Below are positions 1 to 64,000 of a stretch of DNA of 64,000 bases, piece after piece. The notes beneath the pieces were generated by a model. The model saw only the letters and a list, made by a program, of their open reading frames with translations, was not told the DNA's origin and did not search any database. Within the stretch, counting starts at the first letter, position 1; each line of letters opens with the position of its first letter. The stretch is from Pseudomonas sp. LS.1a (lineage in GTDB: Bacteria; Pseudomonadota; Gammaproteobacteria; Pseudomonadales; Pseudomonadaceae): contig NZ_CP092827.1 of the NCBI RefSeq assembly GCF_022533585.1, positions 4,992,001-5,056,000 of the forward strand, in the 5' to 3' direction. The translations under genes and the position numbers were made by a program.

Positions 1-608
1 TGGCACGAGGTGCAGGGGTCGGTAATGATCTTGCCCTGGCCGTGGCAGCGCGGGCAGGTTTGCTGCACCGAGAAGAAGCCCTGCTGCATGCGCACCTGGC
101 CGATACCACCACACGTCGGGCAGGTGGACGGGGTCGAGCCTTTCTTGGCACCGGAGCCGTCGCATGGCTGGCAGTTGACCAGCGTGGGCACGCGGATGCT
201 GACCGTGGTGCCACGCACCGCTTCTTCCAGATTCAGCTCCAGGGTATAGCGCAGGTCGCTGCCACGCTGGGCGCCGCCACGCGAACCACCACGGCCACCA
301 CCGAAGAAGTCGCTGAACACATCGCCGAAGATGTCGGAGAAGTTGGCACCGCCGAAACCGGCACCACCGCCACCCATGCTCGGGTCTACACCCGCATGAC
401 CGTACTGGTCGAACGCCGCACGCTTGCTGGCGTCAGACAGCACTTCGTAGGCCTCGTTGGCCTCCTTGAACTTGTCTTCCGACTCTTTGTCGCCCGGGTT
501 GCGGTCCGGGTGGTACTTCATCGCCAGGCGACGGTAAGCCTTCTTGAGGTCTGATTCGCTGGCGCCGCGCTCGACACCCAGTACCTCATAATAATCACGC
601 TTGGACAT
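1..608 (-). CDS. dnaJ: Chaperone DnaJ (N-terminal part; gene runs off the left edge)
   Basis: Hsp40 co-chaperone that delivers substrates to DnaK and stimulates its ATPase. About the first 202 residues are visible of a protein usually near 375. It begins [12 protein letters not shown], carries the J-domain signature YHPDRN near residue 33, then a Gly/Phe-rich linker (GGGG, FGG and FGDVF stretches), then zinc-finger repeats of the CxxCxGxG type ([24 protein letters not shown]). The start is the ATG at 608; no other start fits the J-domain. It is the last gene of the grpE-dnaK-dnaJ heat-shock operon, about 200 bases after dnaK. The C-terminal substrate-binding domain lies outside the window. 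Confidence 0.97.
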
Positions 609-725
609 AGGTCATTTGCACCTTGTTGGGCGTCTGGCATCTACGCCGCGCCATCAGCACCCGCCGCTTGCCCACCCGGGCCACTGACAGATGCTGTAAA
701 AATTCTCGAATTCCAGATACGCCAA

Positions 726-745
726 CGCGGGAGCAAGCCCCCGCG
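726..745 (-). other. GC-rich hairpin between dnaK and dnaJ
   Basis: The arms CGCGGG (726-731) and CCCGCG (740-745) can pair around an 8-base loop in the 197-base dnaK-dnaJ gap. There is no following U tract, so it is more likely a partial attenuator or mRNA-stability structure than a full terminator. This would fit the lower DnaJ than DnaK level usual in such operons, but that role is inference. Confidence 0.35.
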
Positions 746-805
746 CGGCGACATCCTACCAGCTCACCGCCAAACGACGGTGAACCGGCCGACAACATGC
801 AGGGA

Positions 806-2731
<1,926 letters not shown>

Positions 2732-2832
2732 GTTAACTCTCCCGAAACTTGAATTTGGTAGCAGCGACTACTTTGGCCAACTGCGGTAATACTTGAAGGC
2801 TTGACACCTAGATGGGGATGCCCCGAAAGATT

Positions 2833-3390
2833 TCAAGCCTTCTCATTGATCGAGGGTTGTGGCGCGCTCGGCGCCTTGCTGACCACCACCATGGCGGGGC
2901 GCAGCAGACGGCCGTTGAGCAGGTAGCCCTTCTGGAACACGTTCAGCACGCTGTTAGGCTCTACTTCGGCGTTTTCCTGCATGGCCATGGCCTGGTGGTG
3001 CTCCGGGTTGAACGGCTGGCCGTGCGGGTCGACTGCTTCGAGGTTGTAGCGCTTGAGGGTGTCCTGGAACATCTTCAGGGTCAGCTCGACGCCTTCGCGG
3101 ATCTGCTTGACGTGTTCATCGTCGGCACTGGAGTGCGCCAGGGCCAGTTCCAGGCTGTCGATCACCGGCAGCAGGTCGCCCGAGAACTTCTCGAGGGCGA
3201 ACTTGTGGGCTTTCTCGACATCCTGTTCGGCGCGACGGCGCGCGTTCTGCACGTCGGCAACGGCGCGCAGCGCCTGGTCCTTGGCGGCGGCCAGCTGCTC
3301 CTCGAGTTCCAGGACACGGGCGTCGGCAGCGTTACCTGCACCGGTCTCTTCGACGTTAAGGTCTTTCTCGTTCAGCTGTTCGTCAGCCAT
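2833..3390 (-). CDS. grpE: Nucleotide exchange factor GrpE
   Basis: Promotes ADP release from DnaK and so sets its substrate cycle. 185 residues from the ATG at 3390 ([10 protein letters not shown]). An in-frame start at 3408 would add only MRRRDP and would overlap the ribosome-binding site GGAGAG, so 3390 is preferred. The N-terminal half is a long charged coiled coil ([20 protein letters not shown]). The C-terminal half has the family segment around [15 protein letters not shown] and the beta-wing motif [18 protein letters not shown]. It is the first gene of the grpE-dnaK-dnaJ operon. Confidence 0.98.
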
Positions 3391-3448
3391 GGGGTCTCTC
3401 CTGCGCAATTTTGTGGACTGCGAGCCAGGCTCGCCTTGGATGTCGGCT

Positions 3449-3476
3449 ATATGGGGCCGGAAAAACCAGCTTCAAG
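3449..3476 (-). promoter_or_regulatory. Sigma-32 (RpoH) heat-shock promoter of grpE-dnaK-dnaJ
   Basis: On the minus strand CTTGAA (3476-3471), a 14-base spacer, then CCCCATAT (3456-3449). This matches the sigma-32 consensus CTTGAA-N13-16-CCCCATnT at essentially every position. It lies about 60 bases upstream of the grpE start. Confidence 0.88.
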
Positions 3477-3542
3477 GGGCAAGGTGGATTTCCCGGCCGC
3501 AACAGAATCTGCCGAGGGGCATTGGCAGGCCTGAAAAAAGTA

Positions 3543-3558
3543 CTGTATAAATAACCAG
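3543..3558 (+). promoter_or_regulatory. LexA (SOS) box upstream of recN
   Basis: The 16-mer CTGTATAAATAACCAG has the LexA form CTG-N10-CAG with an AT-rich centre. It lies 24 bases before the recN start and contains TATAAAT, a likely -10 element, so bound LexA would block transcription. recN is a classic SOS gene in gammaproteobacteria. Confidence 0.8.
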
Positions 3559-3581
3559 ACCTGACTTTCGGGAGCCGCCCC

Positions 3582-5255
3582 ATGCTGGTGCACCTGTCCA
3601 TTCACAACTACGCCATCGTCGAGCATCTCGACCTCGAGATCGCCCGCGGCATGTCCGTCATCACCGGCGAGACCGGCGCCGGTAAATCGATCATGCTCGA
3701 CGCCCTCGGCCTGGCCCTGGGTGACCGGGCCGACAGCGGCGTGGTGCGCCCCGGCACGGACAAGGCAGACATCCTCGCCACCTTCGACCTGGTGGATATC
3801 CCCGAGGCGCATGCCTGGCTGGCCGAGCGCGACCTGGACAACGACGGCCTGTGCATCCTGCGCCGGGTGATTACTGCCGAAGGCCGCAGCCGCGGCTACA
3901 TCAATGGCACGCCCTGCCCGCTCGGCGACCTCAAGGCGCTGGGCGAACTGCTGATCGACATCCACAGCCAGCACGAGCACCAGTCACTGCTCAAGACTGA
4001 TACTCACCGCCGCCTGCTCGACGAGTACGCCGGTGCCGTCGACCTGGCCCGCCAGGTGCAGCTGGCGGCCAAGCGCTGGAACCAGACCCGCCTGGAGCTG
4101 GAGCGCCTGTCCAACTCCGGCGATGAGCAGCGCGCCCGCCATCAGTTGCTGAGCTACCAACTGGAAGAACTGGACAACCTCGGCCTGGGCGAACACGAGC
4201 TGGAGCAACTGGAGCAGGAACACAAGAACCTGACCAGCGCCGAAGCCCTGTTCAGCATTTGCCGCCAGGTCATCGACCAGTGCAGCGAAAGCGATTCGGG
4301 CAATGTGCTCAGTGCCCTCACTGCCAGCCTCAACCGCCTGGGTGCCGCCACCAACTCACCAAAGGCACTGGGCGAAGCGGCCAACCTGATCGCCAGTGCG
4401 CAGATCCAGGTCGAGGAAGCCGTGGGCGAACTCAATCGCTTCCTCGACAACTTCGACGCCGACCCCATGCGCCTGCAGGCACTGGAAGAACGCCTCGACA
4501 CTATCTACACGCTGGCGCGCAAACACCGCGTGCACCCCACCGAACTGCCCCATCTGCAGCAGCAACTGATGGAAGAGCTGGAAGGCCTGAACGCCAGTGA
4601 CGAGTCAATCGAGCGCCTGGGTGAAGAACTGTCGGCCTTTGCCCAGCACTATAAAGAGAAGGCTCGCGAGCTGAGCGCACTGCGCCAGCAGGCTGCCCAG
4701 CAGCTGGCGGTGGCCGTCGAGCAGGAGATCCAGCGCCTGGGCATGCCCGGCGGGCGCTTCTGTATCGCGCTCACGCCCAACGAGGGTGCCGACCTGTCGC
4801 CTCATGGCCTGGAGCAGATCGAGCTACTGGTCAGCGCCAACCCCGGCCAACCACTCAAGGGCCTGGCCAAGGTGGCGTCAGGCGGCGAACTGTCGCGCAT
4901 CAGCCTAGCGATCCAGGTGATTACCGCTCAGACCTCGCGCATCCCCACCCTGGTGTTCGACGAGGTCGACGTCGGTATCGGCGGGCCTACTGCCGAAATC
5001 GTCGGCCAACTGCTGCGCCGCCTGGGCGAACGCGGCCAGGTGCTGACCGTAACTCACCTGCCGCAGGTCGCGGCACAGGGGCATCACCATCTGTTCGTGC
5101 ACAAGGTGCGCAACAGCGACACCACTCACACCGCCGTGGCCAGTCTGGGCAAACGCGAACGGGTCGAAGAGGTGGCGCGGATGCTGGGTGGCATCGACCT
5201 GACCAAGGAATCCCTGGCGCATGCGCGCAAGATGGTTGTAAGCGGCAAGGCCTGA
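3582..5255 (+). CDS. recN: DNA repair protein RecN (SMC-like ATPase)
   Basis: SMC-family ATPase for recombinational repair of double-strand breaks, cytoplasmic and nucleoid-associated. 557 residues, normal length. Walker A GETGAGKS is at residues 29-36. A long charged coiled-coil region occupies about 160-380 (QLEELDNLGLGEHELEQLEQ). The ABC signature VASGGELSRISLA and Walker B LVFDEVDVGIGG follow near residues 430-468, with the H-loop VTHLPQVAA after them. The ATG at 3582 gives MLVHLSIHNYAIVE, the usual family start. An overlapping LexA box predicts SOS induction. It converges on fur across a REP pair and a shared terminator. Confidence 0.98.
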   Translation: MLVHLSIHNYAIVEHLDLEIARGMSVITGETGAGKSIMLDALGLALGDRADSGVVRPGTDKADILATFDLVDIPEAHAWLAERDLDNDGLCILRRVITAEGRSRGYINGTPCPLGDLKALGELLIDIHSQHEHQSLLKTDTHRRLLDEYAGAVDLARQVQLAAKRWNQTRLELERLSNSGDEQRARHQLLSYQLEELDNLGLGEHELEQLEQEHKNLTSAEALFSICRQVIDQCSESDSGNVLSALTASLNRLGAATNSPKALGEAANLIASAQIQVEEAVGELNRFLDNFDADPMRLQALEERLDTIYTLARKHRVHPTELPHLQQQLMEELEGLNASDESIERLGEELSAFAQHYKEKARELSALRQQAAQQLAVAVEQEIQRLGMPGGRFCIALTPNEGADLSPHGLEQIELLVSANPGQPLKGLAKVASGGELSRISLAIQVITAQTSRIPTLVFDEVDVGIGGPTAEIVGQLLRRLGERGQVLTVTHLPQVAAQGHHHLFVHKVRNSDTTHTAVASLGKRERVEEVARMLGGIDLTKESLAHARKMVVSGKA

Positions 5256-5270
5256 GCCCTCCATTTTCAG

Positions 5271-5362
5271 GCCTCTTCGCGGGTAAACCCGCTCCCACAG
5301 GATATTCACCGGCCCCGAAACCTGTGCAGCACCTGTGGGAGCGGGTTTACCCGCGAAGAGGC
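5271..5362. repeat. Paired REP palindromes between recN and fur
   Basis: GCCTCTTCGCGGGTAAACCC continuing to 5300, and its inverted copy at 5333-5362, separated by 32 bases. Each unit has an inner GCGGGTTTACCCGC palindrome. This is the common P. putida intergenic REP in the tail-to-tail arrangement. Confidence 0.9.
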
Positions 5363-5398
5363 CTGCACAAACGACACACCTCTCAGCCCCAGAAAGCA

Positions 5399-5424
5399 CA
5401 AAGGCGACCCGAAGGTCGCCTTTG
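5399..5424. terminator. Bidirectional terminator between recN and fur
   Basis: The 11-base arms CAAAGGCGACC (5399-5409) and GGTCGCCTTTG (5414-5424) pair around a CGAA tetraloop, with AAA/TTT at the stem bases. It lies between the convergent recN (+) and fur (-) ends. Confidence 0.7.
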
Positions 5425-5446
5425 CTATCCATAACGATAAGAATCG

Positions 5447-5851
5447 TTACTTCTTTTTACGCACGTACAGGACCAGATTGTGGTCCACCAGCTCGTAGCC
5501 ATGCTCGGCCACGATTTCGCGCTGGCGTTTCTCGATTTCGGCATCCATGAACTCGATGACTTCACTGGTCTCCACGTTGACCATATGGTCGTGGTGACCG
5601 CCATCGGCCAGTTCAAACACCGCATGACCGCCGTCGAAGTTGTGGCGAACCACCAGACCCGCTGCTTCGAACTGGGTCAGTACGCGATAGACGGTGGCCA
5701 GGCCCACGTCCTCGCCAGCTTCCATCAGCGCCTTGTAGACATCCTCGGCGCTCATGTGACGCTGCTCGGTGGAGTCGAGCATCTGAAGGATCTTGACTCG
5801 AGGCAGGGTCACCTTGAGGCCGGCTTTGCGCAATTCGCTATTTTCAACCAT
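5447..5851 (-). CDS. fur: Ferric uptake regulator Fur
   Basis: Iron-responsive transcriptional repressor, 134 residues from the ATG at 5851 (MVENSELRKAGLKVTLPR). Upstream in-frame codons would extend into the divergent bamE promoter, so they are rejected. A winged-helix DNA-binding domain (recognition-helix region GLATVYRVLTQFEAAGLVVR) is followed by a dimerisation and metal domain with HHDHM and the conserved EVIEF. There are no cysteines: at the place of the E. coli CxxC zinc site the sequence reads VNVETS. Such Cys-poor Fur proteins are known in pseudomonads. It is divergent from bamE, as in other Pseudomonas. Confidence 0.97.
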   Translation of the reverse strand: MVENSELRKAGLKVTLPRVKILQMLDSTEQRHMSAEDVYKALMEAGEDVGLATVYRVLTQFEAAGLVVRHNFDGGHAVFELADGGHHDHMVNVETSEVIEFMDAEIEKRQREIVAEHGYELVDHNLVLYVRKKK

Positions 5852-5948
5852 GGTCAGCTTTCTCGCCGATGCTGCTTCGCAGCTTCTCTTAATACGGGTA
5901 TGATCGGGGTTTACGTTGTCCAGCCAAGATAGTGGAAGTCGCCCACCG

Positions 5949-6482
5949 ATGCAAAACACCAAGCTCTTGCTAACCAGCCTCACCCTAGTGGGACTGCTCG
6001 CACTCGCCGGTTGCTCGTTTCCCGGGGTTTACAAAATCGACATCCAGCAGGGCAATGTCGTTACGCAAGACATGATAGACCAATTGCGCCCCGGAATGAC
6101 CCGCCGGCAAGTAAGGTTTATCATGGGCAACCCGCTGATCCAGGACACCTTCAACACCAACCGTTGGGATTACCTGTACAGCCTGCAGCCAGGCGGCGGC
6201 AAACGCCAGCAAGAACGCATGAGCGTGTTCTTCAACGAAAGCGACCAACTGGTCAGCCTGTCTGGTGACTTCATGCCAGGCGTCAGCCGCGACCAGGAAA
6301 TCCTCGGTGGCAGCAGCGACACCACGGTCAGCCCGGCCAACCAGGCAGAGCAGCCAACCGTGCAGCCTGAAGAAAAACCGGCCAAGCCAGGCTCGGTCGA
6401 AGAATCCATCCAGCGCGAGATCGACACCATCGAGACCACCCCGGTCCCGACGCCGGCTCCGCTGGAAACCTCGCCTCAGTAA
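5949..6482 (+). CDS. bamE: Outer membrane assembly lipoprotein BamE (OmlA/SmpA)
   Basis: Lipoprotein subunit of the BAM complex that inserts beta-barrel proteins into the outer membrane. 177 residues from the ATG at 5949. The type II signal peptide has a lipobox LALAGC, giving a lipidated Cys near residue 21. The SmpA/OmlA domain covers about 25-105, with the signature [19 protein letters not shown] and NRWDYLY. A Pro/Glu/Thr-rich tail of about 60 residues, presumably disordered, follows. It is divergent from fur and ends at a strong terminator. Confidence 0.96.
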
Positions 6483-6497
6483 GCGGCGAGCAGATAC

Positions 6498-6526
6498 AAA
6501 AAGCCCGGACCTGGTCCGGGCTTTTT
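6498..6526. terminator. Bidirectional rho-independent terminator between bamE and ratA
   Basis: AAAAAGCCCGGAC pairs with GTCCGGGCTTTTT around a CTG loop, so both strands end in a U run. It serves the convergent bamE (+) and ratA (-). Confidence 0.88.
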
Positions 6527-6542
6527 GTTGCCGCTTTTTCAG

Positions 6543-6977
6543 TCAGGCATTCAGCTGCTTGGCACGCTGGCAGAACGCATCCACCAGCGTATTGGCCGCC
6601 TGGTTGAACAGTGGCCCAAGGGTTGCGCGCACCAGCGGACCGGCATAGTCGAACGACAGGTCCAGGCTGATCTTGCAGGCCTTGTCACCCAGCGGTTTGA
6701 ACACCCACAGGCCATGCAACTGGGTAAACGGCCCCTCCTCCAGGTTCATCTCAATGGACTGCCCCGGCACCAATACGTTGCGCGTGACAAAGTGCTGGCT
6801 CATGCCGCCCTTGGCCACTTCGAGCTTGGCGCGCATGTGCGTGTCACTGGCTTCGATCACCGTCGAGGCCGAGCACCAAGGCAGGAACTGCGGGTAGCTG
6901 GCCACATCGTTGACCAGATCGTAGAGCGCCTGGGCAGGGTATGGCAGCAGGGCGGAGCGTTGAATATGGGTAGTCAT
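6543..6977 (-). CDS. ratA: RatA-family SRPBCC/coenzyme Q-binding protein
   Basis: 144 residues from the ATG at 6977 ([20 protein letters not shown]). The single START-like SRPBCC/COQ10 fold shows the family features [12 protein letters not shown] near residues 24-35, the FxxLxGxWxFxP-like strand [12 protein letters not shown] and a C-terminal amphipathic helix. E. coli RatA has been described as an inhibitor of 70S assembly; COQ10-like members bind ubiquinone. Which role applies here is not settled by sequence. It is divergent from smpB. The usual downstream partner rnfH is not found after it. Confidence 0.9.
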
Positions 6978-7139
6978 CCAGGCGTCACTTCCAAGGCTGG
7001 GTGGCGGCGCTTCACAGCGTGCCGAAAACAGGTACTGTCCCCAAGACAGGGGCTGTATTGTCCGGTATTCATTGCAGTGGCTCAAGCACACCGAAATCCC
7101 GTAGCCGACAACGCGGCGACTGCCTATAATGCCGCCCCT

Positions 7140-7622
7140 ATGGCTAAGCAAAAGAAACATCCGACCGGGACCATCGCGCAGAACAAGAAGGCGCGACACG
7201 ATTACTTCATCGAACACAAGTTCGAGGCCGGGCTGGTCCTGTCCGGCTGGGAAGTAAAAAGCCTGCGAGCCGGCAAGGCGCACCTGACTGACAGCTACGT
7301 GCTGCTGAAGGACGGTGAAGCCTGGCTGTTCGGCAGCCACATCACCCCGCTGACCACGGCCAGCACCCACGTCATCGCCGACCCCATCCGCACCCGCAAG
7401 CTGCTGCTGAACAAGCGCGAGCTCGAGCGCCTGGAAGCGGCCGTGGCGCAAAAGGGCTACACCTGCGTGGCCCTGGCGCTGTACTGGAGCAAGCACCTGA
7501 TCAAGTGCGAAATCGCACTGGGCAAGGGCAAGAAGGAATTCGACAAGCGCGACACCATGCGCGAGCGCGATTCCAACCGCGAGCTGCAGCGGGCGGTGCG
7601 GAACAAGGGCAAGGAAGAGTAA
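7140..7622 (+). CDS. smpB: SsrA-binding protein SmpB
   Basis: Binds the tRNA-like domain of tmRNA and brings it to stalled ribosomes for trans-translation. 160 residues from the ATG at 7140 ([18 protein letters not shown]). The oligonucleotide-binding beta barrel shows [20 protein letters not shown] and LRAGKAHL. The basic C-terminal tail, [20 protein letters not shown], is the segment that enters the empty mRNA channel. Its RNA partner ssrA lies about 7.6 kb downstream on the same strand. Confidence 0.98.
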
Positions 7623-7645
7623 TACCTCTTCTTCAGCCTGCTCCG

Positions 7646-7737
7646 GCCTCTTCGCGGGTAAACCCGCTCCCACAGGGTTAACACTGAGTTCAGATTCGGT
7701 GCCATCCCTGTGGGAGCGGGTTTACCCGCGAAGAGGC
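7646..7737. repeat. Paired REP palindromes between smpB and lldR
   Basis: Inverted REP units at 7646-7675 and 7708-7737, 32 bases apart, same sequence as the pair after recN. They fill the space between two convergent genes. Confidence 0.9.
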
Positions 7738-7757
7738 CAGCATTGCCAATACAAATC

Positions 7758-8525
7758 TCAACGCCCGCTACGCCGCTCCGCCCGCGCCACTCGCTGCGCT
7801 TCTTCGTGCGCCTCCTCCAGCACCTCCTGCACATACAGAATGTGCCGGCTGGACACCTCCCGCGCATCCTCCGCCCTGCCCTCGACAATCGCCAGGTACA
7901 GTTCCCGGTGCTGACTGATCAGCATGTCCCGGGTCTCGGTCCGTTGCTGGTACATACCACCAATGTTGGTCACCACGTTGCGCTTGAGCAGGTCGAACAA
8001 GCCCCGAATGGTGTGCAGCAGCACGGCGTTATGGCTGGCCTCGGCAATCGCCAGGTGGAAACACGCATCGGCGGCGCCCTCCTCCGCCCGGGTCACTTCG
8101 TCAGCCCTGGCATAGCAGTCCTGCAGCGCATCGAAGGCCGCCTTGAGCCGCGCCCGGTCCGGCTCGGTGGCGCGCCGAGCCGCGTAGTAGGCGCAGGACG
8201 CCTCAAGGGTATGGCGGAATTCGAGCAGGTCACGCTGCGCCTCGGCACTGTGCTCGAGCAACTGCAACAACGGGTCGCTGAAGGTGGACCCCAGGGACTC
8301 GGCGACAAAATTGCCCCCACCCTGGCGGCTGACCAGCAGCCCCTTGGCCACCAGTTTCTGGATCGCCTCACGCAGTGACGGGCGGGACACGCCGAACTGC
8401 TCGGCGAGGACGCGCTCGGCCGGCAGCCGCTGCCCCGAGGTCAGCGTGCCTTCCAGAATCATCCCTTCCAACCGATCGACGATGTCGTCGGACAGGCGCC
8501 GTTGGCGGACCTGATCAAAAACCAT
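7758..8525 (-). CDS. lldR: FadR-family (GntR) lactate-responsive regulator LldR
   Basis: Repressor expected to control the divergent lldPD-dld genes in response to lactate. 255 residues from the ATG at 8525. A GTG directly before it would add one residue. The N-terminal winged HTH of the GntR type reads SGQRLPAERVLAEQFGVSRP followed by SLREAIQKL. The C-terminal FCD all-helical effector domain has the conserved His/Asp metal residues expected for lactate binding (DACFHLAIAEASHN and later HREL). Its position beside lldP and the FadR-type operator in the shared promoter region support the name. Confidence 0.92.
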   Translation of the reverse strand: MVFDQVRQRRLSDDIVDRLEGMILEGTLTSGQRLPAERVLAEQFGVSRPSLREAIQKLVAKGLLVSRQGGGNFVAESLGSTFSDPLLQLLEHSAEAQRDLLEFRHTLEASCAYYAARRATEPDRARLKAAFDALQDCYARADEVTRAEEGAADACFHLAIAEASHNAVLLHTIRGLFDLLKRNVVTNIGGMYQQRTETRDMLISQHRELYLAIVEGRAEDAREVSSRHILYVQEVLEEAHEEAQRVARAERRSGR

Positions 8526-8672
8526 CACATGCTCTCCACAAACCCCCGGCAGATTTCAGGGGGCGTCTATTCTCGCCGATCCAGGCCGCGCAAACACCCA
8601 TCAGGCAACGATTTTCCCAGCCCATCAGGGGCCCGCTCATCGGCACGCGACCAAAGTTTTGCACAGGACAAA

Positions 8673-8700
8673 TTGACACACCCACGGAGACGCTTTTAAC
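8673..8700 (+). promoter_or_regulatory. Putative sigma-70 promoter of lldPD-dld
   Basis: TTGACA at 8673-8678 and TTTAAC at 8695-8700 with a 16-base spacer, about 80 bases upstream of lldP. The LldR operator lies 20 bases downstream of the -10, a position suited to repression. Confidence 0.5.
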
Positions 8701-8719
8701 CTAGCGACCAGCCATTGTA

Positions 8720-8736
8720 AATTGGTCTTACCAATT
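8720..8736. promoter_or_regulatory. LldR operator
   Basis: Perfect palindrome AATTGGT-CTT-ACCAATT. Its core TTGGTnnnACCAA fits the FadR-subfamily half-site pattern (TGGTnnnACCA). It lies in the 256-base divergent region between lldR and lldP, so it is the likely LldR binding site. Confidence 0.82.
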
Positions 8737-8781
8737 ATCCAATGCCAGTGCCTGACCAACAACAATTAGGGGCCACCCCAT

Positions 8782-10452
8782 ATGCAAACCTGGCAACAAC
8801 TCTATAGCCCGCTTGGTAGTCTTGGCCTGTCCGCACTGGCGGCGGTCATTCCCATCGTCTTCTTCTTCCTTGCCCTCGCCGTGTTCCGCCTCAAAGGCCA
8901 CGTGGCCGGCAGCATCACCCTCGCGTTGTCGATCCTGGTGGCAATCTTTGCCTTCCAGATGCCTGTCGACATGGCATTCGCCGCCGCGGGTTATGGCTTC
9001 CTCTACGGCCTCTGGCCGATTGCCTGGATCATCGTTGCCGCGGTGTTCCTGTACAAACTCACGGTCAAGAGCGGCCAGTTCGAAGTGATCCGCAGCTCGG
9101 TGCTGTCGATTACCGACGACCAGCGCCTGCAAGTGCTGCTGATCGGCTTCTGCTTCGGCGCCTTCCTGGAAGGTGCGGCGGGCTTTGGTGCACCGGTGGC
9201 AATCACTGCCGCGCTGCTGGTGGGCCTGGGCTTCAACCCGCTGTACGCCGCCGGCCTGTGCCTGATCGCCAATACCGCGCCAGTGGCCTTCGGCGCCCTG
9301 GGCATCCCGATCATCGTGGCCGGCCAGGTCACCGGTATCGACGCCTTCCACATTGGCGCCATGACCGGTCGCCAGCTGCCGCTGCTGTCGCTGTTCGTGC
9401 CGTTCTGGCTGGTGTTCATGATGGACGGCCTGCGTGGCGTGAAGGAAACCTGGCCTGCCGCCCTGGTCGCCGGCCTGAGCTTCGCCGTCACCCAGTACTT
9501 CACCTCGAACTTCATCGGCCCGGAGCTGCCGGACATCACCTCGGCCCTGGCCAGCCTGATCGCCCTGACCCTGTTCCTGAAAGTCTGGCAGCCCAAGCGT
9601 TCGTTCGCCGAAGCCAAAGGCAGCGTCGGCGCCGCCGTGGTGCAGCCAAGCGGCAGCCAGCCAAGCCCCTACAGCTTTGGCGAGATCTTCAAGGCCTGGT
9701 CGCCGTTCCTGATCCTCACCGTGCTGGTGACCATCTGGACCCTGAAGCCATTCAAGGCGGCCTTCGCCCCGGGCGGCGCGATGTACAACTTCGTGTTCAA
9801 CTTCGCCATCCCGCACCTTGACCAGCTGGTGATCAAGAGCGCACCGATCGTCGCCGCGCCAACCGCCATGCCAGCGGTGTTCAAGCTCGACCCGATCTCT
9901 GCCACCGGCACCGCGATCTTCCTCTCGGCGCTGATCTCCATGGCGGTGCTGAAGATTAACTTCAAAACTGGTCTGACCACTTTCAAGGAAACCTTCTGGG
10001 AACTGCGCTGGCCCATCCTGTCGATCGGCATGGTGCTGGCCTTCGCCTTCGTCACCAACTACTCGGGCATGTCCTCGACCATGGCCCTGGTGCTGGCCGG
10101 TACCGGTGCCGCGTTCCCGTTCTTCTCGCCGTTCCTCGGCTGGCTTGGCGTGTTCCTGACCGGTTCCGACACCTCGTCCAACGCCCTGTTCAGCTCGCTG
10201 CAGGCCACCACCGCACACCAGATCGGGGTCAACGACACCCTGCTGGTAGCGGCCAACACCAGCGGCGGCGTGACCGGCAAGATGATCTCGCCGCAATCGA
10301 TCGCCGTGGCCTGCGCCGCCACCGGCCTGGTCGGCAAGGAATCCGACCTGTTCCGCTTCACCGTCAAGCACAGCCTGTTCTTCGCCACCATCGTCGGCCT
10401 GATCACCCTGATCCAGGCCTACTGGCTGACCGGCATGCTGGTTCATCACTAA
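8782..10452 (+). CDS. lldP: L-lactate permease LldP
   Basis: Inner-membrane lactate/proton symporter of the LctP family, 556 residues, with about 13-14 hydrophobic segments along its length (for example [20 protein letters not shown] near the N-terminus). The family-specific segment [18 protein letters not shown] lies near residue 130 and [15 protein letters not shown] near 460. The ATG at 8782 follows GGGGCC and gives [10 protein letters not shown], the usual start. It is the first gene of lldP-lldD-dld, divergent from lldR. Confidence 0.97.
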
Positions 10453-10462
10453 AGTGAAAGGG

Positions 10463-10486
10463 GCCGGGCGCCATCGCGCGCCCGGC
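10463..10486 (+). other. Intercistronic hairpin between lldP and lldD
   Basis: GCCGGGCG (10463-10470) and CGCCCGGC (10479-10486) form a perfect 8-base stem with an 8-base loop and no U tract. It probably protects or separates the lldP mRNA segment rather than ending transcription. Confidence 0.55.
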
Positions 10487-10515
10487 AATCCCCACACGCA
10501 ACGCTGCGAGAATCC

Positions 10516-11661
10516 ATGATCATTTCTGCCTCTACCGACTATCGCGCCGCGGCCCAACGCAAGCTGCCTCCCTTCCTGTTCCACTATGCCGACGGCGGCG
10601 CCTACGCCGAGCACACCCTGCGCCACAACGTCTCGGACCTGGCCAGCATTGCCCTGCGTCAGCGCGTGCTGAAGAACATGTCCGAGCTCAGCCTGCAGAC
10701 CAAGCTGTTCGACGAAACCCTGAGCATGCCGGTGGCCCTGGCCCCGGTCGGCCTCACCGGCATGTACGCCCGCCGTGGCGAAGTGCAGGCGGCGCGCGCA
10801 GCGGCGGCCCACGGCATCCCGTTCACCATGTCCACTGTGTCGGTGTGCCCGATCGAAGAAGTGGCCCCGGCCATCGACCGGCCGATGTGGTTCCAGCTGT
10901 ACGTGCTCAAGGACCGCGGTTTCATGCGCAACGCCCTGGAGCGGGCCAAGGCCGCCGGGGTCAAGACCCTGGTGTTCACCGTCGACATGCCAACCCCAGG
11001 CGCCCGCTACCGCGACGCCCACTCTGGCATGAGCGGCAAGAACGGCCCGCTGCGCCGCGTGCTGCAAGCCATGACCCACCCCGAGTGGGCATGGGATGTC
11101 GGCGTGATGGGCCGCCCACACGACCTGGGCAACATTTCCACCTACCGTGGCAACCCCACGGGCCTTGCCGACTACATCGGCTGGCTGGCCAACAACTTCG
11201 ACCCGTCGATCTCCTGGAAAGACCTGGAGTGGATCCGCGAGTTCTGGGATGGCCCGATGATCATCAAGGGCATTCTCGATGCCGATGACGCCCGCGATGC
11301 AGTCAGGTTCGGTGCCGACGGCATCGTCGTGTCCAACCACGGCGGCCGCCAGCTCGATGGCGTGCTGTCCAGCGCCCGCGCCCTGCCGGCGATTGCCGAT
11401 GCGGTCAAAGGTGACCTGAAGATCCTCGCCGACTCCGGCATCCGCAGCGGCCTCGACGTGGTACGCATGATCGCCCTGGGTGCCGATACCGTACTGATCG
11501 GCCGCGCCTTCCTCTACGCCCTTGCCGTGCACGGCCAGGCCGGGGTGAAAAACCTGCTGGAGCTGTTCGAGAAGGAAATGCGCGTGGCCATGGTACTGAC
11601 CGGCGCCAAGTCGATCAGCGAAATCACCCGCGACTCGCTGGTACGCGAACTGGGCGCCTGA
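10516..11661 (+). CDS. lldD: L-lactate dehydrogenase (FMN, quinone-dependent) LldD
   Basis: Membrane-associated flavoenzyme that oxidises L-lactate to pyruvate and passes electrons to the quinone pool. 381 residues, full length. The alpha-hydroxy-acid oxidase TIM barrel shows the N-terminal [11 protein letters not shown], the FMN-binding [15 protein letters not shown], the catalytic-His signature [10 protein letters not shown] near residues 273-282 and the phosphate-binding [15 protein letters not shown]. It lies 63 bases after lldP and 75 before dld in one operon. Confidence 0.98.
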
Positions 11662-11736
11662 CCGCCCGCAAGAACGACCGCCTGATTGACCCGGGGCATG
11701 TGGCGCACAGACGCCACGGCCCCGCGAGGAGACTGC

Positions 11737-14547
<2,811 letters not shown>

Positions 14548-14549
14548 CC

Positions 14550-14710
14550 CTGTGGGAGCGGGCATGCCCGCGAACACCGGCGCAGCCGGTGCCATGCACC
14601 GCGCTGCCTGTTTCGCGGGCACGCCCGCTCCCACCGGTACTGCACATGCCCGAGCCAACCCAATTCCATGTGGGAGCGGGTTCACCCGCGAACACCGGCA
14701 TAGCCGGTGC
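14550..14710. repeat. REP cluster after dld (three units)
   Basis: Three alternating REP units (TGTGGGAGCGGGCATGCCCG at 14551; an inverted unit near 14612; a third at 14670), each flanked by short ACCGGCNNAGCCGGTG hairpins. They fill most of the gap between dld and the small secreted-protein gene. Confidence 0.85.
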
Positions 14711-14817
14711 CATCCCCACCATCATCTCACGCCGCCACCATCTCGATTGAACCCGCGCCAATCCCCCGCAGTCCACCCTTACAGGCCCACCTTCCAGAGG
14801 CCCAGAAGGAGACTCCC

Positions 14818-15102
14818 ATGAAAGGTACCGCGCTTTCGGCCCTGTTCGCGGCCGCCACCATGCTGGCTTCACCGGTGTTCGCCGCCGAAGACCTGTGCAC
14901 GGCCAACCTGCAAAAGATCGACGACAGCATGGCCACCGCCGGCGCCACCTCCGAAGGCCTGGACAAGGCCATCACCGAGCACGTCGACAAAGCCAAGGCT
15001 GCCCAGGCCTCGGGCGATACCAAGGAATGCATCGCCATCACCAGCAAAGTCCTCGAGCGCCTGGAAAAAACCGAGAAAGGCAGCGGTGGTAGCGGCACGT
15101 GA
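14818..15102 (+). CDS. Small secreted protein of unknown function
   Basis: 94 residues from the ATG at 14818, preceded by AGAAGGAGA. A clear signal peptide (MKGTALSALFAAATMLASPV, cleavage after VFA-A near residue 23) leads to a small, mostly helical, charged periplasmic protein. It has two cysteines (ALC and KEC) that could form a disulphide, and a Gly/Ser tail. I do not recognise a named domain. It lies just before the tmRNA gene, in the position where other P. putida-type genomes also carry a small secreted protein; this last point is from memory. Confidence 0.8.
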   Translation: MKGTALSALFAAATMLASPVFAAEDLCTANLQKIDDSMATAGATSEGLDKAITEHVDKAKAAQASGDTKECIAITSKVLERLEKTEKGSGGSGT

Positions 15103-15201
15103 GCCCAGCGGCGGGCGACCGGTCCGGCTGTCGACGTCGCCCGCACAATGGCGTATACTCGGCCTCACGTACCGTAAGGTGCGTTAGCCAAGAGCTAGTG
15201 T

Positions 15202-15593
15202 GGGGCCGATCAGGATTCGACGCCGGTAGCGAAACTCTAGGTGCATGCCGAGTTGGTAACAGAACTCGTAAATCCACTGTTGCAACTTTCTATAGTTGCC
15301 AATGACGAAAACTACGAGGGCTACGCTCTCGCTGCGTAAGCAGCTGAGCCCGCTCTCCTGGTAGCTTCGGCTCCAGCAATCATCAGGGGATGCCTGTAAA
15401 CCCGAAATGATTGTCATACAGAACAGGATCGTCGTGTAGCACGTTGGGGGCAAAGCGACTAAAACTTACCCAACTCGTCCAAAGCACCCTGCCCGTCGGG
15501 CGGCTGCGGATTAACTCAGTAGACACGGCTAAGCATGTAGTACCGACAGCGGAGTACTGGCGGACGGGGGTTCAAATCCCCCCGGCTCCACCA
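15202..15593 (+). ncRNA. ssrA: tmRNA (ssrA)
   Basis: Transfer-messenger RNA that rescues stalled ribosomes together with SmpB. The 5' end GGGGCCGATCAGGATTCGAC pairs with the 3' end GGCTCCACCA, forming the tRNA-Ala-like acceptor; the T arm GGGGGTTCAAATCCCCC is at 15566-15582 and CCA is encoded. The tag reading frame starts at the resume codon GCC (15298-15300) and encodes ANDENYEGYALAA before TAA at 15337-15339. The total is about 392 bases including CCA. The -10-like TATACT at 15154-15159 may be its promoter. The ALAA end is the proteolysis signal. Confidence 0.97.
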
Positions 15594-15607
15594 AATCCCA
15601 AAGAAGA

Positions 15608-15631
15608 AGACGCCCTCGGGCGTCTTTTTTT
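15608..15631 (+). terminator. Rho-independent terminator of ssrA
   Basis: AGACGCCC-TC-GGGCGTCT followed by a run of eight T (15624-15631), 15 bases after the tmRNA CCA end. Confidence 0.92.
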
Positions 15632-15948
15632 GTGCCTGGACTTTAGGGTGTGCGAGCCCCAAAAATCAGATTTCACCCCTTCCGTGTAGGCCGTTTCCCA
15701 AAGATACTCCCTGCGCCTGTTTTCCGTTGCGGTCGTTTTTTCAGCGTTCTAGGCTCGGTGGGTCGTTGCACATCAACGACCAGCTTTGACAGGCTGATGA
15801 CGACCAAACACACGGTTTTTTGCCTATGGCGGCTGTGTGTGGGGCACCTCGTGTGCGCCGGTTTGGTCTTCACCGGTCTGTCAACCCATACACGGCTGCC
15901 ACCACCCGTTTGACAGCAAGCGCTGGTCGCTCCACTGAGGACCAAAAT
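15632..15948 (+). other. Structured non-coding stretch after ssrA
   Basis: About 320 bases with no convincing gene. It holds a perfect 8-base hairpin GGTCGTTG-cacat-CAACGACC (15761-15781) and separated inverted arms CTGTCAA (near 15886) and TTGACAG (near 15911), plus a dense run of GTGTG/CACAC motifs. A 38-codon frame can be read through it but has no good ribosome-binding site. It may be the leader of the broken gene that follows, or an RNA element; function unknown. Confidence 0.35.
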
Positions 15949-16016
15949 ATGCTGAAGATTGTCCCCGCCCCACCATCTCCATTCCCTGGAAGACACGATC
16001 ATGCTGGCCCCGGACT
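15949..16016 (+). pseudogene. Remnant of a small Pseudomonas hypothetical protein (DUF6124-like)
   Basis: ATG at 15949 reads MLKIVPAPP, the kind of start I associate with small Pseudomonas proteins of the DUF6124 type. The coding sense then continues in the neighbouring frame as PPHHLHSLEDTIMLAPDS, and the sequence runs straight into a REP pair at 16017. It therefore looks like a gene with one frameshift and a lost 3' end. Family assignment is from memory of such proteins often lying next to DUF3077 genes; the frame switch and REP junction are seen directly. Confidence 0.45.
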
Positions 16017-16103
16017 CTGTGGGAGCGGGCATGCCCGCGAAGAATCCAACGCGGTGTATGGCACCGGCTGCGCCGGTGTTCGCGGGTAAACCCGCTCCCA
16101 CAG
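16017..16103. repeat. Paired REP palindromes in the post-ssrA region
   Basis: CTGTGGGAGCGGGCATGCCC at 16017 onward and an inverted unit ending CCCGCTCCCACAG at 16103, with an ACCGGCTGCGCCGGT hairpin between them. It truncates the remnant at 15949. Confidence 0.85.
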
Positions 16104-16202
16104 GGCCCCGCCAAATCAATGAGTTATGTGCAGTTCCACGAAAACCCGGCTTGCCGGACACAGGGCCAGCACAAGCACCTGCTACACGAGGGAGATCGAT
16201 CA

Positions 16203-16466
16203 ATGGCCACCGAAGACACCCAATGCACAGTCGGTAAAACCATCTTCTACCAAGGTGAAAACCAGACTCACCCACTCTTTCGCATCGAGGCCGGCATCCC
16301 CTGCCAGAGCGCCCGTGAACAAGCCTCGGAACTGATGGGCTACGCGCGGGACCTGACCATCGACGGCTTGATGGAAGACAAACCGAAGCTGATCTGGGCC
16401 GCGCACTACCTCTGCGCCTTGGGCAAAGCGCTGCTGGATGACGCCGAACTCGGCATGATGCGCTGA
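16203..16466 (+). CDS. DUF3077-type small protein
   Basis: 87 residues from the ATG at 16203, preceded by GAGGGAGATC. Features typical of the DUF3077 family as I know it are the segment LFRIEAGIPCQSAREQASEL, an acidic middle and WAAHYLCALGKALLDDA near the C-terminus. It is soluble and mostly helical, with no signal peptide. DUF3077 proteins are common, often multi-copy, in Pseudomonas and have no established function. It follows a decayed neighbour in the accessory region behind ssrA. Confidence 0.72.
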   Translation: MATEDTQCTVGKTIFYQGENQTHPLFRIEAGIPCQSAREQASELMGYARDLTIDGLMEDKPKLIWAAHYLCALGKALLDDAELGMMR

Positions 16467-16624
16467 ACAGCGCACCACCCTACCCCGTGCAGGACCAACC
16501 TCAAAAACGGACTTTGACCAACAGATACGGGGGGCAAAGGACGAATGGTCGAAATGTGTCAGGCACGGGGAATTGCAGAGAGTTTTTTGCCACTACAGGC
16601 GCTTCCATCAGGCGCGTTCGTCGT

Positions 16625-16646
16625 AGTGAAGTGAACTTCACTTTTT
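16625..16646 (+). terminator. Inverted repeat with T run, terminator or operator
   Basis: AGTGAAGT-GA-ACTTCACT followed by TTTT. It can end a transcript of the upstream DUF3077 gene. As an 18-base near-perfect palindrome 54 bases before the next gene it could also bind a regulator. Confidence 0.5.
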
Positions 16647-16699
16647 CGGCGTGTCAGATCAGGTCCTTGTCAAGCGAACTTCAGTAGAGGTACAGCCTT

Positions 16700-16978
16700 A
16701 TGAGCATGGCCACAATTGTAAGTGCCGTGATTTCCAGTCTCGCACCCAGTGTCTTTGACCATAACAGCCTGCAAGAACCCGGCGCGCATGTCTCTGCCGT
16801 TGAATACCACTATGGTATGAACATCGATGTGAAACGGGTATTGCAACGCACCGATACATCCGACAAGACCGGCGTGGTACCGGTGATCGTAGTGTATGAA
16901 GACAGCAACGGCGAAATTCATAAAATCCGTTTCCTCGAATGGGGTGGAAGCCCCGCCGCCCCTACTGGCATGGCCTGA
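16700..16978 (+). CDS. Small hypothetical protein
   Basis: 92 residues from the ATG at 16700, with AGAGG 11 bases upstream. The sequence begins MSMATIVSAVISSLAPSVFD and has an alternating beta-like middle (HVSAVEYHYGMNIDVKRVLQ; VVPVIVVYEDSNGEIHKIRF), so a small mixed alpha/beta fold is likely. No signal peptide, no cysteines, no family I recognise. It lies alone in the less GC-rich part of the region behind ssrA and is probably acquired DNA. Confidence 0.6.
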   Translation: MSMATIVSAVISSLAPSVFDHNSLQEPGAHVSAVEYHYGMNIDVKRVLQRTDTSDKTGVVPVIVVYEDSNGEIHKIRFLEWGGSPAAPTGMA

Positions 16979-17076
16979 TCCGCCCAACGTTAAAGCTCCC
17001 CACAGAAGCGGAAGTCAAACCTCATACGCACTCAGTGCAGAGGATGTTTTTATTACCTGAACCCGGACATGACCGA

Positions 17077-17124
17077 ATGATTAAAAGTTCATTCGCGAAA
17101 AACACTATTGCCTTGGCAGTCTAA
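17077..17124 (+). pseudogene. Truncated signal-peptide-like remnant
   Basis: A 15-codon frame MIKSSFAKNTIALAV followed by TAA. It looks like the start of an exported protein's signal peptide cut short by a stop. There is no ribosome-binding site. It may be debris from an outer-membrane protein gene; this is inference from the residue pattern alone. Confidence 0.25.
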
Positions 17125-17246
17125 CGCTGCAAATTAATAGACAGTCATCACTGAAATGCAGTTACAGCCAATAACAGCACGCTCTAGTCAATTCGTGCCG
17201 GGTGTAATGCTGAGCAGTTCACAAAGTTTTACTTGAGGATACCCAA

Positions 17247-17453
17247 ATGAAAACCATGAAAGTTCTCTTCGTTGCCGCCGCCCTGACCGCTTCTTCTCTG
17301 GCGATGGCCTCCGGCGGTGGCGATCGGACCTTCGCACGCATGGAGTCAGCCCGCAAAGCCTCGATGCAGGCGTTGCAGCTTGCACAGAAACAAAAGGCAG
17401 AAGCCGCTGTGGCTGAAAGCAAAGCCAAACCAGCCAATGACGCCAAAGGCTGA
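17247..17453 (+). CDS. Small exported protein, PtrA N-terminal-like
   Basis: 68 residues from the ATG at 17247, with TTGAGGAT upstream. The signal peptide MKTMKVLFVAAALTASSLAM ends near A21, leaving a mature peptide of about 47 residues beginning SGGGDRTFARME, then a Lys/Ala/Gln-rich tail. The GGGDRTFARME segment resembles the N-terminal domain annotated for PtrA, a small metal-linked regulator in Pseudomonas; this match is from memory. It lies alone, convergent with a membrane-protein gene. Copper- or zinc-linked function is possible but not shown here. Confidence 0.65.
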   Translation: MKTMKVLFVAAALTASSLAMASGGGDRTFARMESARKASMQALQLAQKQKAEAAVAESKAKPANDAKG

Positions 17454-17621
17454 TCGGTGTAGCGCGTCCTCCAGCCTGGCCAGATAGCAGGCGTTTTCAT
17501 TGTTCAGCGCTTGAAGTGTTCAGTTAATGAAGGCGCGCATACTGTCGGGGTATCGCGCCCATTAGAGGGAAAACTCCCCCCGAACTCGGTGGCAAGCCAT
17601 CTACGCTCGAGTTGTGCCCCA

Positions 17622-18182
17622 CTATGAAGCCGTAGTCTCTATCGTGCCTGCTGTGCTGGCGACCACAAGCGCGACGATACAAGCCAGCAAAGCGAATGCC
17701 GTGAATACCGCCATCACATGCATGCATGGCATGACATGATTCCAGGCTCTAGCTACCCCCAGGAAAGCGGCGAACAGCCAACCACTCATAGAGAACGCGC
17801 CCAAGAGTGCAAGGCGTCCGCGGTCGGAACCCGGTAACAAGACGAAAGGGGCTTTTTGCAACAACGGGAAGCCGACGCAATGCAACAGACCACCGTTCAG
17901 CGTCAGCAGCGCGACAACCGCAACCTTGGCCCAGAGCTTCTGGTTGAGCAAGTACACTGTGCCCTCCAGGAGATAACCCTGAAGTATCAACAGCAGACCA
18001 CTGCCCCAAAGGGCCAGTAACGCGAGGGTGGCGATTTTCCGGGTTTCTTCCAGGTACTCATGCTTTGCCTGATCCAGCGCTTCCTTGCGCCAACTCCAGA
18101 GCTTGTGATCGGCAAGCAATACCCTGCCCAGGGCAATGCAGGTGGCGAGCAGATGAACATACACGAGGAGCATTTTCAGCAT
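17622..18182 (-). CDS. Integral membrane protein of unknown function (CopD/DUF2269-like shape)
   Basis: 186 residues from the ATG at 18182, with five hydrophobic segments: residues 2-22, about 48-75, 84-105, 122-145 and 155-180. The first helix carries a His (VYVHLLA), and further His occur at helix ends (LLHCVGF, WNHVMPCMHVM). Five-helix proteins with membrane-end histidines resemble CopD-like or DUF2269 proteins, but I cannot name a family with confidence. The upstream sequence AAGGTCAAAAAATA is a weak ribosome-binding site. The 170 bases before it are AT-rich. Confidence 0.62.
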   Translation of the reverse strand: MLKMLLVYVHLLATCIALGRVLLADHKLWSWRKEALDQAKHEYLEETRKIATLALLALWGSGLLLILQGYLLEGTVYLLNQKLWAKVAVVALLTLNGGLLHCVGFPLLQKAPFVLLPGSDRGRLALLGAFSMSGWLFAAFLGVARAWNHVMPCMHVMAVFTAFALLACIVALVVASTAGTIETTAS

Positions 18183-18353
18183 TATTTTTTGACCTTGTTT
18201 TTATATAGACGATGCGCTCCCTGCGTCATGAAATTTAATCTTAATAATACCTATTATCTCTTGCAACGTAATGTTTCAATTCATCGCACCAGTATCTGGA
18301 CAGGTGGTTTTCCTCGGTCGCTGCACAAACGCAACGCGTGGCCTTCATCGTGC

Positions 18354-19406
18354 TCAGCTCCCCGGATAAACCAGCTCGATCTGCTCATCGAACTCCCCGC
18401 CAACTCCGCAATACTCCCTCGGAACGCGCTCAATATCTTCGGCCACCTGTGTAATCACCTGGCGCAGTTCCAGGCGTTCGAGCCAACGTGGAGGAATAGC
18501 GGCGGCACCATATTGCGCCCCCAGCAAGTGCCCGACGACCAGCCCGGTGCTACTACTGTCGCCGCTGTGATTCACCGCCATGGCCACCCCTTCTTCGAGT
18601 GACCGTGCTGTCAACGCACACCACAACCCAACCGCCAGCACTTGGTCAGCGACCCAAGCAGCGCCAAAATCGTCAATGCGTTGCGGGGTGGGTGTATAGC
18701 CCTCGTAATAGAAGAACAGCACGCGCTCGATCAAGCTGCGCGTTTCTTCCATGCCAGGCACCTGCCCGTACCTGGCCAAGCTCTGAGTCACAGCGTGCTC
18801 CAGGCTATCCTGTCGATCAACAACACGCTGGAGAATGTCGGCGAACAACCCTGCCGCCAGGTAACCGGTCGGATGCCCGTGTGTCAGTCGCCCGGACTGG
18901 GCCGCGTAGTCAAATGCATGGGCAAAGAATGCACAGGGTGCAACACGTACCAAGGCGCCGCAGCCCTTGCTGCTGTTTTCGGCAACCGCACCCAACCGCC
19001 CGCTGCCCTTGAGCGCACTCAGGCAAGTTGCATCGGGGGCACGGCGCGACCAGAGCCCCAGGTGCTTGATCAGCCAGCCATCCGTAGCCACCGGTATCGT
19101 CGAGGGGTAATCCTGTGTCGCCAGCCAGCGCAGCAACGCATGGTGAATAATGCTGGGGACATGACATGGCTGCCGTGAACTCCCCAGCACATAAGCCCGC
19201 AGCAAGCCTTCTGCGGTAAACAGCATCATCTGCGTATCGTCGCTGATCGCACCGGTGATGCCGTAAGCCGGGGCAAGATCAATGATGCCCTGCGGCCCGA
19301 ACCTGGCCTTGATCACAGGCCACTCAAGAAACTCCACGGGGGCGCCAAGCGCGTCTCCGACAGCGCCACCCAGCAGGCAGCCTTTGATCCGTTCAAGTCT
19401 GTTCAT
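18354..19406 (-). CDS. ADP-ribosylglycohydrolase family protein with altered metal site
   Basis: 350 residues from the ATG at 19406, with AAGGG upstream. A GTG at 19421 overlaps the previous gene's stop by four bases and would add MIREG. The ADP-ribosylglycohydrolase (ARH/DraG) fold shows IKGCLLGGAVGDALGAPVEF (7-26), the metal motif SDDTQ (55-59), NSSKGCGALVRVAP in the ADP-ribose loop, LTHGHPTGYLA, and near the end VNHSGDSSSTG. Family members normally read GDxDS(T) there; here the second Asp is Ser (residue 285, codon AGT). It may therefore be a weak enzyme or an ADP-ribose binder. It is cotranscribed with the coiled-coil gene and divergent from a WYL regulator. Confidence 0.88.
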   Translation of the reverse strand: MNRLERIKGCLLGGAVGDALGAPVEFLEWPVIKARFGPQGIIDLAPAYGITGAISDDTQMMLFTAEGLLRAYVLGSSRQPCHVPSIIHHALLRWLATQDYPSTIPVATDGWLIKHLGLWSRRAPDATCLSALKGSGRLGAVAENSSKGCGALVRVAPCAFFAHAFDYAAQSGRLTHGHPTGYLAAGLFADILQRVVDRQDSLEHAVTQSLARYGQVPGMEETRSLIERVLFFYYEGYTPTPQRIDDFGAAWVADQVLAVGLWCALTARSLEEGVAMAVNHSGDSSSTGLVVGHLLGAQYGAAAIPPRWLERLELRQVITQVAEDIERVPREYCGVGGEFDEQIELVYPGS

Positions 19407-19417
19407 GCCTTCCCTTA

Positions 19418-19675
19418 TCACTCTTCTGCAGAGACCAGGTTCTGCAAAAGCACCAGCTTGCTTTGCAGCTGTGCGATTTGCGCTTTGTCAGCACGCTGCG
19501 CCGAGCGTAGCTCCCGGTTTTCCATCTCCCATATCCGCGCCCAACGCGCGTCCTGGCGACAGGCGACAGCCAGGTGCCAGATTTCCCGCAACCTCAGGTA
19601 CTGCATCAAGAGCACCACCAGGATTACCCCGATCAACACCAACGCCCCTGTCGAAACCACTTCAGACATAGTCAT
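19418..19675 (-). CDS. Small membrane-anchored coiled-coil protein
   Basis: 85 residues from the ATG at 19675, with GGAAGTGG upstream. One hydrophobic helix at about residues 9-26 (STGALVLIGVILVVLLMQYL) is followed by a basic/aromatic stretch and a cytoplasmic heptad-like helix (ENRELRSAQRADKAQIAQLQ). No catalytic motif is visible. Its TGA overlaps the GTG start option of the ADP-ribosylglycohydrolase gene, so the two are translationally linked. It may localise or oligomerise the downstream protein at the inner membrane; this is inference. Confidence 0.78.
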   Translation of the reverse strand: MTMSEVVSTGALVLIGVILVVLLMQYLRLREIWHLAVACRQDARWARIWEMENRELRSAQRADKAQIAQLQSKLVLLQNLVSAEE

Positions 19676-19734
19676 GTCCACTTCCTTTCCTGGCTTCAAA
19701 TCATTTCGAAGACAGCGACAAGATATGTAGTGAT

Positions 19735-19764
19735 TTGCGACAGGTCTAGAATGTAGACTTATAC
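19735..19764 (+). promoter_or_regulatory. Putative promoter and operator of the WYL regulator
   Basis: A TTGCGA (-35, 19735-19740) and TTATAC (-10, 19759-19764) are 18 bases apart. The perfect inverted repeat GTCTA-GAATG-TAGAC (19744-19758) fills the spacer, an ideal place for autorepression. It lies in the 119-base divergent region shared with the coiled-coil / ADP-ribosylglycohydrolase operon. Confidence 0.5.
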
Positions 19765-19794
19765 AGGTAAAGTAATCGCGCACATGGAGAGGGT

Positions 19795-20670
19795 ATGAAA
19801 CGCAAGCAATCCATCGAGCAGGTACGCTGGGACCTGGCACTTCGCTATCGCTTGATCGAAACCGTTGCCTGGTGGGAAGGCCGGCTGACCACGGGCCACC
19901 TGATGCAGAGCTTTGGCATCAGCCGCCAGCAGGCGTCCAAGGACATCAATACCTACATCACCGAACATGCGCCCAAAAACTTGACATATGACAAGCAGCT
20001 CAAGGGCTACGTGCCGAGCAAGCAGTTCAAGCCGCTGTTCATCGACGACAGCGCCAGCGCCTACCTGCACCTGCTTTATCAGAACAATGAGCGGGCCCCG
20101 CACATCGACGGGCTGGCACTGGCCTATGCGCATACCCGGGTGCTGGAAGTGCCTGACCGGCCTATTCGCCCGGAGGTGCTGCGCCCCTTGCTCAAGGCCT
20201 GCCGTGAAGGCCTGCGCCTGGAAACCGAATACGTGTCCTTCAATACCCCCAACGTGGAGGTTCGCCTCATCGCCCCACACACGCTGGTCTACACCGGCAT
20301 GCGCTGGCACGTGAGGGCTTACTGCGAGAAGAATGGCCAGTACCGCGACTTCGTCCTCAGCCGCCTGCGTGGGCAGCCAGACTTGCTCGACCAATCACCG
20401 AACACGCGCGAGCAGGATGAAGACTGGAATGTCGAGGTGCCGGTCATCTTCGAACCTGATGGGCGATTGAACGCGGCGCAGAAGGCAATCATCGAAACCG
20501 ACTTCGGCATGACGCAGGGACAATTGGTGGTGCCCAGCCGCAGGGCACTGGTGAAGTACGTGTTGCAACGCTACCAGATCGACCACCGCAACCTGGCAGT
20601 GCTCCCCGAGGCGCAGCAACTGGTGGTGAGCAACCTCAAGGAACTGAAGCCGTGGCTGTTGAATGACTGA
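19795..20670 (+). CDS. WYL-domain transcriptional regulator (CapW/BrxR-like)
   Basis: 291 residues from the ATG at 19795, with GGAGAGGG just upstream. An N-terminal winged HTH (TTGHLMQSFGISRQQASKDI, residues 33-52) is followed by a WYL domain around 130-200 (TLVYTGMRWHVRAYCEKNGQ, then YRDFVLSRLRG), where the usual W-Y-L is represented by the RWHVRAY and RDFVLSRL strands. A C-terminal WCX-like domain ends at EAQQLVVSNLKELKPWLL. This three-domain build and length match CapW/BrxR repressors that control phage-defence loci. It faces the coiled-coil / ADP-ribosylglycohydrolase operon, its probable target. Confidence 0.85.
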   Translation: MKRKQSIEQVRWDLALRYRLIETVAWWEGRLTTGHLMQSFGISRQQASKDINTYITEHAPKNLTYDKQLKGYVPSKQFKPLFIDDSASAYLHLLYQNNERAPHIDGLALAYAHTRVLEVPDRPIRPEVLRPLLKACREGLRLETEYVSFNTPNVEVRLIAPHTLVYTGMRWHVRAYCEKNGQYRDFVLSRLRGQPDLLDQSPNTREQDEDWNVEVPVIFEPDGRLNAAQKAIIETDFGMTQGQLVVPSRRALVKYVLQRYQIDHRNLAVLPEAQQLVVSNLKELKPWLLND

Positions 20671-20737
20671 ATGTCGAATCCCGCGACGAGGGGCTTGATG
20701 CCCCGAGTCGCTTTGTCCAGATGCACCGCCGCCCGCT

Positions 20738-22276
20738 TCATGATTGCCCCTCAGCCAGCAACCCCTCCGGCATGGCTGGCAACGGCCGGCTCAGCAACAC
20801 GCCGACCAGCACCGCAAACAGCAGCGCCGCCACACCCGCGACCTGCAACACGGCTTCGAAGCCTCCGATGAACGCCTGACGGGCCAAGGGGGCCACCGTT
20901 TCCCGCAACCTGGGCTCAAGCAATGCCAACGCCGCGTGCAAATCACCCGCAGCAACCCGCGTGGCCATCGCGGCAACCTGGCCCGATTGCCCGGGCGCCA
21001 CGGCAGCCATGGATTCATGCAGCAACTGCCCACTACGTGCAGCCAACACACCACCCAGCCCCCCGATGGCCAGCACGATCGCCCCGAACCGCGTGGTTGT
21101 ACTCAACCCCGAAGCCATGCCCGTGCGCTCACGCGGCACGCAAGCCATGATGTTCTTCTGCGTATCGCCATTCAGCAGCCCGGCACCAGCGCCCAGCACC
21201 AGGCTGGCCAGGGCGAATGCGCTATAGCCGCCATGGCCCGCAGCCCAGGCGCACAGCAGGTTACCCGCCCCCACCAGCACCAGCCCAAGCGCGAACACCT
21301 GCGCCGGGCTCAAGTGCGCAGCCAGGCGCATGCCCAGACGTGGCGTCAGCAGCATGGCCACGGCAAACGGCAGCATGCCCGCCCCTGCAGCCAGGGCCGA
21401 CAACTGCAGGCCGTTCTGCAAGTAAAGCGGCAGCAGGGTCATCATCACCTGGGCGCAGGCGGCGTAGGCGAACATGCCCAGCAAGGCGCCAACGAAGCGC
21501 CCGCTACGCATCAGCCGCAGGTCTATCATCGGCCGTTCCTGGCTGCGCTCGACCATGACGAACAGGCCGAACAGGAAGGCACTGATCACCAGTCGACCGA
21601 GGGTTTGCGCGCTGCCCCAGCCCACCTGGTTGGCATCGATCATCGCCCAGATCAGGTAACCCAGGCTGCCGGCGAAGGTCAGGCTGCCCCACGGGTCGAG
21701 CCGGGCCGCAGCGCTGTCGCGGGACTCCTCGACACTGCGCAGCACCATTACCGCAAGCAGCGCCACCAACGGCAAGTTGATGTAGAAGATCCAGCGCCAG
21801 CCCAGGGTACTGGCGATCACCCCGCCCAGCAGCGGCGCAAAGGTGATGGTGGCGCCCATGCAGGCGCCCCAGAAGGCCCAGGCGCGCATGCGCTCCTGGG
21901 GCTGGTGGAAGCGGTTGCCGATCGCAGCCAGGGCCGAGGTCAGCAACAACGCCGCACCAACGCCCTTGGCTGCCCTGGCCAGGTCGAGGAACAGCAGGTT
22001 GGGCGCCGCGCCGCAGGCCAGTGAAGCAAGGCCGAACAGGGCCAGGCCGAGCAGCAGCATGCGGCGACGGCCAAAGCGGTCGGCCAGGCTGCCGGCGGGC
22101 AGCAGGCAGGCGGCGAAGGCCAGCAGGTAGGCGCTGACCACCCATTCGATATCGGCGAACGAGCCGGACAGGTCGCGGGCGATGCTGGGCAGGCTGACCG
22201 CGACGATGTTGGTGTCGAGGATGATCAGGGCGCAGACCAGGGAGGCGGTGAGCAGGGTGAAACGCGCAGAGGGCAT
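20738..22276 (-). CDS. MFS transporter, DHA2 (14-helix) drug-exporter type
   Basis: 512 residues from the ATG at 22276 (MPSARFTLLTASL), with GGAGTC upstream. The major facilitator signature is present: motif A GSLADRFGRRRM after helix 2, motif C-like GPxxGG region FAPLLGGVIASTLGWRW after helix 5. About 14 hydrophobic segments and a long loop between the last two (VAPGQSGQVAAMATRVAAGD) are typical of DHA2 exporters such as EmrB/QacA-like proteins. Substrate unknown. It is divergent from a LysR regulator that probably controls it. The start MDTNIV-like stretch LDTNIVAVSLPSIA is motif D1. Confidence 0.92.
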   Translation of the reverse strand: MPSARFTLLTASLVCALIILDTNIVAVSLPSIARDLSGSFADIEWVVSAYLLAFAACLLPAGSLADRFGRRRMLLLGLALFGLASLACGAAPNLLFLDLARAAKGVGAALLLTSALAAIGNRFHQPQERMRAWAFWGACMGATITFAPLLGGVIASTLGWRWIFYINLPLVALLAVMVLRSVEESRDSAAARLDPWGSLTFAGSLGYLIWAMIDANQVGWGSAQTLGRLVISAFLFGLFVMVERSQERPMIDLRLMRSGRFVGALLGMFAYAACAQVMMTLLPLYLQNGLQLSALAAGAGMLPFAVAMLLTPRLGMRLAAHLSPAQVFALGLVLVGAGNLLCAWAAGHGGYSAFALASLVLGAGAGLLNGDTQKNIMACVPRERTGMASGLSTTTRFGAIVLAIGGLGGVLAARSGQLLHESMAAVAPGQSGQVAAMATRVAAGDLHAALALLEPRLRETVAPLARQAFIGGFEAVLQVAGVAALLFAVLVGVLLSRPLPAMPEGLLAEGQS

Positions 22277-22334
22277 GGTGAGACTCCGGATGCAGGGCTG
22301 GTTGGATTTGGCGGTGTTGTTGGCTTGCAAGATC

Positions 22335-22380
22335 GCCGGGGGCTGCTTTGCAGCCCATCGCAGGCAAGCCAGCTCCTACA
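22335..22380. repeat. Pseudomonas intergenic repeat with hairpin
   Basis: Contains GGGCTGC-TTT-GCAGCCC and the flanking sequence GCAAGCCAGCTCCTACAG, a form common in P. putida intergenic repeats but different from the GCGGGTTTACCCGC type seen elsewhere here. It lies between the divergent MFS and LysR genes. Confidence 0.5.
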
Positions 22381-22522
22381 GAAACCGCACCGCCTTCGAG
22401 GATTGCGCAATACCTGTAGCAACCCCCAGGCAGCCTTTGCCGCCAAGCCACCAGCCTTGTAGTGTTGGCCTCAACATAACGCCGCCAGCCCCCAGGCTTG
22501 TTAGCCCCGGCGGCCCGCGTCA

Positions 22523-22537
22523 TTACCCTGTAGGTAA
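22523..22537. promoter_or_regulatory. Short inverted repeat at the LysR-gene start
   Basis: TTACC-CTGTA-GGTAA, a perfect 5-base inverted repeat five bases before the ATG at 22543. It could be an autoregulatory site; short enough to be chance. Confidence 0.3.
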
Positions 22538-22542
22538 CACCC

Positions 22543-23406
22543 ATGGAAATCCGCCATTTCCGCTACTTCCTCTGCGTCGCCCGCCACGGTCACTTCACCC
22601 GCGCCGCCGAGCAACTGGGCATCGCTCCGCCCACCCTCAGCCGGCAGATCCAGGACATGGAGCGCGAACTGGGCGTGCGCCTGTTCGAGCGCAACCAGCG
22701 CGAGGTCAACCTCACCGCCGCCGGCCAGGCGCTGTTGATCGAGGCCGAACATGCCGTACGCCAGTTCGACGCCGCGCAACTGGGCGCGCAACGGGCCGCC
22801 CGAGGCGAAAGCGGGCGCATCGAACTGGGCTATGTGGCCTCGGCCGCTTACTCGGGCATGCTCCAGCAGCAAGTCAGCCGCTACAGCGAAACCTGCCCCG
22901 GTGTGCGCTTGAACATTCGCGAACTGCCCATGACCGAACTGCCCGGCATGGTCCGCGATGGCCTGCTCGACCTTGCCTATGTGCGCTCGCCGATGGAGCT
23001 GCCCGGAGAGCTCGAAGCCATCGCCTTGCACCAGGAAGGTTTCGTCCTGGCCCTGCCCGCCAGCTCGCGGATCAATGAAGTTCCGCAGATCCCGGCTTCG
23101 CGCCTGGCCAATGAAACCTTCATCCTGCCCGAGCAGATCTCCGGGACGCTGGAGGTAGCAGCACAAGGTGGCTTCGTCCCGAGGCTCGGCCCACAGCCGG
23201 GTAGCCTGGTGGCGGTGATCACCCTGGTGTCACTCGGCCAAGGCATCGCAGTGGTGCCGGAATCGGTGGTACAGCGCATCAGCCTGCCGCAGGTGAACTA
23301 CCGGCGTATTGTCGACTGCCAGGCCAGCTCGTGGCTTAGCCTGATTCACCGGCGCTTCGAGAAAGCGCCAGCGACAATCAGCTACATCAAGATGATGAAA
23401 GGCTGA
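22543..23406 (+). CDS. LysR-family transcriptional regulator
   Basis: 287 residues. The N-terminal winged HTH of LysR type (MEIRHFRYFLCVARHGHFTR, then AAEQLGIAPPTLSRQIQDME) is followed by a linker helix and a periplasmic-binding-protein-like effector domain (GRIELGYVASAAYSGMLQQQ; LVAVITLVSLGQGIAVVPES). The family acts as tetramers activated by a small co-inducer, not predictable here. It is divergent from the DHA2 exporter, the arrangement expected for a regulator and its target. It ends at a strong terminator shared with gabP. Confidence 0.94.
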   Translation: MEIRHFRYFLCVARHGHFTRAAEQLGIAPPTLSRQIQDMERELGVRLFERNQREVNLTAAGQALLIEAEHAVRQFDAAQLGAQRAARGESGRIELGYVASAAYSGMLQQQVSRYSETCPGVRLNIRELPMTELPGMVRDGLLDLAYVRSPMELPGELEAIALHQEGFVLALPASSRINEVPQIPASRLANETFILPEQISGTLEVAAQGGFVPRLGPQPGSLVAVITLVSLGQGIAVVPESVVQRISLPQVNYRRIVDCQASSWLSLIHRRFEKAPATISYIKMMKG

Positions 23407-23411
23407 AAAAA

Positions 23412-23441
23412 CAAAGGGCACCCATCCACTGGTGCCCTTTG
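23412..23441. terminator. Bidirectional terminator between the LysR gene and gabP
   Basis: CAAAGGGCACC (23412-23422) and GGTGCCCTTTG (23431-23441), a perfect 11-base stem with an 8-base loop, preceded by AAAAAA on the left, which gives a U run for the minus strand. Confidence 0.82.
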
Positions 23442-23463
23442 CCCTACCGCCAGGTGAACTCAA

Positions 23464-24855
23464 TCACCCCATCGAACGCACCGCCACGGGTTGCGCATGG
23501 CCCCGCGTGGTCACGATCCCCAGGAAGGAAATCACGATCGCCAGGCCCAATGTCGAGCTCACTTCTGCACGGTGTTCAGGCGTGAACATCATGACCGCCA
23601 GTGCCCCGCCAATGAACAGGATCACCGCCCAGGTCAGGTACGGGAACAGCCACATGCGGAACTTCAGCTCGGTGTTCTCCCGCTCCAGGCGGTGGCGCAT
23701 GCGCAGCTGCGAAATGGCGATGACCATGTACACCAGCAAGGCAATGGCCCCGGAGCTGGCCAGCAGGAACTCGAACACGCCCTTCGGCGCGAAGTAGTTG
23801 AGGATGGCAATGGCCGCGCCGATCAGCGTGCTGCCGAATACCGCAGCGCGCGGTACACCGACCTTGGAGGTCTTGTTGAGCATGGCCGGTGCGTCACCGC
23901 GCTTGGCCAGCGAATACATCATCCGCGAGGCAATGTAGATCGACGAGTTCATGCAGCTGGTCACTGCCACCAGCACCACAAGGTCGACCATGAAGGCCGC
24001 GTTGGGAATGTTCATGATCTCCAGCGCACGCTGGTAGGAACCCACCACCGCCAGCTGAGGGTCGTTCCACGGCACCACCGAAATGATCACGAAGATCGAC
24101 AGGATGTAGAAGGTACTGATGCGCCAGATCACCGAGCGAGTGGCCTTGGCGATGTTGCGCGACGGGTCGCTGGATTCGGACGCGGCGATGGTCACCGCTT
24201 CGGTGCCGATGAAGCTGAACATCACGGTGATGAACGCACCGACCACGGCCGACCAGCCCTTCGGCGCGAAGCCGCCGTGCTCGGCCATCAAGCCGCTCAG
24301 GCCACTGACCTCACGGTTGGGCAGCCAGCCCATCAGCGCGGCGAAACCCAGGCCGATGAAACCGAGAATGGCCGTGACCTTGAGAATGGCGAACCAGAAT
24401 TCGAACTCACCGTACTTGGCCACGCTGAACAGGTTGGTACCGGCCAGCAGCAGCACCGAAGCCAGGGCGAATATCCAGCTGTCTACCTGCGGGAACCAGG
24501 CGTTCAGCACATGCCCGGCGGCCAACGCCTCGATCGGGATCACCAGTACCCAGAACCACCAGTACAGCCAGCCGATGGTGTAGCCAGCCCAGCGGCCGAT
24601 GGCCTGCTCGGCGTAGGTGGAAAACGATCCGGTGTCCGGGTGTGCCACGGCCATTTCGCCGAGCATGCGCATGACCAGTACCACCAGGGCCCCGGCCACG
24701 AAATAGGAAATTACTGTAGCTGGCCCGGCTGCCGCGATGGCGTGGCCAGAGCCGACGAAAAGTCCGGCGCCGATGATGCCGGCGATAGACAGCATCGTTA
24801 CATGACGTGGCTTGAAACCTTGGGCAAGGTTGCCATCAGATCCCACGGTGTTCAT
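23464..24855 (-). CDS. gabP: Amino-acid permease of the APC superfamily, GabP-like
   Basis: 463 residues with 12 predicted helices. The amino-acid permease signature is present: GFKPRHVTMLSIAGIIGAGL near the N-terminus (IGAGLFVGSG substrate site), and the GTEAVTIAASESSDPSRNIA loop after helix 6. The closest type I recognise is the 4-aminobutyrate permease GabP, but related permeases for Asn, Pro or aromatic amino acids share these motifs, so the substrate is provisional. The ATG at 24855 follows AAAAAGAGAAC, a weak site. No gab metabolic genes are adjacent. Confidence 0.85.
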   Translation of the reverse strand: MNTVGSDGNLAQGFKPRHVTMLSIAGIIGAGLFVGSGHAIAAAGPATVISYFVAGALVVLVMRMLGEMAVAHPDTGSFSTYAEQAIGRWAGYTIGWLYWWFWVLVIPIEALAAGHVLNAWFPQVDSWIFALASVLLLAGTNLFSVAKYGEFEFWFAILKVTAILGFIGLGFAALMGWLPNREVSGLSGLMAEHGGFAPKGWSAVVGAFITVMFSFIGTEAVTIAASESSDPSRNIAKATRSVIWRISTFYILSIFVIISVVPWNDPQLAVVGSYQRALEIMNIPNAAFMVDLVVLVAVTSCMNSSIYIASRMMYSLAKRGDAPAMLNKTSKVGVPRAAVFGSTLIGAAIAILNYFAPKGVFEFLLASSGAIALLVYMVIAISQLRMRHRLERENTELKFRMWLFPYLTWAVILFIGGALAVMMFTPEHRAEVSSTLGLAIVISFLGIVTTRGHAQPVAVRSMG

Positions 24856-25192
24856 TGATGTTGTTCTCTTTTTGCTGACACAAGGATGGGCGGGCAGGCG
24901 TAGGCGAAAATATCTCCTTTGAAATCAAAAAGTCGACACGTTACTCGCGCTCTGTTGTTGATATTTGGCACGCGTCACAGAGCAACGTGTCAGTGCAGGT
25001 CGGGCTTCATTTAAGCCTTGCAGGGCTGTGGGTAATTACACGAGAACGCCCCGAAACTGTTTGATCACGACAGGGCATTTCCATTGCCGCCAGCTGTCAC
25101 CGACGGCATGCCCGATCGCGTCACCGGGCCGTCTGGAGCTTTTGTTTTTCATTCGAGTGTATTGTGCCTGGGCCGCAAAGCAGCCCAGGCCG
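24856..25192. other. 337-base gap upstream of gabP
   Basis: Holds no gene I can support. It should contain the leftward promoter of gabP. A long inverted repeat is visible: CACGTT (24937-24942) with AACGTG (24984-24989), and inside it GCTCTG (24949-24954) with CAGAGC (24978-24983). This may be a regulator site or an RNA hairpin. Confidence 0.4.
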
Positions 25193-26203
25193 TTACCAGG
25201 TCAGGCAGATCTTGCCGAAATGCCGGTTGCTCTCCTGATAACGGAACGCCTCGACGATCTGCTCCAGCTCGAAATGCTTGTCCACCACCGGCCGCAGGCC
25301 GTTGGCATCGATCGCCCGCACCATCGCCTGCTGCTGGGCACGGCTGCCCACCAGCACACCTTGCAGGCGAATCTGCCGCACCAGCGCCTGCACCAGCGGC
25401 AACTGCCCGGCCACGCCGGTGAGGATGCCGATCAACGACACATGTCCACCAATGCGCGTGGCAATCATCGATTGCTCCAACGTCGCCGGGCCGCCCACTT
25501 CGATCACATGGTCGACGCCGCGGTTGCCGGTCAGCTCGCGCACTTTCTCACCCCAGGCCGGGGTGCTCTTGTAGTTGATCAGATGGTCGGCACCCAGGGC
25601 CTTCAGACGCTCCAGCTTGGCGTCGCTGGACGAGGTGGCGATCACCGTCGCACCGGCCAGCTTGGCAAACTGCAAGGCGAAGATCGACACACCGCCGGTG
25701 CCCTGCACCAGCACCGTATCGCCGGGCTTGAGGTGGTCGTCGCTCATCAGCGCACGCCAGGCCGTGAGACCGGCCGTGGTCAGCGTGGCAGCTTCAGCGT
25801 GGCTGAAGCCCTTGGGCGCCAGGGTGAACGCGGTGGCGCGAGCGGTGACCTGTTCACGGGCGTAACCATCGATACCGTCCCCGGGCACCCTGGCAAAGCC
25901 TTCGACATTGGCCTGGCCGTCGAGCCAGTCGGGGAAGAAGGTACTGACCACATTGTCGCCAACCTGGAACTCGGTGACGCCACTCCCCACCGCGACCACT
26001 TCGCCAGCGCCATCGGCCATGGGGATGCGCCGCTCGCTCGGGCCCCACATGCCGCTGACCACGGCGAAATCGTGATAATTGAGGGAGCTGGCGTGCAGGC
26101 GCACGGTGATCTCGCCGGCCTGGGGTGCAGGAGCCTCGCTGCTACCGACCTCGACCTTGTCGTAGCCGCCGCCGGGTTTTACGTAAATGGCCTTGCTGGT
26201 CAT
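25193..26203 (-). CDS. NAD(P)-dependent alcohol dehydrogenase / quinone-oxidoreductase family protein (MDR)
   Basis: 336 residues. Medium-chain reductase architecture: GroES-like N-terminal domain (ITVRLHASSLNYHDFAVVSG) and Rossmann domain with the nucleotide-binding VQGTGGVSIFALQFAKLAGA near 150-170. The catalytic-zinc ligands of classical alcohol dehydrogenases are not evident at the usual GHE site (here ADGAGEV), so a zinc-free NADPH:quinone or enone reductase-like activity is more likely. The ATG at 26203 follows GGAGACCC. Single gene, no clear pathway context. Confidence 0.88.
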   Translation of the reverse strand: MTSKAIYVKPGGGYDKVEVGSSEAPAPQAGEITVRLHASSLNYHDFAVVSGMWGPSERRIPMADGAGEVVAVGSGVTEFQVGDNVVSTFFPDWLDGQANVEGFARVPGDGIDGYAREQVTARATAFTLAPKGFSHAEAATLTTAGLTAWRALMSDDHLKPGDTVLVQGTGGVSIFALQFAKLAGATVIATSSSDAKLERLKALGADHLINYKSTPAWGEKVRELTGNRGVDHVIEVGGPATLEQSMIATRIGGHVSLIGILTGVAGQLPLVQALVRQIRLQGVLVGSRAQQQAMVRAIDANGLRPVVDKHFELEQIVEAFRYQESNRHFGKICLTW

Positions 26204-26255
26204 GGGTAGGGTCTCCGTTCAGGGAATAGATTGGGGTTCAGCATAGACAGGTCCG

Positions 26256-26347
26256 GCCTCTTCGCGGGTGAACCCGCTCCCACAGGTTGAGTGCCGGACT
26301 TGAGCTCGGCGCGGTCCCTGTAGGAGCGGGTTTACCCGCGAAGAGGC
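26256..26347. repeat. Paired REP palindromes between the HAD gene and the MDR gene
   Basis: GCCTCTTCGCGGGTGAACCC at 26256 onward and the inverted unit ending CGCGAAGAGGC at 26347. Confidence 0.88.
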
Positions 26348-26368
26348 CCGCACAGGCGACACAAAAAC

Positions 26369-26959
26369 TCAGCCCAGCATCACCTTCAGTGCCCGGCAAT
26401 CGGCCGCATGCCAATCCACCAGTTCCGGCCACGGATTGTCCGGCAGGTTCACCAGCACCGTGCGCGCCCCAGCAGCCCGCCCACAGTCCAGGTCAAACCG
26501 GTAATCCCCCACCATCACCAGCTCACCCGGTGCCACACCCCAGGCATTGGCAATCTTCAGCAGCCCATCCGGGCTAGGCTTGGGCGCCGCTTCGTCACGC
26601 CCGAGAATGTGCTCCACCGGGAAACAGTCCGCCAGGCCGATGGCCTCCAGCGTCACATGCGCCAACTCGCGGGCATTACGGGTCAGAATGCCCAGCCGAC
26701 AACCACGCTCGGCCAGTTCGCGCACCAGTTCCACCGCCCCGGTGGCCGCCGTGGAGGCAATTGCCAGGTCGCGCTCGTGCTCCAGCAGCCAGGCATGCTT
26801 GGCTGCCGCTTCGTCCGCCGGCAAGGCCGCCAGGTGGGTGAGGATGTCGTGCTCGGCCGGGATATCCAGCGCCACGCGGATGGCGGCAAAATCGTGCACG
26901 GCCACGGTCAGGGTGCCGTCCATGTCGAACACCCAGTTGCGCACCTCGCCCAGGCTCAT
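26369..26959 (-). CDS. HAD-superfamily hydrolase (phosphoglycolate-phosphatase-like)
   Basis: 196 residues from the ATG at 26959, which overlaps the TGA of the preceding tesB by four bases (ATGA), so the genes are translationally coupled. Haloacid dehalogenase motifs: motif I FDMDGTLT (nucleophile and acid/base Asp) near residues 10-17, motif II Thr in LGILTRNARE, motif III Lys in APKPSPDG, and motif IV MVGDYRFDLDCG with the metal Asp pair. A small helical cap follows motif I. The substrate cannot be told from sequence. Confidence 0.9.
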   Translation of the reverse strand: MSLGEVRNWVFDMDGTLTVAVHDFAAIRVALDIPAEHDILTHLAALPADEAAAKHAWLLEHERDLAIASTAATGAVELVRELAERGCRLGILTRNARELAHVTLEAIGLADCFPVEHILGRDEAAPKPSPDGLLKIANAWGVAPGELVMVGDYRFDLDCGRAAGARTVLVNLPDNPWPELVDWHAADCRALKVMLG

Positions 26960-27825
26960 GCCCAGTCCTTGCGGTGGCGAATCAGGCCTTCCTGGCACGA
27001 CGACGCCACCAGTTGCCCGGCCTGGTTGAAGATGTTGCCGCGGCAGAAGCCACGGGCATTACCCGCCCAGGGGCTGTCGGTGGCGTACAGCAGCCACTCG
27101 TCGGCACGCAGGTTGCCGTGGAACCACAGTGAGTGGTCGAGGCTGGCGATCTGCATGTCGCGCTGCCACACCGATTTGCCATGGGGCAGCAACGAGGTGG
27201 TCAGCAGGCCGAAGTCCGAGGCGTAGGCCAGCAGGTATTTGTGCAGGGCGGGGATATCGGGCAGGTTGCCGTCGGCGCGAAACCAGGCGTACTTCACCGG
27301 GTCGCCAGGCTTGGGGTTGAACGGGTCGCGCTCGGTGACCGGGCGGATCTCGATCGGCTTGGCGCACAGCACCTTGTCGCGAATGCGCTCGGGCAGCTGG
27401 TCGGCCATGGCCCGGGCCAGCTCGACTTCACTGGGCAGGTTCTCCGGGCCGACCACCTCAGGCATCGGCGCCTGGTGCTGGAAACCTTCCTCGTCGTACT
27501 GGAACGAGGCGCTGCAGGTAAAGATCGTCTGGCCTTTCTGAATCGCCGTCACCCGCCGGGTGCTGAAGCTGCCGCCATCGCGCACGCGGTCCACCGAATA
27601 CACCACCGGCAGGCTGGCATCGCCAGGGCGCAGGAAGTAGCCGTGCAACGAATGCACATGGCGTGCATCCTCGACCGTCTGGCTGGCCGCCGACAATGAT
27701 TGGCCCAATACCTGCCCGCCGTACAACTGGCGGAAGCCCAGGTCCTGGCTGCGTCCACGGAACAGGTTCTCCTCGATGGACTCGAGGCTCAACAGGTCGA
27801 CCAGGTCGTCCAACACATGACTCAT
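26956..27825 (-). CDS. tesB: Acyl-CoA thioesterase II TesB
   Basis: 289 residues, normal for the family. Hydrolyses medium- and long-chain acyl-CoA to fatty acid and CoA in the cytoplasm. Two hotdog domains in tandem: the first shows LFRGRSQDLGFRQLYGGQVL and SLHGYFLRPGD, the second LDHSLWFHGNLRADEWLLY with the catalytic Asp/His region, then NIFNQAGQLVASSCQEGLIR. The ATG at 27825 follows GGGGGTTCTCC-type sequence on the opposite strand. First gene of a two-gene unit with the HAD hydrolase. Confidence 0.95.
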   Translation of the reverse strand: MSHVLDDLVDLLSLESIEENLFRGRSQDLGFRQLYGGQVLGQSLSAASQTVEDARHVHSLHGYFLRPGDASLPVVYSVDRVRDGGSFSTRRVTAIQKGQTIFTCSASFQYDEEGFQHQAPMPEVVGPENLPSEVELARAMADQLPERIRDKVLCAKPIEIRPVTERDPFNPKPGDPVKYAWFRADGNLPDIPALHKYLLAYASDFGLLTTSLLPHGKSVWQRDMQIASLDHSLWFHGNLRADEWLLYATDSPWAGNARGFCRGNIFNQAGQLVASSCQEGLIRHRKDWA

Positions 27826-27839
27826 CGGGGGTTCTCCGT

Positions 27840-27899
27840 AGGAGCGAGTCTTGCTCGCGATGCGCCGCCCAAGCGGCGCTCGATCTCATAGGCGCTGAA
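27840..27899. repeat. Second-type intergenic repeat upstream of tesB
   Basis: GAGCGAGTCTTGCTCGCGA hairpin followed by GCCGCCCAAGCGGC and GCGGCGCTCGATCTCATAGG. The last 27 bases (27873-27899) match 48528-48554 with a single mismatch, so this is a dispersed repeat distinct from the main REP type. Confidence 0.7.
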
Positions 27900-27972
27900 C
27901 ATCTTGCGGCAAGCGCCCTCCATTAGGGAAATGATACAGGGTTTGTCATTCGCGCCGGGCATGGCCATGCAT

Positions 27973-28542
27973 TCAGGCGCGCAGGGTACGCTCCCAGTGT
28001 GCGCGGTCGATGCGGTACAGCACATGCGGGCGCAGCGGGTGGCCCACGGGCAGGCGGGGGTGTTCGAAACTACCGTTCAGGTCCTGCTGCATACCGATGG
28101 CCTGCATGACCTTCTGCGAGGGCAGGTTGCTCTCGCTAGTGAACGACACCACCTCTTCCAGGCGCAATTGGGCAAAAGCACAACGCAGGCAAGTCCACGC
28201 CGCCTCACTGGCAAAACCCAGGCCCCAGTGACGGCGTGCCAGGCGCCAGCCGATCTCCACCGCCGGCGTGAAATCGGCATCGAAGCCCACGTGCAGCAAC
28301 CCGGTCATGCCGATGAAGGCACCGCTGTCCTTGCGCTCCAGGGCCCACAGGCCAAAGCCGTATTCATTGAAATGCCCGCGCACGCGGCCGATCAGGGCAG
28401 CCGCCTCCAGGCGTGTCAGCGGCGCCGGGAAGTAGCGCATCACCTGCGGGTCGGCGCACATCGCAGCAAACTCGCGCAGGTCTTCGTCGTGCCATTGGCG
28501 CAACACCAGGCGTGCGCTTTCCAGTTGCAAGATTGGGGTCAT
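27973..28542 (-). CDS. GNAT-family N-acetyltransferase (RimJ/RimL-like)
   Basis: 189 residues. GNAT fold of the Acetyltransf_3 type: beta1 ESARLVLRQWHDEDLREFAA, the strand GLWALERKDSGAFIGMTGLL, and the acetyl-CoA loop RRHWGLGFASEAAWTCLRCA (pattern R/Q-x-x-G-x-G/A) near residues 103-122. The C-terminal segment NLPSQKVMQAIGM is also usual. Such enzymes acetylate ribosomal protein N-termini or small molecules; the target is not known. The ATG at 28542 has CGGAGCATGTCCC-type sequence upstream. It stands alone between tesB and a phosphatase gene. Confidence 0.88.
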   Translation of the reverse strand: MTPILQLESARLVLRQWHDEDLREFAAMCADPQVMRYFPAPLTRLEAAALIGRVRGHFNEYGFGLWALERKDSGAFIGMTGLLHVGFDADFTPAVEIGWRLARRHWGLGFASEAAWTCLRCAFAQLRLEEVVSFTSESNLPSQKVMQAIGMQQDLNGSFEHPRLPVGHPLRPHVLYRIDRAHWERTLRA

Positions 28543-28722
28543 GGGACATGCTCCGGTTTTACTGTCTTGCAGTTTACAGCGTAGGCGCGGGCGCTGGTTT
28601 CACCCAGCCGGCACGCCCGAATGCAATTTTCACATGTCCTTCACCGCCCCCCGACAGGCCGCTTGGCAGGATGCCTGCCATCCACCGCCGCGCCAGCTGC
28701 GGCCACGCCAACGGAGCAACGC

Positions 28723-29415
28723 ATGCTAATCAGCAACACCCAGGGGCACCCTGCCATCCAAGCCCGGCGCAAGCGACGCCTGACCCGCAAAGCCCTCGGT
28801 GCCGCCCTTGGCCTGTGCATGGTCGTGGCGGCGTTGAGCACCTGGCTGGCGACGAGGACGCACATCGTGGACCTTGGCAACGAACAGCAATTGAGTGACA
28901 GCGGCCTGCTGCAGGACTGGGCCGGCGGTGCAGTGATCGTGATGATCCGCCACGCCGAACGCTGCGACAGCGCCCCCGGCCCGTGCCTGGACGACCCCAC
29001 CGGCATCACCGTGGCCGGCAGCCAGGCCGCGACCCGCGTTGGCCAAGGGCTGCACGAGTTGGGCCTGAACAACACCGATATGCTCAGCAGCCCGAAACTG
29101 CGCACACGGCAAACCGCGCATTTCATCCTTGGCCAGGCGGTGGCCAGTGAGGAATGGCTGGAAAGCTGTGACGGCCAGTTCGCCAGCGAAGCGCTGGCGC
29201 ACAAGCGGCCGGGGCATAACCTGGTGCTGGTGACCCACAACGGTTGCATCGATCATTTTGCCCGCCAGCAGAACGTTGCGGGTGGCGAACGTGAGAGTGG
29301 CTATGCCAGTGCGCTGTTCGTTTCGGTGGATAGTAATGGCAAGGCGCGCATCCTCGGCCGCCTGAACGAGCCGGACTGGCAACGGGTGCTGGCCAGTACC
29401 ACGAAACAGCGCTGA
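28723..29415 (+). CDS. Membrane-anchored histidine phosphatase (Ais/PmrG-like)
   Basis: 230 residues from the ATG at 28723, with ACGGAGC upstream. A basic N-terminus and one hydrophobic helix (LGAALGLCMVVAALSTWLAT, about 27-46) anchor or export the protein. The histidine-phosphatase fold has the catalytic VMIRHAERCD near residues 75-83 and the second His in VLVTHNGCIDH. Three other cysteines may form disulphides in the periplasm. Members such as Ais/PmrG remove phosphate from lipopolysaccharide heptose; that role is inferred from the build only. It is followed 120 bases on by the deacetylase gene. Confidence 0.85.
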   Translation: MLISNTQGHPAIQARRKRRLTRKALGAALGLCMVVAALSTWLATRTHIVDLGNEQQLSDSGLLQDWAGGAVIVMIRHAERCDSAPGPCLDDPTGITVAGSQAATRVGQGLHELGLNNTDMLSSPKLRTRQTAHFILGQAVASEEWLESCDGQFASEALAHKRPGHNLVLVTHNGCIDHFARQQNVAGGERESGYASALFVSVDSNGKARILGRLNEPDWQRVLASTTKQR

Positions 29416-29536
29416 CCCCGCTCCTGCCTGCCAGGGCAACTGCCTTGCACTACCTGTTCTGGCTTGCCGGTGATTGGGCAGCAAAGCTGCCCCGGCCATG
29501 GCAAGATCAGCACTGGCCCTGATTGCGACCCCACCC

Positions 29537-30451
29537 ATGCCGTTGCCGCTGATCTACCACGAAGACTACAGCCCGGAGTTCCCCGCCGAACACCGCTTTC
29601 CCATGGACAAGTTCCGCCTGCTGCACGACCACTTGATCGACAGCGGGCTGACCACCGACCAGGCCCTGCTGCGCCCGGACATCTGCCCCAACGACATCCT
29701 CGCCCTGGCCCACGACCGCAGCTACATCGAGCGCTACATGAACGGCGACCTGTCGCGCGAGGACCAGCGTCGCCTCGGTCTGCCCTGGAGCGAGGCCCTG
29801 GCCCGGCGTACCGTGCGCGCCGTAGGCGGCTCGCTGCTGAGCGCCGAGATGGCGCTGCAGCACGGCATCGCCTGCCACCTTGCCGGTGGCACTCACCACG
29901 CCCATTACGATCATCCTGCCGGCTTCTGCATCTTCAACGACCTGGCCGTGATCAGCCGCTACCTGCTGGAGGCTGGCCGGGTCCACCGGGTGCTGATCTT
30001 CGACTGCGATGTGCATCAGGGTGACGGCACCGCGCGCATCCTGCACGACACACCAGACGCCATCACTGTGTCGCTGCACTGTGAACAGAACTTCCCGGCG
30101 CGCAAGGCGCAAAGCGATTGGGACATCCCCCTGCCCCGCGGCATGGGCGACATGGCCTATCTGAAGGTGGTGGACGACGCCCTTAACTACCTGCTGCCGC
30201 TCTATCGACCCGACCTGGTGCTGTATGACGCCGGGGTCGATGTGCACAAGGACGACGCCCTGGGCTATCTGCAATTGACCGATGCAGGCGTTGCCGCCCG
30301 TGACGAGGCGGTGCTGCGCCACTGCCTGGGCCGCGACATCCCGGTGGTGGGCGTGATCGGCGGTGGCTACAGCAAGGACCGCGCAGCCCTGGCCAGGCGC
30401 CACGGCATCCTTCATCACAGCGCGGCACGCGTCATCGGTTGTTCACAATGA
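29537..30451 (+). CDS. Histone-deacetylase-family amidohydrolase
   Basis: 304 residues. Zinc-dependent deacetylase fold (class II/IV, AcuC/acetylpolyamine type): GGTHHAHYDHPAGFCIFND with the catalytic His pair near residues 115-135, FDCDVHQGDGTA with the zinc-binding Asp and His, LYDAGVDVHKDD with the second Asp, and GGGYSKD with the catalytic Tyr. All key residues are present. The ATG at 29537 is chosen because the family start is PLPLIYHEDY; it has no good ribosome-binding site, and an ATG at 29498 is an alternative. Substrate unknown, perhaps acetyl-lysine or acetylpolyamines. Confidence 0.92.
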   Translation: MPLPLIYHEDYSPEFPAEHRFPMDKFRLLHDHLIDSGLTTDQALLRPDICPNDILALAHDRSYIERYMNGDLSREDQRRLGLPWSEALARRTVRAVGGSLLSAEMALQHGIACHLAGGTHHAHYDHPAGFCIFNDLAVISRYLLEAGRVHRVLIFDCDVHQGDGTARILHDTPDAITVSLHCEQNFPARKAQSDWDIPLPRGMGDMAYLKVVDDALNYLLPLYRPDLVLYDAGVDVHKDDALGYLQLTDAGVAARDEAVLRHCLGRDIPVVGVIGGGYSKDRAALARRHGILHHSAARVIGCSQ

Positions 30452-30599
30452 CTGTGGAACCGCTTGTGGATAACCTGCGGGAAAGGCGTTGCAGCCCTTT
30501 ACAGGCAAGGCCTGCAGAACACTGATCATTTTTTGAGCAGTGCTTCCACAGGCCGCGCTGCGCTAGAATGCGCCTCTTTTCCACAGCCTGCTGCCCACC

Positions 30600-31841
30600 A
30601 TGTCTGATCTGAGCCCCGCCTCCCCTCCCCTCGCTGTCGTCATCGGCGGCGGCCCAGCCGGCCTGATGGCCGCCGAAGCACTGGCCCAGGCGGGCCTGGC
30701 GGTCGAGGTGTTCGATGCCATGCCTTCGGTGGGCCGCAAGTTCCTGCTGGCAGGTGTCGGAGGCATGAACATCACCCATTCAGAGCCCTACCCGGCGTTC
30801 GTCAGCCGCTATGCCGAGCGCCAGGGCGAAATTGCTGCGCTGCTGCGCGACTTCGATGCCGACGCCTTGCGCCAGTGGATTCACGGCCTGGGCATCGAAA
30901 CCTTCGTCGGCACTTCGGGCAGGGTGTTCCCCACCGACATGAAAGCCGCGCCACTGCTGCGCGCCTGGCTCAAGCGCCTGCGCGACGGCGGGGTAGTTAT
31001 CCACACCCGTCACCGCTGGTTGGGCTGGAACAGCGAGGGGGCATTGCGGATTGCTTATCCACAGGGCGAGCGGCTGGTGAAGGCCGCCGCAGTGGTGCTG
31101 GCGCTGGGTGGCGGCAGTTGGGCGCGACTGGGTTCGGACGGGAGCTGGCAGCCGTTGCTGGCCGAACGGACTGTGGATATTTCGCCCTTGCAGCCCAGCA
31201 ACTGCGGTTTTGAAGTGGCAGGCTGGAGCACGCTGCTCAGGGACAAGTTCGCCGGTGCGCCGTTGAAGAACATTGCCCTCAGCGTTCCCGGCAGCGCGCC
31301 GCGCAAGGGCGAGTTCATCCTCACCGCGCAGGGTGTGGAAGGCAGCCTGGTGTATGCCTGGTCAGCACCGGTGCGCGAGGCCATCAACCGTGAGGGCCAC
31401 GGGGTGTTGCTGCTCGACCTGTTGCCGGACAAGCCTGTGGACAAGATTGCCCAGGCGCTGGCCAAGCCACGGGGTTCGCGCTCCATGGCCAAGCACCTGC
31501 ACAGCCAGTTGGGTATCGATGGGGTCAAGGCGGCGCTGTTGCGTGAGCTGACCGATCAGGCGACCTTTGCCGACCCTGATGCCTTGGCGAGGGCGATCAA
31601 GGCATTGCCGATCACGCTGGTGCGCACACGGCCGCTGGATGAAGCGATCAGCAGCGCGGGTGGGGTGCGTTTCGAGGCGTTGGATGAGGGCTTGATGGTC
31701 AAGGGCATGCCGGGGGTGTTCTGTGCCGGCGAGATGCTGGACTGGGAGGCGCCGACCGGGGGGTATCTGCTGACGGCGTGCTTTGCCAGCGGCTTGCGGG
31801 CCGGGCGGGCGGCGGCGGATTGGCTCAAATCCCAAGGCTGA
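30600..31841 (+). CDS. Flavoprotein of the HI0933/YhiN family (TIGR03862-like)
   Basis: 413 residues. The FAD-binding Rossmann motif VVIGGGPAGLMAAEALAQAG is at about residues 14-33 and RKFLLAGVGGMNITHSEPY follows. The second part has the family ending GGVRFEALDEGLMVKGMPGV, then FCAGEMLDWEAPTGGYLLT with the C-terminal dinucleotide contact. The family is widespread and its reaction is still unclear. The ATG at 30600 directly follows CCACC, so the ribosome-binding site is poor. Late codons use more G and T at the third position than its neighbours. Confidence 0.9.
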   Translation: MSDLSPASPPLAVVIGGGPAGLMAAEALAQAGLAVEVFDAMPSVGRKFLLAGVGGMNITHSEPYPAFVSRYAERQGEIAALLRDFDADALRQWIHGLGIETFVGTSGRVFPTDMKAAPLLRAWLKRLRDGGVVIHTRHRWLGWNSEGALRIAYPQGERLVKAAAVVLALGGGSWARLGSDGSWQPLLAERTVDISPLQPSNCGFEVAGWSTLLRDKFAGAPLKNIALSVPGSAPRKGEFILTAQGVEGSLVYAWSAPVREAINREGHGVLLLDLLPDKPVDKIAQALAKPRGSRSMAKHLHSQLGIDGVKAALLRELTDQATFADPDALARAIKALPITLVRTRPLDEAISSAGGVRFEALDEGLMVKGMPGVFCAGEMLDWEAPTGGYLLTACFASGLRAGRAAADWLKSQG

Positions 31842-31851
31842 CACCGTCCGC

Positions 31852-31938
31852 CTGTGGGAGCGGGTTTACCCGCGAACACGGGCGAAGCCCGTGCCAGACA
31901 CCGCGTCGCATTCTTCGCGGGTAAACCCGCTCCCACAG
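31852..31938. repeat. Paired REP palindromes between the flavoprotein gene and rhlE
   Basis: CTGTGGGAGCGGGTTTACCC at 31852 onward, a central ACGGGCGAAGCCCGT hairpin, and the inverted unit ending CCCGCTCCCACAG at 31938. It lies between convergent genes. Confidence 0.88.
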
Positions 31939-31958
31939 AGACCGCGTAGACCGCAAAT

Positions 31959-33290
31959 CTACGGCTTACGCTTGCGCGCCCCACCATTGAAACTAGGCAC
32001 CTTGCGCACCGCCTTCACCGCCGGCTCCGCACTGCCTGATTCAGCACTGTCCATCCAGCGCCCCAACCCGCGCTTGGCGCTGTTTTCTTTCGGCTTCTTG
32101 GGCTTCTTCGGCTTCTTGATCACCTGGCCACTGGCGTCGGTCATCGGCACGCGGTGGTCAGGGATGAAATCCGGCTCTTCATGACGCGGCAAGGTTTGCC
32201 GGGTAAGCACTTCGATCGCCGCCAGCAACTGCACTTCATCCGCACACACCAGCGAAATGGCCTCGCCCTTGTTGCCCGCCCGCCCGGTACGCCCGATGCG
32301 GTGCACGTAATCCTCGGCAACGATCGGCAGGTCAAGGTTGACCACCAGCGGCAAGTCATCGATATCCAGGCCGCGGGCCGCCACATCGGTTGCCACCAGC
32401 ACCTGGATTTCGCGGGCCTTGAAGCTGTCCAGCGCACGCTGACGGGTGGCTTGCGGGCGGTCACCGTGGATGCCGTCGGCATTCACACCCTCGGCCAGCA
32501 AGCGCTCCACCAGTTGGTCCACACCATTGCGAGTCTTGGCGAATACCAGCACCTGCTTCCAGCGTTGCTTGCGCAGCAGGTGGCAGAACAGGTCGACCTT
32601 GCGCTTTTTATCCACAGGCACCAGCCACTGTTTGACGCTGGTGGCCGTGGCATTGCGCGGGCTGACTTCGATGCTCAGCGGGTCATTCAGGGCCAGCCCC
32701 GCCAGCATGCGGATCTGGTCGGAGAACGTGGCGGAGAACAGCAACGTCTGGCGCTTGCGTGGCAGCGCGGCGTACACCGACTGCAGCTCTTCGGCAAAGC
32801 CCAGGTCAAGCATGCGGTCGGCTTCGTCCAGCACCAGGGTCTGTACCTGGTTGAACTTCACGGCGTTCTGCCGGAACAGGTCGAGCAAGCGCCCCGGGGT
32901 GGCCACCAGCAGGTCGACACCACGGCGCAGGCGCATCATCTGCGGGTTGATGCTGACCCCGCCATACACCGCGTAGGTGCTCAGCGGCAGGTTCTCGGCA
33001 TACTCGCGCACGTTGTTGTGCACCTGCTCGGCCAGCTCACGGGTGGGCACCAGCACCAGCGCGCGGATCGAGTTGCTGGCCACCTTCTCGCCTTCCAGCG
33101 CCAGGCGCTGCAGCACGGGCAGGGCAAAGCCCGCGGTCTTGCCGGTGCCGGTCTGGGCCGCGGCCATCAGGTCGCGGCCGGCCAGCACGGCGGGGATGGC
33201 CTTGGCCTGCACCGGGGTCGGGGTGGTGTAGTCCAGTTGCTGCAGGGTGCGCAGCAGCGGTTCGATCAGGCCGAGTTTGGCGAAATTCAT
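31959..33290 (-). CDS. rhlE: DEAD-box RNA helicase RhlE
   Basis: 443 residues. Two RecA-like domains with all DEAD-box motifs: Q motif (PTPVQAKAIP), I AAQTGTGKT near residues 44-52, Ia PTRELAEQV, II DEADRMLD near 155, III SAT, IV LVFAKT, V ATDVAARGLDI, VI HRIGRTGR. The tail is basic and Lys/Pro-rich (KKPKKPKKPKENSAKRG), typical of RhlE-type proteins active in ribosome maturation and cold adaptation. The ATG at 33290 begins MNFAKLGLIEPLLR. Single gene. Confidence 0.94.
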   Translation of the reverse strand: MNFAKLGLIEPLLRTLQQLDYTTPTPVQAKAIPAVLAGRDLMAAAQTGTGKTAGFALPVLQRLALEGEKVASNSIRALVLVPTRELAEQVHNNVREYAENLPLSTYAVYGGVSINPQMMRLRRGVDLLVATPGRLLDLFRQNAVKFNQVQTLVLDEADRMLDLGFAEELQSVYAALPRKRQTLLFSATFSDQIRMLAGLALNDPLSIEVSPRNATATSVKQWLVPVDKKRKVDLFCHLLRKQRWKQVLVFAKTRNGVDQLVERLLAEGVNADGIHGDRPQATRQRALDSFKAREIQVLVATDVAARGLDIDDLPLVVNLDLPIVAEDYVHRIGRTGRAGNKGEAISLVCADEVQLLAAIEVLTRQTLPRHEEPDFIPDHRVPMTDASGQVIKKPKKPKKPKENSAKRGLGRWMDSAESGSAEPAVKAVRKVPSFNGGARKRKP

Positions 33291-33345
33291 GGCAATACCG
33301 TCAGGGGGTTCAGCGAAGGCGGCAAGTTTACCGCATCGCCCCTGC

Positions 33346-34266
33346 CTACTTGCAGATTTCGCCTTTCAACGGCTGCGCCGGCTCAGGTGCCTTGCGCCAC
33401 TGCGGCAGGCCGATCAGCACCACCGCGCCGATGATCACCGCCATGGCCACACACTCTTCGGCACCAATCTGCTCACCGGCAAAGACGATGCCCAGCAGCA
33501 CGGCAACCGCCGGGTTGACGTAGGCATAGCTGGTGGCGGCTGCCGGGCGCACGTGCTTGAGCAAGTACATGTAGGCACTGAACGCCAGGATCGAACCGAA
33601 CAACACCAGATAGACCAGCGCGCCCCAGCCGGCAGCGGTCGGCATCTGTGTCATGCGCTCGCCAGACAGCACACTGCCAAGCAACAGCACGGCGCCGCCG
33701 ACCAGCATTTCCGCGGCGCTGGCCATGGGCCCCTGGGGCAGCGGCAAGGTCTTGCTCCACACCGAGCCGAATGCCCATGACGCCGCCGCAAAAATGATCA
33801 GCGCCGCGCCAATCGGGCTTGCCTGCAGGTTGGAGCCCAGGTTCAGCAGGCCGATGCCCACCAGCCCGAGGGCGATCCCCGCCCACTCCAGCTTCGAATT
33901 GCGATGCCCGAACAACAGGCCGAACAGCAAGGTGAAGAGCGGCACCGTCGCCACCGCCAGCGCCGCCACGCCCGAAGCTACGCCAGCATGCTCGGCCACG
34001 GTCACGCCACCGTTGCCACAGCTGAGCAGCAGAAAACCGATCGCCCCCGCCGCCCGCCACTGCGTCCAGGTCGGCGCCGGCACACCGCGCCAGCGCAAGA
34101 AGCCATACAGCAGGCCACCGGCAATCAGGAAGCGCACCCCGGCCATGAGCATCGGTGGCCAGCTCTCGACGCCAATGCGAATGAACAGGTAGGTGGAGCC
34201 CCAGACCAGGTACAAGGCCAGGAAAGCGCCAATGAGCAATAACGGGAAGCGACGGGAGGCAGGCAT
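33346..34266 (-). CDS. yedA: EamA/DMT-family transporter, YedA-like
   Basis: 306 residues from the ATG at 34266 (MPASRRFPLL). Ten hydrophobic helices in two EamA halves; the N-terminal half begins with ALYLVWGSTYLFIRIGVESW and the second half ends PQWRKAPEPAQPLKG. The inward-facing PPxxAGxRF-like motif PPMLMAGVRFLIAGG is family-typical. Drug/metabolite exporters of this kind move amino acids or metabolites; substrate unknown. It is divergent from an Lrp-type regulator with overlapping palindromes between them, so amino-acid efflux under Lrp control is plausible. Confidence 0.9.
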   Translation of the reverse strand: MPASRRFPLLLIGAFLALYLVWGSTYLFIRIGVESWPPMLMAGVRFLIAGGLLYGFLRWRGVPAPTWTQWRAAGAIGFLLLSCGNGGVTVAEHAGVASGVAALAVATVPLFTLLFGLLFGHRNSKLEWAGIALGLVGIGLLNLGSNLQASPIGAALIIFAAASWAFGSVWSKTLPLPQGPMASAAEMLVGGAVLLLGSVLSGERMTQMPTAAGWGALVYLVLFGSILAFSAYMYLLKHVRPAAATSYAYVNPAVAVLLGIVFAGEQIGAEECVAMAVIIGAVVLIGLPQWRKAPEPAQPLKGEICK

Positions 34267-34316
34267 GGGAAACACTCGAAATCCGTTTACGGGTGGCTTA
34301 GTTTAGAAAGGCCACC

Positions 34317-34331
34317 GTTTAAACTTAAGTT
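34317..34331. promoter_or_regulatory. Overlapping AT-rich palindromes between yedA and the Lrp gene
   Basis: GTTTAAAC (34317-34324) and AACTTAAGTT (34322-34331) are both perfect palindromes and overlap by three bases. They lie in the 154-base divergent region and are a likely site for the adjacent Lrp-type regulator. Confidence 0.5.
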
Positions 34332-34420
34332 ACAAAACAGCTTTAAATCACCCCTACACTTTGCATTGCGTGGTTATTCGGGTGTTTTTCAAGCGAATCG
34401 AAACCAGGCAGGAATAATCC

Positions 34421-34870
34421 ATGGACAAGTACGACCGCATGCTGCTCGCTGCCCTGCTCGACAATGGCCGCGCCACCTTCGCGCAACTGGCGCGCCAGGT
34501 GAACCTGTCGGCGCCGGCAGTGGCCGAGCGGGTGGCCAAACTCGAGGCCAGCGGGGTCATCACCGGCTACCAGGCCAAAGTCGACATGAGCAAGATCGGC
34601 CTGCCGATCCAGTGCGTGATCGAACTGCGCCTGGCCAGTCATGGCAATCAGCAGGCCTACGAAGCGTTGACCCAGATCCCCCAGTTGACCGAATGCCACC
34701 GGGTGACCGGTGACCCCTGCGTCATCATGCAGGCAGCGGTGGGTTCGATGCCCGAGCTGGAAGAGCTGATCAACCGGGTAGCGCAGTTCGGCTTCAGCAA
34801 GACCTCGATCATTCTCTCCAGCGCCGTGGAGCGGCGGGTGCCGCTCGCGCAGCTGGAGAAGAAGCCCTAA
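34421..34870 (+). CDS. Lrp/AsnC-family transcriptional regulator
   Basis: 149 residues. N-terminal HTH (YDRMLLAALLDNGRATFAQL, then ARQVNLSAPAVAERVAKLEA) and C-terminal RAM/AsnC ligand-binding domain (CHRVTGDPCVIMQAAVGSMP). Such proteins sense amino acids and form octamers or hexadecamers. The ATG at 34421 follows GCAGGAATAATCC. It is divergent from the YedA-like exporter, a common regulator-exporter pair. Its stop (34868-34870) overlaps the stop of the convergent exonuclease gene (34867-34869). Confidence 0.93.
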   Translation: MDKYDRMLLAALLDNGRATFAQLARQVNLSAPAVAERVAKLEASGVITGYQAKVDMSKIGLPIQCVIELRLASHGNQQAYEALTQIPQLTECHRVTGDPCVIMQAAVGSMPELEELINRVAQFGFSKTSIILSSAVERRVPLAQLEKKP

Positions 34871-35472
34871 CAGTATCTGGCCAGGGTTTCACGAACCTTC
34901 GCGGCAGGTGTTTTCTGCAAACGGCAGAGCAGGTCGTGCGAGAGTTGCTGGACTCCGTGGCTCTGGCGCAGCACGCCAGCCAGGTGTTGCAGCAGGTTGG
35001 CGGCCATTTCGGCATCGGCCATGGCCCGGTGCGCGGTACCGGTATCCGGCAGCCCGGCCCAGCGGGTCAGGGTGCCCAGCTTGTGGTTCGGTGCCGCCGG
35101 CAGCAAGCGCCGAGACAGCAGCAGGGAACAGGCGAAGGCCTGGCTGCGGCTACGGCCGATGCGGCTCAGCTCGTAGTCCCAGAACTTCTGGTCGAAGGCG
35201 GCGTTGTGTGCCAGTAGCGGGGTGCCACCGACGAAATCGGCCACTTCGTTCATCACTTTGTCCACCGGCGGCGCACTGCGCAGCATGGCGGTGGTGATGC
35301 CAGTCAGCCCGGCGACGAAGGCCGGTACCGGCACCCCGGCGTTCATAAGGCTCTGGTAGCGCTCGACGATGCGCCCGCCCTCCAGCACCACCACCGCCAC
35401 CTCGGTGGCGCGGCAGCCGGCGCCGGGGCTGATGCCTGTGGTTTCAAAGTCGATGACAGCGATACGTTCCAT
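34867..35472 (-). CDS. DEDD-family 3'-5' exonuclease (DnaQ-like)
   Basis: 201 residues. RNase T / DnaQ-type exonuclease: Exo I VIDFETTGISPGAG near residues 6-19, Exo II LLAHNAAFDQKFWDYE near 88-105, Exo III HRAMADAEMAANLL near 148-162, with the His typical of the DEDDh subgroup. It is not fused to a polymerase or UvrC-like domain. It begins eight bases after the NYN-domain gene, so the two form an operon. Substrate unknown; proofreading-like DNA trimming or RNA trimming are both possible. Confidence 0.92.
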   Translation of the reverse strand: MERIAVIDFETTGISPGAGCRATEVAVVVLEGGRIVERYQSLMNAGVPVPAFVAGLTGITTAMLRSAPPVDKVMNEVADFVGGTPLLAHNAAFDQKFWDYELSRIGRSRSQAFACSLLLSRRLLPAAPNHKLGTLTRWAGLPDTGTAHRAMADAEMAANLLQHLAGVLRQSHGVQQLSHDLLCRLQKTPAAKVRETLARYC

Positions 35473-35480
35473 GAAAAATC

Positions 35481-35960
35481 TCAGTGTTTGAGCAACAGCG
35501 CACCCTCGATGGGCACATAGCGGGTGGCAGCACGGATCAGCGACAGTGCGGTAAGCCCGGGCACACCATATACCACTGCCTCGGTGCCATGGCGCTGGAT
35601 CACCCGCTCCAGCAGCAGGTCGAAATCACCATCGCCAGAGGCCAGTACCACCTGGTCGACGCGGCTGGCTGCGTCAATCACATCCAGGGTAATGCCCACG
35701 TCCCAGTCACCCTTGGCCGAGCCATCGCTGCGCTGGATGAAAGGCTTGAGCCGCACATCGAAACCGAGGTTGCGCAAGATCTGCTGGAACTGTTGCTGCT
35801 TGCTGTCGCCACGGTCGATGGCATAGGCCACGGCCTCGACGATCTGGCCTTCGCGGCTGACATCGGCCCACAGGGCGGTGTAGTTGAAATGGCAACCGTG
35901 GGCCTGGCGCACGGTGTAGTAGAGGTTCTGCACATCGGCGAACAGCGCGATCTTTTTCAC
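35481..35960 (-). CDS. NYN-domain protein (LabA/DUF88-like putative RNase)
   Basis: 159 residues. A PIN-like NYN domain: first metal Asp in ALFADVQNLYY near residue 8, GDWDVGITLDVID near 85-97, and VVLASGDGDFDLLLERVIQR near 104-123 with the acidic cluster. The full metal-binding set is present, so an active nuclease is likely. LabA/DUF88 proteins are thought to act on RNA; direct evidence is limited. It is the first gene of a two-gene unit with the DEDD exonuclease. Confidence 0.9.
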   Translation of the reverse strand: MKKIALFADVQNLYYTVRQAHGCHFNYTALWADVSREGQIVEAVAYAIDRGDSKQQQFQQILRNLGFDVRLKPFIQRSDGSAKGDWDVGITLDVIDAASRVDQVVLASGDGDFDLLLERVIQRHGTEAVVYGVPGLTALSLIRAATRYVPIEGALLLKH

Positions 35961-36006
35961 CTGGGAACCCCTTGGTCGGCCTGGAATGCAGGGGTTGCTG
36001 CGCAGC

Positions 36007-36081
36007 CCTTCGCGGGCACGCCCGCTCCCACAGGTTCAGCGTCGCGCGGTACTTGTGGGAGCGGGCGTGCCCGCGAAGGGG
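36007..36081. repeat. Paired REP palindromes upstream of the NYN gene
   Basis: CTTCGCGGGCACGCCCGCTC at 36008 onward and the inverted unit ending GCCCGCGAAGG near 36080; inner palindrome GCGGGCACGCCCGC, the GC-richer REP variant. Confidence 0.85.
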
Positions 36082-36122
36082 CGCAAAGCGCCCCCAAAAC
36101 TGCCAGCAGTATGCCAGACCTG

Positions 36123-36878
36123 TCAGACGTACGAATCGTCGTCCGAGAAGAACCCGCCATCATCGCTGCCATAATCGCTGTCGGCATAACCACCCTGGTC
36201 ACTGCCCCAACCACCATTGTCAGCCACCTGCTGCTGCGCCCCCGAGTCGTTCCAGCCACCGCTGTCACTGGCCGGCGCCGGCTCTTCCTTGATCACCTCG
36301 ACCACCTCCTCCGGCTGCGAGTTGTGGTTGAACAGGCTGCTGATGCCCTGCGCCAGCAACACGCCACCCGCCACACCGGCCGCAGTCTGCATCGCGCCAC
36401 CGAGGAAGCTGCTGGCACCACTGCGTGCCGGCGCAGCGCCGAAGCCAGGCTGCTGCGCTTGCGGCTGGGAAAAGCCCGGCGCCGACGGCTCACGCCAGCC
36501 ACCAGCAGATGCCACGGGGGCTGCAGCGGGACGCTGCGGTTGCACGGCCGGGGCAGCATTGCGCCCAGCCGATCCAAAGATGCTGGACAGGAAACCACCA
36601 CCGCCATTGCTCGGCGCGCTACCAGCACGGGCGGCCTCGGCCTGGGCACGGGCCTGCTTCAGTTCGGCTTCCAGTTGCTTGTTCTGCTCGTCGAGGCGCT
36701 TGATCGCCGCCTCCTGCACCAGGATCGCCTGGGCCATGTAATAAGGCGCCGCCGGCTGCTGACGCACATGTTCCTCGATGCATGCCTGAGCCTGCGCATC
36801 ACGTGGCTGGCTCGGGTCCTCGGCTTGCTTGAGGCGGCCGAACAGGCCGTCGATCAGGGTTTGTTCTTCAGTATTCAT
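36123..36878 (-). CDS. DUF2076-family protein
   Basis: 251 residues from the ATG at 36878 (MNTEEQTLIDGLFGRLKQAE). The N-terminal ~80 residues match the DUF2076 type: acidic helical start, PAAPYYMAQAILVQEAAIKR and a coiled coil (LDEQNKQLEAELKQARAQAE). A Gly/Ser/Pro-rich linker, a short hydrophobic glycine-rich helix (GAMQTAAGVAGGVLLAQGIS) and a very acidic tail rich in Asp, Gly and Tyr follow. It is probably a periplasmic or membrane-associated protein, but there is no signal peptide. Function unknown. Confidence 0.85.
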   Translation of the reverse strand: MNTEEQTLIDGLFGRLKQAEDPSQPRDAQAQACIEEHVRQQPAAPYYMAQAILVQEAAIKRLDEQNKQLEAELKQARAQAEAARAGSAPSNGGGGFLSSIFGSAGRNAAPAVQPQRPAAAPVASAGGWREPSAPGFSQPQAQQPGFGAAPARSGASSFLGGAMQTAAGVAGGVLLAQGISSLFNHNSQPEEVVEVIKEEPAPASDSGGWNDSGAQQQVADNGGWGSDQGGYADSDYGSDDGGFFSDDDSYV

Positions 36879-37044
36879 GGGCGACCTCGTGGGGTAGCGG
36901 GACAACGGACAGCGTCAAAGATGGGGCGTACAGGCGTGGGATTCAATCACCGGCGGCGTGAAACTTTTTTCAGCAAATGACAGCCCCAAGCCTGCTTTGG
37001 GCTAAAGTTAGGCCCCTGTTTTTACTGCCATGCGATGTTGACTG

Positions 37045-37701
37045 ATGAATCCGCTGAGCGTTCTGCGCGACTCCCTGTACTTCTTCCGCCGCCACCTGCC
37101 GAACATCCTCCAGCTGTGCCTGCCGCTGGTGGTGCTGGAAGCCCTGGTCACCCAACTGCTGTACCGCCAACTGGGTGACCAGGCATCGCCAGCCTACGGC
37201 ATGCTGGTCAGCCTGCTGTTCTACCCGCTGTACAGCGCCGCGCTGATCCTGTACCTGGACACCCGCAGCAACGGCCAGGACATCGCCAAGCGCAACCTGT
37301 TCGCCCGCGCCGTGCAACTGTGGCCGCAACTGGCCCTGCTGATCCTGATCAGCTCGCTGCTGATCATGGCCGGCCTGGCGCTGTTCATCTTCCCGGGCGT
37401 GTGGATCATGATCAACCTGGTGTTCGCCGAGTACCTGCTGGTACTGCGCGGCCGGCCGGTAGTGCAGTCGATGCGCGACAGTGCCAGCATGACCACGGGG
37501 CATTTCATGCGCATCATGATTTGCGTGGTCGGCGTACTGGCACCGATCTGGCTGATCGACGGGCTGCTGCTGATGGCCTTCCCCGAACCGTCGCCCGGCA
37601 TGGAGTTGGTCATGGACAGCCTCAGCGGTTTCCTGCAACTGTTCAGCACCGTGGTGCTGTACCGCCTGTTCATGCTGCTGGAAGGTGAGGCCAGCGCCTG
37701 A
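37045..37701 (+). CDS. yciC: YciC-family inner membrane protein
   Basis: 218 residues with five or six hydrophobic segments (for example LPNILQLCLPLVVLEALVTQ and LALLILISSLLIMAGLALFI). The family segment GVWIMINLVFAEYLLVLRGR followed by VVQSMRDSASMTTGHFMRI matches YciC-type proteins of unknown function. The ATG at 37045 follows TTGACTG with no strong ribosome-binding site. It stands between a DUF2076 gene (divergent) and a small hypothetical gene downstream. Confidence 0.82.
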   Translation: MNPLSVLRDSLYFFRRHLPNILQLCLPLVVLEALVTQLLYRQLGDQASPAYGMLVSLLFYPLYSAALILYLDTRSNGQDIAKRNLFARAVQLWPQLALLILISSLLIMAGLALFIFPGVWIMINLVFAEYLLVLRGRPVVQSMRDSASMTTGHFMRIMICVVGVLAPIWLIDGLLLMAFPEPSPGMELVMDSLSGFLQLFSTVVLYRLFMLLEGEASA

Positions 37702-37788
37702 GGTTACCGGGGAAAGTCTTCGATCTGCCTGGCTGCCGAGCGCTGGCATTAGGGTGCACAACCTTCAATGCCATTCAAGGAGAGCACC

Positions 37789-38280
37789 ATGGACGAAGAC
37801 ATTCAGGCGGTATTCGCCAGGTCTTTTCGTGGCAGGCTGTACATGCGCGCAATCGACTACGACATTCCCCTGCGTCTGAGCCGCAGCACGGACAAATTCA
37901 ATTGGGGCTTCACCCCTGAGGATGACTGGTTGCAGGCGGGTGGGCGGCAAGACTCGCCGGTGATGGACTTTCATTACCACTCGCGCACCGACGATCGCCT
38001 GCACTACCACATCAGCATTCCCGGGCGCCCTAAGGCCAAGAAACTGGGCATCAGCCGCAATGGCTACCTCGGTTTCTACTGGCATGCCGAAGTCACCGAT
38101 TACTGGAAGATCGAACCGCTGCATCTGAGCGATGAAGGGCTGGTCTGCCATCTGCGCGACCACCGCGGTTATCGGGTTGGTGCCATCACGGATACCCCCC
38201 ACAAGAGCGGCGACTGGGTGGCCTTGCTCAATGTCGAGGAAGGTGACGTGCTGACCTTCCTGCTCAAACCGCTCGGTTGA
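37789..38280 (+). CDS. Conserved-looking hypothetical protein (163 residues)
   Basis: 163 residues from the ATG at 37789, which has a strong AAGGAGAG site; an ATG at 37768 lacks one. The sequence has alternating polar and aromatic strands (FHYHSRTDDRLHYHISIPGR; LGFYWHAEVTDYWKIEPLHL) and an even spread of His, Trp and Tyr, suggesting a soluble beta-rich fold. No family or catalytic motif is recognised. Codon use is like the neighbours. It converges on hrpB with an 18-base gap. Confidence 0.75.
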   Translation: MDEDIQAVFARSFRGRLYMRAIDYDIPLRLSRSTDKFNWGFTPEDDWLQAGGRQDSPVMDFHYHSRTDDRLHYHISIPGRPKAKKLGISRNGYLGFYWHAEVTDYWKIEPLHLSDEGLVCHLRDHRGYRVGAITDTPHKSGDWVALLNVEEGDVLTFLLKPLG

Positions 38281-38298
38281 GCGGGTACTCCAACACGG

Positions 38299-40827
38299 TC
38301 AGGTCCCCCTGGGCTTGGCCCGCGCCGTAGCCTCGGCCACCAACGGGTCATCCGGCCAGTAATGCTTCGGATAGCGCCCTTTCAGGTCCTTCTTCACCTC
38401 GGCATAGGTCGTGCGCCAGAAGTTGGCCAGGTCCTGAGTCACCTGCACCGGGCGGCGTGCAGGTGACAGCAGGTGCAGCTTGACCTGCTGGCGGCCATTG
38501 GCGATGCGTGGGGTTTCGGCCAGGCCGAACAGCTCTTGCAGGCGCACGGCGAGGATCGGTGGGTTTTCGCTGTAGTCCAGGCGGATGTTCGAGCCGGACG
38601 GCACAGTCAGGTGCGCGGGGGCCTGTTCTTCCAGGCGCTGCGGCAGCGGCCAGGGCAACAGGTTGCGCAGCAGCGATGGCAGGTCCAGCGCCGCAAAATG
38701 GCTGAGGCGCGACACCTTGCCCAGGTAGGGCTGCAACCAGTCTTCCAGGCTGGCGAGCAAGGCCTCGTCGGCCAGGTCGGGCCATTCACTGTGGCCATCC
38801 TTGGCCAGGTCCAGCTGACGCAGCAGGGCCACGCGCGCCTGCCATTGCCGTAGCTCCGGGGTCCAGGCCAGCAGGTTCAGGCCCTTGCGCCGGACAAGGC
38901 CAAGCAACGCGCGAGCCCGCGCTTCGTCATCCAGGCCCGGCAGCGGTTCGCGACTGAGCACCAGCTCGCCAACCTTGACCTGGCGTTCGGCGCGCAGCAC
39001 CTGCTCGCGCTCGTCCCAATCGAGAATATCGACCCGGTCGACCTGCTCGGCCAGCACGCCCTCGAACAGCGCCGAATCGAACTCGGCGGCCAGGTAGATG
39101 CGTTCTTCGCGCTGGCCCTGGCGGCTGCCCAGGTCGGCAATCACCAACCACGGGCACTTCATCAGTGCATCGGCTTCGGCAAACAGCGCCGCACGGCCAT
39201 TGGCCAGCCGATACTCCGCGCCACCCTCGCGGCGCTGCTGGGCGACGCGGTCGGGGTAGGCCAGCGCCAGCAGTGCGCCCAGCCAGCGCGGGTGATCCGG
39301 GTCGGCGACCGGCGCACCGGCCTTGCCACGCAGCAGGCCGCGGTACTGGCGAGACAGTTGCCGGGCACGTTGCACGCCACCCTGGCCGCCTCGCGAAGCC
39401 TTGCTCTCGCCGCTGACCAGCGCCAGCCGGCTGTGCAAGTCGGCGCCACCGCCGCGCTGGATATCCCGCTCGCCCAGCAGCGCGGCCACATCACAGGCCA
39501 TCTGTGCCAGGCCCAGGTCCTGGCCGCGCAACAGCAAATGCGCGATACGGGGATGCGCCGGCAGCTCGGCCATGGCCTGGCCGTGTTCGCTGAGGTGGTC
39601 ACGGCTGCCGGGCTTGAACGCATTGAGCCGTGCCAGCAGGTCCTGGGCCTGGGCGAAGGCGGCAGTGGGAGGCTGGTCGAGCCAGCGCAACTGCTCGGGC
39701 GTAACGCCCCAGCGTGCCAGTTGCAGGGCCAGGCCGGCCAGGTCGGCCTGCAGGATCTCGGCGCTGCCGTGGGCGGCCAGCTGGTCATGCTGGGCTTCGG
39801 ACCACAGGCGGTAGCACACGCCGGGCTCCAGGCGGCCGGCACGGCCGGCACGCTGGGTAGCACTGGCGCGGGAGATGCGCTGGGTGTCCAGGCGGGTCAT
39901 GCCGCTGCCGGGGTCGAAGCGCGGTACCCGGGCCAGGCCTGCGTCGATCACCACGCGCACGCCGTCGATGGTCAGGCTGGTCTCGGCAATGTTGGTGGCC
40001 AGCACCACCTTGCGCAGGCCCTTGGGCGCCGGGTCGATGGCCGCACGCTGTGCATTGAGGTCGAGCTCGCCATGCAGCGGACACAGCAGGATTTCGGGCC
40101 GTTCACCCAACGCTTCCTGCAGGCTCTGATGCACCCGGCGGATCTCGGCCTGGCCCGGCAGGAACACCAGCACACTGCCGGCCTGATCGGCCAGCGCCTG
40201 CAGCACGCTATCCACCACCCGTGGCTCGATGAACTCACCCGGCTGGTAAGGCCGCCCCCAACGGATGTCGACGGGGTGCATGCGGCCTTCGCTGCTGACC
40301 ACAGGAGCATCGTCCAGCAGCCGCGACAGCCGCTCGCCCTCCAGGGTCGCGGACATCAGCAGAACCTTCAGTGGCGGGTCGTCACGCAACAATTCGCGCC
40401 CATTCAGGCTCAATGCCAGGGCCAGGTCGGCATCGAGGCTGCGCTCGTGGAATTCGTCGAAGATCACCAGCCCCACCCCCTCCAGCGCCGGGTCGGCCTG
40501 CAGGCGGCGGGTGAGGATACCTTCGGTCACCACCTCGATGCGGGTTTTAGGCCCGATCTTGCTGTCCAGGCGAATGCGGTAGCCCACCGTTTCACCAACC
40601 TGCTCGCCCAGTTCGCTGGCCAGCCGTTCGGCAGCCGCGCGCGCTGCCAGGCGCCGGGGCTCGAGCATGAGAATGCTCTGCCCTGCCAGCCATGGCTCAT
40701 TGAGCAGCGCCAGCGGTACGCGGGTGGTCTTGCCGGCGCCGGGTGGCGCCTCGAGCACCGCTTCGTCACGGTTTTCCAGGGCCTGGCGCAGGGCGGGCAA
40801 GACAGCATCGATCGGTAATGAAATCAT
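38299..40827 (-). CDS. hrpB: ATP-dependent helicase HrpB (DEAH/RHA type)
   Basis: 842 residues, usual length. N-terminal motif I EAPPGAGKTTRVP (24-36), DEFH motif II (DEFHERSLDADLALALSL), motif III SATLEGERL, then motifs V and VI (TNIAETSLTIDGV; QRAGRAGRLEPG), the HA2 and winged-helix middle, and the HrpB C-terminal domain (NIRLDYSENPPILAVRLQEL; YPKHYWPDDPLVAEATARAK). A putative RNA helicase; its target is not established. The ATG at 40827 begins MISLPIDAVLPALRQAL. Confidence 0.95.
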   Translation of the reverse strand: MISLPIDAVLPALRQALENRDEAVLEAPPGAGKTTRVPLALLNEPWLAGQSILMLEPRRLAARAAAERLASELGEQVGETVGYRIRLDSKIGPKTRIEVVTEGILTRRLQADPALEGVGLVIFDEFHERSLDADLALALSLNGRELLRDDPPLKVLLMSATLEGERLSRLLDDAPVVSSEGRMHPVDIRWGRPYQPGEFIEPRVVDSVLQALADQAGSVLVFLPGQAEIRRVHQSLQEALGERPEILLCPLHGELDLNAQRAAIDPAPKGLRKVVLATNIAETSLTIDGVRVVIDAGLARVPRFDPGSGMTRLDTQRISRASATQRAGRAGRLEPGVCYRLWSEAQHDQLAAHGSAEILQADLAGLALQLARWGVTPEQLRWLDQPPTAAFAQAQDLLARLNAFKPGSRDHLSEHGQAMAELPAHPRIAHLLLRGQDLGLAQMACDVAALLGERDIQRGGGADLHSRLALVSGESKASRGGQGGVQRARQLSRQYRGLLRGKAGAPVADPDHPRWLGALLALAYPDRVAQQRREGGAEYRLANGRAALFAEADALMKCPWLVIADLGSRQGQREERIYLAAEFDSALFEGVLAEQVDRVDILDWDEREQVLRAERQVKVGELVLSREPLPGLDDEARARALLGLVRRKGLNLLAWTPELRQWQARVALLRQLDLAKDGHSEWPDLADEALLASLEDWLQPYLGKVSRLSHFAALDLPSLLRNLLPWPLPQRLEEQAPAHLTVPSGSNIRLDYSENPPILAVRLQELFGLAETPRIANGRQQVKLHLLSPARRPVQVTQDLANFWRTTYAEVKKDLKGRYPKHYWPDDPLVAEATARAKPRGT

Positions 40828-40943
40828 GGTGGTCCTCGAACAGTGCCGCGAGTATAACGGCGAACCCAGCCTGCTCTATCATGGTCTTAGCTTCAGGTGC
40901 AGGCGCTTCGCTTGCCCTGCTGAATACCTTCTCGGAGATTTAC

Positions 40944-41363
40944 ATGCGCATCCCAACCCGCGTCATCGGTGGCGCCCTCATCGTCACCTTGCTGACCCAA
41001 CTGACAGCCTGCGGCACCATTCTCTACCCGGAACGTCGTGGCCAGATCGGCGGCAAGATCGACCCTGTGGTTGCCGCAATGGATGCCATCGGCATCCTGT
41101 TCTACGTGATCCCGGGGCTGATCGCCTTCGGTATCGACTTCGCCACGGGCGCCATCTATTACTCAGGCGGGCGATCCGCCCAGGTCGACCCGGTCAAACT
41201 GCGCGAGGCTGTCAGCCCCGATGGCAAGGTCGACAACCTGAAGTTGCAGGCCATTCTCGAAAGCGAGCTGGGCCAGCGCCTGCCGCTGAACGACCCACGG
41301 CTGATCCAGCATCGCGGCAGCATTGAACAACTGGCCAGCCTGGGCCTGGTGCCTGCAGCCTGA
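40944..41363 (+). CDS. YceK/YidQ-type lipoprotein
   Basis: 139 residues from the ATG at 40944, with CGGAGA upstream. The type II signal peptide ends in a lipobox LTAC, giving a lipidated Cys near residue 23, followed by GTILYPERRGQIGGKIDP. A hydrophobic segment VAAMDAIGILFYVIPGLIAF and DFATGAIYYSG follow, as in YceK/YidQ-family lipoproteins of unknown function. The C-terminal third is soluble and helical. It is followed 23 bases later by the metal exporter gene, but the two need not be linked. Confidence 0.84.
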   Translation: MRIPTRVIGGALIVTLLTQLTACGTILYPERRGQIGGKIDPVVAAMDAIGILFYVIPGLIAFGIDFATGAIYYSGGRSAQVDPVKLREAVSPDGKVDNLKLQAILESELGQRLPLNDPRLIQHRGSIEQLASLGLVPAA

Positions 41364-41385
41364 ACCACAAGGACATTGACCACGG

Positions 41386-42258
41386 ATGATGACCACCCCG
41401 GCTGAACACCAGCGCCTGCTGCGCCTGGCCACCCGCGCATCACTGGCGGTGGCCAGCATCCTGGTCCTGAGCAAGGCGCTGGCCTGGTGGCTGAGCGGCT
41501 CGATCAGCCTGCTGGCAGGGCTGACCGACTCGGCACTGGATGCCGTTGCCTCGTTCCTCAACCTGCTCGCCGTGCACTACGCCCTGCGCCCGGCCGACGA
41601 CGACCACCGTTTCGGTCATGGCAAGGCCGAAGCCCTGGCCGGTATGGCGCAGGCGCTGTTCATCGGGGTCAGTGCGGTGCTGATCGGGGTGCAGGCGGTG
41701 GAACGCCTGCACACCCCGCAACCCTTGGGCGATACCGCCATAGGTATCGCGGTAATGCTGCTGTCGCTGGTGCTGACCCTTGCCCTGCTGGCACTGCAAC
41801 ACAAGGTCATCCGCCTGACCGGCTCCACGGCGGTGCGGGCCGACTCCCTGCACTACCGCTCGGACCTGCTGCTTAACGGCAGCATCCTGCTGGCCCTGCT
41901 GCTGGCACGCTTTGGCTGGCCGCAGCTGGATGCGCTGTTCGGCCTGGGCATTGCCGTCTACATCCTCTGGAGCGCGCTGCAGATCGCCCGGGAGAGTACG
42001 GCCATCCTGATGGACCAGGAACTGCCCGGCGATGTTGGCGAGGACATGGCTACGCTGGTGCTGGCCATTCCCGGGGTTGAAGGTGTGCATGACCTGCGTA
42101 CACGGGTGTCGGGCAACCAGTGGTTCGTGCAGCTGCACCTGGAGATGCCGGGGCAGTTACCGCTGCATGAAGCGCACGCCTTGTGCGTGGAGGCCTCGCG
42201 GGTGATCCGCCAGCGTTATCCACAGGCGGATGTGATGGTGCATGCGGATCCGGTGTGA
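41386..42258 (+). CDS. fieF: Cation diffusion facilitator FieF/YiiP-like metal exporter
   Basis: 290 residues. Six transmembrane helices and a cytoplasmic C-terminal domain. The metal site A pattern is seen: D48 and D52 in LTDSALDAVAS (helix 2), and HYRSDLLLNGS with H-x3-D in helix 5. HRFGHGKAEAL in the loop is family-typical. The C-terminal ferredoxin-like domain ends with YPQADVMVHADPV. Exports Fe(II)/Zn(II) against proton influx in E. coli; metal preference here is inferred. MM at the start leaves 41386 or 41389 possible. Confidence 0.95.
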   Translation: MMTTPAEHQRLLRLATRASLAVASILVLSKALAWWLSGSISLLAGLTDSALDAVASFLNLLAVHYALRPADDDHRFGHGKAEALAGMAQALFIGVSAVLIGVQAVERLHTPQPLGDTAIGIAVMLLSLVLTLALLALQHKVIRLTGSTAVRADSLHYRSDLLLNGSILLALLLARFGWPQLDALFGLGIAVYILWSALQIARESTAILMDQELPGDVGEDMATLVLAIPGVEGVHDLRTRVSGNQWFVQLHLEMPGQLPLHEAHALCVEASRVIRQRYPQADVMVHADPV

Positions 42259-42272
42259 ATCAGTGAGCGTAA

Positions 42273-42359
42273 CTGTGGGAGCGGGTTTACCCGCGAACAC
42301 CGGCACAGCCGGTGCCATGCACCGCGTCGCATTCTTCGCGGGTAAACCCGCTCCCACAG
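42273..42359. repeat. Paired REP palindromes between fieF and the DUF6515 gene
   Basis: CTGTGGGAGCGGGTTTACCC at 42273, ACCGGCACAGCCGGT hairpin, inverted unit ending CCCGCTCCCACAG at 42359; lies between convergent genes. Confidence 0.88.
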
Positions 42360-42388
42360 GGCTCTCCGTTGCAGGGACGTGTCCCGCT

Positions 42389-43174
42389 TCAGTTGATGCT
42401 GTAGCCCCGGCCACTGAAGCACGCGCCCAGCGCCCGTCGGTAGTTGTCCGCCACGTTGGCCGGCGGCGCATAAGTCGCCGTTGCCGGGTCGAAGCCTGAC
42501 TGGTTCACGGCCCAGCGGTGGCACTGATAACGGTCCTGGTCCTGCTGCTCCTGCCCTTGCCCATACATCGGGTAGGCCACCACGTCATACCCACCGCCTA
42601 CAGGTGCCGGTGCGGCAACCGGCGGGTTGACCACCACGTACTCGCGGCTGTCGGCCAGGTACTGGTAATAGGTATCGGCCACCAGGAAGAACAGCGCCCC
42701 GCCCAGCCAGACTTCCCGCGCATAGGGCGGCAGGTAATTGACCCGCACGCCGTAGGGCGGGGCCACCACGACATAACGGTCACCATGGGGGCGGTACCAG
42801 TAACCACCGGAGTAGAAGTAATCATCGCCACGGTAGGGCACTTTCCAGTAGCGGTCCGGGAAATGATCGATGGTGTGCCCCGGGCGATACTGCGGCCCCG
42901 GCCCCCAGCCATTGCCATGACCGTCCGGGCGCCCCTGCCAGTCACCGCCAGGCCGTTGCCCCGGGCCACCGGCTTCCCAGTAGCGGCTATCACCATGGCG
43001 GCGGGGAATATCCTGATAGTAGCCCTGACGCGGCGGCTGGGTCTGCTGCACTTCGTCACGCGAATTGAGCGAGCGCCCTGGCGCCCCCTCGCCCGGCCCT
43101 TCGGCCATGGCCCCGAGGCTGATGCTCAACCCCAACACACCAACACCTGCCAACTGCCAGATGCGTGACTTCAT
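42389..43174 (-). CDS. Exported Gly/Pro/Tyr-rich protein (DUF6515-like)
   Basis: 261 residues from the ATG at 43174, with GAGAGGAA upstream. A cleavable signal peptide (LAGVGVLGLSISLGAMAEG, cleaved after AMA) is followed by a low-complexity region rich in Gly, Pro, Arg and Tyr (GGPGQRPGGDWQGRPDGHGN). A DUF6515-like middle has YYFYSGGYWYRPHGDRYVVV-type repeats and APPYGVRVNYLPP. The C-terminus is QCHRWAVNQSGFDPATATYA and ends with one more Cys. Located in the periplasm or outer membrane; function unknown. Confidence 0.82.
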   Translation of the reverse strand: MKSRIWQLAGVGVLGLSISLGAMAEGPGEGAPGRSLNSRDEVQQTQPPRQGYYQDIPRRHGDSRYWEAGGPGQRPGGDWQGRPDGHGNGWGPGPQYRPGHTIDHFPDRYWKVPYRGDDYFYSGGYWYRPHGDRYVVVAPPYGVRVNYLPPYAREVWLGGALFFLVADTYYQYLADSREYVVVNPPVAAPAPVGGGYDVVAYPMYGQGQEQQDQDRYQCHRWAVNQSGFDPATATYAPPANVADNYRRALGACFSGRGYSIN

Positions 43175-43255
43175 GCTGTTCCTCTCGGTAGAAAATACGG
43201 CAACCACAGCCAGTCTACCGCGCCCGTAACGCCGGCCAATTAAATTTCCAGCCAT

Positions 43256-43284
43256 GAAAAAAGGGAGGCCACAGGGCCTCCCTT
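43256..43284 (-). terminator. Terminator for leftward transcription in the DUF6515-Lrp gap
   Basis: AAGGGAGGCC (43261-43270) and GGCCTCCCTT (43275-43284) with an ACAG loop. The A run at 43257-43262 reads as a U tract on the minus strand. No gene is recognised in the 285 bases to its right that it would end. Confidence 0.7.
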
Positions 43285-43569
43285 CAGGAATTGTCGTCCG
43301 TGCTCGGCACTTGTGGCGCCGGCTCACCTCACACCGTCTTCTGGAAGGTGTGTAGCCCGGGGGCCTGCAGATCCTGTTGGATGGCTGGCCGCGACCGCCC
43401 GCCTAGGGCGCGTCGCCGTGGACTGATGTCCGGGCAGTGATTCTGTGGATAAAGATACCGAAGCAGTTGCGGCAGATGATTGCGAAGATTGCTCAGATAA
43501 ATAGCACTTGCGCAATTTTTCACCCTGGATTGATAATTCACCGCAATCCGAACAGAAAAGGCATAAACC
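43285..43569. other. Gene-free stretch upstream of the second Lrp gene
   Basis: Part of a 395-base gap. It should hold the promoter of the Lrp gene (AT-rich ATTGATAATTCACC near 43536). A minus-strand frame of 82 codons ends in QAPGLHTFQKTV and stops before the leftward terminator, but lacks a start signal and overlaps the Lrp start. It could be a decayed gene or chance. Confidence 0.35.
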
Positions 43570-44046
43570 ATGAGCAAACTTGACCGCTACGACCTGAGCA
43601 TCCTCGCCGAATTGCAGCGCGATGCGCGCATTTCCAACCAGGAACTGGCCGAACGCATCGGCCTGTCGCCTTCGCCATGCTCGCGTCGGGTCAAGCAACT
43701 GGAGGACGATGGCTACATCTCGCGCCAGGTGGCCTTGCTCGACCGCAAGAAGCTGGGCCTGAGCCTGACGGCCTACGTGCTGATCGGCATGGACCGCCAT
43801 ACTCCGGAGCGTTTCGAAACCTTCGAGGCGGCCATCCGCAACCTGCCACAGGTGCTCGAATGCAGCCTGGTCACCGGCATGGATGCCGACTATCAGCTGA
43901 AGGTGGTGGTGCCCGACATGGACCACTACCAGAAACTGCTGCTAGGCAGCCTGACCCGCATTGAAGGCGTCACCAGCGTGCGTTCGAGCTTCGTGCTGAA
44001 CCAGGTGCTGGCCAGCACCGAGCTGCCATTGACCCACCTGCGTTAA
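43570..44046 (+). CDS. Lrp/AsnC-family transcriptional regulator (second in window)
   Basis: 158 residues. N-terminal HTH (YDLSILAELQRDARISNQEL, then AERIGLSPSPCSRRVKQLED) and C-terminal RAM domain (ECSLVTGMDADYQLKVVVPD). It is closer to the true Lrp or BkdR/DadR-like type (SPSPCSRRVKQLE) than the other regulator in the window. The ATG at 43570 follows AAAAGGCATAAACC. The gene to its left is not adjacent in the usual regulator-target way, so its target is unknown. Confidence 0.93.
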   Translation: MSKLDRYDLSILAELQRDARISNQELAERIGLSPSPCSRRVKQLEDDGYISRQVALLDRKKLGLSLTAYVLIGMDRHTPERFETFEAAIRNLPQVLECSLVTGMDADYQLKVVVPDMDHYQKLLLGSLTRIEGVTSVRSSFVLNQVLASTELPLTHLR

Positions 44047-44100
44047 TTGCCTGCGCCAGCAGGCGTATAATCGGCCGCTCAACCCGCCTGGAGAACACTG

Positions 44101-44304
44101 ATGGATCCCGCCGTATTCGAAGAGTGGATGATGATCATCCTGGTCACCGTGTTGATCGGTTTCATGGGCTTCATCGTCTGGGACCTGGCGAAAAAGTCCA
44201 AGGCGGGGCGGTTCGGGACGCTGATCCTGTTCTTCGTGCTGGGGCTGGGGGTGCTGGCCTTTATCATCAAGAGCGTGGTGGTGGGGTTTCTCGAAGGGGT
44301 GTAG
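44101..44304 (+). CDS. DUF2788-family small membrane protein
   Basis: 67 residues with two transmembrane helices (EEWMMIILVTVLIGFMGFIV and FGTLILFFVLGLGVLAFIIK) joined by a basic loop AKKSKAGRF. Matches the DUF2788 family as I know it, found in gammaproteobacteria and without known function. The ATG at 44101 has TGGAGAAC upstream. It is 54 bases after the Lrp gene. Confidence 0.87.
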   Translation: MDPAVFEEWMMIILVTVLIGFMGFIVWDLAKKSKAGRFGTLILFFVLGLGVLAFIIKSVVVGFLEGV

Positions 44305-44313
44305 AAAATTCAG

Positions 44314-44406
44314 GGCCATTCGCGGGCACGCCCGCTCCCACAGGTACTGCGCCGCACTTGAGGGCAGTGCAGATCCTGTGGGAGCGGGCGTGCCCGCGAA
44401 TAGGCC
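44314..44406. repeat. Paired REP palindromes between the DUF2788 gene and rluE
   Basis: GGCCATTCGCGGGCACGCCC at 44314 onward, inverted unit TGTGGGAGCGGGCGTGCCCG ending near 44406. GC-rich REP variant between convergent genes. Confidence 0.86.
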
Positions 44407-44417
44407 CTTGAACTGGG

Positions 44418-45050
44418 CTAAAGCTTGGCAGCCACTTCGCGCCAGCAGCCCTGTTCCAACCCGTCCAGCGCCCAGTCGCCAATCCGCACCCGCACCAGGC
44501 GCAAGGTCGGCAACCCCACCGCCGCCGTCATTCGCCGCACCTGGCGGTTACGCCCTTCGCGAATCACCAGCTCCAGCCAGCTGGTCGGCACACTCTTGCG
44601 AAAACGCACCGGCGGGTTGCGCGGCCACAGTTCGGGCTCTTCCAGGCGCCGCGCCTCGGCCGGCAAGGTCGGCCCGTCGTTCAGCTCCACGCCATCGCGC
44701 AAACGCTGCAACTGCTCCTCGCTCGGCTCCCCCTCCACCTGAACCCAGTAAGTCTTGGCCAGCTTGTGCTTCGGGTCGGCAATGCGTGCCTGCAGGCCGC
44801 CATCGTTGGTCAGCAGCAACAGGCCTTCACTGTCGCGGTCCAGCCGCCCGGCCGGGTACACACCCGGGATGTCGATGTAGTCCTTGAGCGTCGCGCGCCC
44901 GTCACCGTCGCTGAACTGGGTCAGCACGTCGAACGGCTTGTTGAACAGGATCAGGCGCGGCTCGGCCGGTGGCGCCTTGGGCTGGCGACGCGGGCCGGTG
45001 GCAGGCCGCGCCTGGGGGCGGCGCGGCTTGTTACGGGGGGGCAGTGACAT
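44418..45050 (-). CDS. rluE: 23S rRNA pseudouridine synthase RluE
   Basis: 210 residues. RsuA/RluB/E/F-family synthase with the catalytic Asp in [19 protein letters not shown] near residue 70, the N-terminal [15 protein letters not shown] and the motif [20 protein letters not shown]. RluE modifies U2457 of 23S rRNA in E. coli. No S4 domain is present; a basic Pro/Arg-rich N-terminus ([20 protein letters not shown]) replaces it. It is six bases from the amn stop on the same strand, so cotranscribed. Confidence 0.94.
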
Positions 45051-45056
45051 GGATCC

Positions 45057-46520
45057 TCAGCGGAACGGCGGCTCATCGAAACTGCGCAGTTTACGCGAGT
45101 GCAGCGAGTTGAGCTCGGTGCGCAGCAGGTCGAGGGCGGCAATGCCGATCTTCAAATGCTGGCTGACCGCCCGGTTATAGAAGGCGTTGGCCGAGCCCGG
45201 CAGCTTGATCTCGCTGTGCAGCGGCTTGTCGGACACACACAGCAAGGTGCCGTACGGCACGCGCAAACGGTAACCCTGGGCGGCAATGGTGCCGCTTTCC
45301 ATGTCCACCGCCACGGCACGCGACAGGTTGATCAGCGGCCGTTCCTGGGCCCAGCGCAGCTCCCAGTTGCGGTCGTCGTAGGTCAGCACGGTGCCGGTGC
45401 GCAGGCGCTTCTTCAGCTGTTCGCCACGCTCGCCGGTGACCTGCGCGGCGGCTTCCTGCAAGGCCAGCTGCACCTCGGCCAGGGCCGGGATCGGGATGTT
45501 CGGCGGCACCACCCGGTCGAGAATGCCGTCACGGCGCATGTAGGCGTGTGCCAGCACATAGTCGCCGATGGTCTGCGACTGCCGCAGGCCGCCGCAGTGG
45601 CCGATCATCAGCCAGCAGTGCGGGCGCAGCACGGCCAGGTGGTCGGTGATGTTCTTGGCATTGGACGGGCCGACGCCGATGTTGACCAGCGTGACGCCGT
45701 CGCCGTCGGCGGCGATCAGGTGATATGCCGGCATCTGGTAGCGGTGCCAGACCACGCTGGCTACCAGGGCCTGGGTTTCACCGTGGTCCATACCCTTTTC
45801 GATCACCACGTTGCCCGGCAGCACCATGCGCACGAAGCGCGGGTCGTCACGCAACTGGTCGAGGCCGTGGCTGATGAACTGGTCGACATAGCGGTGGTAG
45901 TTGGTCAGCAGGATCCATGGCTGCACATGGCGCCAGTCGCTGCCGGTGTAGTGCACCAGGCGGCGCAGCGAGAAGTCGACCCGCGCGGCATCGAACAGCG
46001 CCAGCGGCAGGGTTTCGGCACTGCCCCAGTCACACAGGCCGTCGGCGATGTTGTCGGTGGCAGCCGACAGATCGGTGCTGGGGAACACCCGCGCCAGTTG
46101 CGCGGCGGTGATGCCGCTGCCGGCCAGCTCGTCGCCCTGGTCGACCACGTAGGGGTATGGGATGTTCTGTTCGCTGACGCCAACCTCCACCGTGACGGTG
46201 TAGTCATGCATCAGCGGGCGCAGTTGCTCCAGCAGGTAGCCACGGAAAGCAGCCGGCTGGGTGATGGTGACACTGTAGGTACCGGCCACCTGGACCTTGG
46301 CGTAGGCCCGCGTGGTGGCGGCGACTTCACCGTGGCTGTAGTAGGTCAGGCGCAGCGCCGGGTAGCGGAACAGGTCACGCTCTTCGGCGTCCGGCTCGGT
46401 ACGGTCCTTCAGGTAACGCTTGAGGGCCTGGCTAAGGGCCCCGGTGGCCTGTTCATGCAGGGCCGCCAGACGGTCGACGGCCTGTTCGGGGGTATCAACG
46501 ACTACAAAAGCTTGGCTCAC
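45057..46520 (-). CDS. amn: AMP nucleosidase
   Basis: 487 residues from the GTG at 46520 (MSQAFVVVDTPEQAVD), with AGGAAG six bases upstream; no ATG fits better. Splits AMP to adenine and ribose 5-phosphate in the cytoplasm. The N-terminal AMN domain (about 15-180) is followed by a nucleoside-phosphorylase fold with NIGVGPSNAKNITDHLAVLR, MIGHCGGLRQSQTIGDYVLA and AVDMESGTIAAQGYRLRVPY near residue 400. Helps regulate the adenylate pool and is controlled by ATP and phosphate in E. coli. Confidence 0.95.
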   Translation of the reverse strand: MSQAFVVVDTPEQAVDRLAALHEQATGALSQALKRYLKDRTEPDAEERDLFRYPALRLTYYSHGEVAATTRAYAKVQVAGTYSVTITQPAAFRGYLLEQLRPLMHDYTVTVEVGVSEQNIPYPYVVDQGDELAGSGITAAQLARVFPSTDLSAATDNIADGLCDWGSAETLPLALFDAARVDFSLRRLVHYTGSDWRHVQPWILLTNYHRYVDQFISHGLDQLRDDPRFVRMVLPGNVVIEKGMDHGETQALVASVVWHRYQMPAYHLIAADGDGVTLVNIGVGPSNAKNITDHLAVLRPHCWLMIGHCGGLRQSQTIGDYVLAHAYMRRDGILDRVVPPNIPIPALAEVQLALQEAAAQVTGERGEQLKKRLRTGTVLTYDDRNWELRWAQERPLINLSRAVAVDMESGTIAAQGYRLRVPYGTLLCVSDKPLHSEIKLPGSANAFYNRAVSQHLKIGIAALDLLRTELNSLHSRKLRSFDEPPFR

Positions 46521-46605
46521 ACTGTGCTTCCTGTCTGGACATGCATGTGAACCATCTTGCCTGCCTTCTTGGCTAAATACACCCCCATTGATCGGTGTTG
46601 CATCC

Positions 46606-46691
46606 ATTCGCGGGCACGCTCGCTCCCACAGGATCTTCACTGCCCTCAAGTACGGCGCAGTACCTGTGGGAGCGGGCGTGCCCGCGAAAAA
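46606..46691. repeat. Paired REP palindromes between the acyl-CoA dehydrogenase gene and amn
   Basis: ATTCGCGGGCACGCTCGCTC at 46606 onward and the inverted TGTGGGAGCGGGCGTGCCCG ending near 46687. GC-rich variant with one mismatch in the left arm. Confidence 0.84.
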
Positions 46692-46697
46692 GCCAGC

Positions 46698-48350
46698 TCA
46701 GTTCGGCCAGGCTGGCGTAGCCCTGGCCACCAATGCCGCCACATCCACACCCCGCGGCAACGCCCCATAAACGCGCCCCCCACCCGCCAAGCGGCTGTCG
46801 ATGAACGCATCACTGACCACCGTATTGCCCGCCTCCAGCAACAGCTTGGCCTGCAGCGCCAGGGCAATGTCCTCGGTCAGTTGCCGCGCGCGGTACTGCA
46901 TGTCGCCGGTATCGGCAAACGCACCCTTGAGGTTGCCGATATGCGCCGCCAAACGCGGGTCCCCATGCCCATCACCCAGCTCGGCGAACAACGCATCGAG
47001 CACGCCCGGCTCCTTGGACAAGGCCCGCAGCACATCCAGGCACTGCACATTGCCCGAGCCTTCCCAGGTCGAGTTGACCGGCGCTTCGCGGTACAGCCGT
47101 GGCAGGATGCTGTCTTCCACATAACCCGCCCCGCCCAGGCACTCGGCGGCCTCGTTGATCATGGCCGGCGCGCGCTTGCAGATCCAGTACTTGCCCACCG
47201 CCGTGACCAGCCGGGCGAAATGCGCCTGCTGCGGGTCGTCCAGCTGTTCCAGCGCCTGCCCCATGCGCAGGCTCAGGGCCAGCGCGGCCTCGCTTTCCAG
47301 CGCCAGATCGGCCAGCACGTTTTGCATCAACGGCTGCTCGCTCAGCAGCCGCCCGCCGACCTTGCGGTGTGCGCAGTGGTGGGCCGCCTGGGTCAGTGCC
47401 TGGCGCATCAGGGCGCTGGAGCCGACCATGCAGTCGAAGCGGGTCATGGCCACCATTTCGATGATGGTCGGCACGCCCCGCCCTTCTTCCCCGACCATCC
47501 ACGCCAGGGCGCCGCGGAATTCCACCTCGCTGGAGGCGTTGGAACTGTTGCCCAGCTTGTTCTTCAGGCGCTGGATATAGAACTGGTTGCGGCTGTCGTC
47601 GGGGCGGTGACGCGGCAGCAGGAAGCAGCTCAGGCCTTTTTCGGTCTGGGCCAGGGTCAGGAAGGCATCGCACATCGGCGCCGAGCAGAACCACTTGTGC
47701 CCGACCAGCTCGTAGGCCTGGCCCGGGCCTGCGGCGCCGACCGGATAAGCCCGGGTAGTGTTGGCACGTACATCGGTGCCACCCTGCTTCTCGGTCATGG
47801 CCATACCCAGGGTGACCCCGGCCTTGTGCCGGTCGCCGACGTTACGCGGGTCGTATTCGCAGGCGAGGATTTTCGGCAACCAGTATTCGGCCAGTTCGGG
47901 TTGCAGCCGCAGCGCAGGTACGGCAGCGAAGGTCATGGTCAGCGGGCAGCCGGTACCGGCCTCGGCCTGGCTGTGCAGGTAGGTCATCGAAGCCCGCGCT
48001 ACATGGGCGCCGGGGCGGGGTTCGGCCCACGGTAGCGAAGGCAGGCCATGCTCGACAGCGGTGCGCATCAGTTCGTGGTAGGCCGGGTGGAACTCGACCA
48101 GGTCGATGCGGTGGCCGTAGCGGTCATGGCTGCTGAACTCCGGCTTGTGCGCATTGGCCAGGAAACCCGCCTGCATCAGCGGGCCACCGGCCAGGGCCCC
48201 GTAGGCATCGATCCGCGACTCGGCCCAACCCGCGCCGAAGCGCCGCGACCACTCCTGTAGCGGCAGGTCGAGGCGGTACAGGTTGGCACCGTCGAGGGGC
48301 GGAGGCTGGTTGGTGACTTCGTGGGTTTCAGCGTACTGGTGCAGGTTCAT
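46698..48350 (-). CDS. AidB-like acyl-CoA dehydrogenase
   Basis: 550 residues. Acyl-CoA dehydrogenase fold: N-terminal helical domain, beta domain with MTEKQGGTDVRANTT, LVGHKWFCSAPMCDAFLTLA, then the C-terminal helical domain with GGAGYVEDSILPRLYREAPV and a catalytic-Glu region NSTWEGSGNVQCLDV. This last motif and the length fit the AidB group, isovaleryl-CoA-like flavoproteins linked to alkylation-damage protection in E. coli. Role here unproven. Start at 48350 follows GGGGCTCC-type sequence. No ada or alkB genes lie nearby. Confidence 0.92.
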   Translation of the reverse strand: MNLHQYAETHEVTNQPPPLDGANLYRLDLPLQEWSRRFGAGWAESRIDAYGALAGGPLMQAGFLANAHKPEFSSHDRYGHRIDLVEFHPAYHELMRTAVEHGLPSLPWAEPRPGAHVARASMTYLHSQAEAGTGCPLTMTFAAVPALRLQPELAEYWLPKILACEYDPRNVGDRHKAGVTLGMAMTEKQGGTDVRANTTRAYPVGAAGPGQAYELVGHKWFCSAPMCDAFLTLAQTEKGLSCFLLPRHRPDDSRNQFYIQRLKNKLGNSSNASSEVEFRGALAWMVGEEGRGVPTIIEMVAMTRFDCMVGSSALMRQALTQAAHHCAHRKVGGRLLSEQPLMQNVLADLALESEAALALSLRMGQALEQLDDPQQAHFARLVTAVGKYWICKRAPAMINEAAECLGGAGYVEDSILPRLYREAPVNSTWEGSGNVQCLDVLRALSKEPGVLDALFAELGDGHGDPRLAAHIGNLKGAFADTGDMQYRARQLTEDIALALQAKLLLEAGNTVVSDAFIDSRLAGGGRVYGALPRGVDVAALVARATPAWPN

Positions 48351-48501
48351 CGGGGGCTCCTGGATCCGGGTAGGCTTGAGAGACCCAGTGAAGCACTCTG
48401 TACGAGTCAGTCAAAGTGACATTAATGACTAAACATGTGGTGGGGGGCGCATGTGTTGGGGATGCTGCGGGGCTGAGAGGTGTTCGCCACGACAGTTGCA
48501 G

Positions 48502-48554
48502 CGCCTGTGAGATCGAGCGCCGCGCGGGCGGCGCTCGATCTGATAGGCGCTGAA
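48502..48554. repeat. Second-type intergenic repeat upstream of the AidB-like gene
   Basis: AGATCGAGCGCCG and CGGCGCTCGATCT arms form a long stem around a CGCGGG loop. The right part (48528-48554) equals 27873-27899 at 26 of 27 bases. Confidence 0.7.
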
Positions 48555-48599
48555 TGTGTGATGGCGAACACCTGTCAGCCCTGACCAAACTCTATGCCT

Positions 48600-50588
48600 T
48601 CAAAGCGACCGCCGCGTCTGCAGTATGTCCGGGGCCATCTGCACCTGCGCAATAGCCATGTTCAAACTCAACTCGAACCGGCTGCCCAACCCCCGCGTCG
48701 ACTCATGTGACAACTTCGCCCCCAGCAATTCCCCCATCTGCCGGCAAATCGACAACCCAATCCCCAGCCCGCCATAACGCCGGGTCATCGAGCCATCGAC
48801 CTGGAAAAAGCGCTGATACAGGGTCGACTGGTCCAGGTCATCGAAGCCAATACCGCTGTCGCTGACAATGAAAGTCAGCACCAGGTCATCCAGCCCCGCC
48901 CGGCGGCCGCGCACCTGGATCATCACCCCGCCCTGGTGGGTGAACTTCAGCCCGTTGTCCACCAGGCACCCCAGGCAGCGGGCCAGTTTCTGGCCGTCGC
49001 CCAGCAGCTCGTCCGGCAAATCGGCGGGGATGTCCAGGCTCAGGTACAAGCCTTTGCCCAAAGCCTGCCCGGCATAACCGGCGCGCAAGCCCTGCAGCAG
49101 GGCACGCAGACTGAACGGCGCAGGCTGCGCGCGCAGGCGGCCGGCCTGCAGTTCGGACAGGGTAAGAATGGCATCGACCATGTCCATCATGCCCTGGGCC
49201 GACCCCACCGCCGTGCGGTGGTACTGGGCCATTTCGGCCTCCATCGGCAGGGTGTGCATCAGCTCCAGCGAGCCGATCACGCCATTCATCGGCGTGCGCA
49301 GCTCATGGGTCACGCAGGCCAGGAATTCGTCTTTCAGCCGGTTGCTCCTGGCCAGTTGCAGGTTCAATTGCTCCAGCGTGCGCCCGGTGTCACGCAAGGT
49401 CTGCGCCTGCTGCTCGCGCAAGCTGTTGATACGGTCGGCCAGCGCCAGCGACAGCAAGGCCACCTCCAGCGCCGACCCCAACTGGCTGGCATACATGGTG
49501 ATGAACACGTTTGGCAGGTAGCCCAGCACCATCAGGGTGTTGACCAGGCCACCGAGCAGGAACGCCGTCCAGGCGATGATGAACCAGCGTGCCACGCGCA
49601 AGCCACGCCACCAGGCGTACAGCCCGGCAGCGAAGATGCTCACGGTAAACAGCAACGCCAGCACCGTGGCCATGCGCAGGGCGACGCCGTAGGGCATGCT
49701 CACCGCCAGCACCATGACCAGCGCGCCACCCAGCATCAGCAGCTGCAGCAGCCGGTCCAAGCCACGGCTGATGCTGCCCAGTTGCAGGAAATGCCGGGCG
49801 AACTGGCACCCGAACAGGCCCGCGGCACCAATGAACAGCGGCGTCGAGGCATTCGCCCACCAGGGGCTGTCCGGCCAGAAGTAGGCCACACCGGCGCCAT
49901 TCACCGACACCTGGTAAAAGCCGAACGAAGCGATATAGAGGATGTAGTAGAGGTAGCTGACGTCGCGCACGCTGAGGTAGATGAACAGGTTGTACACCAG
50001 CATCACCAGCAGCACGCCGTAGATCATCCCCAGCACATACAGGCGCGTGGGCTGCTGCTCCATGTAGGCCTCGGCGGACCACAGCGCCAGCGGCGCCTGC
50101 ACCGAGCCCTGGCTGTGCAGGCGCAGGTAGGCGGTGGTTACCTGGCCAGGCGGCAGCTGCAACTCGAACAGGTAGTTGTTCTGCCGGATCTGCCGGCTGT
50201 CGTAGGGCAAGGCGTCACCGGTGCGCTGGGCCAGACGGTAACTGCCACTGCGGTCGGGCAGGTACAGCTCCAGGTGGTCCAGCGGTGGATAGGCCAGCTC
50301 CAGCAGCCATTGCCGTGGGGCAGCGCCGGGCGCGGCGACAGGACGCAGCTCGACCTTGAGCCAGAACACCGAGGTGGAATAACCGGCGTTCAGCACGTCT
50401 TCGAGATGGGGGCGAAAGTGCTCGGCGAACCCAGGGGCACTGACCTGGGTGATGCTGGCACTGCCATCGAGGTCTTCATAGACCTGCATGGCCTTGCCAA
50501 GCGGAAGATGCCGGGTAGCGTCGTCGAAATCGACGGCTCCGGCCACCATGGGCAGCAAGCCCAGAAGCACAATCAGCAAATAGCGCAT
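48600..50588 (-). CDS. Sensor histidine kinase with 7TMR-DISM input domain
   Basis: 662 residues. Signal peptide (about 1-18), a periplasmic 7TMR-DISMED2-type jellyroll (about 25-165, FWLKVELRP and YLPDRSGSYR), seven helices (about 180-390), then HisKA with phospho-acceptor H428 (HELRTPMNGVIGSLELM), and HATPase with N box LVDNGLKFT, G1 DSGIGFD and G2 GGLGIGLS. There is no receiver or HPt domain, so it signals through a separate regulator. No response regulator gene is in the window. The name 7TMR-DISM suggests a carbohydrate or small-molecule signal from outside. Confidence 0.94.
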   Translation of the reverse strand: MRYLLIVLLGLLPMVAGAVDFDDATRHLPLGKAMQVYEDLDGSASITQVSAPGFAEHFRPHLEDVLNAGYSTSVFWLKVELRPVAAPGAAPRQWLLELAYPPLDHLELYLPDRSGSYRLAQRTGDALPYDSRQIRQNNYLFELQLPPGQVTTAYLRLHSQGSVQAPLALWSAEAYMEQQPTRLYVLGMIYGVLLVMLVYNLFIYLSVRDVSYLYYILYIASFGFYQVSVNGAGVAYFWPDSPWWANASTPLFIGAAGLFGCQFARHFLQLGSISRGLDRLLQLLMLGGALVMVLAVSMPYGVALRMATVLALLFTVSIFAAGLYAWWRGLRVARWFIIAWTAFLLGGLVNTLMVLGYLPNVFITMYASQLGSALEVALLSLALADRINSLREQQAQTLRDTGRTLEQLNLQLARSNRLKDEFLACVTHELRTPMNGVIGSLELMHTLPMEAEMAQYHRTAVGSAQGMMDMVDAILTLSELQAGRLRAQPAPFSLRALLQGLRAGYAGQALGKGLYLSLDIPADLPDELLGDGQKLARCLGCLVDNGLKFTHQGGVMIQVRGRRAGLDDLVLTFIVSDSGIGFDDLDQSTLYQRFFQVDGSMTRRYGGLGIGLSICRQMGELLGAKLSHESTRGLGSRFELSLNMAIAQVQMAPDILQTRRSL

Positions 50589-50853
50589 ACAGCCCCAGCA
50601 TGGCCTGTCCAGTCGAGTCGCGGTTGCCTCCCATCCGTTTGAGACGACACGATCCGGCAGAACCCGTTAGTAGAGTTATCCGAGCACTCTAGCATAGCTT
50701 CGCAACCTGGCAATCGGCCATATCAAAACCAAAGAAAAAGGCTCTAAATCAATACTTTCACGAGCAATAAACAAAAATTTCTGACCGTTCGATCAGTAAA
50801 ACGCGTTTGTCGGACGATCCGCCCAAACAGGATTGGTGGTAAGCTCGCCGACC

Positions 50854-51651
50854 ATGAATACCTACAGCTCCCGCCCCGTTGTCCTCTGTCTCTCCGGCCA
50901 CGACCCCAGTGGCGGCGCCGGCCTGCAGGCAGATATCGAAGCCCTGATCGCCCAAGGCTGTCACGCCGCACCCGCAGTGACCGCCCTGACCGTGCAGGAT
51001 ACCGTCAACGTTTCCGACTTCCGCGTGCTTGACCGCGAGTGGGTGCTGGCCCAGGCCAACGCCGTGCTGGCCGACGCCACGGTGGCCGCCGTCAAGCTCG
51101 GCATGCTCGGTTCGATCGAGATGGTCGACACCGTCGCCGAACTGCTGGCCGACCACCCGCACCTGCCGCTGGTCTGCGACCCGGTACTGCGTGCAGGTGG
51201 TGGTGGCCGCCTGGGCAAGGACGAAGTGGGCTACGCCCTGCGCGAACGCCTGCTGCCGCTGGCGACCATCGCTACGCCGAACCTGCCCGAAGCCCGCATC
51301 CTGGCCGAACTGCCCGAAGGCACCGCCGACGAGTGTGCCGAAAAACTGTTGCCGTTCTGTAGACACCTGCTGATTACCGGCGGTCACGGCGACGAAGACG
51401 AAATTCACAACCGCCTGTACAGCCGCGATGGCCAGCGCCACACCTGGACCTGCCAGCGCCTGCCGGGCAGCTACCACGGCTCGGGCTGCACCCTGGCCAG
51501 TGCCCTGGCCGGCCGCCTGGCCCTCGGCGAGCAGCTGGAAAGCGCCGTGCGCAGCGCTCTGGACTACACCTGGCGCACCCTGCGTGACGCCGAGCAACTG
51601 GGCAAGGGCCAGTACGTGCCGCGCCGCCTGCCACTGGATTTCTGCTCCTGA
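50854..51651 (+). CDS. thiD: Hydroxymethylpyrimidine/phosphomethylpyrimidine kinase ThiD
   Basis: Phosphorylates HMP and HMP-P in thiamine synthesis. 265 residues from the ATG at 50854 ([20 protein letters not shown]). The ribokinase-like motifs [18 protein letters not shown] (15-32) and, in the second half, the anion-hole motif [17 protein letters not shown] are present. The normal P-loop is not used. First gene of thiD-thiE-hemL. I saw no thiamine (TPP) riboswitch in the 265 bases upstream. Confidence 0.96.
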
Positions 51652-51664
51652 CACGAGGCCTCCA

Positions 51665-52288
51665 ATGAAGCTACGCGGTCTGTACGCCATCACCGACAGC
51701 CAGCTGCTCGCTGGCCGTTTCCTGTCCCATGTCGAGGCGGCACTGGAAGGCGGCGTGTGCCTGCTGCAGTACCGCGATAAAAGTGACGACGCGGCACGGC
51801 GCCTGCGTGAGGCCGAAGGGCTGATGAAGCTCTGCGAGCGCTACGGCACCCAGCTGATCATCAACGACGATGCCGAACTGGCCGCGCGCCTGGGCGTCGG
51901 CGTGCACCTGGGCCAGACCGACGGCCCACTGACCCCGGCCCGCGCCCTGCTTGGCCGCCAGGCGATCATCGGCTCCACCTGCCACGCCAGCCTCGAACTG
52001 GCTGCCCAGGCTGCCAGCGAAGGTGCCAGCTACGTGGCCTTCGGCCGCTTCTTCAACTCCGTCACCAAGCCCGGCGCCCCCGCTGCCAACATCGAACTGC
52101 TGGAGCAGGCTCGCGCCCGGATGAAGCTGCCGATTGCAGTGATCGGCGGCATTACCCTCGACAACGCCGCCCCGCTGGTCGCCCATGGCGCCGACCTGCT
52201 GGCGGTGATCCACGGCCTGTTCGGTGCCGACAGCGCGCAGGAAGTCACCCGCCGCGCCCGCGCCTTCAATGCCTTGTTCGCATCCTGA
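51665..52288 (+). CDS. thiE: Thiamine-phosphate synthase ThiE
   Basis: Joins HMP-PP and HET-P to thiamine phosphate. 207 residues from the ATG at 51665. TIM-barrel protein with [31 protein letters not shown] (diphosphate site), [20 protein letters not shown] and [16 protein letters not shown], then [20 protein letters not shown]. It lies 13 bases after thiD. Confidence 0.96.
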
Positions 52289-52304
52289 TTCGAGAGAACC
52301 TTCC

Positions 52305-53588
52305 ATGTCCCGTTCCGAAGCCCTGTTCGCCCAAGCCCAGAAGCACATCCCCGGTGGCGTCAACTCGCCGGTCCGCGCTTTCAAGAGCGTTGGCGGCACG
52401 CCGCTGTTCTTCAAGCATGCCGAAGGCGCCTACGTCGTTGACGAGGATGACAAGCGCTACGTCGACTACGTAGGCTCCTGGGGCCCGATGATCCTCGGCC
52501 ACGGCCACCCGCAGGTACTGGACTCGGTACGCAGGCAGCTGGAGCACGGCCTGTCCTATGGCGCACCGACCGCCATGGAAACCGAAATGGCCGACCTGGT
52601 CTGCTCGCTGGTGCCGTCCATGGAGATGGTGCGCATGGTCAGCTCGGGCACCGAGGCCACCATGAGCGCCATCCGCCTGGCCCGTGGCTACACCGGCCGT
52701 GACGCCATCATCAAGTTCGAAGGCTGCTACCACGGCCACTCCGACAGCCTGCTGGTAAAAGCCGGCTCCGGCCTGCTGACCCAGGGCGTGCCGAGCTCGG
52801 CCGGTGTACCGGCGGACTTCGCCAAGCACACCCTGACCTTGCCGTTCAACGACATCGCCGCCGTCGAGAAAACCCTCGCCGAAGTCGGCCAGACCGTAGC
52901 CTGCATCATCGTCGAGCCGGTGGCCGGCAACATGAACTGCGTACCGCCGGCGCCAGGCTTCCTCGAAGGCCTGCGCGAGCAGTGCGACAAGCACGGCGTG
53001 GTGTTGATCTTCGACGAAGTGATGACCGGTTTCCGCGTCTCGCTCGGCGGCGCCCAGGGCCACTATGGCATCAAGCCGGACCTGTCGACCTTCGGCAAGA
53101 TCGTCGGTGGCGGCATGCCGGTCGGCTGCTTCGGCGGCAAGCGTGAAATCATGGGCTGCATCGCCCCGCTCGGCCCGGTCTACCAGGCTGGCACCCTGTC
53201 GGGCAACCCGCTGGCCATGGCCGCCGGCCTGACCACCCTGAAGCTGATCAGCCGCCCGGGCTTCCACGCCGAGCTGACCGACTACACCAGCCGCATGCTC
53301 GACGGCCTGCAACAGCGCGCCGATGCCGCTGGCGTGCCGTTCGTCACCACCCAGGCTGGTGCCATGTTCGGCCTGTACTTCAGCGGCGCCGACGACATCG
53401 TCACCTTCGACGACGTGATGGCCAGCGATGCCGAGCGCTTCAAGCGCTTCTTCCACCTGATGCTCGACGGTGGCGTGTACCTGGCACCGAGTGCGTTCGA
53501 GGCGGGCTTCACCTCCATCGCCCATGGCGACAAGGAGCTGCAGATCACCCTGGATGCGGCTGAAAAGGCTTTTGCAGCCCTGAAGTAA
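52305..53588 (+). CDS. hemL: Glutamate-1-semialdehyde 2,1-aminomutase HemL
   Basis: Converts glutamate-1-semialdehyde to 5-aminolevulinate, the entry to tetrapyrrole synthesis. 427 residues from the ATG at 52305 ([20 protein letters not shown]). Aminotransferase class III fold with PLP-binding Lys in [20 protein letters not shown] near residue 265, [20 protein letters not shown] and [15 protein letters not shown] earlier. It is 16 bases after thiE; the thiamine and haem genes are probably one operon. Confidence 0.97.
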
Positions 53589-53603
53589 TGCAGTGTCTGT
53601 ACC

Positions 53604-53698
53604 GGCCCTTTCGCGGGTAAACCCGCTCCCACAGGGACTGCGCAACCCTTGAAAGCGGCGCGGTCCCTGTGGGAGCGGGTTCACCCGCGAAGAGGCCG
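53604..53698. repeat. Paired REP palindromes after hemL
   Basis: GGCCCTTTCGCGGGTAAACC at 53604 onward and inverted TGTGGGAGCGGGTTCACCCG ending near 53698. Confidence 0.87.
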
Positions 53699-53845
53699 GC
53701 ACAGGCAATAAATACCCATGCACAATCAGCTGACTTCCCCAACCAAGCAGAAAATCGAGTAAAACTTTGTAAGGTTGGCGCTGCTTATCCCATAATGTGC
53801 CACCAGAGACATTGGCCGCAGCTTTGCAGAGGTAAGTCGATCCCC

Positions 53846-54391
53846 ATGAACCGCACCGGCCGCGCCCTGACCCTGGGCTGCCTGTTGCTTCTTCAGCCCC
53901 TGCTGGCCCTGGCGGAGGGCGGTAACTCGTTGCTGATTCCGGCGACGGGCCGCTGCACCTTGAATGTCCAGCCTGAAGACCTGGCAAACGCCCTCAAGGC
54001 TTGCGAGCAGACGGCAACGACGGGGGATGCCCAGGCACAATTCGAACTGGGCGAGTACTACTACACGCAAACACCGAAAAACCTGAACAAAGCCCTGAAC
54101 TGGTTCGAAAAGGCCTCGCTGCAAGGCCATGCCGAGGCGCAGTACCGCCTGGGCGCCATGTTCTTCCGTGGCGAAGGGGTCAAGGCCAACAACGTGCAGG
54201 CCTACATCCTGCTGAAGATGGCCGCGGTCAACGGCGCCGAAGATGCGCTGGACATGGCCGACGAAGTGACCGAGCAAATGCCCCGCGACGAGCTGGAGCA
54301 TGCCACCCAGGTGCTCGGCCAGATCTTCCGCAAGTACCTGCTGGAGCTGCAGAACGCCGAAGGGCGCACGCCGTTCTCGCCACTCCCCTGA
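53846..54391 (+). CDS. Exported Sel1-repeat protein
   Basis: 181 residues from the ATG at 53846; AGAGGTAAG lies about 18 bases upstream. A signal peptide (LTLGCLLLLQPLLALAEGG, cleaved after ALA) leads to three or so TPR-like Sel1 repeats: GDAQAQFELGEYYYTQTPKN, KALNWFEKASLQGHAEAQYR and RLGAMFFRGEGVKANNVQAY. One Cys-containing segment precedes them. Such periplasmic proteins act as scaffolds; the partner is unknown. It converges on the DUF1820 gene with a 3-base gap. Confidence 0.88.
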   Translation: MNRTGRALTLGCLLLLQPLLALAEGGNSLLIPATGRCTLNVQPEDLANALKACEQTATTGDAQAQFELGEYYYTQTPKNLNKALNWFEKASLQGHAEAQYRLGAMFFRGEGVKANNVQAYILLKMAAVNGAEDALDMADEVTEQMPRDELEHATQVLGQIFRKYLLELQNAEGRTPFSPLP

Positions 54392-54394
54392 GGC

Positions 54395-54721
54395 TTACTT
54401 TTCCGGCATCGGCATGGGGAACGGCATCACGTTGCCGCCGCCCTTGGCTTCGCTGATCTTGGCCGTGCCCAGGCGCTCCACCTCGTCGATGCGTACGATC
54501 GAGTGCATCGGCACGAAACTGCGGATCACCCCCTCGAACTGGCTCTTGAGCTTCTCCTCGCTCGGGTCCACCAGCAACTGCGAGCGCTCGCCGAACACGA
54601 ACTCCTCGATTTCCAGGAAACCCCACAGGTCGCTCTGGTAGATCTGCTTGGCATATATCTCGAAGACCTGCCCCTGGTTGAGGAAGATCACTTTATAGAT
54701 GGCAGGTTCGCGTTTGCTCAT
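54395..54721 (-). CDS. DUF1820-family protein
   Basis: 108 residues from the ATG at 54721 (MSKREPAIYKVIFLNQGQVF). The DUF1820 pattern fits: FEIYAKQIYQSDLWGFLEIE and FVFGERSQLLVDPSEEKLKS followed by VERLGTAKISEA. The tail is Met/Pro-rich. Cytoplasmic, function unknown. In-frame extension to 54739 would start in the upstream gap with no ribosome-binding site. Convergent with the Sel1-repeat gene. Confidence 0.87.
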   Translation of the reverse strand: MSKREPAIYKVIFLNQGQVFEIYAKQIYQSDLWGFLEIEEFVFGERSQLLVDPSEEKLKSQFEGVIRSFVPMHSIVRIDEVERLGTAKISEAKGGGNVMPFPMPMPEK

Positions 54722-54774
54722 GTTCGGCAGGATAAACACATGCGTAAGAAAAGGCGGGCATCATAGCAGTGCCG

Positions 54775-54867
54775 GCCCCTTCGCGGGTAAACCCGCTTCC
54801 ACAGGTTCTGCGCAGCCCTCAGGAACAGTGCAATCCCTGTGGCAGCGGGTTTACCCGCGAAGAGGCC
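54775..54867. repeat. Paired REP palindromes upstream of phoH
   Basis: CCCCTTCGCGGGTAAACCCG at 54777 onward and inverted TGTGGCAGCGGGTTTACCCG ending near 54867, each with one or two mismatches to the standard unit. Confidence 0.84.
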
Positions 54868-54972
54868 GAAACAGGCAGTACATACCGTTGAACGTTTCAG
54901 TGCTTTCGCCACTGCCATTCAAGGGTTATTCTTGAGTTCACATCCATTGCCGTCGAGCGGCTAAAAACGACC

Positions 54973-55971
54973 TTGAACGCACCCATACAACCCCATCGTT
55001 TCATCCTCGAACCTTTCGAGGCCCACCGTTTCGCCAACTTGTGCGGCCAGTTCGACGAGCACCTGCGCCTGATCGAACAGCGCCTGGCCATCGAAATCCG
55101 CAACCGCGGCAATCAGTTCGAGCTGATCGGCGAACCCAAGACCACCTCCGCTGCCGAACAGCTGCTGCGCCGTCTCTACCGCGAGACCAAGGCCAGCGAC
55201 CTGTCGCCGGAAACCGTGCACCTGTACCTGCAGGAATCGACCGTCGAGAACATCGACAACCCGGCCGTCAACGAGGTCAGCGTGTCGCTGCGCACGCGCA
55301 AGGGCAACATCCGCCCGCGCGGGGTCAACCAGCAACGCTACGTCAAGGAAATCCTGGCCAACGACATCAACTTCGGCATCGGCCCGGCCGGTACCGGCAA
55401 GACCTACCTGGCCGTGGCCTGCGCCGTGGACGCGCTGGAGCGCGAACAGGTGCGCCGTATCCTGCTGGTGCGCCCGGCGGTCGAGGCGGGCGAAAAGCTC
55501 GGCTTCCTGCCCGGCGACCTGGCCCAGAAGATCGACCCGTACCTGCGCCCGCTGTACGACGCCCTGTACGAAATGCTCGGCTTCGAACACGTGGCCAAGC
55601 TGATCGAGCGCCAGGTGATCGAGATCGCCCCGCTGGCCTACATGCGTGGCCGCACGCTGAACAACAGCTTCATCATCCTCGACGAAAGCCAGAACACCAC
55701 GCTGGAACAGATGAAGATGTTCCTCACCCGCATCGGTTTCGGCTCCACCGCAGTCATCACCGGTGACATCACCCAGGTCGACCTGCCCCGTGGCACCAAG
55801 TCGGGCCTGGCGCACGTCATCGAGGTGCTGAAGGACGTTCCGGGGATCAGTTTCACCCATTTCCAACCCAAAGATGTGGTTCGTCACCCACTGGTGCAGC
55901 GCATTGTCGAGGCCTACGACCGCTTCGATGCCCGCCAGGCCAAGCCCGAGGCGCCCGGCAAAGATGCTTGA
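54973..55971 (+). CDS. phoH: PhoH-family ATPase (YbeZ)
   Basis: 332 residues from the TTG at 54973 ([20 protein letters not shown]). No ATG or GTG is available before a stop upstream or near enough downstream, and the protein matches the family from this point, so TTG is the start. An N-terminal KH-like part ([18 protein letters not shown]) is followed by a P-loop ATPase with Walker [12 protein letters not shown] near residue 136 and Walker [11 protein letters not shown] near 233. Works with YbeY in RNA or ribosome processing. First gene of phoH-ybeY-corC-lnt. Confidence 0.93.
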
Positions 55972-56437
55972 ACTCGATATTCAACGGGCCACGGATGCTG
56001 CCGCCCCGGATGACACCGCCTTCCGCCGCTGGTGCGAACTGGCCCTGCGCCAGCGCAGCGCCGACTCGGAAATGACCATTCGCCTGGTCGACGAAGCCGA
56101 AGGCCGCGAGCTGAACCACACCTACCGGCACAAGGACTACGCGACCAATGTGCTGTCGTTCCCGGCCGACGTACCCGATGACCTGCTCGATATCCCGCTG
56201 CTGGGCGACCTGGTGATCTGCGTACCGGTGGTCGAGCGCGAAGCCGCCGAACAAGGCAAGTCGCTGGAAGCGCACTGGGCGCACCTGGTCATCCACGGCT
56301 GCCTGCACCTGCTCGGCTACGACCACATCGAGGATGAGGAAGCCGAGGAAATGGAAGGCCTGGAACGGGAATTGCTGGCAGAACTGGGTCACCCCGACCC
56401 GTACGCCGACGATGAAACCGACACCCTCACACACTGA
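55964..56437 (+). CDS. ybeY: Endoribonuclease YbeY
   Basis: 157 residues from the ATG at 55964, overlapping the phoH stop by eight bases. Metal-dependent RNase for 16S rRNA 3' maturation and ribosome quality control. The zinc-binding motif [15 protein letters not shown] with three His is at about 110-124. The N-terminal fold includes [20 protein letters not shown] and [11 protein letters not shown], and the tail is acidic. The overlap suggests translational coupling with phoH. Confidence 0.95.
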
Positions 56438-56462
56438 TACACGAAGGATCACGAGAACCGCC

Positions 56463-57302
56463 ATGAGCGAAGATCGATCGAGCAACGGGCAGAAGTCCTG
56501 GCTGGGTAAACTGACCCAGGCTTTTGCCCATGAGCCGAAAAACCGCCAGCAACTCCTGGAGCTGCTGCGCGAAGCCCATCAGAACAAACTGCTGGACAGC
56601 GAAGCGCTGACCATCGTCGAAGGCGCCATCCAGGTGGCTGACCTGCAGGTTCGCGACATCATGGTGCCGCGTTCGCAGATGATCAGCATCAAGGCCAGCC
56701 AGTCGCCGCGCGAGTTCCTGCCGGCGGTGATCGACGCCGCGCACTCGCGCTATCCGGTGATCGGCGAAAGCCACGACGATGTGCTCGGGATCCTGCTCGC
56801 CAAAGACCTGCTGCCGCTGATCCTCAAGGAGAACGGCGACAGCTTCAACATCAAGGACCTGCTGCGCCCGGCCACGTTCGTGCCCGAGTCCAAGCGCCTG
56901 AACGTGCTGCTGCGCGAGTTCCGCGCCAACCATAACCACATGGCCATCGTCATTGACGAGTACGGCGGCGTGGCCGGCCTGGTCACCATCGAAGACGTGC
57001 TGGAGCAGATCGTCGGTGACATCGAAGACGAGCACGACGTCGAGGAAGACAGCTACATCAAGCCGCTGCCCAGCGGTGACTTCCTGGTCAAGGCACTTAC
57101 CCCGATCGAGAACTTCAACGAGTTCTTCGACAGCGAATTCTCCGATGACGAGTTCGATACGGTCGGCGGCCTGGTGATGAGCGCCTTCGGTCACCTGCCC
57201 AAGCGCAACGAAACCACCGAGATCGGCCCTTACAAGTTCCGTATTCTCAATGCCGACAGCCGGCGGATACACTTGCTGCGCCTGACACCGATCACCCGTT
57301 AA
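56463..57302 (+). CDS. corC: CorC/YbeX-family CBS-domain protein
   Basis: 279 residues from the ATG at 56463. Two CBS domains (PRSQMISIKASQSPREFLPA and DLLRPATFVPESKRLNVLLR) followed by the CorC_HlyC transporter-associated domain (GDFLVKALTPIENFNEFFDS, DTVGGLVMSAFGHLPKRNET). No membrane helix is visible, so it is the soluble YbeX type. Linked in E. coli to Co/Mg handling and ribosome maturation. It lies between ybeY and lnt in the operon. Confidence 0.94.
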   Translation: MSEDRSSNGQKSWLGKLTQAFAHEPKNRQQLLELLREAHQNKLLDSEALTIVEGAIQVADLQVRDIMVPRSQMISIKASQSPREFLPAVIDAAHSRYPVIGESHDDVLGILLAKDLLPLILKENGDSFNIKDLLRPATFVPESKRLNVLLREFRANHNHMAIVIDEYGGVAGLVTIEDVLEQIVGDIEDEHDVEEDSYIKPLPSGDFLVKALTPIENFNEFFDSEFSDDEFDTVGGLVMSAFGHLPKRNETTEIGPYKFRILNADSRRIHLLRLTPITR

Positions 57303-57310
57303 GGACAAAC

Positions 57311-58828
57311 ATGCGTTGGATCACCCGCCCCGGCTGGCCCGGTAACCTGCTGGCCCTGGCGGCCGGCGCCTCCACTCTGCTGGCCCTGGCGCCGTTCGAC
57401 ATCTGGCCATTGGCCGTGTTGTCCATCGCCCTGCTCTACCTTGGCCTGCGCGAGCTCAGCCCGCGCCAGGCCATGTGGCGTGGCTGGTGGTTCGGCTTCG
57501 GCCTGTACGGCGCCGGCACCTGGTGGATCTACGTCAGCATGAACACCTACGGCGGCGCCTCGCCGCTGCTGGCGATCCTGCTGCTGCTGGCGTTCTTCGC
57601 CGCCCTGGCCTGGTTCTTCGCCCTGCCCACCTGGCTGTGGGCCCGCTGGTTGCGGCGCAGCGAAGCACCGCTGGCCGACGCCCTGTGCTTCGCCGCCCTG
57701 TGGCTGCTGCAAGAGGCCTTCCGCGGCTGGTTCCTGACCGGTTTCCCCTGGCTCTACGCCGGCTACAGCCAGCTGGACGGCCCGCTGGCCGGCCTGGCGC
57801 CGCTGGGCGGCGTGTGGCTGATTTCCTTCGCCCTGGCCCTGACCGCCGCCCTGCTGTGCAACCTGCACCGCCTGCGCGCCCGCCCCTCGTTCCTGGCGGT
57901 GGGCTGCCTGCTGTTGCTGGCCCCGTGGGTGCTGGGCCTGGTGCTCAAGGGCCATGCCTGGACCAAGCCGGCGGGCGACCCGCTGAAAGTGGCGGCCATC
58001 CAGGGCAACGTCGCCCAGGACCTGAAATGGGACCCGGCGCACATCGACGCACAACTGGCGCTGTACCGTGACCTGAGCTTCAGCTCCAGGCCGGTAGACC
58101 TGCTGGTGTGGCCGGAAACCGCGGTGCCGGTGCTCAAGGACCAGGCCCAGGGCTATATCGACGTGATGGGCCGGTTCGCCGCCGAACGGCATTCGGCGCT
58201 GATCACCGGCGTGCCGGTGCGTGAAGTGGTGCACCACCAGCGCCGCTACTACAACGGTATCACCGTTACCGGTGAAGGCGATGGCACCTACCTCAAGCAG
58301 AAGCTGGTGCCGTTTGGCGAGTATGTGCCGCTACAGGACATGCTGCGTGGCGCTATCGAGTTCTTCAACCTGCCCATGTCGGACTTCGCTCGCGGGCCGG
58401 AAGATCAGCCGCTGCTGCAGGCCAAGGGCTACCAGATTGCGCCGTACATCTGCTACGAAGTGGTCTACCCCGAGTTCGCCGCTGGCCTGGCGGCCCGCAG
58501 CGACCTGCTGCTGACCATCAGCAACGACACCTGGTTCGGCACATCGATCGGCCCGTTGCAGCACCTGCAGATGGCACAGATGCGCGCGCTGGAAGCCGGT
58601 CGCTGGATGATCCGCGCCACCAACAATGGCGTGACTGCGCTGATCGACCCGTTTGGCCGCATTACCACGCAGGTACCGCAGTTCCAGCAGGCGGTGCTGT
58701 ATGGTGAGGTGGTGCCGATGCAGAACCTGACGCCTTACCTGCAATGGCGTTCGTGGCCGCTGGCGATTGTCTGTGCGCTGTTGCTGGGTTGGGCATTGCT
58801 GGCCGGACGCATTGCCAAGACCGTCTGA
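57311..58828 (+). CDS. lnt: Apolipoprotein N-acyltransferase Lnt
   Basis: 505 residues. Adds the third acyl chain to lipoproteins in the inner membrane, needed for Lol export of lipoproteins such as BamE and LptE in this window. N-terminal helices (about 10-190), then a nitrilase domain with the catalytic Glu in WPETAVPVLKD (about 265-275), Lys in LKQKLVPFGEYVPL (about 335) and Cys in PYICYEVVYPE (about 385). One more helix ends the protein. It begins eight bases after the corC stop. Confidence 0.95.
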   Translation: MRWITRPGWPGNLLALAAGASTLLALAPFDIWPLAVLSIALLYLGLRELSPRQAMWRGWWFGFGLYGAGTWWIYVSMNTYGGASPLLAILLLLAFFAALAWFFALPTWLWARWLRRSEAPLADALCFAALWLLQEAFRGWFLTGFPWLYAGYSQLDGPLAGLAPLGGVWLISFALALTAALLCNLHRLRARPSFLAVGCLLLLAPWVLGLVLKGHAWTKPAGDPLKVAAIQGNVAQDLKWDPAHIDAQLALYRDLSFSSRPVDLLVWPETAVPVLKDQAQGYIDVMGRFAAERHSALITGVPVREVVHHQRRYYNGITVTGEGDGTYLKQKLVPFGEYVPLQDMLRGAIEFFNLPMSDFARGPEDQPLLQAKGYQIAPYICYEVVYPEFAAGLAARSDLLLTISNDTWFGTSIGPLQHLQMAQMRALEAGRWMIRATNNGVTALIDPFGRITTQVPQFQQAVLYGEVVPMQNLTPYLQWRSWPLAIVCALLLGWALLAGRIAKTV

Positions 58829-58845
58829 TGATGCCGCCTGTACCG

Positions 58846-58938
58846 GCCTCTTCGCGGGTAAACCCGCTCCCACAGGTCCTCCACCATTCTCGACGCCTGC
58901 GGGAATCCTGTGGGAGCGGGTTTACCCGCGAAGAGGCC
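58846..58938. repeat. Paired REP palindromes between lnt and the ydcF-like gene
   Basis: GCCTCTTCGCGGGTAAACCC at 58846 onward and inverted TGTGGGAGCGGGTTTACCCG ending near 58938; lies between convergent genes. Confidence 0.9.
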
Positions 58939-58957
58939 GGTACAGGCAACACAAGGC

Positions 58958-59719
58958 TCAATAAAGCAACCGATACCCCACCAACCCCGCCACTTCATTG
59001 AGCAATTGCCCGCTCTGCCACATCGCCCGGCTCTCCGGCAGCAACCCGCCAAACGGCCGTGCATGATCGCGCCCGAGGAACCCGACCGGCGCCGGCACCA
59101 CCTCGAACCCCGCCTGCTCGAAGCTCCAGCGTGAGCGCTGCATGTGCCAGGCCTGGGTCACCACGACCACCCGGCGAATCCCCAGCGGCTGCAGCACCTT
59201 GGCCGTAAGCCGGGCATTCTCCCAGGTCGTGCGGCTGCCCTCTTCCTGCCACTTCACCTCGACGCCGAAATCTTCACGCAGGCGATCGCCCATCAACCGT
59301 GCCTCGCTCGGCGGCGTGCCATAGTGCAAGCCGCCGCTGGTCAGCACCGGCAAGCCCGAAGCCTTGGCCAGCCGCGCGGCAAAGCGCATGCGCTCCAGTG
59401 CCGTGGCAGTGGGCTGGTCACCGCCACCCCAGGCCGGGTCACCCCGCTCACGCCCGGCGCCCAGTACCACGATGGCATCCGCCCGGCTTGCCAGACCAGC
59501 CCAATCGCTTACCGCCAGCGGCGTTTCCGTCTCCAGCACTCGGGCGGTTTCCTGCACCACCAGCGGCAGGCTCATCAACCACAGGCCACCAAGGCCCACG
59601 GCAAAGCACAGCGCTGCCAGCCTGGGCCGGCGGCGGCGCAGCCACCACGCCACAAGCAGCAGCAGGAACAGGACACCTGGCGGCATCAACCATTGTTTGA
59701 CGAAGAATCGGATCGGCAT
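58958..59719 (-). CDS. YdcF/ElyC-family DUF218 membrane protein
   Basis: 253 residues from the ATG at 59719, with a strong AAGGAGGTG eight bases before it; a GTG at 59728 overlaps that site and is rejected. Two N-terminal helices (PPGVLFLLLLVAWWL and LAALCFAVGLGGLWLMSLPL) precede a DUF218 domain: ADAIVVLGAGRERG, PVLTSGGLHYG, SRTTWENARLTAKVL and RVVVVTQAWHMQRSRWSFEQ. ElyC is linked to envelope and lipid-carrier steps in E. coli; role here unproven. Convergent with lnt. Confidence 0.91.
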   Translation of the reverse strand: MPIRFFVKQWLMPPGVLFLLLLVAWWLRRRRPRLAALCFAVGLGGLWLMSLPLVVQETARVLETETPLAVSDWAGLASRADAIVVLGAGRERGDPAWGGGDQPTATALERMRFAARLAKASGLPVLTSGGLHYGTPPSEARLMGDRLREDFGVEVKWQEEGSRTTWENARLTAKVLQPLGIRRVVVVTQAWHMQRSRWSFEQAGFEVVPAPVGFLGRDHARPFGGLLPESRAMWQSGQLLNEVAGLVGYRLLY

Positions 59720-59855
59720 TGGCCACACCTCCTTGGCAGGCGTGCAGCCTAGAAGGATCGACGCCGGTCAACAAGGGTGCGGCCGGCGCCGATCGTGAGC
59801 TGTGCAAATTTTGAAGAACCGGCGCGCGATAGCCTGCGCCTGGCGTCCTGAACGG

Positions 59856-60170
59856 CTAGCGGTGTGGCAGCGTCCTGGATCTCGCCGTGCTGGCGGGGCG
59901 TTTCTTGTCCTTGAGCCAGATGATCCTGGCCGATGTCGGCTCCGCTTGTGGGTAACTGCCGACACAGGCATGGTGGCGCTCCGGAAGGGAATCCAGGTAG
60001 GCCTTGATCAGTTCGAACTCTGCGTGGCTCAGGCCACGCAACTCCAGCTCGGCTGGCATTTCGTCGCGCAATCGCACCGAGGTCCTGGCCACTTCCAGCG
60101 CCAGGCCAAGCCGGTCGATCAGGCGTTCGTATAGCTCCGGTTTGATTACGGGTAGCTGCGTCTCTCCCAT
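59856..60170 (-). CDS. Small hypothetical protein (104 residues)
   Basis: 104 residues from the ATG at 60170, with TGAGGTGA upstream. It begins MGETQLPVIKPELYERLIDR and has an amphipathic helical core (LRDEMPAELELRGLSHAEFE, then LIKAYLDSLPER) and a basic tail. No signal peptide or family is recognised. Codon pattern is like real Pseudomonas genes. It is divergent from leuS. Confidence 0.7.
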   Translation of the reverse strand: MGETQLPVIKPELYERLIDRLGLALEVARTSVRLRDEMPAELELRGLSHAEFELIKAYLDSLPERHHACVGSYPQAEPTSARIIWLKDKKRPASTARSRTLPHR

Positions 60171-60220
60171 CCGTTCACCTCATTGAAGATAAGAACATCT
60201 CCCCCCACACCTGAGCTTAG

Positions 60221-63004
<2,784 letters not shown>

Positions 63005-63010
63005 TGGCAA

Positions 63011-63039
63011 CGCCCGCCCGCAGCCACTGCGGGCGGGCG
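63011..63039 (+). other. Very stable hairpin between leuS and lptE
   Basis: CGCCCGCCCGCA (63011-63022) and TGCGGGCGGGCG (63028-63039) form a 12-base GC stem around GCCAC, with no U tract. It sits 27 bases before the lptE start and may limit ribosome entry or adjust stability of the lptE mRNA. Confidence 0.6.
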
Positions 63040-63065
63040 GAACAGGCCCACAAGGGAGCAACAAC

Positions 63066-63671
63066 ATGATCAAACGCAATTTGCTGGTAATCGGCCTGGC
63101 GGTCATGCTCAGCGCCTGCGGTTTCCAGCTGCGCGGCACCGGTTCTACCGAGCTTAGCGTGAAGGAAATGGACGTCAGCGCCCGCAACGCCTACGGCCCG
63201 ACCGTGCTTCAGCTGCGTGAAGTACTGCAGCGTAGCGGCGTCAACGTGCACGCTGGCACACCGTACCGTCTGGTGCTGACCAACGAGCAGGAGCGCGAGC
63301 GCTCGGCGACCTACAACAGTGGCAACCGTACCGCCGAGTACGAGCTGACCACCGTGCTGAACTACAGCATCCAGGGCCTGAACAACCTGGAGCTGATGAG
63401 CGACAAGCTGGAAGTACGCAAGATCTACGTGCGTGACGGCTCGAACATCACCGGCTCCGAGCAGGAGGCCAACCGCGCCCGTGAAGAAATGCGTCGCGAC
63501 CTGGTCAACGCCATGGTCGTTCGCCTGCAGATGCTGACCCCGTCCCAGCTGGACGAGCTGCAACGTCAAGCCGACGAGCGTGCCAAGGCCGAAGCCGCTG
63601 CGCTGGAGGCCGCACGCCGCCAGCAGGCCGAAACGCCTCAGCAGTCGCCATTGGAAGTACCGGGCAACTAA
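63066..63671 (+). CDS. lptE: LPS-assembly lipoprotein LptE
   Basis: 201 residues. Outer-membrane lipoprotein that forms the LPS translocon with LptD. Type II signal peptide with lipobox LSACG, giving a lipidated Cys near residue 19, followed by FQLRGTGSTELSVKEMDVSA. The mixed alpha/beta body ends in a long Ala/Glu-rich helix (ERAKAEAAALEAARRQQAET). The ATG at 63066 has AAGGGAGC upstream. Depends on Lnt (57311-58828) for full lipidation. Confidence 0.95.
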   Translation: MIKRNLLVIGLAVMLSACGFQLRGTGSTELSVKEMDVSARNAYGPTVLQLREVLQRSGVNVHAGTPYRLVLTNEQERERSATYNSGNRTAEYELTTVLNYSIQGLNNLELMSDKLEVRKIYVRDGSNITGSEQEANRAREEMRRDLVNAMVVRLQMLTPSQLDELQRQADERAKAEAAALEAARRQQAETPQQSPLEVPGN

Positions 63672-63677
63672 GCCCGA

Positions 63678-63701
63678 GCGGGGTACCTTCGGGTACCCCG
63701 C
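63678..63701 (+). terminator. UUCG-capped hairpin between lptE and holA
   Basis: GCGGGGTACC-TTCG-GGTACCCCGC: a perfect 10-base stem with a UUCG tetraloop, directly after lptE and ten bases before holA. It has no U tract, so read-through to holA is likely and it may serve as a processing or stability structure. Confidence 0.6.
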
Positions 63702-63710
63702 CTGTCCCCC

Positions 63711-64000
63711 ATGAAGCTCGCCCCCGCCCAACTCAACAAGCACCTGCAAGGCGCCCTGGCACCAGTCTACGTGGTGAGCGGCGACGACCCGCTGCTGTGC
63801 CAGGAAGCCGCCGACGCCATCCGCAACGCCGCACGCCAGCAGGGCTTTGACGAACGCCAGGTATTCAGTGCCGACGCCAACTTCGACTGGGGCACCCTGC
63901 TCCAGGCCGGCGCCAGCCTGTCCCTGTTCGCCCAGCGCCGCCTGCTGGAATTGCGCCTGCCCTCGGGCAAGCCCGGTGACAAAGGCGCTGCGGCGCTGAT
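63711..64000 (+). CDS. holA: DNA polymerase III subunit delta HolA (start only; runs off the right edge)
   Basis: First 96 residues of a protein usually near 345. Clamp-loader subunit that opens the beta clamp. Begins MKLAPAQLNKHLQGALAPVY, then VVSGDDPLLCQEAADAIRNA, the typical delta N-terminal sequence. The ATG at 63711 follows TGTCCCCC, with no clear ribosome-binding site. Third gene of leuS-lptE-holA. Confidence 0.94.
   Translation, partial: MKLAPAQLNKHLQGALAPVYVVSGDDPLLCQEAADAIRNAARQQGFDERQVFSADANFDWGTLLQAGASLSLFAQRRLLELRLPSGKPGDKGAAAL

Follow-up and report, generated by a model that had tools for sequence, protein, structure and literature searches.

The window, by which we mean the whole analysed stretch of 64,000 nucleotides, contains a gene for a WYL regulator that is divergent from a pair of genes on the opposite strand, which encode a single-helix protein and an ADP-ribosylhydrolase (ARH) homolog, respectively (Table 1). 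This arrangement had been described in an earlier note on the sequence and is real. The GTGA overlap that the note placed between the helix and ARH genes was not supported, as the most likely start of the ARH gene is the ATG at position 19406, located 11 nt downstream of the helix gene.

Table 1 Features of the three-gene module, by position in the window
Feature	Position	Strand	Description
WYL regulator gene	19795..20670	+	BrxR/CapW-type wHTH-WYL protein, 291 aa
Helix protein gene	19418..19675	-	Single-helix protein, 85 aa; N-terminal half hydrophobic, C-terminal half charged, coiled-coil-like
ARH gene	18354..19406	-	ADP-ribosylhydrolase (ARH/DraG family) homolog, 350 aa, ATG start
ARH metal motif 1	19233..19244	-	Residues 55-58, Ser-Asp-Asp-Thr; Asp56 and Asp57 kept
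ARH metal motif 2	18546..18563	-	Residues 282-287, Gly-Asp-Ser-Ser-Ser-Thr; Ser at 285, Asp285 in intact relatives
Divergent intergenic region	19676-19794		Whole region between regulator and helix genes
Conserved block	19720..19791	none	Within the divergent intergenic region
Inverted repeat	19744..19758	none	GTCTA-GAATG-TAGAC, candidate operator

The only Pfam match of the helix protein, to Musclin (0.061), was below the cut-off, no NCBIfam model matched it, and no PADLOC model matched either the helix protein or the ARH. In the comparison with Kh13 (locus L128), the regulator, ARH, and helix genes had dN/dS values of 0, 0.10, and 0.44, respectively, the ARH motifs being the same in both copies. 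It was also noted that genes for small DUF3077 (16119-16466) and DUF2790 (16700-16978) proteins are located between the tmRNA and the module. A 186-aa membrane-like protein (17622-18182) without a Pfam match above the cut-off has been kept at the site in genomes G103, G145, and G072.

A panel of 149 Pseudomonas genomes was searched for ARHs with 57% identity or more across 330 or more residues. Besides the window, these were found at 14 places, and the regulator and helix genes adjoined the ARH gene in 12 of these. The regulator gene at locus L100 was split over 2 frames. A second scan, of named genomes, identified 77 ARH loci, 36 of which, at varied sites, contained the triple, defined as a match to the helix protein no more than 600 bp from the ARH gene plus one to the regulator at up to 690 bp (the latter only partial in L148 and L177). 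The 2 panels have genomes in common and are therefore not independent. Recurrence of the triple at unrelated loci was the test that the earlier note had set for its interpretation, and the outcome is positive. The ARH gene is optional, since it was absent from 15 pairs of regulator and helix genes at 14 of 37 fetched loci, which had been chosen from the search matches.

The flank adjoining the window module had more than 200 bp in common only with L128, and a similar transporter stretch in L135 and L136 was located at least 7 kb from the regulator gene. The triple was also found on a plasmid of P. veronii. As regards a phage origin, viral contigs contained a single partial ARH relative, 15 phage records contained ARHs of less than 60% identity and 2 phage records contained relatives of the regulator. 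A zinc-ribbon-like protein of 66 to 75 aa was encoded after the ARH or helix gene at 9 loci (L098, at 9015-9218, L093, L094, L096, L099, L108, L109, L113, and L114) and within 300 bp after the ARH gene in 23 of the 36 triples; none was found in the window.

Many of the triples are located close to defence genes. PADLOC models matched 16 of 20 neighbour proteins at a threshold of 1e-5, including BrxA, BrxB, BrxC, PglX, LeoA, IetA, a type I restriction enzyme, MkoA, HerA, BnzA, and HEC-06; the match to the dynamin LeoBC had a value of 6e-13, and those to ZorA and ZorB were weak (1e-12 and 2e-18). No PADLOC match was obtained for the remaining 4, an ankyrin protein (L096), a GTPase (L108), a protein of 493 aa (L118), and the zinc ribbon protein. 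We used 19 marker proteins, of which 18 were counted (WYL2 was not); these included the L108 GTPase, without PADLOC support, and BrxA2 and BrxC2 from L171, which were outside the PADLOC comparison (BrxA2 had no Pfam match and its neighbour a BrxB match below the cut-off). A marker was located within about 10 kb of 29 of the 36 triples (27 without the IetA marker) compared to 10 of the 41 other ARH loci (8 without IetA) and 0 of 20 arbitrary stretches of 20 kb from as many Pseudomonas genomes, all cut at a single fixed coordinate, an enrichment that is partly circular since the markers were drawn from such loci. The 7 triples without a marker were L128, L137, L149, L156, L157, L160, and L176.

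In 4 Pseudomonas records (L142, L146, L154, and L155), the genes brxA-brxB-brxC-pglX were located downstream of the ARH gene, with brxA following within about 0.2 to 0.4 kb; the gene names are those that PADLOC assigned at L097. The BrxA, BrxB, and BrxC proteins of these loci were 97% to 100% identical to those of L097 (L154 is the L097 locus), and such near-identical genes after the triple suggest recent island transfer. BREX-like genes were also located downstream of the ARH gene in L171, L180, and L182, which belong to other branches. For comparison, 212 of 347 BrxR homologs have a defence system no more than 50 kb away, according to the available text of PMC9122601. Taken together, the triple is very likely a regulatory header of phage-defence islands in Pseudomonas. 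The suggestion in the earlier note of a defence module is supported in part, by the neighbours of most relatives. In the window itself, no defence marker, BREX genes such as brxC and pglX included, was found in the 64,000 nt, and the only PADLOC matches beside the module, among the window proteins scanned, were to the WYL models of the regulator itself. The window copy would be an orphan header, with no known defence genes adjoining.

The regulator, a wHTH-WYL protein of about 290 aa, was most similar to BrxR and CapW, with E values of 9.6e-65 and 2.8e-42, respectively. It shares length and domain order with these proteins (7t8k and 7tb6) and, in most relatives with the triple, defence neighbours, but heads a helix-ARH operon, of a kind that is not described for them in the available text of PMC9122601 and PMC9122589. 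Among 34 intergenic regions compared, the block that contains the inverted repeat was strongly conserved. An operator-like 28-mer, allowing up to 2 mismatches, had 24 matches in 18 of the 149 genomes, whereas the reversed pattern, used as a control, had none. By their coordinates, 23 of these matches precede a regulator gene, or a remnant of one, by 24 bp, and the remaining match (G077) does so by 255 bp. The 28-mer was present at only 22 of 43 full-length regulator copies of at least 72% identity in the coordinate comparison, and the other close regulators must use a diverged site or none. A simple scan revealed no sigma-70-like promoter. The BrxR protein of pEFER binds arms of 11 bp with a 5-bp spacer (PMC9122601, in the text available), and R-BOX1 of pEFER and the window repeat are both upstream inverted repeats with a spacer of 5 bp, but the arms of R-BOX1 are 11 bp with one mismatch, whereas the perfect arms in the window are only 5 bp long. 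We consider the repeat a candidate operator for the WYL regulator. A second, larger WYL-WCX regulator of about 350 aa (L171:6441-7514 and 8 other loci) was observed near ARH genes of other branches, where the triple was absent: of the 32 non-triple loci examined, 9 had it no more than a few kb from the ARH gene, and in 6 the two genes were directly divergent.

The ARH protein of the window has the ADP-ribosylglycohydrolase fold and matches the Pfam model of the family, while the NCBIfam models for DraG and Tri1 matched far below their cut-offs. Among the families listed by Foldseek/VIA, it matched the structures of 2 toxin-immunity ARHs, Tri1 and Lmo0067 (6dre and 8za7), with which it shares the fold; unlike for these, no partner transferase was seen beside the gene in the scans made. 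Residues were numbered after ARH3 by the motifs and an aligned stretch of 6d36 (268-328 to 302-362, with a chain offset of 3 residues), so that D56, D57, D283, and D285 correspond to Asp77, Asp78, Asp314, and Asp316. The second motif reads Gly-Asp-Ser-Asp-Ser-Thr in intact relatives, and the binuclear metal site (T/S-D-D and D-x-D-S/T) is incomplete in the window protein, in which the second aspartate of this motif, present in ARH3, ARH1, and DraG, is replaced by serine.

Such changes were found to be common. At least one of the 4 metal-ligand aspartates was lost in 65 of 160 ARH sequences, and both D57 and D285 were absent from 27 of these 160. When intact motifs were defined as Asp56, Asp57, Thr58, Asp283, Asp285, and Ser/Thr286, they were changed in 50 of the best 120 homologs (query counted) among 8000 scored candidates, and in 19 of the 36 triples, with all ligands kept in the other 17. 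The 41 non-triple loci contained 30 intact ARHs, and 4 of the other 11 were incomplete at the motifs. Paralogous ARHs in Pseudomonas kept all ligands in 13 of 14 cases (loci L016 to L030 except L021, a broken ortholog in G070 that dropped out of the alignment), versus 17 of 36 for the triples (Fisher P = 0.003), and all ligands were also kept in each of 8 solitary ARHs from a branch shared with the triple ARHs (L158, L159, and L161 to L166).

The number of changes was estimated by parsimony on a phylogeny that FastTree inferred from 160 ingroup and 35 outgroup sequences (195 in all) with the motif columns left out. We obtained 15 changes each for D57 and D285, 11 for D283, 8 for S286, 6 for D56, and 2 for T58. 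Together with R74, which also had 15 changes and is no known ligand, D57 and D285 were the most-changed of 119 columns conserved in the outgroup; other fast columns were A256 (14), F26 (13), and M153 (13). The 6 motif columns had a mean of 9.5 changes, compared to 2.46 for the 113 other columns (permutation P about 2e-4). Conflict with DarT-type defence was considered as a cause of the ligand loss and set aside, as no link was seen among the few matches to DarT; these were found in 2 of 34 genomes (the window genome and 33 others holding 35 of the 36 triples, L148 being left out), namely G165, which contained both an intact (L145) and a ligand-lost copy (L154), and G176, in which the copy was intact (L160).

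For ARH3, the available text of PMC8141533 reports that alanine mutants of all 4 aspartates are inactive on ADP-ribosyl-serine, with some activity on poly-ADP-ribose left in D314A and nearly none in the Asp316 mutant. Asp77 and Asp314 contact both metal and ADP-ribose, while Asp78 and Asp316 contact metal but not ADP-ribose, and Asp316 is listed as coordinating both metals. The window ARH thus seems to have lost part of the metal-holding site while keeping most of the binding pocket, and it probably lacks normal catalysis. Reversal of ADP-ribosylation is doubtful for the window copy with its serine in place of Asp285. In ARH3, loss of the first metal (D77A) makes binding of ADP-ribose 23-fold tighter, whereas loss of the second magnesium (D314A) makes it 44-fold weaker (PMC8141533, same text). 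Binding may thus be favoured where D57 has been lost. The change of D285 in the window could instead weaken it, since the matching Asp316 holds both metals, and this lowers our confidence in a binding role. The frequent change of D283, which is expected to touch ADP-ribose, also counts against such a role. That the window ARH acts by binding ADP-ribose is a suggestion that we regard as rather doubtful when taken by itself.

One rival explanation, which we consider unlikely, is an active system of the ARG type predicted by Iyer et al. (2022, PMC9503650), in which the ARH would remove viral ADP-ribosylation, the freed ADP-ribose would induce the WYL regulator, and the residue changes would weaken rather than abolish activity. 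The available text of that paper predicts ARG systems that counter viral ADP-ribosylation and include WYL or Nudix regulators, and an association of WYL and ARG genes in many bacteria. The window module and its relatives share with these systems an ARH gene and a WYL regulator without a coupled transferase (in the window, among the proteins scanned), as well as variable defence-type genes in the relatives; the intact ligands in 17 triples and the larger WYL-WCX regulators at the non-triple loci also fit. The inactivity of the ARH3 Asp316 mutant and the 27 sequences lacking both D57 and D285 argue against it. The module differs by its helix gene, by its frequent ligand loss, and by the BREX, dynamin-like, and Zorya-like neighbours of its relatives, and neither a phosphatase nor a peptide-binding chaperone was found among the 8 window proteins scanned; a phosphatase is a partner in a little over 55% of ARG systems and thus not universal (PMC9503650, same text).

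Alternatively, the ARH could be a decaying passenger, the activity of which is neutral or harmful, so that changes in the active site build up before the gene is lost. The module is indeed being lost in close relatives. In genome G103, about 18392-23310 is missing. Both break points fall within genes (ARH and LysR) and have a short TCGA in common, which reads as a deletion and led us to reject G103 as a clean empty site. Genome G145 contains other DNA at the site. In G072 (L227, about 5108-5264), internal deletions have left only parts of the helix and regulator genes, next to the transporter and LysR genes. The ARH gene was broken or fragmentary in 3 panel genomes, G052, G060, and G070. Furthermore, several neighbours in the active site change too. 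Of the 56 sequences that lack D57, D285, or both, E25 was kept in 45 and M153 in 12, compared to 101 and 91 of the 104 other sequences, respectively, and T55 was also less kept (mostly Thr to Ser), as was D283 to a smaller degree. The pattern for E25, T55, and M153 fits a general weakening of the active site as well. Nevertheless, the changes focus on the metal ligands and many pocket residues are constant, with N144, S146, K147, T175, H176, H178, N279, and H280 kept in 56 of 56 ligand-lost sequences. The dN/dS values of the ARH gene in the window against 8 relatives were about 0.10 to 0.16, and the median was 0.135 among ligand-lost copies (19 copies, 115 pairs) versus 0.104 among intact copies (21 copies, 80 pairs); the medians are for pairs with dS of 0.02 to 1.2, with the window gene lacking its first codon. 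We therefore regard simple decay as quite unlikely.

The patchy distribution and the deletions at the site in close relatives also fit poorly with a house-keeping ADP-ribose sensor, the other role that the earlier note had considered. Its proposal of a tmRNA-linked variable site was not supported; with up to 3 mismatches, the terminal 20 nt of the tmRNA matched the window once, and the deletions in relatives end at the module rather than at the tmRNA.

It is improbable that the ARH has an immunity-type function, in which it would neutralise an ADP-ribosyltransferase physically, with catalysis dispensable, in the way that the Tri1 immunity protein blocks its transferase by contact: the structural match to the toxin-immunity ARHs fits, but the scans of neighbouring proteins named no transferase, and the only targeted search, for DarT, gave the 2 genomes above.

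We tentatively prefer, at somewhat less than even confidence, a self-regulated header of phage-defence islands, in which the ARH of the window copy lacks normal hydrolysis and acts by binding. The loss of ligands with the rest of the pocket under purifying selection is most readily read as lost hydrolysis and action by binding. In such a header, the WYL protein, as a BrxR-family repressor, would most likely bind the conserved intergenic block and repress the divergent operon as well as itself until released by a ligand related to infection; the available text of PMC9122601 names no ligand that releases BrxR. Derepression would yield the membrane helix protein, perhaps, as a guess, an anchor or scaffold, alongside the ARH-fold protein. 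Those ARHs with intact metal sites could strip ADP-ribose added by phages from host targets, as in the ARG proposal of Iyer et al. (2022), whereas the ligand-lost ARHs may serve as a reader, shield, or trap for ADP-ribose or ADP-ribosylated targets.

Host counter-measures to phage ADP-ribosylation are predictions in the available text of PMC9503650. WYL-ARG systems were already predicted in 2022, and the recurrent loss of metal ligands appears, from the sequences compared, to be the new point. Neither the helix-ARH header nor the ligand loss is mentioned in the available text of PMC9503650, PMC9122601, PMC9122589, PMC12255303, PMC12839542, PMC10270631, and PMC12409345, and a search of titles and abstract openings, mostly outside the subscription literature, found no published report for ARH with BREX, defence islands, WYL, anti-phage hydrolases, Pseudomonas hotspots, or pseudoenzymes. 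The broader idea that ARHs at the head of Pseudomonas defence islands have repeatedly turned, in independent events, into metal-poor readers of ADP-ribose, coupled to a membrane helix and a switch of the BrxR type, and act as a sensor or shield rather than an eraser, is a speculative one that we hold to be unlikely as it stands. The combination of such a switch with an ARH that has many natural changes of its metal ligands provides a natural set of variants for asking whether defence removes or recognises ADP-ribose. If the reader model is true, these islands would hold a sensor or shield for ADP-ribosylation made by phages in place of an eraser.
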